49,314 bases of DNA from an uncultured Kiloniella sp. Lineage in GTDB: Bacteria > Pseudomonadota > Alphaproteobacteria > Kiloniellales > Kiloniellaceae. The notes under the pieces were generated by a model. That model was not told the origin of the DNA and ran no database searches. It saw only the letters and a program-made list of their open reading frames with translations. The position numbers and the translations under genes are program-made. Positions 1-49,314 of the stretch are shown here, piece after piece. Position 1 is the stretch's first letter. Every line of letters begins with the position of its first letter. The stretch is from assembly GCF_937128705.1 (NCBI RefSeq), contig NZ_CAKZMP010000081.1, forward strand, positions 1 through 49,314, written 5' to 3'.

Positions 1-743
1 GACGCAAAAAAGGCTGTCACAGGTGTTGGTGCACCTTCGTACACATCCGGTGTCCACATATGGAATGGTACTGCAGAAATTTTGAACGCGATAGCAGCAC
101 AAACAAAAACCAGCCCGACAACAAGACCAACTTGTGGAGACTGATCACCAGCAGCAAGGCCAGAAATAACAGTTCCCAGCGTGTCAAAGTCTGTGGTTCC
201 AGTAAATCCATAGATCATGGAACAACCGTATAACAACATCCCCGAAGACAAGGCACCGAGCACAAAGTACTTCAAGCCAGCTTCTGAAGAACGCAGGTTC
301 TCACGGCGAATGGCTGCAATGACATAAAGTGCCAAGCTTTGAAGTTCCAGACCGACATATAGTGACATCAAGTCATTTGACGAGATCATCATCATCATGC
401 CGAGCGTCGCCAAGACCATCAGCACAGGAATTTCAAACCTTGCCATGCCTTCACGTTCAACGAAGCGCTGGGTCATCAAAATACCAAAGCCAGATGCCGT
501 CAAAGCAACAAGCTTCATATAGTTCGCATAGGCATCAACAACAAAGAGGCCACCGAATGCTAAACCTTGTTTTTGACCGCCAAAGAAGATCAGGCCGAAA
601 GCGACAGCAATGACAGCAACCGACAAAGCCGAAACAAAACCAGCTGTTTTATTGCCCGCATAAGCTCCGTAAAGCAGCAGCACCGTTGCAGAACATGCCA
701 GGAAAATCTCGGGCAATGCCATTGATAGATCTGTTGTGATCAT
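1..743 (-). CDS. nuoN: NADH-quinone oxidoreductase subunit N, C-terminus outside window
   Basis: This is an antiporter-like membrane subunit of complex I that takes part in proton translocation in the inner membrane. The frame is open from an ATG at 743 to the left edge, about 247 codons, so roughly the second half is missing. The visible part begins MITTDLSMALPEIFLACSA, is strongly hydrophobic, and contains the NuoN-type stretch HMWTPDVYEGAPTPVTAFFA next to the edge. A Shine-Dalgarno GAGGGG lies about 9 bases before the ATG, and the gene follows nuoM by 13 bases, so it is the last visible gene of the operon. No anomaly is seen in the visible part. Confidence 0.95.
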   Translation of the reverse strand, partial: MITTDLSMALPEIFLACSATVLLLYGAYAGNKTAGFVSALSVAVIAVAFGLIFFGGQKQGLAFGGLFVVDAYANYMKLVALTASGFGILMTQRFVEREGMARFEIPVLMVLATLGMMMMISSNDLMSLYVGLELQSLALYVIAAIRRENLRSSEAGLKYFVLGALSSGMLLYGCSMIYGFTGTTDFDTLGTVISGLAAGDQSPQVGLVVGLVFVCAAIAFKISAVPFHMWTPDVYEGAPTPVTAFFA

Positions 744-756
744 CTTGATAGCCCCT

Positions 757-2283
757 CTATTGACCAAAGACCTGCGCAAACATCGGCGCGGCGTTCGAGG
801 CTGCGATTGCAGTCTCATAGTTAGTGACAAGATTACTTACGGATGCAGACATGATATCCAGGAAGCTCGGTGGATAAATCCCCATCCACAGTGTAAGAAT
901 GATCAAAGGTGCAAAGACAGCTTTTTCTCTCCAGTTGAGATCCAGAAGTGCCTTCACATCATCTTTTTCCAGTTTCCCGAAGATTACCTTGCGATAAAGG
1001 TAAAGCATGTAGGCTGCGCCCAAGACCATACCTGTTGCAGCAAGTGCAGCAACCCATGTGTTTGCTTTAAACGCCCCGACCAAAACAAGGAATTCGCCAA
1101 CAAAACCACCTGTTCCTGGCAAGCCGACTGACGCAAGCATAAAGACCATGAACATCAGGGCATAGACAGGCATCCTGTCCACAACGCCACCATACGCCGC
1201 AATCATACGTGTATGCATACGGTCATAAATAACGCCAACACAAAGGAAGAGTGCCGCAGAAACAACACCATGTGACAGCATCTGATAAATTGCGCCTTCG
1301 ATACCTTGTTGGTTCGCGGCAAAGATACCGATTGTCACATAGCCCATATGTGCAACAGAAGAATAAGCAATCAGCTTTTTCATATCTTCCTGCGCCAAAG
1401 CAACAAGTGATGTATAGATCACCGCGACAATAGAAAGCGTATAAACCAAAGGTGTGAAGTATACAGAGGCTTCAGGCATCATTGGTAGCGAGAAACGCAG
1501 GAAGCCATAAGCCCCCATTTTCAACAGAACCCCGGCAAGAATAACAGATCCAGCTGTTGGGGCTTCCACGTGTGCGTCTGGCAACCACGTATGAACGGGC
1601 CACATCGGCACTTTAACCGCAAAGGAAGCAAAGAAGGCTATCCAAAGCCACTTCTGCATTTCCGACGGGAAAGTGGTTGTCATCAACGTCGTGATATCCG
1701 TTGTTCCTGCGAATGAATACATTGCCAAAATGGCAACCAGCATCAATACAGATCCTGCAAGTGTATAAAGGAACAGTTTGAAAGCCGCATAAACACGACG
1801 CGCACCGCCCCAAACACCGATGATCAGGAACATCGGGATCAACACACCTTCGAAGAAGATATAGAAGACAACAATATCAAGCGCACAGAACATGCCGACC
1901 ATCATGGTTTCAAGAATAAGGAAAGAAACCATGTATTCCTTCACACGCTTGTTCACAGCACCCCATGAAGAGATAATGCAAATTGGCGTCAGAAGTGTTG
2001 AAAGCAGAACAAAGAGAACAGAGATACCATCGACGCCCATACGATAAGACAGGCCAAGCGAAGGCATCCATTCAACTTCTTCCACAAACTGGAACTCGGC
2101 AGTTCCGCGTTCAAACCCAGTCCAGAGAAGAAGAGAAACCGCAAACGTCACCCCGGATACCCAAAGGGCAACCCAGCGTGAGTTTTTAGCAACGGCCTCT
2201 TCATTATCCCCCCGGATAAGAAGAATGATAAGCGCACCCAACAAAGGGGCAAAGGTCACAATTGAGAGAATATGATCTTGCAT
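757..2283 (-). CDS. nuoM: NADH-quinone oxidoreductase subunit M
   Basis: This is an antiporter-like, proton-translocating membrane subunit of complex I. I place the start at the ATG at 2283 ([18 protein letters not shown], 508 residues) rather than an in-frame start 11 codons upstream: AAGGG, overlapping the nuoL stop, lies just before this ATG, and the shorter form leaves a 5-base gap instead of an overlap. The protein is hydrophobic throughout, with about 14 likely membrane helices. The family core [17 protein letters not shown] is present, as is the helix Lys in the [10 protein letters not shown] segment. Length is normal for NuoM. It lies between nuoL and nuoN and is probably translated with both from one mRNA. 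Confidence 0.96.
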
Positions 2284-2288
2284 AGCCC

Positions 2289-4220
2289 TTAACCTGCGTT
2301 GGAAACGATATACCAAGTAATCAGGGCAACGACCCCGATTAACATGGCAAATGCGTAATGATAGACATATCCGCTTTGCAGACGGCTCGCTTTACCCGCA
2401 AGAATGCGTGTAAGAGAACTCACCCCATCTGGTCCGTAAGCATCAATTACAGCACCATCCCCGGATTTCCAGAGGAAGCGGCCAATCTTGACGGCAGGAC
2501 GTACAAAGAGAAAGTCATAGAGTTCATCAAACATCCATTTTCTGTAAACAAAAGTATGGACTGGTTTGATGATTGACACGAAAGTCGCCGGAAGGCTTGG
2601 CACGAACATATAGAAGACATATGCCAGAACAATCCCGCTGATCGCTGCAATTAATGGTACAAGCTTCACCCATGTCGGAACATGGTGTGCCGCTTCAACC
2701 GTGTCATTTGCAGCTAGAACCAGAAGTGAATCACCCCAAAATTCTGTTTTAAGATCACCAACGAAGTAGTTGTATCCCAACCACCCAGCAAAGAGAGCAC
2801 CAACACCCAGAACAAGTAATGGGATCATCATCACCATTGGTGATTCGTGAACGCCCTTCATTGTGTGTTCATCCGCACGCGGATTACCATGGAAGGTCAT
2901 GATCAGCAGACGCCAGGAATAAAATGCTGTCATAAAGGCAGCAGCTGTCCCCGCCCAGAAGGCAAACATACCCTGTGTGGAATGATCAGCATAAGCAGCT
3001 TCAAGGATAAGATCTTTCGAGAAATATCCAGAAAGCGGTGGAATACCAGCCAAGGCAATTGATCCGATCCACATAAGAAGATAAGTCGCTGGAATCATTT
3101 TCCAGATACCACCCATCTTACGCATATCCTGTTCGTGATGCATCGCATGGATCACAGAACCTGCACCTAAGAACAACAGCGCTTTAAAGAAAGCGTGTGT
3201 CATCAGGTGGAAAATAGCACCACCATAAGCAGATACACCGATAGCAAAGAACATATAGCCAAGCTGTGAACAGGTTGAATAGGCAATCACCCGCTTGATA
3301 TCAAACTGAGTCAGACCAATTGTTGCCGCAAAGAAGGCCGTTGCGGCACCAACGTAAGTAACAACTTCCAACGCAGCAGGTGCATATTCAAACACAGGCG
3401 AGAAACGACAAAGCATGAAGATACCCGCGGTCACCATTGTCGCCGCATGAATAAGTGCAGAAACAGGCGTCGGGCCTTCCATCGCATCTGGCAGCCATGT
3501 GTGCAGACCAAGTTGAGCTGATTTGCCCATTGCACCAACAAAGAGCAGCAGACAAATAATTGTCAGGGCATGCCCTTCATAACCAAGGAATGTGAACTGA
3601 GCTGTCGATAGCCCCTCTGCCTGAGGGAAGATTTCAGCAAAGTTGACCGAACCAAAGAGAACAAAGACACCCATGATTCCAAGGGCGAAGCCAATATCAG
3701 CAACGCGGTTGACCAGAAACGCTTTCATTGCTGCCGAACAAGCCGACGCCTTTTCATACCAAAAACCAATCAGCAGGTATGACGCCAGCCCAACACCTTC
3801 CCAACCAAAGAACATCTGAACAAGATTGTCAGAAGTAACCAGCATTAACATGAAGAAGGTGAAAAGTGACAGATACGAGAAGAAACGCGTAATTGACTTG
3901 TCTTCGGACATGTAACCGATTGAATAAAGATGCACCATTGAAGAGACAACAGTTACAACAATCAGCATTACGGCTGTCAGCGTATCAATTTTCAACGCCC
4001 AAGATAATTGAAAATCACCCGAATTAATCCAGGTAAACAAATGTGTTGTCCGCGCGTTTCCATCAATGGCGACATCAAAGAAAACAACGAATGATAAAAC
4101 AGCTGATACAAGTAGTAACCCAGTGGTTAGTACTTGGGCTCCGCGATCGCCGATCCACTTGCCAAACAGGCCAGCAATAAATGAACCTAACAGAGGGAGA
4201 AAGACTATAAAGTTTTCCAT
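2289..4220 (-). CDS. nuoL: NADH-quinone oxidoreductase subunit L
   Basis: This is the largest antiporter-like subunit of complex I, located at the distal end of the membrane arm and carrying the long lateral helix near its C-terminus. The protein has 643 residues. It contains the NuoL/ND5 signatures [17 protein letters not shown] and [20 protein letters not shown], and ends in a long hydrophobic C-terminal region, as expected. The ATG at 4220 gives the typical start [20 protein letters not shown], 7 bases after the nuoK stop. Length and order (K-L-M) are standard for alphaproteobacterial nuo operons, and no frameshift is seen. Confidence 0.97.
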
Positions 4221-4227
4221 CGTCGGA

Positions 4228-4539
4228 TTAGCCTTTCATCATGTTGATATCTTCAACCGCGATTGACCCGCGATTACGGAAGTAGATAACCAGGATCGCC
4301 AGACCGATCGCCGCCTCAGCAGCAGCAACAGTTAAAATAAAGACGGCGAAGACCTGACCAACCAGATCACCCATATGGGTAGAGAAAGCCACAAAATTGA
4401 TGTTCACGGCCAAGAGCATAAGCTCAATAGACATCATAATAACAATGACGTTCTTTCTATTAAGAAAGATACCAAAGATGCCTAGGGTAAACAGAACAGC
4501 CGCGACAACCAGGTAATGGGCTAGACCAATTTCTAACAT
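4228..4539 (-). CDS. nuoK: NADH-quinone oxidoreductase subunit K
   Basis: This is a small three-helix membrane subunit of complex I, homologous to MrpC and ND4L. It has 103 residues, close to the usual ~101. The start [20 protein letters not shown] and the segment [17 protein letters not shown] carry the conserved membrane Glu residues (ELMLLA region and AAAEAAIG) that are important in proton transfer in this family. It sits 2 bases after nuoJ and 7 before nuoL, so it is almost certainly co-translated with them. Confidence 0.97.
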
Positions 4540-4541
4540 GG

Positions 4542-5156
4542 TTAGATTCCACTCCCGCTGGATACTTTTTTGATTTCAACGGACTCTTCACGACTACGGT
4601 TGATTTGATCAGAAATAACCTGTTTACGAACACCGTCACGCTGACGGAGCGTCAGAACAATTGCTCCGACCATCGCAACCAATAAGATCAAACCACAAGC
4701 TTGGAAGAGGTATGCGTATTTAGTGTAAAGCACCTGCCCCAAAGCCCGCGTGTTATGAACAGTGTCCATATCGGGAATTGGCACAGCCGCCGTAGCCACA
4801 ACATCAGGTGCTGTGAATGATGAAGACAAGATCACGACAAGTTCCAAAAAGAGAACCAGACCGATAGAACCGCCAATCAGCAAATATTGCTTAAAGCCCT
4901 GTCGTGCGCGCTCGATATTGATATCAAGCATCATAACAACAAAGAGGAAGAGAACTGCCACAGCCCCGACATAGACGACCACGAGGATCATCGCGAGGAA
5001 TTCAGCCCCCATCAGCACAAAAAGACCAGCCGCATTAAAGAAGCAGAGGATAAGGAACAGAACCGAATGAACCGGGTTCTTGGAAGAAATCACCATAACT
5101 GCCGAAGCAATGGCAACTGCTGCAAATAGATAGAAGACGAGCGCCTGAACGATCAT
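4542..5156 (-). CDS. nuoJ: NADH-quinone oxidoreductase subunit J
   Basis: This is the ND6-type membrane subunit of complex I, with five predicted helices in the first ~170 residues. It has 204 residues. The hallmark segment [20 protein letters not shown] (around residues 55-75) contains the family's [11 protein letters not shown] motif on the helix that links the quinone site to the proton channels. The C-terminal ~30 residues are charged ([15 protein letters not shown]) and presumably cytoplasmic. It is separated from nuoI by 73 bases, the widest gap in the operon; I see no hairpin or promoter there that I would call. Confidence 0.96.
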
Positions 5157-5229
5157 TTGGCTACCCTTTCTTTATAGGCCTGGTGTTGGCATATGATTTT
5201 TTTCATAAACACTTTTTTATCCCAAGCTT

Positions 5230-5718
5230 TTAGCGGTAAGGAGTATCCAACGCGATGTTCTGCGCAATTTCGGTTTCCCAACGGTCGCCATTCGCAAGCA
5301 GCTTGTCTTTATCATAGAAAAGCTCTTCACGTGTCTCAGTCGCAAACTCAAAATTTGGTCCCTCGACAATTGCGTCCACCGGGCAAGCCTCTTGGCAAAA
5401 TCCGCAATAGATACACTTCGTCATATCAATGTCATAGCGTGTTGTACGGCGACTGCCGTCATCACGCGGCTCAGCTTCGATTGTAATCGCCTGTGCCGGG
5501 CAAATAGCTTCACACAGTTTACAGGCGATACAACGCTCTTCCCCATTCGGGTAGCGGCGCAAAGCATGCTCTCCACGAAAACGGGGGCTAATTGGCCCTT
5601 TTTCGTATGGGTAGTTAAGGGTGACCTTTGGCTTAAAGAAGTACTTAAGCGTCAAGGCCATTCCGGAAAGCAGTTCGGTCAAAAGAAGACTGCGGACTGG
5701 GTTTTTCATAAAAGCCAT
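5230..5718 (-). CDS. nuoI: NADH-quinone oxidoreductase subunit I (two 4Fe-4S clusters)
   Basis: This is the peripheral-arm subunit of complex I that carries the two [4Fe-4S] clusters N6a and N6b leading electrons to the quinone site. It has 162 residues, the usual alphaproteobacterial length. Two ferredoxin motifs, [12 protein letters not shown] and [12 protein letters not shown], are about 40 residues apart and intact, and the amphipathic N-terminus [19 protein letters not shown] is family-typical. The ATG at 5718 follows GAGGACG. It lies between nuoH (56-base gap) and nuoJ. Confidence 0.97.
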
Positions 5719-5774
5719 CGTCCTCTATCTCTCCATATTTCTTTTTATTATTTTCTTTTCCATCACCAGATCTC

Positions 5775-6806
5775 CTATTGAGCCACTGGTAACAGGTCAA
5801 AACCAACCAGTACCCCAGCCGTCAGGAATACCCATAACAGGGAAAACGGCAGGAAGACTTTCCATCCCAAACGCATCAGTTGGTCATAACGGAAGCGCGG
5901 GAATGTGGCACGAACCCATAGGAAACAGAAAAGAACCATTGCAATCTTCAATGAGAACCAAACAGGCCCAGGTATCCAGTTCAACGGCGCAATATCCAAA
6001 GGCGGCAACCAACCACCAAGGAAAAGAATTGTAGCCATTGCACTCATCAGGATCATGTTTGCGTATTCCCCAAGGAAGAATAACGCAAAGCTCATGGAAG
6101 AATACTCAACCATGAAACCAGCCACGATTTCTGATTCACCTTCGGGTAAATCGAATGGTGAGCGGTTTGTTTCAGCGAGAATGGAAATGAAGAAGATCAC
6201 AAACATAGGCAGCAACGGGAACGCATACCAGTTCAAAAGGCCATAATTCCCTTTTTGCGCCATCACGATATCTGACAGGTTCAATGATCCTACGCACAAA
6301 AGAACCGTAACAATCACCAAGCCCATGGAAACTTCGTAGGACACCATCTGCGCCGCTGAACGAAGGGCACCAATGAAAGGATACTTCGAGTTAGAAGCCC
6401 ATCCCGCCATGATCACGCCATAAACACCCAATGATGAGATCGCGAAAAGGTAGAGAATACCAACGTTAATATCACTAACAACCAGACCTTCGCCAAAAGG
6501 AATAACGGCCCAAGCAACAAGACTAAGAATAAAGGTTAGCATTGGTGCCATAATGAAGATGATCTTGTTCGATCCCGAAGGAAGAATGGTTTCCTTCATC
6601 ATCAACTTGACCGCATCCGCAAAAGGCTGCAATGCACCAAAAGGCCCAACAACGTTTGGTCCTTTGCGAAGTTGCATCGCACCGATAACTTTACGTTCCG
6701 CCAGCGTAAGATAGGCCACCGCGATCAGCAAAGGACCGACAATTACCATAATTTGCGCAACGATCATGATCGTTGGCAGAGCGTATCCTTCCCAGAATTC
6801 AACCAT
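5775..6806 (-). CDS. nuoH: NADH-quinone oxidoreductase subunit H
   Basis: This is the ND1-type membrane subunit that forms much of the quinone-binding chamber of complex I. I prefer the ATG at 6806 ([20 protein letters not shown], 343 residues), whose first bases overlap the end of nuoG by 8. A start 12 codons upstream would lengthen the overlap and add a polar stretch unlike the family. The signatures [20 protein letters not shown] and [20 protein letters not shown] are intact, including the acidic loop residues lining the quinone tunnel. About eight helices are evident. The start choice is moderately sure; the identity is certain. Confidence 0.95.
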
Positions 6807-8865
6807 TTGTTCCAGTAGCTCCCTGCTCTTTACCCAGTACAAATTGCTCTGTACAGGCAGACATCGTTTCAGATGAACGGCTGATCGGATCAGTCATATA
6901 GAAATTCTTGATGTTACTTGTGAAAGGATCAGAAGATAGCTTTTCCTTGCTCTTCGCAACATCGCCCAAGCCAGTTGTTGAGACCTGATCAATTGCAGCA
7001 AAGACAGGATTAACATCGATCATTCTTTGACGCAGTTGCCCAAGGTTATCATAAGGCAGTGCCTCACCAACCTGTTCTGACAATGCGCGAAGAATAGTCC
7101 AATCTTCTCTGGCTTCACCCGGAGGGAACGTCGCAAGACGTCCCAATTGAACGCGGCCTTCTGTATTTACATAGGTGCCGTTTTTCTCGGTATAGGCCGC
7201 ACCCGGTAAAATCACATCCGCAGCCGAAGCGCCTGCATCCCCATGGTGCCCTTGATAGATCACAAAAGCATTCTTCAGCTTGGAAGTATCAATCTCGTCT
7301 GCACCTAACAGATAAACAGCTTTGATCGATCCCTTTTCAGCACCGTCAAGAATACCAGCAACATCGACACCATTTTTGCCCGGAACCAAGCCTAGATCCA
7401 GGCCAGCAACACGAGAAGCTGCCGTATGAAGAACATTGAAACCGTTCCAGTCATCCTGAACAAGACCGTATTTATCGGCAATCGCTTTTGCTTCAGCAAG
7501 AACTGCAGCACCATCATCCCGGGTCAACGCGCCCATACCAACAATAATCATTGGCTTCTTGGCGTCCTTCAGCACATCAGCAAAAGAGCTTTTACCAGAT
7601 GTAACTTCTTTCAAAGTGTCCGGGCCTGCACCTAAGTACTCATATTCATAAGTCAGATCAGCGGCTTCACCGATCATACCTACTTTAAAGCCACCTTCCA
7701 GGAAGCGTTTGCGCAACCTTGCGTTAATAAGTGCGGCTTCCCAACGTGGATTTGTTCCGACAAGAAGAACAGCGTCGGCTTCTTCAATACCAGCGATAGA
7801 GCTGTTAAAGAGATAGGTTGAACGATCATCAACGCTCAACTTGGCACCGTCCTGACGACAGTCGATATTTTCAGATCCCAGATTAGCCATGAAGTCTTTC
7901 AGAGCCACCATGGATTCTGCGTCGTTCAGATCGCCAGAAATCGCCGCAATTTCATTCCCTTTAAGAGGAGATAGTTTCCCTTTGATTGCGGCAAAAGCTT
8001 CATCCCAAGATGCCGCTTTCAACTTGCCATCAACACGGACATAGGGGCGATCAATACGCTGACGGCTCAAACCATCTGTAATGTAACGGGTTTTATCAGT
8101 GATCCACTCTTCGTTCACATCTTCATGGATACGCGGAAGAACACGAAGAACTTCACGGCCGCGAACATCAATACGAATGTTAGACCCGACAGCGTCCATC
8201 ACATCAATGGAGTTTACCTTTTTCAATTCCCAAGGACGGGCATTGAATGCATAAGGTTTGGACGTCAGCGCGCCGACAGGGCAAACATCAACCAAATTAC
8301 CGGACAGTTCAGTATTAACAGCCTTTTCCAAAGTCGTGATCTCAACATGACCACCACGATTTAAAAGGCCAACTTCTTCAATACCAGCAACCTCAGTCGA
8401 AAAACGCACGCAACGTGTACATTGAATACAGCGGGTCATGATCGTCTTGATCAATGGCCCCATGTATTTTTCAGTAACCGCACGTTTGCTTTCTTTGTAA
8501 CGTCCGTGATCAAGACCAAAGGCCATGGCCTGATCCTGAAGATCACACTCACCACCCTGATCGCAGATAGGGCAATCAAGCGGGTGATTGATCAAAAGGA
8601 ATTCCATCACCCCTTTACGGGCTTTTTGAACAACCTCGGTATCTGTCTTGATCACCATGCCTTCGCCAACCGGCATTGCACAAGATGCAATCGGTTTCGG
8701 GGCACGTTCCATTTCGACCAGACACATCCGGCAATTACCGGCGACGGAAAGACGTTCGTGGTAACAGAAACGTGGAATTTCTGCCCCCGCAAGTTCGCAT
8801 GCCTGAAGAACTGTCAGGCCGTCTGCGACTTCAATCTCTTTACCGTCAATCGTCAACTTTGGCAT
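6799..8865 (-). CDS. nuoG: NADH-quinone oxidoreductase subunit G
   Basis: This is the large iron-sulfur subunit of the peripheral arm. It has 688 residues, normal for the alphaproteobacterial and mitochondrial 75-kDa type. Domains in order are a 2Fe-2S ferredoxin domain with [20 protein letters not shown] (about residues 34-55) and a later Cys (ASCAMPV); a His/Cys-liganded 4Fe-4S region [18 protein letters not shown] (about 94-111); [10 protein letters not shown] for a further 4Fe-4S cluster (about 146-155); and a molybdopterin-oxidoreductase-like C-terminal half without catalytic metal function in this family. SD AGGAG precedes the ATG, 9 bases after the nuoF stop. Confidence 0.97.
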
Positions 8866-8874
8866 CAGTCTCTC

Positions 8875-10170
8875 CTACTCCGCTGCCTGGCGCGATTGCT
8901 TGTATTCGTTAATCCGGCGCTCTAATTCCGGACGGAAATTCCGGATCAAGCCCTGAATTGGCCAAGCTGCAGCATCACCAAGCGCACAAATTGTGTGACC
9001 TTCAACCTGCTTTGTAACATCCCAAAGCATATCGATTTCTTCAACATCAGCTTCGCCGCGAACCATGCGCTGCATAAGACGGAACATCCATCCCGTTCCT
9101 TCGCGGCATGGCGTACACTGGCCACAGCTTTCGTGTTGATAGAAATGTGAAAGTCGGCAGATAGCTTCGACAACATCGGTGGACTTGTCCATCACGATAA
9201 CCGCCGCTGTTCCCAAACCGGAACCCGCTTCGCGTAATGCATCGAAATCCATGGTCATGGTATCACACACATGCTTTGGCAGCATCGGAACGGATGATCC
9301 ACCCGGAATTACTGCAAGCAGATTATCCCAACCGCCACGAACACCACCCGCATGCTTTTCAATAAGCTCACGCAGAGGAATACTCATCGCTTCCTCTACG
9401 TTACACGGCTTGTTTACATGACCAGAGATAGAGAAAATCTTTGTCCCGGTGTTATTTTCGCGGCCAAACTGTTTCCACCAATCAGGTCCTCTGCGCAAGA
9501 TGGTCGGCGACACCGCAACTGTTTCCACATTGGTCACAGTTGTTGGACATCCATACAGACCACAGGCCGCAGGGAATGGCGGCTTCAGACGAGGTTGACC
9601 TTTTTTACCTTCCAAACTCTCCAGAAGGGCGGTTTCCTCACCACAGATATAGGCACCAGCACCACGGTGAACGTGGACATCAAATGCCCAGCCAGAACCG
9701 CAAGCATCATCACCCAGTAATCCATCAGCTCTTGCCTGCTCGATGGCAGCTTCCAAGCGCGTGGATTCTAGATAATACTCACCACGAATATAGATGTAAG
9801 CCGTATGAGCGCCCATTGCGAAACCAGCAATCAGGCAACCTTCGATAAGCGTATGTGGATCATTGCGCATGATCTCACGGTCTTTACAGGACCCCGGCTC
9901 TGACTCATCGGCATTAACAACCAGATAACTTGGACGGCTTGGATCTTCTTTCGGCATGAATGACCATTTAATGCCAGCCGGGAAACCCGCACCGCCACGA
10001 CCACGCAGGCCAGAGTCTTTCATACGATTGACGATCTCTTCACGACCGAGAGCAACCAGATCTTTAGTGTTTATCCAGATGCCGCGTTTCTTCGCGCCTT
10101 CAAGACCCCAATCGTCCTGTCCGTAAAGATTTTGGAAAATACGATCTTTATCACCTAAAAGTGGCATCAT
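8875..10170 (-). CDS. nuoF: NADH-quinone oxidoreductase subunit F (NADH/FMN site)
   Basis: This is the NADH-binding, FMN-containing subunit that accepts electrons from NADH. It has 431 residues. The FMN/NADH glycine-rich stretch [17 protein letters not shown] lies near residues 54-70, a second one ([20 protein letters not shown]) near 170-190, and the N3 4Fe-4S ligands [11 protein letters not shown] near 345-355 with the later Cys in HTICALGD. The start overlaps the nuoE stop by 4 bases (ATGA), which suggests translational coupling. All key residues are present. Confidence 0.97.
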
Positions 10171-10772
10171 TCACCCCCTTTTAGGGTTGTACGCTCACCC
10201 TCTGGCGCAGATGTAAGACGGCCAATTTGTGATCCGATTGGCACATCTTTGCCTGCGCGAAGCTCTTCGACAATTTCCATCATGCGTTCAGGGGAAAGAT
10301 CTTCGTAATACCAATCGTTGATCTGAACCATTGGCGCATTACAACACGCGCCCATACATTCAACTTCAACAACCGAGAAAAGACCATCTTCACTGACATC
10401 ACCAACCTTACTAACGCCAATTTTATCCATTGCCGCTTTCAGAATGTTGTCTGATCCGTTTAACCAGCACGGTGTTGTCCGGCAAACCTGGATAAAGTAC
10501 TTACCAACAGGTTTAAGGTTAAACATCGTGTAAAAGGTTGCAACCTCGTGTGCACGAATTGGCGCAATTTCGAGATATTCAGCAACATATTCAATTGCTT
10601 CGGGCGGTAGCCAGCCGTCGTTCTGTTTTTGCGCGATATAGAATAGACTAATGATCGCGCTGGCCTGACGGCCTTCAGGGTACTTGGCAACAATCTTTTC
10701 TGCTTCACGAAGGTTTTCTTCGGTAAACTTAAAGTCGCCTGTTTTGGCTTTTGGAAAACTACTGGTTTTCAT
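10167..10772 (-). CDS. nuoE: NADH-quinone oxidoreductase subunit E (2Fe-2S)
   Basis: This is the 24-kDa-type subunit that carries the off-pathway [2Fe-2S] cluster N1a in a thioredoxin-like fold. It has 201 residues. The four Cys ligands are in CRTTPC and [10 protein letters not shown], with the expected spacing of about 40 residues between pairs. The N-terminal helical bundle contains [20 protein letters not shown], typical of the family. It overlaps nuoD upstream and nuoF downstream by 4 bases each (ATGA type), so it is embedded in a coupled run. Length is normal for alphaproteobacteria. Confidence 0.97.
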
Positions 10773-11947
10773 CGGTCAACCTCGCCGAAGACGATATCCA
10801 TTGAACCCAGAATAGCAACACTATCAGCCAACATGTGCCCTCGGCACATATAATCCATGGCAGCTAGGTGCGCAAATCCCGGTGCTTTGATTTTACAGCG
10901 GTACGGTTTGTTTGATCCGTCAGCGACAAGATAAACACCGAACTCCCCCTTAGGAGCTTCGACCGCAATGTAAGTTTCACCGGCAGGAACGTGGAAACCT
11001 TCTGTATAAAGTTTGAAGTGATGGATCAACGCTTCCATAGAGCGCTTCATGTCATCACGACGCGGAGGGGTAACTTTGTGATTTGGTGCAAGGACAGGCC
11101 CTTCGGGCATTTTCTCGATGCACTGCTTCATAATATGCAAGGACTGGCGCATCTCTTCGACACGAACAAGATATCTGTCGAAACAATCACCGTTCTTCCC
11201 AACTGGAATATCAAAATCCAGTTCGTCATAACAATCGTAAGGCTGTGATTTACGAAGATCCCATGCGATACCGGAACCACGGATCATGGGACCAGAAAGC
11301 CCCCAATCCATCGCTTCGTCAAAGTTCATGACACCGATATCAACGGTCCTTTGACGGAAAATTCTGTTTTCAGTCAGCAAACCTTCGAGATCGTCAATAA
11401 AGGACGGGAAATTCTCGCAAAATTCTGAAATATCAGACAGTAATCCGGCAGGAAGGTCCTGATGGACACCACCCGGACGGAAGTAAGCAGCGTGTAATCT
11501 GGCACCACAAGCACGCTCGTAGAATTCCATCAAGATTTCACGTTGTTCAAAGCCCCAAAGGATTGGTGTCATAGCACCAACATCAATCGCAAAGGTCGTG
11601 ATATTCAAAAGATGATTTAGAATACGGCCAATTTCACAATAGAGAACACGGATATACTGACCACGCTTTGGTACTTCGATATCAAGCATCTTTTCAACAG
11701 CAAGAGCAAAAACATGTTCTTGGTTCATCGGCGCGACATAATCAAGGCGGTCAAAATAAGGAATTGCCTGTAAATAGGTCTTATATTCAATAAGCTTCTC
11801 TGTTCCGCGGTGTAGCAAACCAATATGCGGGTCTGCCCGCTCAATGATCTCGCCGTCCATTTCCATAACAAGACGAAGAACACCATGCGCAGCCGGATGC
11901 TGAGGACCAAAGTTCAGCGTAAGCGGCTTAATCGTTGCTTCAGCCAT
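10769..11947 (-). CDS. nuoD: NADH-quinone oxidoreductase subunit D
   Basis: This is the 49-kDa-type subunit that forms the quinone-binding site together with NuoB. It has 392 residues, related to the large subunit of NiFe hydrogenases but without metal ligands. The N-terminal [20 protein letters not shown] motif with the quinone-site His is intact, as is the C-terminal region ending [12 protein letters not shown]. nuoC and nuoD are separate genes, as in most alphaproteobacteria and unlike the fused nuoCD of enterics. The ATG overlaps the nuoC stop by one base (TAATG). Confidence 0.97.
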
Positions 11948-12576
11948 TAAGCAGCCCCCTCTTCATTTTCCTGTTCGGCCTTTTCATCCCCTGGCAGGTT
12001 CACAATACCTTCCCACGGGCTGGAGAAATCGAAGTTCCGGAATTCCTGTGTCAATTTCACAGGTTCATACACAACACGCTTTTGTGTCTCGTCATACCTG
12101 ACTTCTACATAGCCTGTAAGCGGGAAGTCTTTGCGTAGCGGATGCCCTTCGAAACCGTAATCGGTCAGTATACGACGAAGATCCGGATGGTTGGCAAAGA
12201 AAATGCCGTACATATCCCATACTTCACGTTCGTACCAGATCGCAGAACTGAAAAGCCCTGTCACGGATTCAACTGGCGTTTCATCGCTTGTTGAAAACTT
12301 GATCTTGATACGCTGATTATGGGTAAGAGATAGAAGACAGTAAACGATTTCAAAACGCTCTTCTCTGGCCGGGTAATCGACCGCAGTCAATTCCACCAGC
12401 TGCCTGAATTGACAGTTTTGATTGTCTCTTAGGAACTTTATAACCTGAAGGAGGGTATCTGACTTTGCCCAGATGACAAGTTCGTCATTTATAAGCTCAG
12501 TTCCAGTTACCGCCTCTCCCAAGGTAGTGGCGATAAAATCGCCCAAGTCCAGTAAAGCCTGATTCATATGGTTCAC
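11947..12576 (-). CDS. nuoC: NADH-quinone oxidoreductase subunit C
   Basis: This is the 30-kDa-type peripheral-arm subunit. It has 209 residues (206 if the second Met of [12 protein letters not shown] is used). The family signature around [21 protein letters not shown], followed by [41 protein letters not shown], is complete. The C-terminus is acidic ([14 protein letters not shown]). The gene lies 26 bases after nuoB and overlaps nuoD by one base. The exact Met is uncertain; the function is not. Confidence 0.96.
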
Positions 12577-12602
12577 CAGTATTTAGGAATGCCCGAGATA
12601 GG

Positions 12603-13157
12603 CTACCTGCGGAATTTCGCGGTTCGTTTGATTTTCTTTTGAAGCTGTAGAATGCCATAAATAAGCGCCTCAGCCGTCGGCGGGCACCCAGGAACATAAA
12701 TATCTACAGGAACAACTCTGTCACAGCCACGAACGACAGAATAAGAATAGTGATAATAGCCGCCGCCATTTGCACAAGACCCCATTGAGATAACCCAACG
12801 AGGTTCAGGCATCTGATCATAAACCTTACGCAAGGCCGGCGCCATTTTGTTGGTAAGTGTACCAGCAACAATCATCACATCTGACTGACGAGGCGACGGG
12901 CGGAAAACCATGCCAAAACGGTCCATGTCATAACGGCTACACGCCGCGTGCATCATTTCCACCGCGCAACAAGCCAAACCAAAAGTCATCGGCCACAAAG
13001 ACCCAGACTGTGCCCAACCTGTAAGCTGATCCATACGCGCCAACACAAAGCCACGTTCAGCGAGTTCTTCGCCAACGTTTTGCAGAACAAGATCTTGCTC
13101 CGGACCTGGCGGCAGCGGTGCCCCTTGCTTGAGAGCTGGATTAGAGATTACTCCCAT
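12603..13157 (-). CDS. nuoB: NADH-quinone oxidoreductase subunit B (cluster N2)
   Basis: This is the PSST-type subunit that holds the terminal [4Fe-4S] cluster N2, which reduces quinone. I choose the ATG at 13157 ([12 protein letters not shown], 184 residues) because AAAGGGG lies about 7 bases upstream; a further in-frame ATG 7 codons earlier would overlap nuoA more and lacks such a site. Cluster ligands are visible as the paired Cys in [11 protein letters not shown], the Cys in [10 protein letters not shown] and the Cys in [14 protein letters not shown]. The gene overlaps the end of nuoA by 10 bases. Confidence 0.96.
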
Positions 13158-13519
13158 TCCAATGCCCCTTTCTTCCATTCGTATGCAAAGCCAATCGTCA
13201 AAATGACCAAAAAGACCACCATCGACCAGAAACCAAAGAGACCGATATCACCCAGTGATACGGCCCAAGGGAACAGGAAGGCGACTTCAAGGTCGAAAAT
13301 AATGAAGAGGATTGCCACTAGGTAGAAGCGCACATCAAAACGGCCACGCGCGTCATCAAACGCTTCGAAGCCACACTCATAAGTACTGATTTTCTCTGAA
13401 TCAGGGTGCTGTTTAGCCATGATAACAGAAGCCAGCATCATTGCGATAGCCAGACCCACTGCAATTCCGAGAAAGATCAGAATTGGCAGGTATTCCGCCA
13501 ACATCCCATCTAAGCCCAT
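13148..13519 (-). CDS. nuoA: NADH-quinone oxidoreductase subunit A
   Basis: This is the ND3-type three-helix membrane subunit and first gene of the complex I operon. I choose the ATG at 13519 ([18 protein letters not shown], 123 residues), which is preceded by GGAGAG; an in-frame TTG four codons upstream and an ATG five codons downstream are alternatives. The family loop with the conserved Cys, [24 protein letters not shown], and the helix [15 protein letters not shown] are intact. The operon promoter must lie in the ~270 bases up to tRNA-Asp, but I cannot pick one with confidence. Confidence 0.94.
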
Positions 13520-13790
13520 CTCTCCATACAATCTGCACGAGGGTTACCGCGCAAATCACCTTTCATGTCGAATATGACAAGAGGCCTTTATGGCCCTATT
13601 TTTTAAGTATGTATTAAATATCGCCCAAAGGCGACATAAGCAAACATAGAATCGCCACAATCCAGAAAAAATCGTATTATCCCAGTAGCGGAATCAAGTA
13701 TTAACCGAAGAACTCATGAAAACACATTCCGTTCTACAGGATAAACATTTGCAATGTCTTAAGGGATATAAGGAGTATCATAAGAAATGA

Positions 13791-13867
13791 TGGCGAGGAT
13801 GACGAGACTTGAACTCGCGACCTCTGGCGTGACAGGCCAGCGCTCTAACCAACTGAGCTACACCCCC
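13791..13867 (-). tRNA. tRNA-Asp (GTC)
   Basis: Read on the minus strand it forms a complete cloverleaf of 77 bases with encoded CCA. The acceptor GGGGGTG pairs with CATCCTC (two G-U pairs), the D-arm is GCTC/GAGC, the anticodon stem CTGGC/GCCAG encloses loop CTGTCAC (anticodon GTC), and the T-arm is GCGAG-TTCAAGT-CTCGT. It lies between the two respiratory operons and is co-directional with both. Confidence 0.96.
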
Positions 13868-14286
13868 ACATAACCATCCCTGCGGACGAGGGTTTATTTA
13901 GTGTAGTACCCACCCCCTGTCAAGCGACGGAATAGATTTTTGACAGTTTTTTTTTAGTTTTTTGAATAAAGCCTAAAATAAGAAGAAAATCCTTTAGCAT
14001 CAATGATCTAACGAATCGATTTAAGAGCGGTAATAGTTGAAAAACTTGCCCTCTCTTCCCCACATAAAAATATAGAATCGCGTTCAATTTTGTAGAGACT
14101 CTAAGAGAAAGTCTTTTCATACAAATCTTGAGCTCATTTTTTATATAGGAAAAAGAAACTAATAAGAAAATTACATATAGATTAACGACATCGAGGCCCC
14201 ATGAACGCTACGCCTATAAAAGATTAAAAAGACAACCACATAAAAAAATGGCCAGAGCATTACTCTGACCATTTTCAGTTTCGATG
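13868..14286. other. AT-rich intergenic region between nqrF and tRNA-Asp
   Basis: About 420 bases without a gene I would call. It holds the nqr operon terminator at its left end and presumably the tRNA-Asp promoter at its right. A 66-codon minus-strand open frame at 13920-14120 has no ribosome binding site and an unremarkable AT-rich composition, so I do not call it. Confidence 0.6.
14242..14275 (-). terminator. Rho-independent terminator after nqrF
   Basis: On the minus strand AAAATGGTCAGAG and CTCTGGCCATTTT form a 13-base-pair stem (one G-U pair) around a short loop, followed by a run of T. It lies about 12 bases after the nqrF stop and ends the nqr operon. Confidence 0.88.
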
Positions 14287-15510
14287 TTAGCCACCGAAAT
14301 CGTCTAACATAATATCTTCTCGGTCGACTCCAAGCTCAAGGAGCATGTTAATTACCGAGGAATTCATGATCGGCGGACCGCACATATAATATTCACAATC
14401 TTCTGGTGCCGCATGGTTCTTAAGATACTCATCATAAAGCACGTTATGAATAAAGCCCGTGTAACCATCCCAATCATCTTCTGGCAAGGCATCAGATAGC
14501 GCCACATGCCAGGTAAAGTTTGGAAACTCGGCAGCCAACTGATCAAAGTCTTCTACAAAGAACATTTCCCGTTTTGACCGTGCACCGTACCAGAATGTGA
14601 TCTTACGATCCTTATTCTTTAGACGCTTAAGCTGGTCAAAAATGTGACTGCGCATCGGTGCCATACCAGCACCGCCACCGATAAAGACCATTTCCTTATC
14701 AGTATCACGAGCAAAAAATTCACCGAACGGACCAGAGATCGTCACCTTGTCCCCAGGCTTCAGGTTGAAGATATAAGATGACATCTGTCCCGGAGGAATA
14801 CCTTGTGTACCGGGTGGCGGCGATGCCACACGGACATTAAGCATAATCATTCCACGTTCTTCCGGGTAGTTCGCCATGGAATAAGCACGCTCAACAGGCT
14901 CGGCAACAGTCGATTCGAATTGCCAAAGATTGAACTTGTCCCAATCTTCCCGGTATTCTTCTTCAACGTCGAAATCTTTATATGTCAGTTTATGTGCCGG
15001 CGCTTCGATCTGAATGTATCCACCAGCGCGGAAATTCACATCCTCGCCTTCGGGCAAATCAAGAATCAATGACTTAATAAAGGTCGCCACGTTCTCGTTA
15101 GAACGAACCGTACATTCCCATTTCTTAACACCAAAGACTTCTTCAGGAACTTCGATTTCCATATCCTGCTTAACTGCAACTTGGCAGGATAGGCGATCCC
15201 CGCAAGAGGCCTCTCGTTTAGTGATGTGGCCTTCTTCGGTCGGCAGAATAGAGCCTCCGCCTGAGAAAATTTTCACCCGGCATTGCGCGCAGGTACCACC
15301 ACCACCACAAGCAGAAGGCACAAAAAGCTTCTGTTCAGCCAATGTTTGCAACAACTTTCCACCAGCCGGAACCGAAATTGTTTTCTCACCGTTAATAGTG
15401 ATATCAACGTTTCCGGTAGAAACCAGTTTAGAGCGTGCAGCAAGAATAATCGTGACAAGCGCCAGAACGATCAGTGTAAAAAGCAGGATGCCTAATCCAA
15501 ATGTGATCAA
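14287..15510 (-). CDS. nqrF: Na+-translocating NADH:quinone reductase subunit F
   Basis: This is the NADH-oxidising entry subunit of the sodium pump. It has 407 residues. Order of parts: one N-terminal membrane helix (about residues 3-25), a 2Fe-2S domain with Cys68, Cys74, Cys77 and Cys109 ([10 protein letters not shown] and LSCQV), an FAD domain with [11 protein letters not shown], and an NADH-binding domain with [17 protein letters not shown] and the C-terminal [13 protein letters not shown]. The start codon is TTG at 15510, supported by GGGGAGG five bases upstream. It is the last gene of nqrABCDEF and follows nqrE by 13 bases. No defect is seen. Confidence 0.97.
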
Positions 15511-15523
15511 TTGAGCCTCCCCT

Positions 15524-16132
15524 TTACAATTTCACGCCACTAAAGGACATGAAGGCCATCGCCATAAGGCCGGCAGTGATGAAGGTAATACCTAGGCCCT
15601 GAAGACCGTCAGGTATATCCGAATACTTTAGTTTTTCGCGAACACCAGCCATCGCCGTGATTGCCAAAGCCCAACCAAAACCGGAAGAAATGCCGTAGGT
15701 CGTTGCCTCTGCAAAACTATAGTCGCGCTCGACCATAAAGAGCGAGCCACCAAGAATAGCGCAGTTCACTGTAATCAACGGCAAGAACACACCCAAAGCG
15801 TTGTAAAGCGGTGGGAAATATTTATCCAAAACCATTTCAAGTATCTGAACCAACGCCGCAATAACGCCGATGTAAGAAATCAGACCAAGAAAGGTCAGAT
15901 CGACATTATCAAACCCGGCCCAAGAAAGAGCCCCCGGCGCCAGAAGGTAAGTCAGGATCAGATTATTTGCAGGCACCGTAATAGCCTGAACAACCATCAC
16001 AGAAATACCGAGGCCGATAGCAGTCGCGATCTTTTTCGACACAGCAATAAAGGTGCACATGCCCAGGAAAAATGAAAGCGCCAGATTTTCAACGAAAACC
16101 GCCTTTACGGCTAAAGAGATCAGCTCTTCCAT
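15524..16132 (-). CDS. nqrE: Na+-translocating NADH:quinone reductase subunit E
   Basis: This is a six-helix membrane subunit of the sodium pump, paralogous to NqrD. Together the two form the symmetric core that holds an Fe centre between inverted helices. It has 202 residues. The two half-helix Cys residues are visible as Cys26 ([12 protein letters not shown]) and Cys124 ([10 protein letters not shown]), matching the conserved pair in characterised NqrE. The ATG overlaps the nqrD stop by one base (TAATG). Length and order are standard. RnfA is the closest alternative family, but the nqr gene set around it decides. Confidence 0.97.
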
Positions 16133-16785
16133 TAGTGTTCCTCAACCACTTGAATTTTATAATCACGCTCTTCAACTTGCTCTGGTTTCCAAGCACGGAA
16201 CGCCCAGATAAGCAGACCAATGACAAAGAAAGCTGAAGGAGGCAGTAGCAAAAGACCGTTCGGTACATACCAACCACCGTTATTCACAGTCTCAAGTATC
16301 GTCACCCCAAAAAGCGAGCCAGAACCGAAAAGCTCACGGATCACACCAACAAGCATCAAAATCAATCCGTAACCCAAACCATTACCAATTCCATCAATGA
16401 AAGATGCAATCGGCGGATTTTTCATCGCAAAGGCTTCAGCACGCCCCATCACAATACAGTTGGTGATAATCAAACCGACAAAGACAGAAAGCGTTTTGGA
16501 AATCTCGAAAGCATAGGCCTTGAGAACCTGATCAACGACAATCACAAGTGACGCAATAATCACCATCTGTACAATAATCCGGATGGAACCAGGGATTTGA
16601 TTTCGGATCATGGAAATGAACATCGATGCAAATGCTGTAACCGCTGTTACAGCAAGGGCCATAACAAAAGCCACCTGCAAAGAAGATGTTACCGCCAGCG
16701 CTGAACAGATACCAAGAACCTGTAGCGTAATCGGATTGTTATCGACCATCGGGTCGAGAATAAGTTCTTTAGGAGTCTGCGCCAT
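16132..16785 (-). CDS. nqrD: Na+-translocating NADH:quinone reductase subunit D
   Basis: This is a six-helix membrane subunit, partner of NqrE around the Fe centre. It has 217 residues. The conserved Cys residues are at positions 27 ([11 protein letters not shown]) and 110 ([16 protein letters not shown]), and the family stretch [20 protein letters not shown] is intact. It overlaps nqrC and nqrE by one base on each side (TAATG junctions), indicating tight co-translation. Its RnfE-like relatives are excluded by the surrounding nqrA, nqrB and nqrF genes. Confidence 0.97.
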
Positions 16786-17591
16786 TAGATCTCTCCCGCT
16801 TTAACTGATTCTAGGAAAGGAGCATATCCCGCCTTACCCATCCAGAAACGTACCAGATTATCTACGCCATTAGACGTCAGTGTTGCACCGGCCAAAGCGT
16901 CGACATGGAATTCCTGACCAGCAGGCGGTGCCGTTTTAGCAACTGTAATCTGTAGCACGTCATTCTCATCATAAAGCTTTTTACCACGCCATAGTGATTT
17001 CCAGCGCGGATTGTCAACTTCAGCACCAAGGCCCGGCGTTTCAGCATGACTGTAGAACTGTAATCCAAAAATATCGTTGGCGTTTTCTTCAACAGCAATG
17101 AACCCATAAAGCGTCGACCAAAGTCCATACCCATGTAGAGGTAAGATCACCTTATCGAGACTGCCATCTTCATTACGCAGGAGGTACACAGTCACAAACT
17201 TGGCTTGCCGACCAATCGACGCCGGATCATCTGTCAATTCAACAGACAATTCAGGGTCATCTGCAGCAGCACGGTCATCAAATGTGTTTACGTCGAATTG
17301 ATCCGTAAATTCACCTGTTGCAAGCTCTAGCACATGTGGTTCGAAAACCTTGAAAGCCTCTGTCACATCTGTACCTGGACTATAAAGCCCGGCCACCTGC
17401 AGAATGTTGATTTGCTTGTCTTTAAGCTTGTTGATTTCCTGCACAGGTCTCAACGACACCGCAACAGCAGACACAATCATCGAAGCCACAAGACAAAGCG
17501 TTACAGCTACAACTACCGTTTTGCCCACTGAATCAGGGGGCGTGTCAAGAAAACGGCGTAACAATCCAGGTTTTTTATTTTCGTCAGGCAT
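16785..17591 (-). CDS. nqrC: Na+-translocating NADH:quinone reductase subunit C (covalent FMN)
   Basis: This is a periplasm-facing flavoprotein subunit of the sodium pump, anchored by one N-terminal helix (about residues 25-45). I choose the ATG at 17591 ([16 protein letters not shown], 268 residues): GGAGGG lies about 10 bases upstream, and the longer form would overlap nqrB by more than 40 bases. The FMN attachment motif reads [13 protein letters not shown], with the acceptor Thr at about residue 237. The usual Ser or Thr before GAT is Ala here. The family stretch [18 protein letters not shown] and the Glu-rich loop before LGAEV are present. It overlaps nqrB by 8 bases. Confidence 0.95.
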
Positions 17592-18783
17592 TACGCTTTG
17601 CCCTCCGCTTAATATTGGCTTGTACCACAAAATAATCGATCAGTGGCGCAAAGACGTTTCCGAATAAAATGGCAAGCATCATTCCCTCGGGGAAAGCCGG
17701 ATTAATTACCCGGATCATGACCACCATAAAACCAATCAACGCGCCATAGATATAACGCCCAACGTTGGTGTGGCTGGCAGAAACAGGTTCCGTAACCATA
17801 AAGGCAAGACCAAAAGCAAAACCACCCGTTACAAGATGCCAATACCACGGCATTGCAAACATCGGGTTACTGTCAGACCCAACCCAATTGAGAAGCAAAG
17901 AAAAGCCGATCATACCGCCCAAACAACCAACGACAAGACGCCAATTGGCAATCTTGGTAATCAGCAAAAAGCTCAACCCAATTAAACAGGCCAATGTAGA
18001 GGTTTCGCCAATAGATCCTTGGATCGTACCAAGAAAGGCGCTTGTCCAATCAATCCCACGAGCAGCAAGTTCCGAGAATCCTTCAGAAGCGCTGACAGAA
18101 AGGGCCGTCGCGCCAGAGAAACCATCGACAGGTGTCCAAATAGTTTCGCCCGACATTTGTGCTGGATATGCAAAGTAAAGGAAAGCACGTCCGGTAAGCG
18201 CAGGGTTAAGAAAGTTCTTCCCAGTTCCGCCAAATACCTCTTTACCGATAACAACGCCAAAAGAAATACCTAGAGCAACCTGCCACAAAGGGGCACTTGG
18301 TGGTAAAATCAACGCATAAAGCATTGAAGTAACTAGAAAACCTTCGTTAACTTCGTGACCACGCACCGTCGCAAAGATGACTTCCCAAATACCGCCAACA
18401 ACAAGTGTTACGATATAAATCGGAAGGAAATAAAGCAGACCATGTAAGAAATTGGCTATCGGATTATTAGGGTCAAAACCAACCCCTAATAAATCAAGAA
18501 GCCATACCCGCCAACCGGACGAATTATGAACTTCCATTGCCGTATTCGTCTGAAAACCGACATTATACAGCCCGATCAGAATACAAGGGATCGTCGCAAT
18601 GACCACATAGGTCATGATCCGCTTCATATCCACATAAGATCTTGCATGCGGAGCGACTTTCGTCACCGTTTTTGGCGTGTAGAGAAAGCTCTCAACCATT
18701 TCATAGATGGGGAAGAACTTCTCGTATTTACCACCATTCGTGAAATGAGGCTCTATACGATCGAAAAAGTTGCGAATACCCAC
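17584..18783 (-). CDS. nqrB: Na+-translocating NADH:quinone reductase subunit B (covalent FMN)
   Basis: This is a large membrane subunit of the sodium pump, carrying covalent FMN, riboflavin and the quinone site. The best start is GTG at 18783 (V/MGIRNFFDRIEPHFTNGGKYEKF, 399 residues): AAGGAGGG lies just upstream and family members begin at this point. An upstream ATG adds 26 residues that run back through the 3' end of nqrA. The FMN site DGFSGATALS has the acceptor Thr at about residue 226. About ten helices are evident. It lies 4 bases after nqrA. Confidence 0.96.
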   Translation of the reverse strand: MGIRNFFDRIEPHFTNGGKYEKFFPIYEMVESFLYTPKTVTKVAPHARSYVDMKRIMTYVVIATIPCILIGLYNVGFQTNTAMEVHNSSGWRVWLLDLLGVGFDPNNPIANFLHGLLYFLPIYIVTLVVGGIWEVIFATVRGHEVNEGFLVTSMLYALILPPSAPLWQVALGISFGVVIGKEVFGGTGKNFLNPALTGRAFLYFAYPAQMSGETIWTPVDGFSGATALSVSASEGFSELAARGIDWTSAFLGTIQGSIGETSTLACLIGLSFLLITKIANWRLVVGCLGGMIGFSLLLNWVGSDSNPMFAMPWYWHLVTGGFAFGLAFMVTEPVSASHTNVGRYIYGALIGFMVVMIRVINPAFPEGMMLAILFGNVFAPLIDYFVVQANIKRRAKRNA

Positions 18784-18787
18784 GAGA

Positions 18788-20131
18788 TCAGCCCTCCTTT
18801 TCGATCTTGTTAAGGCAGTCGCGTAGCGCCGTGCCATATTCATACTTGGCTGGGCAAGCAAAGCCGACTACGCCAAGATCTTCTTCGTCCAATTCCAGTG
18901 CACCGAGTGCCTGTGCCTGATCGGTGTCCATCACCAAAAGCGCACGTAAGAGCTGAGTTGGTAAATAATCCTGCGGCATAAGCTCTTCAAAAGTACCAAG
19001 CGGCACCATAGCTCTACGACCACCGTTGAGGTTTGACGTCAAAGCATAAAGCTTCTTAGAGAAAGCAGATCCCAATACAGGTTGTACTGAATATTTCGAC
19101 GGCATTGGGAGAATCCAACCCATCGTGATCTGTTTTTGGTCTTCTTCGATCAATGTAATCTGACGTGCGTAGCGGCCAAGGTATCCATCTTCGCCCTCGC
19201 CCATACGCCCACTAAGAATTGACCCTGAAATCATGCGAACAGGCACATCACCGGGAATATCTTGGGCAACCAGATCTGCCATCGATGCACCAGCAATCGT
19301 GCGAACCAAACGAGGATTAGCGCAAAGAGGACCAGACAATGCAACAACACGGCTTGCATCATAACACCCAGTTGAAATCAACTTGCCGATCGAAATGACA
19401 TCCGAATAGCCTATTGTCCAAACAGCTTGATCACCTTTTGGTGGCTCAAGAAAATGTATATGTGTTCCAGCCAAGCCAGCAGGATGAGGCCCAGAAAAAC
19501 TGGCAACAGTTACGTCTGAAAGGTCTGAACCTGGAATATCAACATCTGGAGCTTGGCAAAGATAGGTTTTACCCTCTGTAAGCAGCGTAATCGCTTCCAG
19601 TCCTTTGCGAAAATCCTTTGCTTCATCAGCGATGATCTCTGCAGGATCAGCCGAGAGCGGCTCTGAATCCATCGCCGTCACAAAAATGGCTGACGGTCTG
19701 CTGTCCGGTACAGGAACCTTCGAATAAGGTCTCGTGCGAAACGACGTCCAAAGTCCAGCAGCACAAAGACGCTCAACCAAACCTTCTGCAGTAGAGACAT
19801 CACCCACGCTAGAAAAATCAATCGGTTCAGCAGCCGTCTCATCAATGTCAATTACGACACTGATCAAGACACGTCGTGCGCCTCGATTGATCGCTCTAAT
19901 CCGACCAGAAACTGGTGATGTGATAAGAACTTCAGGTGTGTCTTTATGAGATAGAATAGGGGTTCCTGCCGCAACGACATCCCCTTCCTGAACCGAAAGG
20001 CGCGGTTTCAGGCCAATATAGTCCGCGCCTAATATAGCAACGGAGCCAACTGTAGCAGGATCTTTGATTCCAGGCTCGGGTGCCCCCAGCACAGGAACAT
20101 CAAGACCTTTTCGTAACGAGAATTTCGGCAC
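18788..20131 (-). CDS. nqrA: Na+-translocating NADH:quinone reductase subunit A
   Basis: This is the cytoplasmic peripheral subunit of the sodium pump, implicated in ubiquinone binding, and the first gene of the operon. It has 447 residues, the usual length. The N-terminus V/MPKFSLRKGLDVPVLGAPEPG, with a barrel-sandwich region (residues ~35-95, VQEGDVVAAGTPILSHKD), and the segment ISTGCYDASRVVALSGP are typical. The start codon is GTG with a modest AGGA about 14 bases upstream. Its promoter must lie in the 162-base gap shared with the divergent apbE gene. Confidence 0.95.
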   Translation of the reverse strand: MPKFSLRKGLDVPVLGAPEPGIKDPATVGSVAILGADYIGLKPRLSVQEGDVVAAGTPILSHKDTPEVLITSPVSGRIRAINRGARRVLISVVIDIDETAAEPIDFSSVGDVSTAEGLVERLCAAGLWTSFRTRPYSKVPVPDSRPSAIFVTAMDSEPLSADPAEIIADEAKDFRKGLEAITLLTEGKTYLCQAPDVDIPGSDLSDVTVASFSGPHPAGLAGTHIHFLEPPKGDQAVWTIGYSDVISIGKLISTGCYDASRVVALSGPLCANPRLVRTIAGASMADLVAQDIPGDVPVRMISGSILSGRMGEGEDGYLGRYARQITLIEEDQKQITMGWILPMPSKYSVQPVLGSAFSKKLYALTSNLNGGRRAMVPLGTFEELMPQDYLPTQLLRALLVMDTDQAQALGALELDEEDLGVVGFACPAKYEYGTALRDCLNKIEKEG

Positions 20132-20293
20132 GTTTATGCAGTCCTGTAAAAATTTTTAGCTCTTATGCGACAATTATGCGGCCTCTTAAAGTACTTTTTT
20201 GGGCACAAAGACTTAATTTTTTGTTGAATCTGCTATAAAACTCGCCCATAAGCCAATGAAACTAGCTTTTATATTAGCACGGAGGCCTTAATA

Positions 20294-21340
20294 GTGCCGG
20301 ATAATTTCCTCATTTCGCGCCGTAATTTCATGATCATGCCTGCTTGCCTCGCTGCATTGAGTGCTTGCAAATTAGGATCTTCATCATCGGTGTTAAAAGT
20401 CGCCGGTCTCACCATGGGCACCAACTACTCTATAGTAGCAGTCGATCACACACAGGCTTTATCAGAAGAACAGCTGCGTAAAGATATTGATTCAGCTTTG
20501 TTGCAAGTAAACACACAGCTATCTAACTGGGACCCTGCATCTGAAATCTCACGCTTCAATGCCTCGACATCAACCGACTCGGTCACTGTTTCTCCTGCAC
20601 TTGCAGAGGTTATGAATGCTGCCAATGCCGTTCACACCGCAAGCGACGGGCAGTTTGATGTTACTCTCGGTCCATTGATTGATCTGTGGGGTTTTGGTTC
20701 AGTAGGCAACACTGCACAGACACCGACAGCAGAGGCAATTGAAACTGCACTTCGCGCGTCAGGTCAAAGCCGGACCTTACGTGTTTCTGATCAATCGCTT
20801 CAGAAACAAACACCTGAAACAGAAATTTATCTCTCTGCTATTGGCAAAGGTTATGGCGTTGATGTAATTGCCCGTAAGCTTGAGAGCCACGGCATCAAAG
20901 ACTTTATGGTAGAGATTGGTGGCGACCTATACACTGCGGGTCTCAATCCAGATGGTACACCATGGCAAATCGGTATTGAGACACCAGATGCACATGACCG
21001 TACAATGCAAGAAGTTGTTGGCCTTTCAAACCTTGGCATGGCGACATCTGGTGACTACCGGAACTATTTCGAGCAGGACGGTGTGCGTTATTCACACATC
21101 ATCGACGCTCAAACAGGTCGCCCGATTACTCACACAACTGCGTCTGTAACAGTACTAACAGAAAATGCGATGCTGGCTGATGCTTGGGCAACTGCCATGC
21201 TTGTTCTTGGTAAAGAGCGCGGTCTGGAAATTGCAAATAATCTTGATATGGCCGTATTGTTCATTGAACGTGATAGCAATGCTACCCATACTAAGTTTAT
21301 CACAACGCCAAGCACGCGCTTTAGCGACATGCAAGCTTAG
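20294..21340 (+). CDS. apbE: FAD:protein FMN transferase, lipoprotein
   Basis: The enzyme uses FAD and Mg2+ to attach FMN covalently to Thr of target proteins, here expected to be NqrB and NqrC. It has 348 residues. The N-terminus combines a twin-arginine-like ISRRNFMIMPA with a lipobox LSAC (Cys25), so it is probably exported by Tat or Sec and lipid-anchored on the periplasmic side. Core motifs TMGTNYSIV, DVTLGPLIDLWGFG, LSAIGKGYGVD, VEIGGDLYTAG and the C-terminal DAWATAMLVLG are present. The start is GTG with GGAGG 8 bases before it. It is divergent from nqrA and followed by nqrM, forming a maturation pair for the neighbouring pump. Confidence 0.95.
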   Translation: MPDNFLISRRNFMIMPACLAALSACKLGSSSSVLKVAGLTMGTNYSIVAVDHTQALSEEQLRKDIDSALLQVNTQLSNWDPASEISRFNASTSTDSVTVSPALAEVMNAANAVHTASDGQFDVTLGPLIDLWGFGSVGNTAQTPTAEAIETALRASGQSRTLRVSDQSLQKQTPETEIYLSAIGKGYGVDVIARKLESHGIKDFMVEIGGDLYTAGLNPDGTPWQIGIETPDAHDRTMQEVVGLSNLGMATSGDYRNYFEQDGVRYSHIIDAQTGRPITHTTASVTVLTENAMLADAWATAMLVLGKERGLEIANNLDMAVLFIERDSNATHTKFITTPSTRFSDMQA

Positions 21341-21358
21341 AGATTGGATAACTGACCA

Positions 21359-21586
21359 GTGGCTACCTTCTTATTAGCATTCGGCATCTTAGCCCTACTC
21401 GTCCTAGGCATGGCCATTGGTGTTATTATGCAGGGCAAGACGATTAAGGGCAGCTGTGGTGGCTTAAACGCCATCAGTGGCGCTGATCATTGCTTGGTCT
21501 GCAATAAAGAAGTCGATCCAAACAGTCCTCTTCGTGACAGACTAAGTTGCCCGCGCGCACGGGAAAAACAGAATCAATCTAGTTAG
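21359..21586 (+). CDS. nqrM: NQR maturation factor NqrM
   Basis: This is a small membrane-anchored protein required for NQR assembly, thought to deliver Fe for the NqrD/NqrE Cys site. It has 75 residues: one N-terminal helix (about residues 3-24) and then a soluble part with Cys33, Cys45, Cys48 and Cys64 (GSCGGL, HCLVC, LSCPR), the family pattern. The start is GTG with no strong ribosome binding site, 18 bases after apbE, so coupling to apbE translation is likely. A strong terminator follows within 30 bases. Confidence 0.93.
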   Translation: MATFLLAFGILALLVLGMAIGVIMQGKTIKGSCGGLNAISGADHCLVCNKEVDPNSPLRDRLSCPRAREKQNQSS

Positions 21587-21610
21587 ATAACGAACAGACT
21601 CCCTCGTCAT

Positions 21611-21649
21611 AAAAATCCTCTCTAATTATCTGATTAGAGAGGATTTTTT
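21611..21649 (+). terminator. Rho-independent terminator after nqrM
   Basis: AAAATCCTCTCTAAT and ATTAGAGAGGATTTTTT form a stem of about 15 base pairs around TATCTG, with T on the plus side and A on the other. It can serve the apbE-nqrM unit and, in the opposite direction, the small minus-strand gene ending at 21693. Confidence 0.92.
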
Positions 21650-21692
21650 GTATCTATTTTCTTGTCATAAAAAAATCTGGGGAATCTGTTTA

Positions 21693-21878
21693 CTAAGATC
21701 CTGTTGTGAGAGGCACAAATCCTAATATCAATAGGCAACTTGCTGCAACAAGGCCGGAAATCCACAGTTGCCAAGTCGGCCCTTCGGCTTTCCACACTCG
21801 GCGATATTTATAGCCAGCCATACAGGCGATTACGAAAATTAACGTCGCGCACCAAGGGGCAAGAGTTATCGTGATCAA
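21693..21878 (-). CDS. Small two-helix membrane protein, unknown function
   Basis: It has 61 residues with two likely membrane helices (about 6-22 and 37-56) separated by a basic loop GYKYRRVWKAEGPTW. The start would be TTG at 21878, preceded by AGGGAAG at about 11 bases. A bidirectional terminator lies just after its stop. I recognise no family. Position next to nqrM could suggest a link to the respiratory genes, but orientation is opposite and nothing else supports it. It could also be a chance open frame; hydrophobicity pattern and flanking signals make a gene somewhat more likely. Confidence 0.5.
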   Translation of the reverse strand: MITITLAPWCATLIFVIACMAGYKYRRVWKAEGPTWQLWISGLVAASCLLILGFVPLTTGS

Positions 21879-21962
21879 AAAGCAAGACTTCCCTAAGTAA
21901 ATGATTTGTCTTATAGTTATTAAGCACAGTCCATAATGACAATCAAGTCAGGATGCTTTCTT

Positions 21963-22484
21963 ATGCCTACGACCTATCAAGCACCAAGAAAAAGTGACAA
22001 CCAGCAAAAAAAAACAGTTAGCCAGTCGGCGCAATCAAACTTTGCTGCCGGAACAGCCACCGTACAAAATATTATCGCTAACAAAGGCGATGCTGTTTTT
22101 TCGATTAACCCTCAAGACACTCTCGGAAAAGCAGTCGAACTTCTCAGCGAAAAACGGATTGGGGCCTTGGTTGTTTCCGATTCTGGCGGTACGTTGCTCG
22201 GCATTCTCTCTGAACGAGATATTGTTCGGAAACTCGCAGAAACGCCCGGACGCACCCTACCCCATAAAGTCGAGCAAGTTATGACCAGTGAAGTAGAAGT
22301 GTGCACTCGGGACGAAGCACTTGTATCCGTCCTCCGCCGCATGACAGATGGTCGCTTTCGACACATGCCAGTGGTAGAGAATAACAAGCTGATAGGTGTC
22401 GTCACGATCGGTGATGTGGTGAACTACCGACTTAATGAACTAGAGTACGAGACCCTACAGCTAAAACAGCTGGTTGTTGGTTAA
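21963..22484 (+). CDS. CBS-pair domain protein
   Basis: It has 173 residues from the ATG at 21963, which has AGGA 9 bases upstream; an ATG 27 bases earlier lacks a binding site. After a polar ~35-residue N-terminus come two CBS motifs in tandem: VFSINPQDTLGKAVELLSEKR with LLGILSERDIVRKLAE, and VCTRDEALVSVLRRMTDGRFRHMPVVE with LIGVVTIGDVVNYRL. CBS pairs bind adenine nucleotides and act as sensors, and this stand-alone form is widespread in alphaproteobacteria as an 'inosine-5-monophosphate dehydrogenase related' protein without catalytic domain. No partner is apparent nearby. Confidence 0.9.
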   Translation: MPTTYQAPRKSDNQQKKTVSQSAQSNFAAGTATVQNIIANKGDAVFSINPQDTLGKAVELLSEKRIGALVVSDSGGTLLGILSERDIVRKLAETPGRTLPHKVEQVMTSEVEVCTRDEALVSVLRRMTDGRFRHMPVVENNKLIGVVTIGDVVNYRLNELEYETLQLKQLVVG

Positions 22485-22757
22485 AGAGCGCACGTCGAGG
22501 GGTTAAAACTCACAGCCATGAGAGCTTTATCATGATGATGTCTCTCTCTCCTCGAGCTATTTTCAATCCATCACCTTCACAGCAAGCCTAACGAACGTTT
22601 ATTGGATTAATTACAGCTGACTGATCGCTCTATTAAGTAAGCGATCAACCAGAATGAAATGCCAGAATGAAATGGATCGTGTAAAAGCTTACCGATAACG
22701 TCTAGAACGGCTTTTGATATTCTATATCAAAAGTACAAGACACTGATTTATAGACGC
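22485..22757. other. Intergenic region between CBS protein gene and tRNA-Val terminator
   Basis: About 270 bases (320 with the terminator) that contain no gene I can support. Nothing beyond short imperfect repeats (CTTTTGATATT...ATATCAAAAG near 22710-22735) is visible. Confidence 0.5.
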
Positions 22758-22793
22758 AAAAACGGCGCTTCAATTATTTGAAGCGCCGTTTTT
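22758..22793 (-). terminator. Terminator after tRNA-Val (bidirectional)
   Basis: AAAACGGCGCTTCAA and TTGAAGCGCCGTTTT form a 15-base-pair perfect stem with a 4-base loop, flanked by A and T runs. On the minus strand it ends the tRNA-Val transcript 11 bases after CCA, and it could also end transcripts from the CBS gene. Confidence 0.9.
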
Positions 22794-22803
22794 ATAAGAC
22801 GTC

Positions 22804-22879
22804 TGGTGGGCGATGACAGGCTCGAACTGCCGACCCTCTCGGTGTAAACGAGATGCTCTACCAACTGAGCTAATCGCCC
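22804..22879 (-). tRNA. tRNA-Val (TAC)
   Basis: 76 bases including encoded CCA. The acceptor GGGCGAT pairs with ATCGCCC, the anticodon stem TCTCG/CGAGA encloses loop TTTACAC (anticodon TAC), and the T-arm is GGCAG-TTCGAGC-CTGTC. Unusually, the acceptor pairing continues outside the gene: flanking bases form an inverted repeat of 18 base pairs in all (22797-22814 with 22873-22890). Confidence 0.96.
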
Positions 22880-22964
22880 ACCAGACGTCTCGTCTGATGA
22901 AGGAGCTTTTAAGGTGATTCGCGTTCCTTGGCAAGGGTAAAATTACACAAAATTGACAATAAAC

Positions 22965-23002
22965 AAAAAAAAACCGGCTAGCTGATCGCTAACCGGTTTT
23001 TC
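22965..23002 (-). terminator. Rho-independent terminator after HU gene
   Basis: On the minus strand AAAAACCGGTTAGC and GCTAGCCGGTTTT pair (one mismatch) around GATCA, followed by a long T run. It lies about 20 bases after the HU stop. Confidence 0.9.
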
Positions 23003-23023
23003 ATAAGCAACTACAAACAGTTA

Positions 23024-23299
23024 TTACTTGTTTACAGCGTCTTTCAAGCCTTTACCGGCTTTAAATTTAGGCTGCTTAGAAGCAGGAATCTGGATAACCT
23101 CACCAGTACGTGGGTTACGACCCTGAGAAGCAGCACGTGCTGCTACACTGAAAGTACCAAAACCAACGAGACGAACTTCGTCACCACCAGTTAGAGCATC
23201 TGTTACAGCTTCGAATACACCGTCGATAGCTTTACCTGCATCGGCCTTAGATAGACCTGTTTTATCAGCTACAGCTGCGACCAAATCATTTTTATTCAT
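23024..23299 (-). CDS. hupB: DNA-binding protein HU
   Basis: This is a nucleoid-associated histone-like protein that bends DNA as a dimer. It has 91 residues. The family signature GFGTFSVAARAASQGRNPRTGEVIQIPAS, including the DNA-inserting arm with RNPRTGE and the Pro, is intact. The N-terminus MNKNDLVAAVADKTGLSKADAG is typical. It lies downstream of lon on the same strand with its own terminator, the usual alphaproteobacterial arrangement. A ~170-base gap after lon probably holds its promoter. IHF is excluded by length and by the HU-type N-terminus. Confidence 0.96.
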   Translation of the reverse strand: MNKNDLVAAVADKTGLSKADAGKAIDGVFEAVTDALTGGDEVRLVGFGTFSVAARAASQGRNPRTGEVIQIPASKQPKFKAGKGLKDAVNK

Positions 23300-23468
23300 G
23301 GTTGACCCCCCCTCTAATTATACGGGTAAGATTGAAAAAAAGTGTCTAACGACTTCTTGATTGTGGGGCAATTGTAGATCGCTAATGGCAGCGACGTCAA
23401 TGCAAGAAACGTCCGAATCCCAAGGGTTTTGGTCGCATTTTATCTATCTTGCCCCACAAAAAGCACAA

Positions 23469-25868
23469 CTAGTGCGTAATTACCCCTTCACGATCGCCTT
23501 CATGATGCTTTTCAGCATCACTTCCTTCGTTCCAATCCTCTATCGGCGTCAGATTCTCTGAAAGCGCCGCTTTAAGGACCTCATCGACCGTAGAACAAGG
23601 AATTACCTTGAGTCCCTGAAGAACATTATCAGGAATATCGGCTAAATCTTTCTCATTTTCCTGCGGAATAATGACCGTTTTGATATTTCCACGAAGCGCA
23701 GCCATCATTTTTTCTTTCAAACCGCCAATTGGCAGCACACGACCACGCAATGTTACCTCACCAGTCATAGCAACATCGTGTCGAATCGGTGTTCCTGTCA
23801 AAACAGAGACGATCGAGGTCACCATCGCCACACCAGCCGAAGGCCCATCTTTAGGAGTCGCCCCCTCTGGAACGTGTACGTGGATGTCTTTTTTATCGAA
23901 TAGAGACGGCTTGATGCCAAATTCCAGACTACGACTCTTCACAAAATATTCTGCAGCCTGGATAGATTCCTTCATCACATCCCCAAGTTTACCTGTCGCA
24001 GAAACTTTACCCTTACCTGCAACAGTCACAGATTCGATTGTCAGGAGTTCACCACCAACTTCTGTCCAGGCAAGACCGGTAACAACACCGACAAGATCTT
24101 TCTGTTCAGCTTCACCGTAACGATAACGTTGAATACCAGCAAAATCACCAAGGTTATCAACGGTCACATGAACTGCATCCGTTGTACCCATCTCGATTTC
24201 TTTAACAGCCTTACGCAACAGCTTCGCAACTTCACGCTCCAGACTACGAACCCCTGCTTCTCGAGTGTAATGCTGTATCAATTTGCGAAGCGCTTCATCA
24301 TCAATAGACCACTCTTCTTTTTTGATACCATGATCTTTTAACTGCTTTGGCAACAAATGTCGGATCGCAATCTGCAGCTTCTCGTCTTCGGTATAACCCG
24401 GGATTCGAATGATTTCCATACGATCCAACAACGGCTGTGGCATACGCAACGAGTTTGCAGTCGTGACAAACATCACATCAGAAAGATCATAATCAACTTC
24501 GAGGTAGTGATCATTAAATGTATTGTTTTGTTCCGGATCCAAAACTTCAAGCAAAGCCGAAGAAGGATCACCGCGCCAGTCATTGCCCAGCTTATCAATC
24601 TCATCCAACAGGAATAACGGGTTAGACGATTTAGCCTTCTTCATTCCCTGAATAACTTTACCCGGCATAGACCCGATATAGGTTCTGCGATGCCCCCGCA
24701 CTTCGGATTCATCACGTACACCGCCCAAGCTCATACGTACAAAGTTACGTCCTGTTGCCCGCGCAATCGATTTACCCAAAGATGTTTTACCAACTCCAGG
24801 AGGGCCAACAAGGCAAAGGATTGGGCCTTTGACTTTACGCATCCGCTGCTGAACAGCCAAATATTCCAAAATACGTTCTTTGACCTTCTCAAGACCGAAA
24901 TGCTCTTCATCTAGAACTTTTCCAGCATTGGGAATATCTTTTTTGATTTTGCTGCGCTTTTTCCATGGAATAGAAAGCATCCAGTCAAGATAGTTACGAA
25001 CTACCGTTGCTTCCGCAGACATCGGGCTCATGTTACGAAGCTTTTTCAGCTCCGCCGTAGATTTCTCTTTAGCTTCTTTCGTGAGCTTGGTTTTTTCGAT
25101 CTTGTCTTCAAGTTCGGCAAGCTCATCGCGACCATCTTCGCCTTCGCCAAGTTCTTTTTGAATAGCTTTTAGTTGCTCATTCAAATAATACTCGCGTTGG
25201 GTTTTTTCCATTTGGCGCTTAACGCGATTTCTAATTCTTTTTTCGACTTGAAGAACGCCAATTTCGCCTTCCATAAAGCCGTAAATTTTTTCCAGACGTT
25301 CAGCAATTGTCTCGCATTCCAGAAGTTCCTGTTTTTCAGAAATCTTCAACGAAAGATGCGATGCAACTGTATCAGCAAGCTTACCAGATTCGTCGATTTG
25401 GTTAATTGAGACCAAAACTTCCGGTGGGATTTTTTTGTTCAGCTTAATGTATTGCTCGAACTGAGAAACCACACTTCTTGAAAGAGCATCAAGTTCTCTT
25501 TCATCACCCTCGTCATCGTCCAATGGCTCAGCTTCGGCCTGGAAGAAGTCTTCATTATCAGAAAATTTCGTAATCTTCGCACGACGAACACCTTCAACGA
25601 GCACCTTAACGGTACCATCAGGCAACTTAAGTAATTGAAGAACCGTACCGATTGTACCTACAGTGTAGATATCAGACGGGCTTGGGTCATCCTGGGATGC
25701 ATTTTTCTGTGTCACAAGCAGTATCTGCTTGTCTTCTTTCATCACATCTTCAAGCGCACGAACAGATTTATCACGTCCGACAAATAGTGGAACAATCATA
25801 TGCGGGAAGACAACTATGTCACGTAAAGGGAGTACGGGATAAACATCACCGTGAGAAATTTCCAACAT
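23469..25868 (-). CDS. lon: ATP-dependent protease La
   Basis: This is a cytoplasmic AAA+ serine protease that degrades misfolded and regulatory proteins. It has 799 residues. In order: N-terminal substrate domain (~10-200), coiled coil, AAA+ module with Walker A GPPGVGKTS and Walker B LFLLDEIDK, and a C-terminal protease domain with catalytic Ser677 in PKDGPSAGVAM and Lys720 in GGLKEKMM (spacing of 43, as in E. coli Lon). It has a charged 20-residue tail (GSDAEKHHEGDREG). It sits in the clpP-clpX-lon-hup order. A GAAA-capped hairpin lies in the gap upstream (25906-25928). Confidence 0.98.
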   Translation of the reverse strand: MLEISHGDVYPVLPLRDIVVFPHMIVPLFVGRDKSVRALEDVMKEDKQILLVTQKNASQDDPSPSDIYTVGTIGTVLQLLKLPDGTVKVLVEGVRRAKITKFSDNEDFFQAEAEPLDDDEGDERELDALSRSVVSQFEQYIKLNKKIPPEVLVSINQIDESGKLADTVASHLSLKISEKQELLECETIAERLEKIYGFMEGEIGVLQVEKRIRNRVKRQMEKTQREYYLNEQLKAIQKELGEGEDGRDELAELEDKIEKTKLTKEAKEKSTAELKKLRNMSPMSAEATVVRNYLDWMLSIPWKKRSKIKKDIPNAGKVLDEEHFGLEKVKERILEYLAVQQRMRKVKGPILCLVGPPGVGKTSLGKSIARATGRNFVRMSLGGVRDESEVRGHRRTYIGSMPGKVIQGMKKAKSSNPLFLLDEIDKLGNDWRGDPSSALLEVLDPEQNNTFNDHYLEVDYDLSDVMFVTTANSLRMPQPLLDRMEIIRIPGYTEDEKLQIAIRHLLPKQLKDHGIKKEEWSIDDEALRKLIQHYTREAGVRSLEREVAKLLRKAVKEIEMGTTDAVHVTVDNLGDFAGIQRYRYGEAEQKDLVGVVTGLAWTEVGGELLTIESVTVAGKGKVSATGKLGDVMKESIQAAEYFVKSRSLEFGIKPSLFDKKDIHVHVPEGATPKDGPSAGVAMVTSIVSVLTGTPIRHDVAMTGEVTLRGRVLPIGGLKEKMMAALRGNIKTVIIPQENEKDLADIPDNVLQGLKVIPCSTVDEVLKAALSENLTPIEDWNEGSDAEKHHEGDREGVITH

Positions 25869-26003
25869 ATATCCTCACAAGCTCGCTGGCTTAAAAACAG
25901 AGTCTAGGGGGTGATTTCTCACCCCCCATTAAATTAACAACTTTATATAGATAAGAACAGGTACGAAACCTTCAAGCCATTAAGCAAGAATGGCCTGCCA
26001 AAG

Positions 26004-27269
26004 TTACGCGTCCGTGCCGGTCTCTTCCTTGCTATCACCGTATATATAGAGAGGTTGCGCCTTACCGGTTACAACTTCGCTATTAATAACAATTTCTTCG
26101 ACACCTTTAAGGCCTGGCAATTCGTACATTGTATCAAGAAGAATACCTTCCATGATAGAACGCAGACCACGCGCACCGGTTTTCCGTTCAATTGCCTTTT
26201 CAGCAATTCCCAAAAGAGCACCATCGGTAAAGTTCAGCGCAACATCTTCCATATCGAACAGACGCTTATACTGCTTAACCAATGCATTCTTAGGTTCGGA
26301 TAAAATTTCGACCAGTGCATCAGCATCAAGATCTTCCAGTGTCGCAACAACTGGCAGACGACCAACAAATTCAGGGATCAAACCGAATTTCAACAAGTCT
26401 TCTGGCTCAACTTCTCGAAGGATGTCACCCATTCTTCGTTCATCTGGCCCGACGACATCTGCACCAAAACCGATGGATGATCCTTTGCCACGACCAGAGA
26501 TAATTTTATCCAGTCCAGCAAAAGCTCCGCCAACGATAAAGAGGATGTTTGTCGTATCGACCTGAAGGAATTCCTGTTGCGGATGCTTCCGTCCGCCCTG
26601 TGGCGGCACAGAGGCAACAGTGCCTTCCATGATCTTTAACAACGCCTGCTGAACACCTTCACCAGACACGTCACGTGTAATGGATGGGTTATCAGATTTC
26701 CGGCTGATCTTATCGACCTCGTCAATATAGACGATACCACGTTGCGCACGCTCGACGTTGTAATCAGCAGATTGTAGAAGCTTGAGAATGATATTCTCAA
26801 CATCTTCACCAACATATCCTGCCTCAGTAAGCGTCGTCGCATCAGCCATGGTAAAGGGAACGTCCAGAATTCTCGCCAAGGTCTGCGCCAGAAGTGTTTT
26901 ACCACAACCAGTTGGACCAACGAGCATAATGTTGGACTTGGCGAGTTCTACATCACCAGATTTATTCCCATGTGCCAGACGTTTGTAATGATTATGCACA
27001 GCCACAGAGAGCACTTTTTTAGCGTGCCCCTGTCCGATGACATAATCGTTTAACACATCACAGATATCCTGTGGCGAAGGTACCCCGTCACCAGATTTTA
27101 CCAATGATGATTTATGTTCTTCACGAATGATATCCATACATAGTTCTACACACTCGTCACAAATAAAGACGGTGGGTCCCGCAATCAACTTGCGAACTTC
27201 ATGCTGGCTCTTGCCGCAGAAGGAACAGTAGAGAGTATTTTTCGAGTCGTTATCGCTCGATTTTGACAT
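26004..27269 (-). CDS. clpX: ATP-dependent Clp protease ATP-binding subunit ClpX
   Basis: This is an AAA+ unfoldase that feeds substrates to ClpP. It has 421 residues. The N-terminal C4 zinc-binding domain shows CSFCGKS and [10 protein letters not shown] (residues ~14-43). The AAA+ module has Walker [10 protein letters not shown], Walker [10 protein letters not shown] and pore and sensor motifs ([25 protein letters not shown] sensor 2). It also contains the ClpP-docking loop region in the FGADV part. It lies between clpP and lon, all on the minus strand, with gaps of ~190 and ~135 bases, so separate promoters are possible. Confidence 0.98.
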
Positions 27270-27457
27270 TACGTATGAGCCTCGAAATCAATTCCCAATA
27301 TTAGGTCATGTTGACAGACAGACCCGACCCGCACAATGGGAAAAATCCATGTTATAAGCAAAACACCTCGACAATTACCAATAAAGTACCTGTCTTTTAT
27401 AATGAGGATAACAAAGCTTCGTTAATGAACTCTTCCCAATGCCGATCAAATTATCAA

Positions 27458-28102
27458 CTATTTAGATGCATCGCCTTTATCGCTCGCATCTGCTTCCCGG
27501 TGAGAAATAACCTCATCAATCAACCCAAATGTTTTAGCTTCATCGGGTGTCATAAAGTTATCACGCTCCATACCCTGCTCAATTACTTCAATTGGCTGAC
27601 CACAGTGGTCGGCATAAAGTTTGTTCAAGCGAGATCTGGTGTCGATGATATCTTTTGCATGAATCTCAATATCAGTTACCTGCCCCTGGAATCCACCAGA
27701 AGGTTGATGGATCATGATCTTGGAGTTTGGCAGGGCGAAGCGCTTGCCTTTAGCACCAGCCATCAACAACAAAGACCCTGCAGATGCGGCCTGACCAACA
27801 CACACAGTGGAAACTTCGGGTTTAATGTATTGCATGGTGTCATACATCGCCAAACCAGACGTCACCACACCGCCAGGTGAGTTGATGTAGAAAGAAATAT
27901 CTTTCTTTGGATTATCTGATTCAAGGAACAGCAATTGAGCGCATATTAGGCTAGCTACCTGATCGTTTACTTGACCAGTCAGAAAGATAATTCGCTCTTT
28001 TAGAAGCCTTGAGTAGATATCATAAGAACGTTCACCACGGCTTGTTTGCTCAACAACCATAGGAACGAGTGTATTCATATATATATCGCGTGGATCACTC
28101 AT
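27458..28102 (-). CDS. clpP: ATP-dependent Clp protease proteolytic subunit
   Basis: This is the serine protease that forms the two-ring chamber used with ClpX and, if present, ClpA. It has 214 residues. The catalytic triad is visible: Ser107 in [10 protein letters not shown], His132 in [10 protein letters not shown] and Asp181 in MERDNFM. The oxyanion-loop glycines in [12 protein letters not shown] are intact. It follows tig by about 145 bases, a gap that contains a 13-base-pair hairpin. The C-terminus [14 protein letters not shown] is polar and slightly longer than in E. coli, as in many alphaproteobacteria. Confidence 0.98.
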
Positions 28103-28182
28103 AGCTTCCCCTCAACGTAATTCGCGTGTCACATATTAATTAACAAATTAAGCTCGTTAACTATATCTCACTAGAAAGTAAT

Positions 28183-28213
28183 ATGGGTTGCGCGAGAGAT
28201 TCGCACAACCCAT
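28183..28213 (-). repeat. 13-bp inverted repeat between tig and clpP
   Basis: ATGGGTTGCGCGA (28183-28195) and TCGCACAACCCAT (28201-28213) pair over 13 positions with one G-U pair around a 5-base loop. No T run follows on the minus strand, so it is not a standard terminator; it could stabilise the tig 3' end or attenuate read-through into clpP. Confidence 0.65.
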
Positions 28214-28247
28214 ACAACACGTTTAGTTTTATTAAGGCGATCAGACC

Positions 28248-29675
28248 TTAAGCATCTGCCTTTTTAGCAGCAGCTTTTTTAGCGGGCTTTTTGGCCGGAG
28301 CTTTTTTTGCAGCTGCTTTTTTGGCAGGTTTCTTTTTTGTTACTGCTTCGTTTTCAGCTTCGATCTGCTTACGAAGATCATCAGGAGAAATGGATTTCTC
28401 AGTAACCTTTGCAAGATCAACGATGAAATCAACAACCTTGTCTTCGAATACTGGCGCACGAAGGTTTGCCAAAGCCTGCGGGTTCTTTTGATAGAACTCG
28501 AAAACAGCCTGTTCTTGACCAGGATAGTTACGTGCTTCCTGAAGAAGAGCTGCGTTCAGTTCTTCTTGAGTAACATCAATTTCATTCTTACTGCCAACTT
28601 CAGAAAGAAGAAGACCAAGACGAACGCGACGTACAGCAATGTCCTGATATTCAGCTTTTAGCTCGTCTTCAGACTTAGCAGCATCTTCTTCGTCAAGCTT
28701 GCCCTGTTCTTTGTCGGCTTCGATCTGTTTCCAGATACCGTCAAATTCAGATTCAACCATTGCTTCTGGAACATCGAAGTCATGGTTATCAGCAAGCTGA
28801 TCAAGAACTTCACGCTTCAGTTGAGAATGTGCGATGCGGTCATATTCAGTTTTAACCTGCTCAGCAACACGCTCTTTAAGTTTTTCGAGGTTCTCTTCAC
28901 CAAGCTTTTCAGCAAGCGCATCATCAACTTCAGCAGGAACGGTTTCTTCGATGTCTTTTACTTTAACTTCAAAGACAGCATCTTGACCGGATAGCTTCTC
29001 GTTGCCGTAACCTTCTGGGAAAGTAACATTTACAGTTAGGTCATCGTCAACGTTCGCGCCAACAACCTGATCTTCAAAACCTGGAATGAACTGACCAGAG
29101 CCAAGCTCCAGTTTAAAATCATCGCCAGCCATGCCAGGAAGAGCTTCACCACCAACGGTGCCTTTAAAGTCGATTGTTACAACATCGCCTTCTTTAGCTT
29201 TACGCTTACGCTTAAGCGGCTGAGTAGTTTTGTGGTTTTCAGCAATACGACCAAGAGATTCGTCAACTTCCTTTGCAGGAACATCAACAGAAAGCTTTTC
29301 AAGGTTCAGTTTAGCGAAATCCATAGGCTCGATATCAGGGATGATTTCAAAAGCGATTGAATATTCGAGATCTTTACCATCATCAAAAGAAGTAACTTCG
29401 ATTTTAGGCTGCATTGCAGGACGAAGGCTACGCTCTGAGATAACTTCCTGAGAGGTTTCGTTTACCAATGCTTCGAGAACTTCGCCCATCACGGACTTAC
29501 CGTAACGTTGCTTCATCAATTTCATTGGAACTTTGCCAGGACGGAAGCCTGGGAGCTTGACTTGAGAACTTAGCTCAACCAGACGACTATCGATTTTTGC
29601 GTCGATGTCATTGGCGGGAACGACCACCGTAAATTCGCGTTTCAGATTGTCCGCGTTTGTCTCAGTTACCTGCAT
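28248..29675 (-). CDS. tig: Trigger factor, with Lys/Ala-rich C-terminal tail
   Basis: This is a ribosome-bound chaperone and peptidyl-prolyl isomerase that meets nascent chains. It has 475 residues, slightly over the usual 430-450. The N-terminal ribosome-binding domain has the GFRPGKVP signature (about residues 43-50), the FKBP-like domain runs about 155-250 (GDVVTIDFKGTVGGEALPGM), and the helical C-terminal domain follows. The last ~30 residues (from about 446) are almost only Lys, Ala and Pro in KKPAKKAAAKK-type repeats, which resemble histone H1-like tails and account for the extra length. It is first in the tig-clpP-clpX-lon order. Confidence 0.97.
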   Translation of the reverse strand: MQVTETNADNLKREFTVVVPANDIDAKIDSRLVELSSQVKLPGFRPGKVPMKLMKQRYGKSVMGEVLEALVNETSQEVISERSLRPAMQPKIEVTSFDDGKDLEYSIAFEIIPDIEPMDFAKLNLEKLSVDVPAKEVDESLGRIAENHKTTQPLKRKRKAKEGDVVTIDFKGTVGGEALPGMAGDDFKLELGSGQFIPGFEDQVVGANVDDDLTVNVTFPEGYGNEKLSGQDAVFEVKVKDIEETVPAEVDDALAEKLGEENLEKLKERVAEQVKTEYDRIAHSQLKREVLDQLADNHDFDVPEAMVESEFDGIWKQIEADKEQGKLDEEDAAKSEDELKAEYQDIAVRRVRLGLLLSEVGSKNEIDVTQEELNAALLQEARNYPGQEQAVFEFYQKNPQALANLRAPVFEDKVVDFIVDLAKVTEKSISPDDLRKQIEAENEAVTKKKPAKKAAAKKAPAKKPAKKAAAKKADA

Positions 29676-29780
29676 TTGCCGGCGACGCCTTTCATTTTAA
29701 CGTAAAAAAGACCTTGGAGGACAAAAGCAAGCTGCCCGGGCAGCGCTGGCCTTCCAGGGTCAAACAAATTAGTTTCGAGA

Positions 29781-29865
29781 TGGTGCGGGTGAGAGGACTT
29801 GAACCTCCACGCCTCTCGGCGCCAGAACCTAAATCTGGTGCGTCTACCAATTCCGCCACACCCGC
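29781..29865 (-). tRNA. tRNA-Leu (TAG)
   Basis: 85 bases with encoded CCA and a long variable arm, as expected for class II tRNA. The acceptor GCGGGTG pairs with CACCCGC, the anticodon stem CCAGA/TCTGG encloses TTTAGGT (anticodon TAG), and the T-arm is GGAGG-TTCAAGT-CCTCT. It lies about 105 bases upstream of tig, co-directional. Confidence 0.96.
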
Positions 29866-30014
29866 ATTTCGTCTCGATTTGGAGGGGTTTAATACATCAT
29901 TACGGAGGACGCAACTAAGACTTTTCAATTTTGTTGTTTTTTTTTGATTTTCTCATCACGTTTTTCACTGATCTGCCCAAAAACCCCAGAATACTGCCAA
30001 TCTTTATTTTTCCA

Positions 30015-30758
30015 TCAAGAGCCAAAAACATTCTTAAGAATCTCTGTTGTTCGTGCCACTGGATTCTGACGAATCTGTTCTTCTTCCTTTGCCAGATAAT
30101 AAAACAGCCCTTCCAGCGCCTTAGAAACAGTATAATCAGTCAGATCAGCCTTCACATCCGGTACAAAAGGAATCGCTTTGTAGTTGGAAATCATTTCTTC
30201 ATAACTGTTAACCGCACCAACTTCTGAAAGTGTTCGGTCAATAATCGGTTTAAATTTCGCCTTTAAATCAGGGTTCATTTTTTCCTGAAAATACCTCGTG
30301 GCTTCGTCATTGCGTCCATTATAAATCCGTCGCGCATCTTCCAGCGTCATTTTAGAAATCGTATCAAGGAAAATTTCACGAGCTTCCACCGATGCTTTTT
30401 CTGCGCCACGATTGAGCTTGAGCTCCAGATCATCTGCCATAGAAGACAGGCCGACGGTGCGTAATGCGCCCTGAACTTTCTTCAAACTATCTGGTAAAGG
30501 AATATGAATGTTGCTATCCGCATTGAAACCGTCTTGCAAGCTGACTTGATCAACAACGCGGGAAGAACCAACTCGCAAGGCTTCCTTTAGACCCGTCGAA
30601 ATCTCACCAACACTCAAATTGCTCTGACTTTGATCATCCTGCTTCGCGTCACCGCCCTGGAGTATCTTAAGACCATCACTGAATAAATCAGCCTGTACGG
30701 GCAGCGTAAGAAGCGTAAATGATAAAGCAGCAGAAATTGTAATGGATTTTTTGAACAT
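30015..30758 (-). CDS. DUF4197 family exported protein
   Basis: It has 247 residues. A Sec signal peptide (MFKKSITISAALSFTLLTLPVQA, cleavage near residue 23) is followed by an all-alpha domain of the DUF4197 type, with LSVGEISTGLKEALRVGSSRVVDQ, a central FLDTISKMTLEDARRIYNGRNDEATRYF and a C-terminal YTVSKALEGLFYYLAKEEEQIRQNP. The family is periplasmic or lipoprotein-like with no established function. It stands alone between tRNA-Leu and a small conserved gene. No lipobox Cys is seen. Identity as DUF4197 rests on recognition of these stretches. Confidence 0.88.
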   Translation of the reverse strand: MFKKSITISAALSFTLLTLPVQADLFSDGLKILQGGDAKQDDQSQSNLSVGEISTGLKEALRVGSSRVVDQVSLQDGFNADSNIHIPLPDSLKKVQGALRTVGLSSMADDLELKLNRGAEKASVEAREIFLDTISKMTLEDARRIYNGRNDEATRYFQEKMNPDLKAKFKPIIDRTLSEVGAVNSYEEMISNYKAIPFVPDVKADLTDYTVSKALEGLFYYLAKEEEQIRQNPVARTTEILKNVFGS

Positions 30759-30983
30759 GAAGATATTCCGAACCTGATAAAAAAGTTACCTAACCGAAGT
30801 TAGCTCTTATAGTTGTTTAGCTTAATTCTTGCTCTAGATGTGAAGAGAGAAACGTAGTGTCCCCACACAAGGAAGAAGAACCGAGCTAAACATCTACACA
30901 TATAACAGATTCGGAAAGCGCGTATATATACGTAAAACATTAAACGCAAAGAAATCACACTCATTAAGAAATATACAAAACAC

Positions 30984-31012
30984 AAAAGGCCCTGAACATT
31001 CAGTTCAAGGCC
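30984..31012 (-). terminator. Rho-independent terminator after 31054-31305 gene
   Basis: On the minus strand GGCCTTGAAC and GTTCAGGGCC form a 10-base-pair stem (one G-T pair) around a short loop, followed by TTTTG. It lies about 42 bases after the stop of the small conserved gene and supports its reality. Confidence 0.82.
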
Positions 31013-31053
31013 AAGTAATCATATTCCCGATTATCCCCTAAATACTTAAAGCG

Positions 31054-31305
31054 TTAAACCGCCTGGCAGTAACGCTCAGAAAAGCTTGAAAGACCAAGTG
31101 TCCTAAAATCTACGAACCCTGTACTGGTATCCCCATCAACCGATATGGAAAAATGTACATGCGGGATGCCAAAGGTATCCTTCTTTACATTAATAACCTT
31201 AGCTGTTTCCACAACCCGATGGGGATTCACATAACGATATTTGTGACCAACTTTGACTTCATCAGAGTCGCGCTTGAACTTATATAGACTATCAACGAAT
31301 GACAT
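31054..31305 (-). CDS. Small conserved protein, unknown function
   Basis: It has 83 residues (MSFVDSLYKFKRDSDEVKVG...). It is soluble, without signal peptide or Cys motif, and apparently mostly beta-strand (HKYRYVNPHRVVETAKVINVKKD, IPHVHFSISVDG). AGGG lies 11 bases before the ATG and a terminator follows the stop. The sequence style reminds me of a short uncharacterised protein found in Rhodospirillales-type genomes, but I cannot name a family. No neighbour gives a functional hint. Confidence 0.75.
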   Translation of the reverse strand: MSFVDSLYKFKRDSDEVKVGHKYRYVNPHRVVETAKVINVKKDTFGIPHVHFSISVDGDTSTGFVDFRTLGLSSFSERYCQAV

Positions 31306-31441
31306 AATTAAACCCTAAATACGAACACTTTCTATACATGACAGTGCCAATAATCGCAGGTAGCTATTAAATAAAAGTAAATAAATAGATCAAAAACCAC
31401 ATATTTTTTTGTAACTCTAAGGGGTTACAGACTCACACACA

Positions 31442-32917
31442 TCACTCACACCCCCTAAAGGGCACAATAGATTCACCAACACCATTGGGAAGATCATCAG
31501 CAATCATGCCACTTCCAGCCCTCTGTGCGGCATCGCTATGCAACCAAACTCCGGCACAGGCAGCATCAAATACAGATACTCCTTGCGCAAGTAACCCCGT
31601 AATAATACCAGCAAGAACATCACCTGTTCCACCACGTGCCAACCAATAAGGCGCATTCGTATTGATCACGGCCCGCCCATCCGGAGCCGCAATGATCGTA
31701 TCAGCCCCCTTCAAAACAATCGTGCACCCGGCCTTTTCGGCAGCTTCACACGCCCGCTCCAATCGACACCCCTGAGCTTGAGGAAAGAGCCTCTTAAACT
31801 CCCCCTCATGAGGCGTGATAATCACTTGATCATTTAATAACGACAATAACTCTTCAGGATTTCCCTCAAAAACACTGATGGCATCAGCATCAAGCACGAC
31901 AGGTACAAAGCAGTCTTTCAAAGTTGTCGCGACAAAAAATTTAAAAGCATCATTGCGCCCAGCCCCCGGCCCCACAACGAAAGCACTTATCTTTTTATTT
32001 CTCAAAAACGCTCTTAACACCAATGGATCTTTGTGCCCATCCACAATGAGACTCGGTGATGTTACCGCATAGACTAACTTGTCAGATTCGGAACAAAGCA
32101 CTGTCACAAGGCCTGAGCCAACTCGTAACGCAGACATTGCAGCCAATCGTCCCGCACCCGACATCTGGCCACCCCACACGAGACTATGGCCAAAATCGTA
32201 TTTATGGCGATCATAGTCATAGCGAGGGATTTGATCACACCATAGATCCGGATGATTTTCCTGACAGTTCAAAGACAAGCTGGCCGTAACTTCTTTTGGA
32301 ATACCAATATCAGCGACGATAATTTCACCACACAAATCAGCACCAGGGTAAAGACAATGCCCGGTCTTTTTAAGAGAAAAAGTAACAGTTTTTTCCGCAC
32401 GAAAAGCGACATCACCAACAACATTACCCGTATCGCCAGACACGCCACTTGGCACATCGACAGAAACAACACGCTTTTGTCGCGACCACTTAACATAATT
32501 ACAGCAGGCACGATCAAGGGGGCGTGACAGCCCCGCCCCGAAAAGCGCATCGACAATAACGTCGGCTTGCTCAAAGTTTTCCACACCAAGTTCAGGAACA
32601 ACACCCCCTTGCCATTCCAGAGCAAAATGCAGGGCATCACCCTCAAATTCTGATATAGGCAACATTGAATAGAGCTGAACCTCATACCCCCGCTCCCTCA
32701 ACACGGCAGCAGCGACAAAACCATCCCCGCCATTATTGCCAGGACCACAAAGCACAAGCACCCGCCCCTCAGGAATGATATCGCAAACGGCCTGCGCAAC
32801 AGCTTGTCCAGCATGTCGCATCAATGAAATTCCAGACACACCAGATTTTATCGCCAAGCTATCCGCCTGATACATATCGCGAACACTAAGAAGAGAATGA
32901 TCACCCCTACACATCAT
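31442..32917 (-). CDS. nnr: Bifunctional NAD(P)H-hydrate epimerase / ADP-dependent dehydratase
   Basis: This enzyme repairs damaged NADH and NADPH: the N-terminal YjeF_N domain epimerises R- and S-hydrates, and the C-terminal ribokinase-like domain dehydrates the S form using ADP. It has about 491 residues. The N-domain shows VLVLCGPGNNGGDGFVAA (around 55-70) and VDALFGAGLSRPL. The C-domain has WGGQMSGAGRLAAMSALRVGSG, ITPHEGEFKRLF and WLARGGTGDVLAGIITGLLAQG with the catalytic Asp. The start is uncertain among closely spaced codons (TTG ATG ATG); none has a strong binding site. Many alphaproteobacteria keep this gene beside glnB; here three genes intervene. Confidence 0.95.
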   Translation of the reverse strand: MMCRGDHSLLSVRDMYQADSLAIKSGVSGISLMRHAGQAVAQAVCDIIPEGRVLVLCGPGNNGGDGFVAAAVLRERGYEVQLYSMLPISEFEGDALHFALEWQGGVVPELGVENFEQADVIVDALFGAGLSRPLDRACCNYVKWSRQKRVVSVDVPSGVSGDTGNVVGDVAFRAEKTVTFSLKKTGHCLYPGADLCGEIIVADIGIPKEVTASLSLNCQENHPDLWCDQIPRYDYDRHKYDFGHSLVWGGQMSGAGRLAAMSALRVGSGLVTVLCSESDKLVYAVTSPSLIVDGHKDPLVLRAFLRNKKISAFVVGPGAGRNDAFKFFVATTLKDCFVPVVLDADAISVFEGNPEELLSLLNDQVIITPHEGEFKRLFPQAQGCRLERACEAAEKAGCTIVLKGADTIIAAPDGRAVINTNAPYWLARGGTGDVLAGIITGLLAQGVSVFDAACAGVWLHSDAAQRAGSGMIADDLPNGVGESIVPFRGCE

Positions 32918-33087
32918 CAAAAGCCATAATAGTTAGAGAAATTCTTCTAACTATTACCATATCACGAGTGTACTTTCAGGCATTGATATATATGCGCCCA
33001 AGACTTAACGCATCAAGATATACAGCTGAGCAGAAAAGAAAAAACTATGCTGGCCGCGTTATCACCAACAAAATCAACGCTAAAAAA

Positions 33088-34044
33088 TCACCTTTTGGGA
33101 TTAAATTTAGGCTTTGGCACTAACAAACTACCAACACCATTATAGCCTCGGGGATTTTTCTTTGGCCTGAAATTACGGTCATCCTTAAGCGGGCCAATCA
33201 ATGCAACAACGTCCGCAGCAGCAATCGTCTCTGATGAAACAGGCTCTGGCTTAGGGACCGAAACCTCTACAATACTGGTAGACACCTCTTCAGAATCTGC
33301 CTCCACTTTCATATTCTCGGCCTCTAAAGCAATAGCCGAGTCTGAATTTTCAATGGCCTGCTCCCCAATAACAGGCTGCGCGTCTGCCTCTTTCACGGCC
33401 TCAGCTTTCAACTGCGCAAGTTCGGCAAGTTTAACAGATGCAGAGGTACTGCCATTTCTTGCTGCCGCCTGATACCACTTTTCAGCCACTTGATTATCGA
33501 CTGAAACAGACAGACCAAGGCGATAGACTTCGCCCAAGGCGTATTGAGCACCAGACACATTATTATTTGCCGATTGATGGAACCAGAAAACAGCGCGCTC
33601 AAAATTTTGCGCGACGCCTTCGCCACGGAAAAGAGCAAGCCCCAGATTATATTGCGCCATCGGATGGTCCGATTCCGAAGCCATACGCCAATACCCGACG
33701 GCCTTCGCCTGATCGGCCTCGACACCTTTACCCTGCGCATACAAACGGCCAAGATTGTTTTGAGCAGCAGCAACACCCTGACTCGCAGCAGCTTCGTACC
33801 ACTTAATTGCTTCGAGATATTTTGGCTCGCTACCAAACTCTGGTGTTTCGTAAAGCTTCCCCAAACTGTATTGGGCTTTTCCGTGTCCATTCTCTGCTAA
33901 CGGCAACCAGAATGACAAAGCAAGCGCATGATCTCCCTGTTCAAAGGCCGTTACACCGTTCAAATAATCATCTGCTTTTACGATATGTAACGGTGATAGT
34001 GTCATTACACTAACAAGAAGGACACGACTAAGGGTCTTACGCAT
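33088..34044 (-). CDS. Exported Sel1-like repeat protein
   Basis: It has 318 residues. An N-terminal signal peptide (MRKTLSRVLLVSVMTLSPLHIVKA) precedes four to five Sel1-type ~36-residue helical repeats (about residues 30-215), with typical lines such as YLEAIKWYEAAASQGVAAAQ, AVGYWRMASESDHPMAQYNLG and AVFWFHQSANNNVSGAQYALGE. A Glu/Val/Pro-rich spacer (about 215-280) leads to a basic end with FRPKKNPRGYNGVGSLLVPK. Sel1 repeats mediate protein-protein contacts, and the location is probably periplasm. It lies between nnr and a PilZ gene on the same strand with gaps of ~170 and ~110 bases; any functional link is unproven. Confidence 0.88.
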   Translation of the reverse strand: MRKTLSRVLLVSVMTLSPLHIVKADDYLNGVTAFEQGDHALALSFWLPLAENGHGKAQYSLGKLYETPEFGSEPKYLEAIKWYEAAASQGVAAAQNNLGRLYAQGKGVEADQAKAVGYWRMASESDHPMAQYNLGLALFRGEGVAQNFERAVFWFHQSANNNVSGAQYALGEVYRLGLSVSVDNQVAEKWYQAAARNGSTSASVKLAELAQLKAEAVKEADAQPVIGEQAIENSDSAIALEAENMKVEADSEEVSTSIVEVSVPKPEPVSSETIAAADVVALIGPLKDDRNFRPKKNPRGYNGVGSLLVPKPKFNPKR

Positions 34045-34153
34045 ACTATTGAAACCTACGAATCTAAATTACAGGTGTGAACCTACATATTAGATCAATA
34101 TGGCTCAACAATGACCTTCACATTATGAACATTTATTTAGTTGAAAATTTATT

Positions 34154-34507
34154 TCAGGATCTTATTTGCTCTGGAACATCCTTATCCGGATACAAAGCCA
34201 AACAGGTGTATTGGAGCAATTTTTCACGATTACCCGAAGACATTATAACGCGTACACCGATCTGATTATCCCGTTGCCACATAACCTCACCTTGGAATTC
34301 GCCGGCAATGGAATGTGTCAGCGTAACTTCTTCACCGATATCAGCCCCTAGATTTCCCTTGAGACAAAATCCACCAAAAGACAAATCAGCGATGGTTGTC
34401 ATAACCGCTTGACCGTCTCTATCAACAACTTTTAGGGAAATCGGTTCAGAAGCCGGAAATCTGGGAGCCTGGCGTCTATCTTCACCAGCGATCGCGTTAT
34501 TTTCCAT
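34154..34507 (-). CDS. PilZ domain protein (putative c-di-GMP receptor)
   Basis: It has 117 residues from the ATG at 34507, which has AAGG 8 bases upstream; upstream in-frame starts lack one. The c-di-GMP binding motifs of PilZ are visible: DRRQAPRF (RxxxR) near residue 11 and ADLSFGGFCLKG (DxSxxG) near 42. A beta-barrel follows (VTLTHSIAGEFQGEVMWQRDNQIGVRV) with a short helix at the end. Stand-alone PilZ proteins link c-di-GMP to motility, polysaccharide or surface functions in many proteobacteria. The nearby Sel1-repeat gene is a possible partner by position only. Confidence 0.88.
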   Translation of the reverse strand: MENNAIAGEDRRQAPRFPASEPISLKVVDRDGQAVMTTIADLSFGGFCLKGNLGADIGEEVTLTHSIAGEFQGEVMWQRDNQIGVRVIMSSGNREKLLQYTCLALYPDKDVPEQIRS

Positions 34508-34688
34508 CACACATGCCTTCATCAATGAAACAATTATGTCAAATTAATGATAAATCAAAACAACCTAATCAGTCGTTAAGAAAATAATGGTCGAAAATAA
34601 AATATCTGTGATCGACCAGCAGGCATGAGACACAAAAAAAAGCGGCAAACCAAATGGTTACCGCGCACACCTAAAACCAAAGTTGACA

Positions 34689-34766
34689 TGGGGTGGCTGA
34701 GGGGACTTGAACCCCCGACCCCCGGTACCACAAACCGGTGCTCTAACCAACTGAGCTACAGCCACC
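34689..34766 (-). tRNA. tRNA-His (GTG)
   Basis: 78 bases including encoded CCA and the extra G at position -1, which faces discriminator C73 as in bacterial tRNA-His. The acceptor GTGGCTG pairs with CAGCCAC, the anticodon stem CCGGT/ACCGG encloses TTGTGGT (anticodon GTG), and the T-arm is GGGGG-TTCAAGT-CCCCT. Confidence 0.96.
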
Positions 34767-35670
<904 letters not shown>

Positions 35671-35729
35671 TCTAATCAAATAAGAACACATCCCATAAAG
35701 AAAATACTTTACTACAAAGGAAAGAGCTT

Positions 35730-37139
35730 ATGGCTGACGTAAAGAGCGTCCTTGATATGATCAAGGAAAACGAAGTTGAATTCGTTGATTACCGTTTCAC
35801 AGACCCACGCGGAAAATGGCACCACATGACAATGTGTGCTTCTGCTGTTGGTGAAGACGAGCTGGAAGACGGCATTTTGTTTGATGGCTCCTCCATCGAA
35901 GGCTGGAGAGCAATCAACGAATCAGACATGATCATCAAACCCGATCTTACATCCGCTGTTATGGATCCGTTTTCTGCACAGGCACAAATTATTTTAACCT
36001 GTACAGTATACGAGCCGGATTCAGGCCTACTTTACAATCGCGACCCCCGTGCGACAGCTGAACGTGCCGAAGCATATCTTCAGTCCACAGGTATCGGTGA
36101 TACTGTTTATTTTGGCCCGGAAGCTGAATTCTTCGTATTTGATAATGTACAGTTTGATACAAACAGCCACAGCACATTCTTCCAGTTGGATGACGAAGAA
36201 TCTCCGCACATGACTCGTGCCGAAATCGACGGCGGCAACTCTGGCCACCGTCCACGCGTCAAAGGTGGCTATGTTCCTGTAGGCCCTGTCGATACTGGCA
36301 TCGACCTGCGCGCAGAAATGACCACTGTTCTTAAGGCAATGGGCGTTGAAGCTGAAAAGCATCACCATGAAGTTGCGCCGTCACAGCATGAGCTTGGTGT
36401 TAAGTTCAACACACTTGTTCGCGCTGCTGATGAACTCCAGATCTACAAATATGTCGTACAAAACGTTGCCCACGCTTATGGTAAAACAGCGACATTTATG
36501 CCAAAGCCAGTTGCTGGGGATAATGGTTCCGGTATGCACTGTCACCAGTCAATCTGGAAAGACGGCAAACCAACTTTTGCTGGCGAGAGCTATGCAGGCC
36601 TGTCCGAGACCTGCTTGCACTATATTGGTGGCGTGATCAAACATGCGAAGGCTCTTAACGCCTTCACAAACCCATCAACAAACAGCTACAAACGTCTGGT
36701 TCCTGGTTTTGAAGCACCTGTGCTACTTGCATATTCTGCACGTAACCGCTCTGCATCTTGTCGTATTCCACACGGATCAAACCCGAAAGCAAAACGCGTA
36801 GAAGTTCGCTTCCCAGATCCTGTTGCAAACCCATACCTTGCGTTCTCAGCCCTTCTGATGGCTGGCCTTGATGGAATTCGCAACAAAATTCACCCTGGCG
36901 ATGCAATGGATAAAGATCTTTACGATCTACCAGCAGAAGAGCTTAAAGATATTCCAACGGTTTGTGGCTCTCTCAGAGAAGCGCTAGAAGCGTTGGAAGC
37001 TGATAACGAGTTCCTGCTTGCTGGTGATGTGTTCTCCAAAGATCAGATTGAAGCATACATCAACCTGAAATGGGAAGAAGTACAGCGCTTTGAAATGACA
37101 CCTCACCCTGTTGAGTTCGATATGTATTACAGCGCTTGA
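35730..37139 (+). CDS. glnA: Glutamine synthetase type I
   Basis: The enzyme makes glutamine from glutamate, ammonia and ATP as a dodecamer. It has 469 residues. It shows [17 protein letters not shown] near residue 50, the metal/glutamate region [10 protein letters not shown], the ATP motif [18 protein letters not shown], and the adenylylation Tyr398 in [10 protein letters not shown]. The adenylylation site fits the GSI-beta type, controlled by GlnE through GlnB, which is encoded just upstream. AAGGAAAGAG precedes the ATG. A strong terminator lies 75 bases after the stop. Confidence 0.98.
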
Positions 37140-37212
37140 TGCTGTAATATAATTGATTATCCCCAGGCTTCTTTTCTCGAAAGCCCTCATCTTCAAGGGA
37201 TAATACATCAAA

Positions 37213-37243
37213 CAAAAGCCCCCGAATGATCGGGGGCTTTTGT
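37213..37243 (+). terminator. Rho-independent terminator after glnA
   Basis: AAAAGCCCCCGA and TCGGGGGCTTTTG form a 12-base-pair GC-rich stem with an ATGA loop and a short T run. It ends the glnB-glnA transcript. Confidence 0.92.
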
Positions 37244-37338
37244 CATTTATAGGTAGTTCTATCTACGTAAATCACTCAATTACAACTGAACGAAATTATT
37301 CTTATCTCTTTAATCAGCTAGGTATGCCTTGGTGCACG

Positions 37339-37384
37339 GTCACTTCACATCCCCCGAAGTGACACCCCCCTTTGCACGGGGTGT
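37339..37384. repeat. Two overlapping hairpins between glnA and the response regulator
   Basis: GTCACTTC/GAAGTGAC (37339-37346 with 37356-37363) and ACACCCC/GGGGTGT (37362-37368 with 37378-37384) are perfect stems that share two bases, so only one can form fully at a time. No T run follows either. Their position is about 40 bases after the regulator stop on the minus strand. Confidence 0.6.
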
Positions 37385-37425
37385 ATCTAGCACCCCCAAT
37401 CAAACTGCCTGCCAAGCACTAAGAT

Positions 37426-38052
37426 TTAAGTTGCGACCAAGGCTTTGTCTTTTCCTTCTGCCAAAAGACAAAGCCTCACCATTTCCGGTAAGCTTCTGAC
37501 ATCCAGCTTTTCCATTATTCTGGCGCGATGAACCTCAACTGTTCGAGTGCTGATACCCAGCTCATAGGCAATGACCTTATTCAAAAGCCCAAGAACAAGC
37601 TTATCCAAAACCTCTTTTTCTCGAGGAGTGAGTTTTTCAATAACATCAACAGCATGAGCTTTAAGCTCTGATTCTTCTTGCTGCGCCTCGCTTTGCTGAA
37701 GAGCTGAAGTCACAATCTCGGTGATTTCCGTATCAGAGAATGGTTTTTCAACAAAACTAAAGGCCCCTGCCTTCATTGTTTCAACAGCTTTTGGAATATC
37801 GCCGTGACCAGAGATCATGACGACAACAAGATTACTATCTGATGCTTTAATTTGTTTAAGTGCCTCAACACCATCCATACCGGGCATCCGTATATCCAAG
37901 AGGATACAACCAGAATGACCAAGCAGGTTTTCAGAAAAAAATTCTTCTGCTGATGCAAAAGTCTGAATAGAAGCCTCAAAAGAGGACGTACTTAATAGCA
38001 ATTCAGTAGATTCACGTACAGCATCGTCGTCATCAATAATGTATATATACAT
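37426..38052 (-). CDS. FixJ/NarL-type response regulator
   Basis: This is a two-component transcription regulator of 208 residues. The ATG at 38052 has GAGAG 4-8 bases upstream; a TTG five codons earlier is less likely. The receiver domain (1-120) has the acidic cluster DDDD at 7-10, phospho-acceptor Asp53 in LLDIRMPGMDG, and Lys in VEKPFS. A linker of ~20 residues leads to a LuxR-type helix-turn-helix (about 140-200: LTPREKEVLDKLVLG, IAYELGISTRTVEVHRARIMEKL). It is transcribed divergently from the CHASE2 kinase gene across a 220-base gap, so the two are probably cognate. Targets are unknown. Confidence 0.93.
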   Translation of the reverse strand: MYIYIIDDDDAVRESTELLLSTSSFEASIQTFASAEEFFSENLLGHSGCILLDIRMPGMDGVEALKQIKASDSNLVVVMISGHGDIPKAVETMKAGAFSFVEKPFSDTEITEIVTSALQQSEAQQEESELKAHAVDVIEKLTPREKEVLDKLVLGLLNKVIAYELGISTRTVEVHRARIMEKLDVRSLPEMVRLCLLAEGKDKALVAT

Positions 38053-38272
38053 ATCGTCTCTCAGCAAAACCGTTTGAACTCTGTCTCATTCTACAACAAA
38101 CTATCAAACAGGTATCTAAATATTCCAAAGCCTTCCAAGCATTATTTACAACAATAAGAAAGACAACAAGCTCTAGTTTGCTTTCCTGATCACAAGCAGA
38201 ATAGATTTGATCCCGACAACCAGAAGACAGCTCGCGCTAGATTGCAAATAATATGATTATCGACCACAGCAA

Positions 38273-40333
38273 ATGCTGACATTTGCGACCAAAGCCTTTT
38301 CGAAAACAACCACGATACTGGTGGCTGTTTTGTTTTGTGTGGTCGCCCTTAAAGTTTCAGATCCATGGGCCATAAGAATTCTGCGTCATAACACTTTTGA
38401 TGTGTTTCAAAAGATAAGCCCAAATCAAGAAGAAACTCAGAATATTGTGCTGGTAGAGATTGATGAAAAGAGCCTCAAAGCAAAAGGGCAATGGCCTTGG
38501 CAAAGGAATATTCTTGCAGATCTTTCTCATAAAATCCTACAGCAATCCCCACGCGCCCTAGCAATAGATATCGTTTTTCCTGAACCGGACAGAACTTCCC
38601 CCAGTCTTATCATTCAGAACAATCCGACACTCGCACAGCAATTAACGCCGCTTAAGCAGAACTTCCCCTCATACGATGACATTCTTGCCGATGCACTCAA
38701 TGGCCATCCTGTTATTTTGGGCATGGCCACAGGTTATGGCACAGATCAGCGCGCCCCGGTCGAGACAACAACAAGTATAAAAATGTACGGGGATGATGTC
38801 AGGTCGACCTTACCACAGTTTAACTATGTCCTCAGAAACATAGAGCAGCTTGAAAAGGCAACAACACAAGGCGTCAACAATCTGGCCTCAGAACGAGACG
38901 GGATTATTCGACAGCTCCCCTTGCTATACAATGTAAACGGTACAATCATCCCGTCATTTGAGATAGAAACCCTGCGCGTCGTTAATAATGCAGACCAAAT
39001 TGAATTAACGACAGAAAACAATAAGCTCAAAAGTATCAAATTAAATTCATTCGATTTGACCATGAGCAATCGAGGTAAACCCTGGATCTATTTCAGTAAA
39101 AATTCCGAATACATAAACGTATCAGCCTATGAAACACTTACAGACGCAATCGACGACACTCTTTTTAAAGATAAAATTGTCATTCTAGGGGTAACTGCCC
39201 TTGGTATAGCCGATCACACACTAACGCCAGTAGGATCAAGCTTGTCAGGCCTAGCAGTTCACGCTCAGGCTCTGGATAACATGCTGACCGACACGCTCCT
39301 CACGCGTCCCTCCTCTTTCTTCTGGATAGAATTAAGTTACCTGCTTTTAATTGGTATCATTTTCCTTGTCGTTCACAAACGACACGGAGCCTTAGAAGTT
39401 ACCGTTACATTTGCTGTTTTATGCTGGATAACCGTCCTTGCATCTTCTGGCCTGTTCGCTTTGAGATTAGAGCTCTTTGACCCTTCCCTGCCGATGATAC
39501 TGACATTAATCATGTTTATGATTTCCGTTTCCACCGGTTTTGTCATGGAACAAGCACGCAGGCGAGAAGAAGCCAGAATCGCCGCACAAATGGAACGCGA
39601 AAAAGAAGCACGGATCAGAAAACTACAAAATGAGCTACTTCACACCATCGGCAAAAGCTCAGTCCAGAAGCTTTCTTCATCTATTGCACACGAACTCAAT
39701 CAGCCCCTTGCAGCCATTTATAACTTCACAAACGCAGCCAAAAAAATTCTGGATAAAGGCAATCTTGATCAAGAAACAATCAAACCTGTTTTAGAGAAAA
39801 TTCTAAAGCAAGCTGACCGCGGGAATGAAATTCTACGAACAATCCGGGATGCAGCCGAAACGGGCAAGACCAGCCTGGTGCCTCTTAATATAAACCAGAT
39901 AATTATCGAAGAAATTGAATTACTTAATGATTCTGACTTAGGAGAGAAGGTTACCATAAACACAAACCTTGCCCCAAACATTACAAATGGCACAGCAAAC
40001 GAAATTCAATTACACCAAGTCCTCCTTAACCTGATTCGTAATGCAAAACAGGCAACAGAAGAAGTCGATAAAAATAACCATGAAATACTAATTTCAACAT
40101 GCGAAAACCCCAAAGGTATGATTGAGGTTGCCGTAAGCGATACAGGCCCAGGACTAACATCTGATCAGAAAAAAGATCTCTTCAAACCTTTCTTTACGAC
40201 AAAAGAACAAGGCACAGGATTAGGCTTGGCAATCAGCCGCTCGATTATAGAAGCTTGGGGCGGTAATCTATGGGTAGAAGACAACAAAAAAGGGGGAGCA
40301 ACTTTCAAGTTTACTCTCCCCCTTCGTGACTAA
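38273..40333 (+). CDS. CHASE2-domain sensor histidine kinase
   Basis: This is a membrane sensor kinase of 686 residues. Order of parts: N-terminal helix (about 12-28), periplasmic CHASE2 domain (about 35-345, with PRALAIDIVFPEPDR and FKDKIVILGVTALGIADHTLTPV), three clustered helices (about 348-368, 375-396, 405-424), a coiled linker, then HisKA with His473 in SSIAHELNQPLAA and an ATPase domain with NAKQA, DTGPGLT and GTGLGLAIS motifs. There is no PAS domain, so the signal should come from the periplasm. The ATG has only a weak binding site. It is divergent from the FixJ-type regulator and converges on the ompA/fecR-like pair with an 18-base gap. Confidence 0.94.
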   Translation: MLTFATKAFSKTTTILVAVLFCVVALKVSDPWAIRILRHNTFDVFQKISPNQEETQNIVLVEIDEKSLKAKGQWPWQRNILADLSHKILQQSPRALAIDIVFPEPDRTSPSLIIQNNPTLAQQLTPLKQNFPSYDDILADALNGHPVILGMATGYGTDQRAPVETTTSIKMYGDDVRSTLPQFNYVLRNIEQLEKATTQGVNNLASERDGIIRQLPLLYNVNGTIIPSFEIETLRVVNNADQIELTTENNKLKSIKLNSFDLTMSNRGKPWIYFSKNSEYINVSAYETLTDAIDDTLFKDKIVILGVTALGIADHTLTPVGSSLSGLAVHAQALDNMLTDTLLTRPSSFFWIELSYLLLIGIIFLVVHKRHGALEVTVTFAVLCWITVLASSGLFALRLELFDPSLPMILTLIMFMISVSTGFVMEQARRREEARIAAQMEREKEARIRKLQNELLHTIGKSSVQKLSSSIAHELNQPLAAIYNFTNAAKKILDKGNLDQETIKPVLEKILKQADRGNEILRTIRDAAETGKTSLVPLNINQIIIEEIELLNDSDLGEKVTINTNLAPNITNGTANEIQLHQVLLNLIRNAKQATEEVDKNNHEILISTCENPKGMIEVAVSDTGPGLTSDQKKDLFKPFFTTKEQGTGLGLAISRSIIEAWGGNLWVEDNKKGGATFKFTLPLRD

Positions 40334-40351
40334 AAGGTATTTGTATGTATT

Positions 40352-40957
40352 TTAACGCAATACCATATCAACTCTACGGTTGAACGCTCGGCCACCTTGC
40401 CCTTCACCGCCACCAAGTGGGTTTTCCTCGCCCAGAGACTTGATATCAATAGACCCACCATCGATTCCGTTCTCGATTAGCTTGTCACGCAAATTATCCG
40501 CCCTGCGAAGGCCCAGCTCTTTATTGTAATCTGAAGCGCCAATGGTGTCAGTATGACCAATAAGGCTGATATCCACAGTTTCTCTTGTGGCAATTTCAGC
40601 TAAAACGGATGCAAAAATCACATTTGATTCCTCTGTTAGCTCTGCGCTATCAAAGCCAAAGAAGAAGAAGAATGATAGTGGCTTTGGCGGTTGAGCTGCC
40701 TCTGTTTCAGCAACCAACTTGGCAACAATATCATTTGAAAGTTCTCTTGGTTTTTTAGGTGCTTTGTCATCTGGAATTTCTACGACGGTATTAACCGAAG
40801 AAATAGTTTGCACACCCGCATCGTTTCGAACACTGACTTCACCAACACTTCCATCTTCCTCTGGCAACAGAATAACATAGTTACCACGAGGCGCCGAACA
40901 GCCAGCGAGAACCAAGAACAAAATTGATAATAGGAATTTAGATATAAATTTAGGCAT
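40352..40957 (-). CDS. OmpA-family lipoprotein
   Basis: It has 201 residues from the ATG at 40957, preceded by GGGGGAG; an in-frame ATG nine codons upstream would overlap the fecR-like gene. A lipobox LAGC (about residue 21) marks it as a lipoprotein. After a middle region with a short Pro/Lys stretch comes an OmpA-like peptidoglycan-binding domain (about 95-201), with FFFFFGFDSAELTEES, LIGHTDTIGASDYNKELGLRRADNL and a C-terminal FNRRVDMVLR, so it probably tethers the outer membrane to peptidoglycan. It forms a two-gene unit with the FecR-domain gene 26 bases upstream. Confidence 0.92.
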   Translation of the reverse strand: MPKFISKFLLSILFLVLAGCSAPRGNYVILLPEEDGSVGEVSVRNDAGVQTISSVNTVVEIPDDKAPKKPRELSNDIVAKLVAETEAAQPPKPLSFFFFFGFDSAELTEESNVIFASVLAEIATRETVDISLIGHTDTIGASDYNKELGLRRADNLRDKLIENGIDGGSIDIKSLGEENPLGGGEGQGGRAFNRRVDMVLR

Positions 40958-40983
40958 TAAACGCTCCCCCTTGTCCACTGACA

Positions 40984-41457
40984 TTATTCTGCACGTACAA
41001 ACATCTTAGTGCCCCGAACAGATATTGTTCCGGCAGGCGTTGATATTTGTAAATCCTCATCTGGGTTTTTAGTCAGCTTTGCGATAATGCCCGAAATATA
41101 TAAAAGCGTTCCTTCAAAAAGCTGAACAGCAAAAGCTAGCTTTTTGTTATCAGGATCGAATTCAAAATTATTCAATTTCAGGGAAGAATTACTCCCCAAA
41201 GAAACAAGGGTGTTATCTCGAAAAGAAACCCCTAACGATGATTCATTACGTGTTTTAACAATGTCATCCTTGTACAAAGGGTCACCGATTTGAAGAATCC
41301 GCTCGGCACCCGCACTTTCAACATAACAGGCACCATTTAATACCTTTACATAAGCTATTGCACTTTCATCTGCCTGCGCCACTGAAGTCGACGCAAACAA
41401 AAGCGACATAAAAGCCAATTTTAAAAATGACGAGCTTAATTTCCTGACAAGAAACAT
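40984..41457 (-). CDS. Small exported FecR-domain protein
   Basis: It has 157 residues. A signal peptide (about 1-29, ending SVAQA) is followed almost solely by a FecR-like domain: VKVLNGACYVESAG, PLYKDDIVKTRNESSLGVSFRDNTLVSLGSNSSLKL, QLFEGTLLYISGIIAKL and ISTPAGTISVRGTKMFV. Unlike the sigma-regulator FecR, it has no N-terminal cytoplasmic part or membrane helix, so it is a periplasmic protein. Free FecR domains are often found next to CHASE2 and OmpA-like proteins, and that triad is present here. The function is not established. Confidence 0.9.
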   Translation of the reverse strand: MFLVRKLSSSFLKLAFMSLLFASTSVAQADESAIAYVKVLNGACYVESAGAERILQIGDPLYKDDIVKTRNESSLGVSFRDNTLVSLGSNSSLKLNNFEFDPDNKKLAFAVQLFEGTLLYISGIIAKLTKNPDEDLQISTPAGTISVRGTKMFVRAE

Positions 41458-41888
41458 CGTTTCACAACCTTTTAGTTCTATAAAAAATTCAGGTACGTCT
41501 TAACGCAAATCAACCCTGTAATAACAAGTATCAATTCAACATCCTTGATATTACCATATCGTGTAATTCAACTTACATCAGTAACAAATATCAATCTAGA
41601 AGTATAAGACAACAGCTAAATATTTTCGAACAAAAGCCATCAAAAACATAATCTTTAAATTACGTACATATCAAAAAACCGTTGATGTAGAAATCTAAAC
41701 ATTATGCATAATACTGAAACAATACTTTAACCATTCCCATAAATATTACTCTGCACATTGCCTTAAAATTTGCCGTCGCAAGCCAAAGTTGAGAGAAAAA
41801 ATAAAATCATCAACTTACTTAAAGACACTTGTAAAATTACATGGTATTTTAATTAAAATTTATTCACAAATTTACATTACAGGCTTCA
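41458..41888. other. AT-rich intergenic region upstream of fecR-like gene
   Basis: About 430 bases of very AT-rich sequence with no open frame I would call. It must hold the promoters for the fecR-ompA unit (leftward) and for the small gene at 41889 (rightward). I cannot assign boxes reliably. Confidence 0.5.
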
Positions 41889-42095
41889 ATGTATATTCCG
41901 CCTATCTACACACGGACGGGAACAATCATTACCCCTGAACTCCGCGCGGACCGGGGGCCAGCCTTTAAGCCTGCGACAGCCGACACAATAGAAGTACAGA
42001 AAATCAAAACCATAAATCCTGATAATTCTGGTAGTCAAAAATTACTCGCGCCGCCTACGGATGGCAGAGGAAGTCGAGTTGATATTTTGGTTTAG
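41889..42095 (+). CDS. Small protein of unknown function
   Basis: It has 68 residues beginning MYIPPIYTRTGTIITPELRA. It is soluble, Pro/Thr-rich and without Cys, signal peptide or membrane helix; the end reads GRGSRVDILV. The ATG has only a weak AGG upstream. A 16-base-pair hairpin terminator follows 105 bases after the stop and would suit this gene. Amino acid usage is protein-like rather than random, and its GC content rises against the AT-rich upstream stretch. I do not recognise a family. Confidence 0.55.
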   Translation: MYIPPIYTRTGTIITPELRADRGPAFKPATADTIEVQKIKTINPDNSGSQKLLAPPTDGRGSRVDILV

Positions 42096-42200
42096 ATATA
42101 AGAGATCAGGATTTAAGCCTGTCCCGACTTAATAACGCAATCCAGGATACTTTAAACAAGGCTTGTTAGGCACCAAACTTAGACAAAACACCGGCCCAGA

Positions 42201-42241
42201 CATAACAAAAGCGCGGTCAAACGATCCGCGCTTTTGTTATG
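42201..42241. terminator. Bidirectional terminator with 16-bp perfect stem
   Basis: CATAACAAAAGCGCGG and CCGCGCTTTTGTTATG pair perfectly around a 9-base loop, with A and T tracts placed to terminate in both directions. It lies between the rightward 41889 gene and the leftward zinc-ribbon gene. Confidence 0.9.
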
Positions 42242-42263
42242 TGTCATTCTTTGCAACAGCTTA

Positions 42264-42428
42264 TTAGGCCGCAATACCTTCCCGCCAAGCGGTAGAAGAT
42301 TTGCATGTCTTGCAAATGCGTTCGCCAGGCCATTCGCTCACGAACTTTTCCCGACACTTCAGACAACTACGTTTTTTCTTTTCATACACCCGGTCAGAAA
42401 CCGGCTTTGTATTGGACTGATCGCTCAT
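42264..42428 (-). CDS. 54-residue zinc-ribbon protein
   Basis: A short gene, MSDQSNTKPVSDRVYEKK to WREGIAA, 54 residues. It has two CxxC pairs, RSCLKCREK and RICKTCKSS, 13 residues apart, which should bind one zinc in a ribbon, surrounded by basic residues. An excellent binding site CGGAGGG lies 5 bases before the ATG and a strong terminator follows the stop, so I regard it as real. Possible roles are nucleic-acid binding or an accessory role in transcription or translation; nothing nearby decides. Confidence 0.82.
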   Translation of the reverse strand: MSDQSNTKPVSDRVYEKKKRSCLKCREKFVSEWPGERICKTCKSSTAWREGIAA

Positions 42429-42836
42429 TAATCCCTCCGTAGGATCCGGTAACTTAATAACCTCAAGAACCGTAGTCCTAGGTAAATAGATAATTAGTTA
42501 AGTTCTTCTGCAGAAAAAAACAGAAGAAAAGGTCTCCAAAGCTCGTCAAGAGCCATCACTATCTGACACCCTATGGACAAATGCACAGTAGACAGAACTA
42601 TTTAAAATCATAAAATAGCACTATATCTATACATTTTGTATAGCGTCTCAAATTGTGGCGATTCCGACAGTCGACTACATAGAGACTTATGTAGTAAGAA
42701 ACGGAACGGAGACTCAAACAAAGGCACTTTGTGCATTGCACAAGTATTAAATAATGTAAGTGAGAAAAAAAATCAACTGCCGTTGTGTGAAATTTGACGA
42801 TGTCAACGTATTTTTCCGTCGTTTTTTTGTAATATA
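42429..42836. other. Intergenic region, no gene seen
   Basis: About 410 bases between two leftward genes. It is AT-rich, with no open frame having a convincing start; it presumably holds the promoter of the zinc-ribbon gene. Confidence 0.5.
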
Positions 42837-43220
42837 TTATTCCACAACGAAAGGTTTTACCTGCCCTCCATAGCCATGCACGCTATCATGAGCACGTATA
42901 AAAACTTTTTTTACACCTTTGGGAATCTCAACGCCAGATAAAGATCTGGTAAAGGGTTGCTCATTTTCATGAGGATGATGAAGCACGCGTGTTGCTAAAA
43001 TGGTTTCGTCTTCGGTGATGACCTCCCAACGATTAGCATAGTGATCCCAACCTGTGTCATCGTGACGCACTGTCACATCAAAGCGCCAACCACGATCGCC
43101 ATCCTTGTAACCTTTAACATTAATAACATCTGCCTCGCCTGCAACCACAGGATTCAAAAAAGAAAAAAGCAATATAAGAGGCAACAGTATATAACGGATA
43201 ATGGCAGAAATTTTTTGCAT
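42837..43220 (-). CDS. Conserved exported protein, unknown function
   Basis: It has 127 residues from the ATG at 43220, which has GGGGA upstream; an ATG ten codons earlier is less likely. A signal peptide (MQKISAIIRYILLPLILLFS...VVAGEA, cleavage near 27) leads to a compact beta-rich domain with GWRFDVTVRHDDTGWDHYANRW and VLHHPHENEQPFTRSLSGVEIPKG, then AHDSVHGYGG. Several His and Trp residues recall metal- or ligand-binding exported domains. Such proteins occur in alphaproteobacteria as uncharacterised periplasmic proteins. I know of no assigned function. Confidence 0.82.
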   Translation of the reverse strand: MQKISAIIRYILLPLILLFSFLNPVVAGEADVINVKGYKDGDRGWRFDVTVRHDDTGWDHYANRWEVITEDETILATRVLHHPHENEQPFTRSLSGVEIPKGVKKVFIRAHDSVHGYGGQVKPFVVE

Positions 43221-43264
43221 AACGTCCCCAAGAAGAATTCTATCAAACAATAACAGTTCGCTAT

Positions 43265-43489
43265 CTATAACAGAGGTAATGCAGTAATGCTTTTCACAAC
43301 CCGGTGAGTTTTATGAAATACAAAACCACAGATGAGAATCCAGTCACCGCCATCAAGCATTACCAAATTCAACTTTGCCCCACACCTTACCCTTTCGGAG
43401 TCTAGGCGATATACATCAGGAATAAAATGCTCTTGGGCGAAACAAAACGTGAATACACTATCATCTGGAACTTGCCTTAGCCTGATCAT
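43265..43489 (-). CDS. Possible small protein, unknown
   Basis: A frame of 74 residues from an ATG at 43489 (MIRLRQVPDDSVFTFCFAQ...). It fills the gap between the exported protein gene and parE and reads like protein (KLNLVMLDGGDWILICGFVFH), with balanced composition. The frame, however, continues upstream antisense into parE, and the only binding-site-like sequence (GGGAAC) is far from the ATG. No family is recognised. It may be chance coding. Confidence 0.35.
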   Translation of the reverse strand: MIRLRQVPDDSVFTFCFAQEHFIPDVYRLDSERVRCGAKLNLVMLDGGDWILICGFVFHKTHRVVKSITALPLL

Positions 43490-43506
43490 CAACACATAAT
43501 GTTCCC

Positions 43507-45498
43507 ATGTCAGATCTATTTCAGTCAGCCCCCACAAATGAAACCACGGTTGATTATTCAGCCAAGGATATTCAAGTTCTCGAAGGTTTAGAACCTGTTC
43601 GGCATCGCCCCGGTATGTATATCGGCGGCAATGATGAACGCGCCATGCATCATCTTGTTGCAGAGGTTCTTGATAATGCCATGGATGAGGCAGTAGCAGG
43701 CCATGCGACACGAATCGATATTGAACTTGGTCTGGATAACCATATAACAATCAAAGACAACGGACGTGGCATTCCCGTCGATGCTCATCCAAAATATACG
43801 GACAAATCTGCACTGGAAGTCATCCTGACCACCCTGCACTCTGGTGCCAAGTTTACACAGGATGCCTATGCAACATCCGGCGGCCTTCATGGCGTAGGTG
43901 TTTCCGTCGTAAATGCTCTGTCTGATGCCATGTATGTTGAAGTCGCAAGAGATCGACAGCTTTACCGACAGGAATACAGCAAAGGTCATCCGCAAACTAA
44001 GCTGGAGTTGATTGGCAAAACCAACAATCGACGCGGAACGACAATTTCATTCCACCCGGACGCCGAAATTTTTGAGCCCGGTTGTAAATTCCAACCCGCC
44101 CGTCTCTACAAGATGACGCGATCAAAGGCCTACCTTTACAAAGGCGTTCAAATCCGTTGGACATGTGAACCTTCCCTTGTCGAGGGTAGTAATATTCCCC
44201 CAAGCGAAGTGATCCACTTCCCAAACGGCTTGAAAGATTTTATTGATTCACAGCTTGGCGAACGCCCTGCCCTAACATCTGAATCCTTTGCTGGTGAAGC
44301 TGAATTTTCTGATGGTCAGGGACGTGCGGAATGGGCCATTTGCTGGCCCCGAGACGAACAAGGCTTCGTCAATTCCTATTGTAATACAATCCCGACACCT
44401 GATGGCGGCAGCCATGAAAGTGGTATGCGCTCTGGCCTCCTAAAAGGTCTCAAGGCATACGGAGAACTTACAGGAATCAAAAAAGCGGCCCAAATTACAG
44501 GCGATGATCTTCTGAACGGCAGTATTTCCGTTCTCTCCGTCTTTATCAGGGACCCGCAATTTCAGGGACAAACCAAAGATAGACTCGCCACCCCTCTTGC
44601 TGCCAAATTAACCGAAGCAACTATTAAAGATCACTTTGATCTTTGGTTGGCCAGTAATCCTGAAAGTTCCAGACTTTTACTGGAACGTATTATAGAGCGC
44701 AGTGAAGATCGGTTAAGAAGAAGACAAGATAAAGAAACAAGTCGGAAAACTGCGACGCGTAAAGTTCGCTTACCCGGAAAGCTTGCCGACTGTAGTAGCA
44801 ACAGATCAAACGATACTGAAATCTTCTTGGTAGAGGGCGATTCAGCTGGTGGCTCTGCCAAGCAAGCACGTGATAGAAAAACACAGGCGATTCTTCCCCT
44901 TCGTGGAAAAATTCTAAACGTAGCCTCTGCAACAGCGGACAAAATCAAAGCAAACCAAGAGATCGCAGATATTAGCTTGGCACTAGGCTGTGGCACCAAA
45001 GGCCAGTTCGATAAAGACAAGCTTCGTTACGAACGCGTCATAATCATGACGGATGCCGACGTTGATGGTGCTCATATTGCTTCGTTGCTGATGACTTTCT
45101 TTTATCAGGAAATGCCAGGTCTGATCGAAAGCGGTCATCTCTTTCTGGCAATGCCACCGCTTTATCGTCTTACACAAGGCAGTAAAACGGTCTATGCCAT
45201 GGATGACGAGCATCGACTTGAACTGGAAAAAACTGAACTGACTGGACGCGCGAAAATCGAAGTCAGTCGCTTTAAAGGTCTTGGTGAAATGCCACCTCGA
45301 CAACTTAAAGAAACAACAATGGACCCATCCAAAAGAGTCCTCTTGCGCGTTACCGTTCATCACAATGATGATTTTGATCCTGCCGAAAGCCAAAGAGCCG
45401 CAGCGGACAGAGTAAATTGCCTAATGGGTAAGAAACCGGAACTACGGTTTAACTTTATCCAGGACAACGCAAAGTTCGTTTCAGATATCGATATCTGA
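43507..45498 (+). CDS. parE: DNA topoisomerase IV subunit B
   Basis: This is the ATPase subunit of topoisomerase IV, which unlinks daughter chromosomes with ParC. It has 663 residues. The GHKL ATPase shows EVLDNAMDEAVAGH, IKDNGRGIPVD and SGGLHGVGVSVVNALS (about 55-135). The TOPRIM domain shows EGDSAGGSAKQARDRKTQAILPLRGKILNV (about 445-475) and ADVDGAHIASLL. The Pro-Leu-Arg-Gly-Lys and C-terminal RFKGLGEMPPRQLKETTMDP are typical. Lack of the GyrB insertion and overall length favour ParE over GyrB. It is monocistronic, with a very long hairpin after the stop. Confidence 0.95.
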   Translation: MSDLFQSAPTNETTVDYSAKDIQVLEGLEPVRHRPGMYIGGNDERAMHHLVAEVLDNAMDEAVAGHATRIDIELGLDNHITIKDNGRGIPVDAHPKYTDKSALEVILTTLHSGAKFTQDAYATSGGLHGVGVSVVNALSDAMYVEVARDRQLYRQEYSKGHPQTKLELIGKTNNRRGTTISFHPDAEIFEPGCKFQPARLYKMTRSKAYLYKGVQIRWTCEPSLVEGSNIPPSEVIHFPNGLKDFIDSQLGERPALTSESFAGEAEFSDGQGRAEWAICWPRDEQGFVNSYCNTIPTPDGGSHESGMRSGLLKGLKAYGELTGIKKAAQITGDDLLNGSISVLSVFIRDPQFQGQTKDRLATPLAAKLTEATIKDHFDLWLASNPESSRLLLERIIERSEDRLRRRQDKETSRKTATRKVRLPGKLADCSSNRSNDTEIFLVEGDSAGGSAKQARDRKTQAILPLRGKILNVASATADKIKANQEIADISLALGCGTKGQFDKDKLRYERVIIMTDADVDGAHIASLLMTFFYQEMPGLIESGHLFLAMPPLYRLTQGSKTVYAMDDEHRLELEKTELTGRAKIEVSRFKGLGEMPPRQLKETTMDPSKRVLLRVTVHHNDDFDPAESQRAAADRVNCLMGKKPELRFNFIQDNAKFVSDIDI

Positions 45499-45509
45499 TA
45501 TAAACCAAG

Positions 45510-45577
45510 CCATAATTCAAATAAAAAAAGCACTGCCATTCATCTCGATGGCAGTGCTTTTTTTATTTGAATTATGG
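45510..45577 (+). terminator. Very long hairpin after parE
   Basis: Arms of about 30 bases (45510-45539 and 45548-45577) pair perfectly around an 8-base loop. The stem has GCACTGCCAT at the tip, a run of A/T and then CAAAT/ATTTG below. The inner GC stem plus T run is a good terminator for parE; the extra 19 base pairs of A/T stem are beyond what a terminator needs. Confidence 0.88.
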
Positions 45578-45707
45578 TTGGCTCAATATGCGATAATCCC
45601 GACTTTGCCCCTTTTTTGTCACAAAGCCCCACCCTTTGGGCATAAAGCCGCGAGATAAGAATACAAAGAAACAAAACAACTTTATTCTTAGATGACAGGG
45701 CAGCGGC

Positions 45708-47978
45708 ATGCTGAAAACAATCACACAGAAACAATTAAACTTTTCGATTAAACAACAATTTATCAGGGGGCTATTGGCTGCCTCTATAATTGTTATGGGC
45801 ATAGGTCCCTCGGTTGCAAATGGACTGGTGTCCCCAAATGACATGAAAAGAGGCTCGTTGTTATTGAAAACAACGGAAGCCGGTAAAATGGTCGAAGCCA
45901 TTCAGCTTGCAACCAATGTAGAGATTGACATCAACGGACCGATTGCCCGAACGAAAGTCACCCAACGCTTTAGAAACCCTTCTGATGGCTGGGTTGAAGG
46001 AACCTATGTTTTTCCTCTTCCTGAAACATCAGCTGTAGATACACTCAAAATGCAAATCGGTGATCGTTTCATCGAAGGCATTATCAAGCCCAAAGAAGAG
46101 GCTCGAAAAATTTATGATGACGCCAAAAGAGAAGGCAAAAAAGCCAGTTTGGTTGAACAGTTACGCCCCAATCTCTTTACCAACTCGGTCGCAAATATAG
46201 GGCCGCAAGAAATCATCGTTGTACAGATTGAATATCAAGAAACGGTCAGGCAATCGAATGGTCTTTTCTCGCTCCGTTTCCCAATGGTTGCAGCCCCCCG
46301 CTACAACCCAAAGCCACGCATTGTCGAAAGTGTAAATTTTGAGAATGATGAACAGTGGGGAACAGTAAAAGATTCCGTTCCGGATCGTGAAGAGATAACG
46401 TCTCCAGTAATAAATCCGGCAAGACAAGCACAAAGCAATCCGGTGTCTTTGAATGTCAACTTGGCTTCCGGCTTCCCCATTGCTGAAATCAAAAGCCCGT
46501 TCCACAACATTATTACAGACTATAAATCCAAAGATCAGGTTGAAGTCTCTCTCAGTGATCAAGTCGTCCCTGCAGATCGCGATTTTGAACTAAACTGGAA
46601 AGCCGAACCAAAAAAATCTCCCCGCGTAGCCCTATTTAAGGAAACAATTGGTCAAGATGACTATTTCCTTGCCTTTGTTACTCCCCCCAAACTGGCTCAA
46701 CTTGCTCAGGATGAAATAACAACACCAGACAGGGAAGTTATCTTTGTTATTGATAACTCAGGCTCTATGGCTGGCCCTTCTATGAGACAGGCAAAGGAAA
46801 GCTTGCTTTTAGCTCTTGCAAAGTTGAGCGATCAGGATCGCTTTAACGTCATAAGATTCGATGACACCTACGAAGTCCTTTTCCCTTCAGCTCTTGAAGC
46901 CAATACTGGCAATCTTGATATCGCAAAAAGATTTGTCTCATCTCTCGAAGCTGATGGCGGAACAGAAATGTTACCTGCGCTGGAAGCCGCCTTGGAAGAC
47001 CAAACCCCGCACGAAAAATCGACTTTACGCCAGATTGTATTCTTGACGGATGGTGCCATTGGCAATGAAAAACAAATGTTTGATACCATTGTAAAAAAAC
47101 GTGGTCGTTCCAGAATCTTTACCGTCGGTATTGGTTCTGCCCCCAACAGTCACTTTATGAACCGCGCATCCAGCTACGGCAAAGGAACCTTTACCCATAT
47201 CGGATCAGAACAACAAGTCAGATCCCGTATGAACGAACTATTTACAAAGCTTGAAACCCCGGTGTTAACCGATCTTCAGGCAAACTGGCCAGAAAGTAAT
47301 CAACCCGAGAAAAACAATGTAGAAATGAGCCCACGTCACCTCCCCGATCTCTACAGTGGTGAGCCCGTCGTTATCTTGGCTAAAGCCAAAAATACGGTTC
47401 GATCAGTCAAAGAAACACTGGATGTTTCTGGCCAGTTCTCAAACCAACCCTGGACAATTAAATTACCGCTCCACAAAGCACAGCAAGGCAATGGTATTGG
47501 CAAACTATGGGGCAGAAAGAGAATTTCAGAAATAGAAGGACAGTACTTTCAGGCCGATAATTGGAATGTGCTTGATCAATACATACTCAATACAGCTATG
47601 AAATACGGCCTAATCAGCAAAATGACGAGCCTTGTCGCAGTTGATATCACCCCGACGCGGCCAACTGGTACAGATTACAATAGTCAGAAGATAGCGTTAA
47701 ACCTTCCTGCTGGTTGGGATTTTGAGAAAGTCTTTGGGCCTGATTACACTTCGGCTCCAGAACAACTTGAAAATGCCAGCATTTCATCCCTGCATGCCTT
47801 AGCTGCAAGTGATACCCCCTTGGCAAATCTAGCCTCTGCAAAAGCTAAATCCATTCCCTTACCTGCAACAGCAACAACAGCGGAATTAAAAATCATTCTT
47901 GGTATTCTTCTGTTACTGGCAACGGTATTCTTTATGCTGGTCTCCCGTAAAATGCTTCTAAATGGACAGCGTCCATAG
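45708..47978 (+). CDS. Marine proteobacterial sortase target protein, VIT and VWA domains
   Basis: This is an envelope protein of 756 residues. Order of parts: signal peptide (about 1-38), VIT domain (about 40-200, with VEGTYVFPLPETSAVDTLKM and LVEQLRPNLFTNSVANIGPQE), VWA domain (about 340-520) with a complete MIDAS start VFVIDNSGSM and LTDGAIGNE, a linker, and a C-terminal sorting signal: LPATAT (in PLPATATTAEL), a hydrophobic helix and basic SRKMLLNGQRP. The sorting signal fits the family recognised beside class GN sortases, usually the only sortase substrate in its genome. The sortase gene starts 2 bases after its stop, but is truncated here. Confidence 0.94.
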   Translation: MLKTITQKQLNFSIKQQFIRGLLAASIIVMGIGPSVANGLVSPNDMKRGSLLLKTTEAGKMVEAIQLATNVEIDINGPIARTKVTQRFRNPSDGWVEGTYVFPLPETSAVDTLKMQIGDRFIEGIIKPKEEARKIYDDAKREGKKASLVEQLRPNLFTNSVANIGPQEIIVVQIEYQETVRQSNGLFSLRFPMVAAPRYNPKPRIVESVNFENDEQWGTVKDSVPDREEITSPVINPARQAQSNPVSLNVNLASGFPIAEIKSPFHNIITDYKSKDQVEVSLSDQVVPADRDFELNWKAEPKKSPRVALFKETIGQDDYFLAFVTPPKLAQLAQDEITTPDREVIFVIDNSGSMAGPSMRQAKESLLLALAKLSDQDRFNVIRFDDTYEVLFPSALEANTGNLDIAKRFVSSLEADGGTEMLPALEAALEDQTPHEKSTLRQIVFLTDGAIGNEKQMFDTIVKKRGRSRIFTVGIGSAPNSHFMNRASSYGKGTFTHIGSEQQVRSRMNELFTKLETPVLTDLQANWPESNQPEKNNVEMSPRHLPDLYSGEPVVILAKAKNTVRSVKETLDVSGQFSNQPWTIKLPLHKAQQGNGIGKLWGRKRISEIEGQYFQADNWNVLDQYILNTAMKYGLISKMTSLVAVDITPTRPTGTDYNSQKIALNLPAGWDFEKVFGPDYTSAPEQLENASISSLHALAASDTPLANLASAKAKSIPLPATATTAELKIILGILLLLATVFFMLVSRKMLLNGQRP

Positions 47979-47980
47979 CC

Positions 47981-48353
47981 ATGAAAACCTCTAGTACTAT
48001 AAAGCCTACCTTACAAATACGAAGACCCTTTCAGAGGCCCCCTCAACATCTGGTAAGAGGAGTGAGAAAGCTCCTCTTACTCGCATTATTCATGGCTGGG
48101 TTTGCCCTGATCGGGGATGGTCTCTACATCAAATTAAAAGCCGTTCTGGCGCAACACCTGTTACAACAGGCCTGGCAGGAAACCTTAACCACCCAGACAC
48201 CACAAAGAGCATGGTCATGGGCCGATACATATCCTGTCGCAGAAATCAGCCTTCCCGATCTGGCTATAGATCCTGTAATCGCCTTACGCGGCAGTAGCGG
48301 CGAGGCCTTGGCATTCGCCCCCGGTCATTTGGAGAACACTGCCCGCCCCGGTC
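47981..48353 (+). pseudogene. Class GN sortase, 3' part lost
   Basis: The frame begins 2 bases after the VIT/VWA gene. It has a basic N-terminus, one membrane helix (about 29-48, LLLLALFMAGFALIGDGLY) and the family region WSWADTYPVAEISLPDLAIDPVIALRGSSGEALAFAPGHLENTARPGQ (about 85-124). Family members continue here into a Gly-rich stretch with His and later the catalytic TLxTC Cys and Arg. Instead, the frame reads unrelated sequence from about 48350 and stops at 48430 (149 codons in all). No other frame resumes the sortase, so this is a truncation and not a simple frameshift. It should be inactive. Confidence 0.82.
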
Positions 48354-48356
48354 AGC

Positions 48357-48509
48357 ATGTTCCTCAACCCCGCTGCCGCAATAGTCTATCCTCAGCCAGC
48401 CCAAGCAGTGCTGACGACTTACTGGGATGAGCCGGAGAAATTCGAGCAGATGAACCGTGAGTTGAAAAAGTTCATTCGCAAAGTCGAAGATGAAGGAATT
48501 CACGAGTAG
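48357..48509 (+). CDS. Small ORF at the element junction
   Basis: It has 50 residues, MFLNPAAAIVYPQPAQAVL to KVEDEGIHE. The second half is a charged helix (DEPEKFEQMNRELKKFIRK). The ATG lies within 10 bases of the point where sortase similarity ends, and there is no binding site, since upstream bases are sortase sequence. It may therefore be the remaining C-terminus of a longer phage protein whose start is at the other end of the element, rather than a complete gene. No family is recognised. Confidence 0.5.
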   Translation: MFLNPAAAIVYPQPAQAVLTTYWDEPEKFEQMNRELKKFIRKVEDEGIHE

Positions 48510-48533
48510 CGACCAAATAACGCGCATTGCGTG

Positions 48534-48542
48534 TGTTATAGT
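48534..48542 (+). promoter_or_regulatory. Extended -10 promoter element of the phage-like cluster
   Basis: TGTTATAGT matches the extended -10 pattern TGn-TATAAT with one mismatch. It lies 52 bases before the first well-supported small gene (48594), in the only sizeable gap of the cluster. No clear -35 is seen, which an extended -10 does not require. Confidence 0.5.
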
Positions 48543-48593
48543 AAAGTTGCCTAAATTTCAACCAGTGATACAATCAAGAAAACAGGAGGCGTT

Positions 48594-48797
48594 ATGAAAT
48601 CAATACTTGCAACTGCTATCAAAGCTGGACTGGTGTACATGATTCGAAATTATGCCGCCTCACTGGTGTTTGACATGATTGTTGAGCAGGCCGAAAAGCT
48701 CTCACGTCGCACTGATACTGACATCGACGATAAGGCTGTGGCCATGCTGAAAAACGACAAGAGCGACTTCATAGCAGCCATCAAGGGCAGAATCTAA
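48594..48797 (+). CDS. Small phage-like membrane protein
   Basis: It has 67 residues with AGGAGG 5 bases before the ATG. The N-terminal half (MKSILATAIKAGLVYMIRNYAASLVFDMIV) is a likely amphipathic or membrane helix, and the second half is charged and polar (SRRTDTDIDDKAVAMLKNDKSDF). Small virion-associated or accessory membrane proteins of tailless phages look like this, but I recognise no specific family and assign no function. Confidence 0.75.
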   Translation: MKSILATAIKAGLVYMIRNYAASLVFDMIVEQAEKLSRRTDTDIDDKAVAMLKNDKSDFIAAIKGRI

Positions 48798-48825
48798 TTA
48801 AAGCCAAACTTAAAGGTGTGGAATT

Positions 48826-49041
48826 ATGAGTTCAAAACTACTTAAAGATGCAACACAAGAAGAGCTTCTTGCTGAATTGATTGAGCGCTCTGGAGGTCTT
48901 AGTCAAGCTCCTGATACTATTCGCTATTGCAGTACCATGCGAGAAGCGCTAGTTGGGATTGGTTATGATGAAACAGCTAGTATTTTCTTAGATCAAGAAT
49001 CATACGAAGCGTTAGTTGATATTGTCGGGGCTGATAAATGA
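48826..49041 (+). CDS. Small phage-like soluble protein
   Basis: It has 71 residues (MSSKLLKDATQEELLAELIERSGGLSQ...). It is mostly helical and acidic, without Cys pairs or membrane segment. GGTGTGGAATT precedes the ATG, with a weak binding site 28 bases after the previous gene. Its stop overlaps the next start (ATGA at 49038-49041), so the two are likely translationally coupled. No family is recognised. Confidence 0.72.
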   Translation: MSSKLLKDATQEELLAELIERSGGLSQAPDTIRYCSTMREALVGIGYDETASIFLDQESYEALVDIVGADK

Positions 49042-49151
49042 AAACCAAAGCGAAAGCAACAAGTTACAAGCCGAAGAAGCCGAAGAAGAAAGCCAAAAAG
49101 GTCGCGGGCGGTTTTGACTACAACATCACAAAGCGACGGAAGTCAGCATGA
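49038..49151 (+). CDS. Very basic 37-residue protein
   Basis: MKTKAKATSYKPKKPKK... to NITKRRKSA has 16 Lys/Arg in 37 residues, no acidic residue except one Asp, and no hydrophobic segment, which suggests nucleic-acid or membrane-phosphate binding. Small phages carry comparable basic proteins for genome condensation or packaging. It overlaps the genes on both sides by 4 bases (ATGA), strong support that it is translated despite its size. Confidence 0.7.
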   Translation: MKTKAKATSYKPKKPKKKAKKVAGGFDYNITKRRKSA

Positions 49152-49314
49152 TTTTACTCTTCGCGGTCATTGCGCTGGTTATATTCATATTCACCGCCAA
49201 GAGACTGGCTCTCGTATCATTTATAGCGTTTTTCATTGCACAATTCATATCGACGCGAAGTGTAGTGACGTTCAGCTATGAGGCTGCTGTAATCAGCATG
49301 ATGATTCTGAACTT
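49148..49314 (+). CDS. Hydrophobic protein, 3' end outside window
   Basis: Open to the window edge with 55 complete codons: MILLFAVIALVIFIFTAKRLALVSF..., with two or three membrane helices (about 1-16, 20-35 and from ~44). It starts inside the previous gene's stop (ATGA), so it is probably translationally coupled. It could be a membrane protein of a phage virion or a holin-like protein; the length is unknown and I assign no function. Confidence 0.65.
   Translation, partial: MILLFAVIALVIFIFTAKRLALVSFIAFFIAQFISTRSVVTFSYEAAVISMMILN

What the first reader, a model, noticed from the sequence alone, without database searches (positions are those of the whole stretch)
48350..49314. Probable undescribed small phage-like element of short, mostly coupled ORFs
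Five frames of 37-71 codons follow in a row, two of them joined to the next by ATGA overlaps: a charged fragment, a membrane-helix protein, a soluble acidic protein, a 37-residue Lys/Arg-rich protein and a multi-helix protein. A cluster of this style with basic and membrane proteins recalls tailless membrane-containing phages (corticovirus or tectivirus type) or filamentous phages, which integrate in marine bacteria. I recognise none of the five, so the element may be novel. The rest lies outside the window.
Basis: inference. Interest (0 to 1): 0.7.

Follow-up and report, generated by a model that had tools for sequence, protein, structure and literature searches.

The report
Tailed-phage fragment at contig end
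The run of tiny genes at the end of this marine Kiloniella contig is a 0.96-kb piece of a P22-like tailed phage, from the stretch just before its DNA-packaging genes, joined to a broken host sortase gene; it is not a new tailless or filamentous virus, and the join may be an assembly artefact.

Summary
The five short, partly ATGA-coupled ORFs are real (97% ORF coverage against 29% in shuffles; mostly synonymous divergence from relatives). 'Phage' is right, but the proposed type is wrong. Three environmental phage contigs carry close relatives of the 37-aa basic protein and of the last ORF, which is really the start of a 149-aa membrane protein; one also carries the 67-aa protein (94% identity), another the acidic 71-aa protein. 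A fourth, more distant contig repeats the order 67-37-149. Downstream in these phages come another small membrane protein, terminases and mostly a P22-type portal, with NinB/NinG upstream: the gene order of P22-like tailed phages. The nearest cultured phages, by large terminase (61%), infect Vibrio lentus. The host is Kiloniella. Its class GN sortase gene breaks off at 48356; the gene's end starts contig C170, and about 152 bp lie in neither. No other part of this phage was found in the 97.5%-complete genome, and close relatives show no tyrosine integrase. Whether the join is a true insertion or an assembly chimera is unresolved; I slightly favour chimera. Ordinary: a new member of a known kind.

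The parts
45708..47978 (+). Host gene: marine proteobacterial sortase target protein (VIT + VWA), 756 aa
   Evidence: TIGR03788, 1.6e-243; 92% identical in Kiloniella majae
47981..48356 (+). Host gene: class GN sortase, 5' part only; homology stops at 48356/48357
   Evidence: TIGR03784 positions 2-90 of 174; alignment with seven Kiloniella loci ends at 48357; remaining C-terminal part at G000:C170:8-97
48357..48509 (+). 50-codon frame starting at the junction; possible truncated phage gene, no convincing relative
48594..48797 (+). Phage late-region small protein, 67 aa (net charge +2)
   Evidence: 94% aa identity to IMGVR_UViG_3300007276_000191, 55% to L147, 32% to L023; phrog_2738 4.3e-6
48826..49041 (+). 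Acidic phage protein, 71 aa (net charge -8)
   Evidence: 53% over 64 aa to the 74-aa protein in the same gene cluster of IMGVR_UViG_3300006467_000144, E 3e-21
49038..49151 (+). Basic phage protein, 37 aa (net charge +14), ATGA-coupled on both sides
   Evidence: 43-89% identity to 37-aa proteins in four phage contigs
49148..49314 (+). N-terminal 55 codons of a 149-aa multi-helix membrane protein; runs off the contig
   Evidence: 91-96% identity to three phage contigs; a full-length relative has 3 hydrophobic segments, five helices predicted at low confidence

Best explanation
Positions 48357-49314 are a fragment of a P22-like short-tailed dsDNA phage (Caudoviricetes), namely the small late genes between the NinB/NinG recombination genes and the terminase genes, the place where P22 carries its lysis cassette. 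Shown: homology, gene order in relatives and coding character. Inferred: the 149-aa multi-helix protein and the 75-aa helix-plus-charged-tail protein that follows it in relatives are membrane proteins of the lysis step (holin or spanin type), translated by stop/start coupling with the small basic 37-aa protein. The join to the Kiloniella sortase gene at 48356/48357 is either an assembly chimera (slightly favoured) or a real insertion whose remainder was not assembled or binned. The confidence given is for the phage identity, not for the lysis role (about 0.5).
For: DNA identity 85% over 48547-48808 and 82% over 49038-49314 with L004, 91% over 49038-49314 with L048. In L004 the order is 67 aa, 37 aa, 149 aa, 75 aa, small terminase candidate (phrog_9747), large terminase (phrog_3717 4.1e-22), portal (phrog_156; P22_portal 1.8e-96) with NinB and NinG upstream. 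L048/G063 has 74 aa (relative of ORF71), 77 aa, 37 aa, 149 aa, 74 aa, small terminase candidate, large terminase (phrog_38), P22 portal and tailed-phage major head protein phrog_283. L147 repeats 67-37-149-terminase-portal. The large terminase of L004 is 61% identical to that of Vibrio lentus phage 1.039.O, whose record is annotated with P22-like portal, coat and tailspike N-terminus.
Against: Only 958 bp are visible; no structural gene of this phage is in the window, and phages recombine: the large terminases next to this cassette differ among relatives. The lysis role rests on position and hydropathy; no lysis family matched.
Confidence: 0.93

Rival explanations
1. About the join: it is a true insertion. 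A P22-like prophage or stranded phage genome disrupts the class GN sortase gene of this Kiloniella, and the rest of the phage and about 152 bp of sortase were not assembled or binned.
For: Sortase homology breaks cleanly at 48356/48357 inside one continuous contig; the same gene's end starts contig C170; seven of eight other same-genus genomes have it intact, so the interruption is particular to this genome.
Against: No integrase PF00589 in the relatives G001, G062 or G063, while the same search rang in G000 and G002; no other match to G001 or to the first 20 kb of G063 in G000, and the only P22-portal hit in G000 lies in an unrelated phage contig; the missing 152 bp were not found; no shared core longer than chance at the junction; no relative of the 149-aa protein in 288 other genomes.
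Confidence: 0.4
2. About the join: it is an assembly or library chimera. DNA of a free or co-sampled phage was joined to the end of a host contig that broke in the sortase gene.
For: The rest of the phage was not found in a 97.5% complete assembly; the close relatives lack a tyrosine integrase; the assembly of 442 contigs also holds a fragment of a different, N4-like phage (contig C272), so DNA of a non-lysogenic phage was probably in the sample; the two host contig ends lie 152 bp apart and C170 carries no phage sequence.
Against: No read data to show it; no shared sequence longer than chance that would mislead an assembler was found, though the exact phage is unknown.
Confidence: 0.55
3. A tailless membrane-containing phage (corticovirus or tectivirus type) or a filamentous phage.
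For: Small basic and membrane proteins in a row.
Against: The nearest relatives carry terminase, P22 portal and a tailed-phage head protein in 30-39 kb contigs.
Confidence: 0.02

Closest known systems
IMGVR_UViG_3300007276_000191 (30.5 kb uncultivated phage contig; L004, G001)
   Same: 67-aa, 37-aa and 149-aa genes in order, 82-85% DNA identity
   Different: Lacks the acidic 71-aa gene; different sequence upstream of the 67-aa gene, with a tRNA-Arg
IMGVR_UViG_3300006467_000144 (38.7 kb; L048, G063)
   Same: 74-aa relative of the acidic protein, 37-aa and 149-aa genes; 91% DNA identity over 49038-49314
   Different: A different 77-aa protein instead of the 67-aa one, placed after the acidic protein; large terminase of another family than G001
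Vibrio lentus phage 1.039.O and kin (MG592423)
   Same: P22-like module order; large terminase 61% identical to that of L004
   Different: No detectable relative of the 71-, 149- or 75-aa proteins in its record or in the phage collection; only weak cyanophage-type matches to the 67-aa protein there
Phage P22 (from general knowledge)
   Same: Order nin genes, lysis genes, small terminase, large terminase, portal
   Different: The small proteins here match no lysis family by profile

Membership tests
P22-like podophage (Caudoviricetes) | P22-type portal and large terminase downstream of this cassette | tested here: met
   Met in relatives G001, G063 and L147; lies outside the contig for this element itself
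P22-like podophage (Caudoviricetes) | NinB/NinG recombination genes upstream of the late genes | tested here: met
   Met in relatives: G001, G063 NinB; not visible in the window, where host sequence lies instead
P22-like podophage (Caudoviricetes) | Tailed-phage coat protein and short tail | tested here: inconclusive
   phrog_283 major head protein in G063; most tail genes not profiled; none visible in the window
Integrated prophage | Integrase and two attachment junctions | tested here: inconclusive
   No PF00589 in close relatives; right junction and most of the element not found in the assembly
Corticovirus / tectivirus | Double jelly-roll capsid and FtsK-like packaging ATPase | not tested
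   No specific search made; relatives instead carry terminase, portal and a tailed-phage head protein
Filamentous phage | Zot-type ATPase and small ssDNA genome | not tested
   No specific search made; relatives are 30-39 kb with terminase genes

The most novel reading that the evidence does not exclude
A P22-like phage lineage without a recognisable integrase is truly inserted in the class GN sortase gene of Kiloniella, which would be a phage-host link for this genus and would imply an unrecognised mode of integration or a stranded phage genome.
Probability: 0.25. Interest if true: 0.4.

Novelty: new member of a known kind. Interest (0 to 1): 0.15.

Why it matters
It removes a candidate novel virus type and replaces it with a conserved small-gene cassette of uncultivated P22-like phages. 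It also warns that the apparent sortase loss in this Kiloniella genome should not be taken as biology without read support. If the insertion is real, it links this phage group with Kiloniella.

Tried and rejected
Pfam and NCBIfam gave nothing usable for the small proteins. Nucleotide searches of plasmid and phage records with 48357-49314 found nothing. The 50-codon frame at 48357 found no relative in viral contigs and only weak partial matches in phages. A whole-genome-collection search for the 67-aa protein found nothing. Cyanophage matches to the 67-aa protein are weak and lie in a different gene neighbourhood, so they were not used. The structure model of the 149-aa protein is too uncertain for a fold search (pLDDT 57.5). 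A literature search found no paper on a Kiloniella phage by title. The portal hit on contig C272 was considered as the missing part of this phage and rejected: it shows no protein similarity to the relatives and is N4-like.

Full report
What is there. The window is the whole of contig C81 of a 4.47-Mb, 442-contig genome, so 49314 is the contig's end. The five + strand frames are as described, with ATGA overlaps at 49038-49041 and 49148-49151. They are far denser than in dinucleotide shuffles (97% coverage against 29%; 0 of 1000 shuffles reach it). Codon comparison with relatives shows mostly synonymous change for the 67-aa frame and the last frame, so these are real genes; the 71-aa and 37-aa frames are supported by protein identity and conserved position.

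Host side. Upstream lie the marine sortase target protein (TIGR03788) and a class GN sortase gene (TIGR03784). The target protein is 88-92% identical in four named Kiloniella genomes, which names the host genus. Sortase homology stops at 48356/48357. The end of the sortase gene starts contig C170, and about 152 bp between the two were found in no contig. Seven of eight other genomes of the genus have an intact sortase; the eighth is 77% complete.

Phage side. The 67-aa protein is 94% identical to one in a 30.5-kb IMG/VR contig. DNA identity is 82-85% over two blocks, interrupted by the 71-aa gene. The last frame is the start of a 149-aa protein, its 55 codons 91-96% identical in three IMG/VR contigs. 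In a fourth contig, found through the next gene downstream, the order 67-37-149 recurs at 43-55% identity. The acidic 71-aa protein has a 53% relative in G063. Downstream in these phages are a further small membrane protein, a small terminase candidate and the large terminase, then a P22-type portal in G001, G063 and L147; NinB lies upstream in G001 and G063, NinG in G001 by profile and in G063 by sequence, and DnaB-, Erf- and YqaJ-like genes farther upstream, these last by inspection only. The large terminase of G001 is 61% identical to that of Vibrio lentus phage 1.039.O, a tailed phage annotated with P22-like portal, coat and tailspike N-terminus.

Function. In P22 (general knowledge) the genes between the nin region and the small terminase gene include the lysis cassette. 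The endolysin candidate of these phages (a peptidase-like 156-aa protein, by inspection) lies elsewhere, after the putative tailspike gene. The 149-aa protein has at least three hydrophobic segments and the 75-aa protein one, with a charged C-terminal part. I infer holin or spanin roles; no profile supports this. The 37-aa protein (+14) may bind nucleic acid or membrane; this is inference.

How it is joined. For a real insertion: continuity of the contig and a clean break. For a chimera: no other part of G001 or of the first 20 kb of G063 in the genome; the only P22-portal hit is in contig C272, an unrelated N4-like phage fragment; no tyrosine integrase in G001, G062 or G063; no shared core beyond chance at the junction; no relative of the 149-aa protein in 288 other genomes searched. 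The relatives are fragments and only part of G063 was compared by DNA, so absence is not complete. I put chimera at 0.55 and insertion at 0.4.

Verdict. Phage yes; novel small virus no. It is an ordinary tailed-phage fragment at a contig end.

Noticed in passing
G000 contig C272 (L137:1-7923): Fragment of an N4-like phage in the same assembly: portal phrog_1216 8.6e-225, 55% to Sinorhizobium phage ort11; major head protein; amidase. Its presence bears on whether the assembly holds free phage DNA.
   Followed up: partly
L004:6977-9599, L047:1077-2995, L138:7410-8903: The 37-149-75 gene cassette is 77-92% conserved between three phages, yet the large terminase just downstream belongs to different families (phrog_3717, phrog_38 and a third, unprofiled type), suggesting terminase exchange at this boundary.
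   Followed up: no
L023:2027-4451: A more distant contig has a 32% relative of the 67-aa protein next to a peptidase-like endolysin candidate and a tyrosine integrase, so temperate relatives of this small gene exist.
   Followed up: partly
L004:4009-4900: A tRNA-Arg (TCT) and about 800 bases without long ORFs lie upstream of the 67-aa gene in G001, a possible attachment or regulatory region.
   Followed up: no
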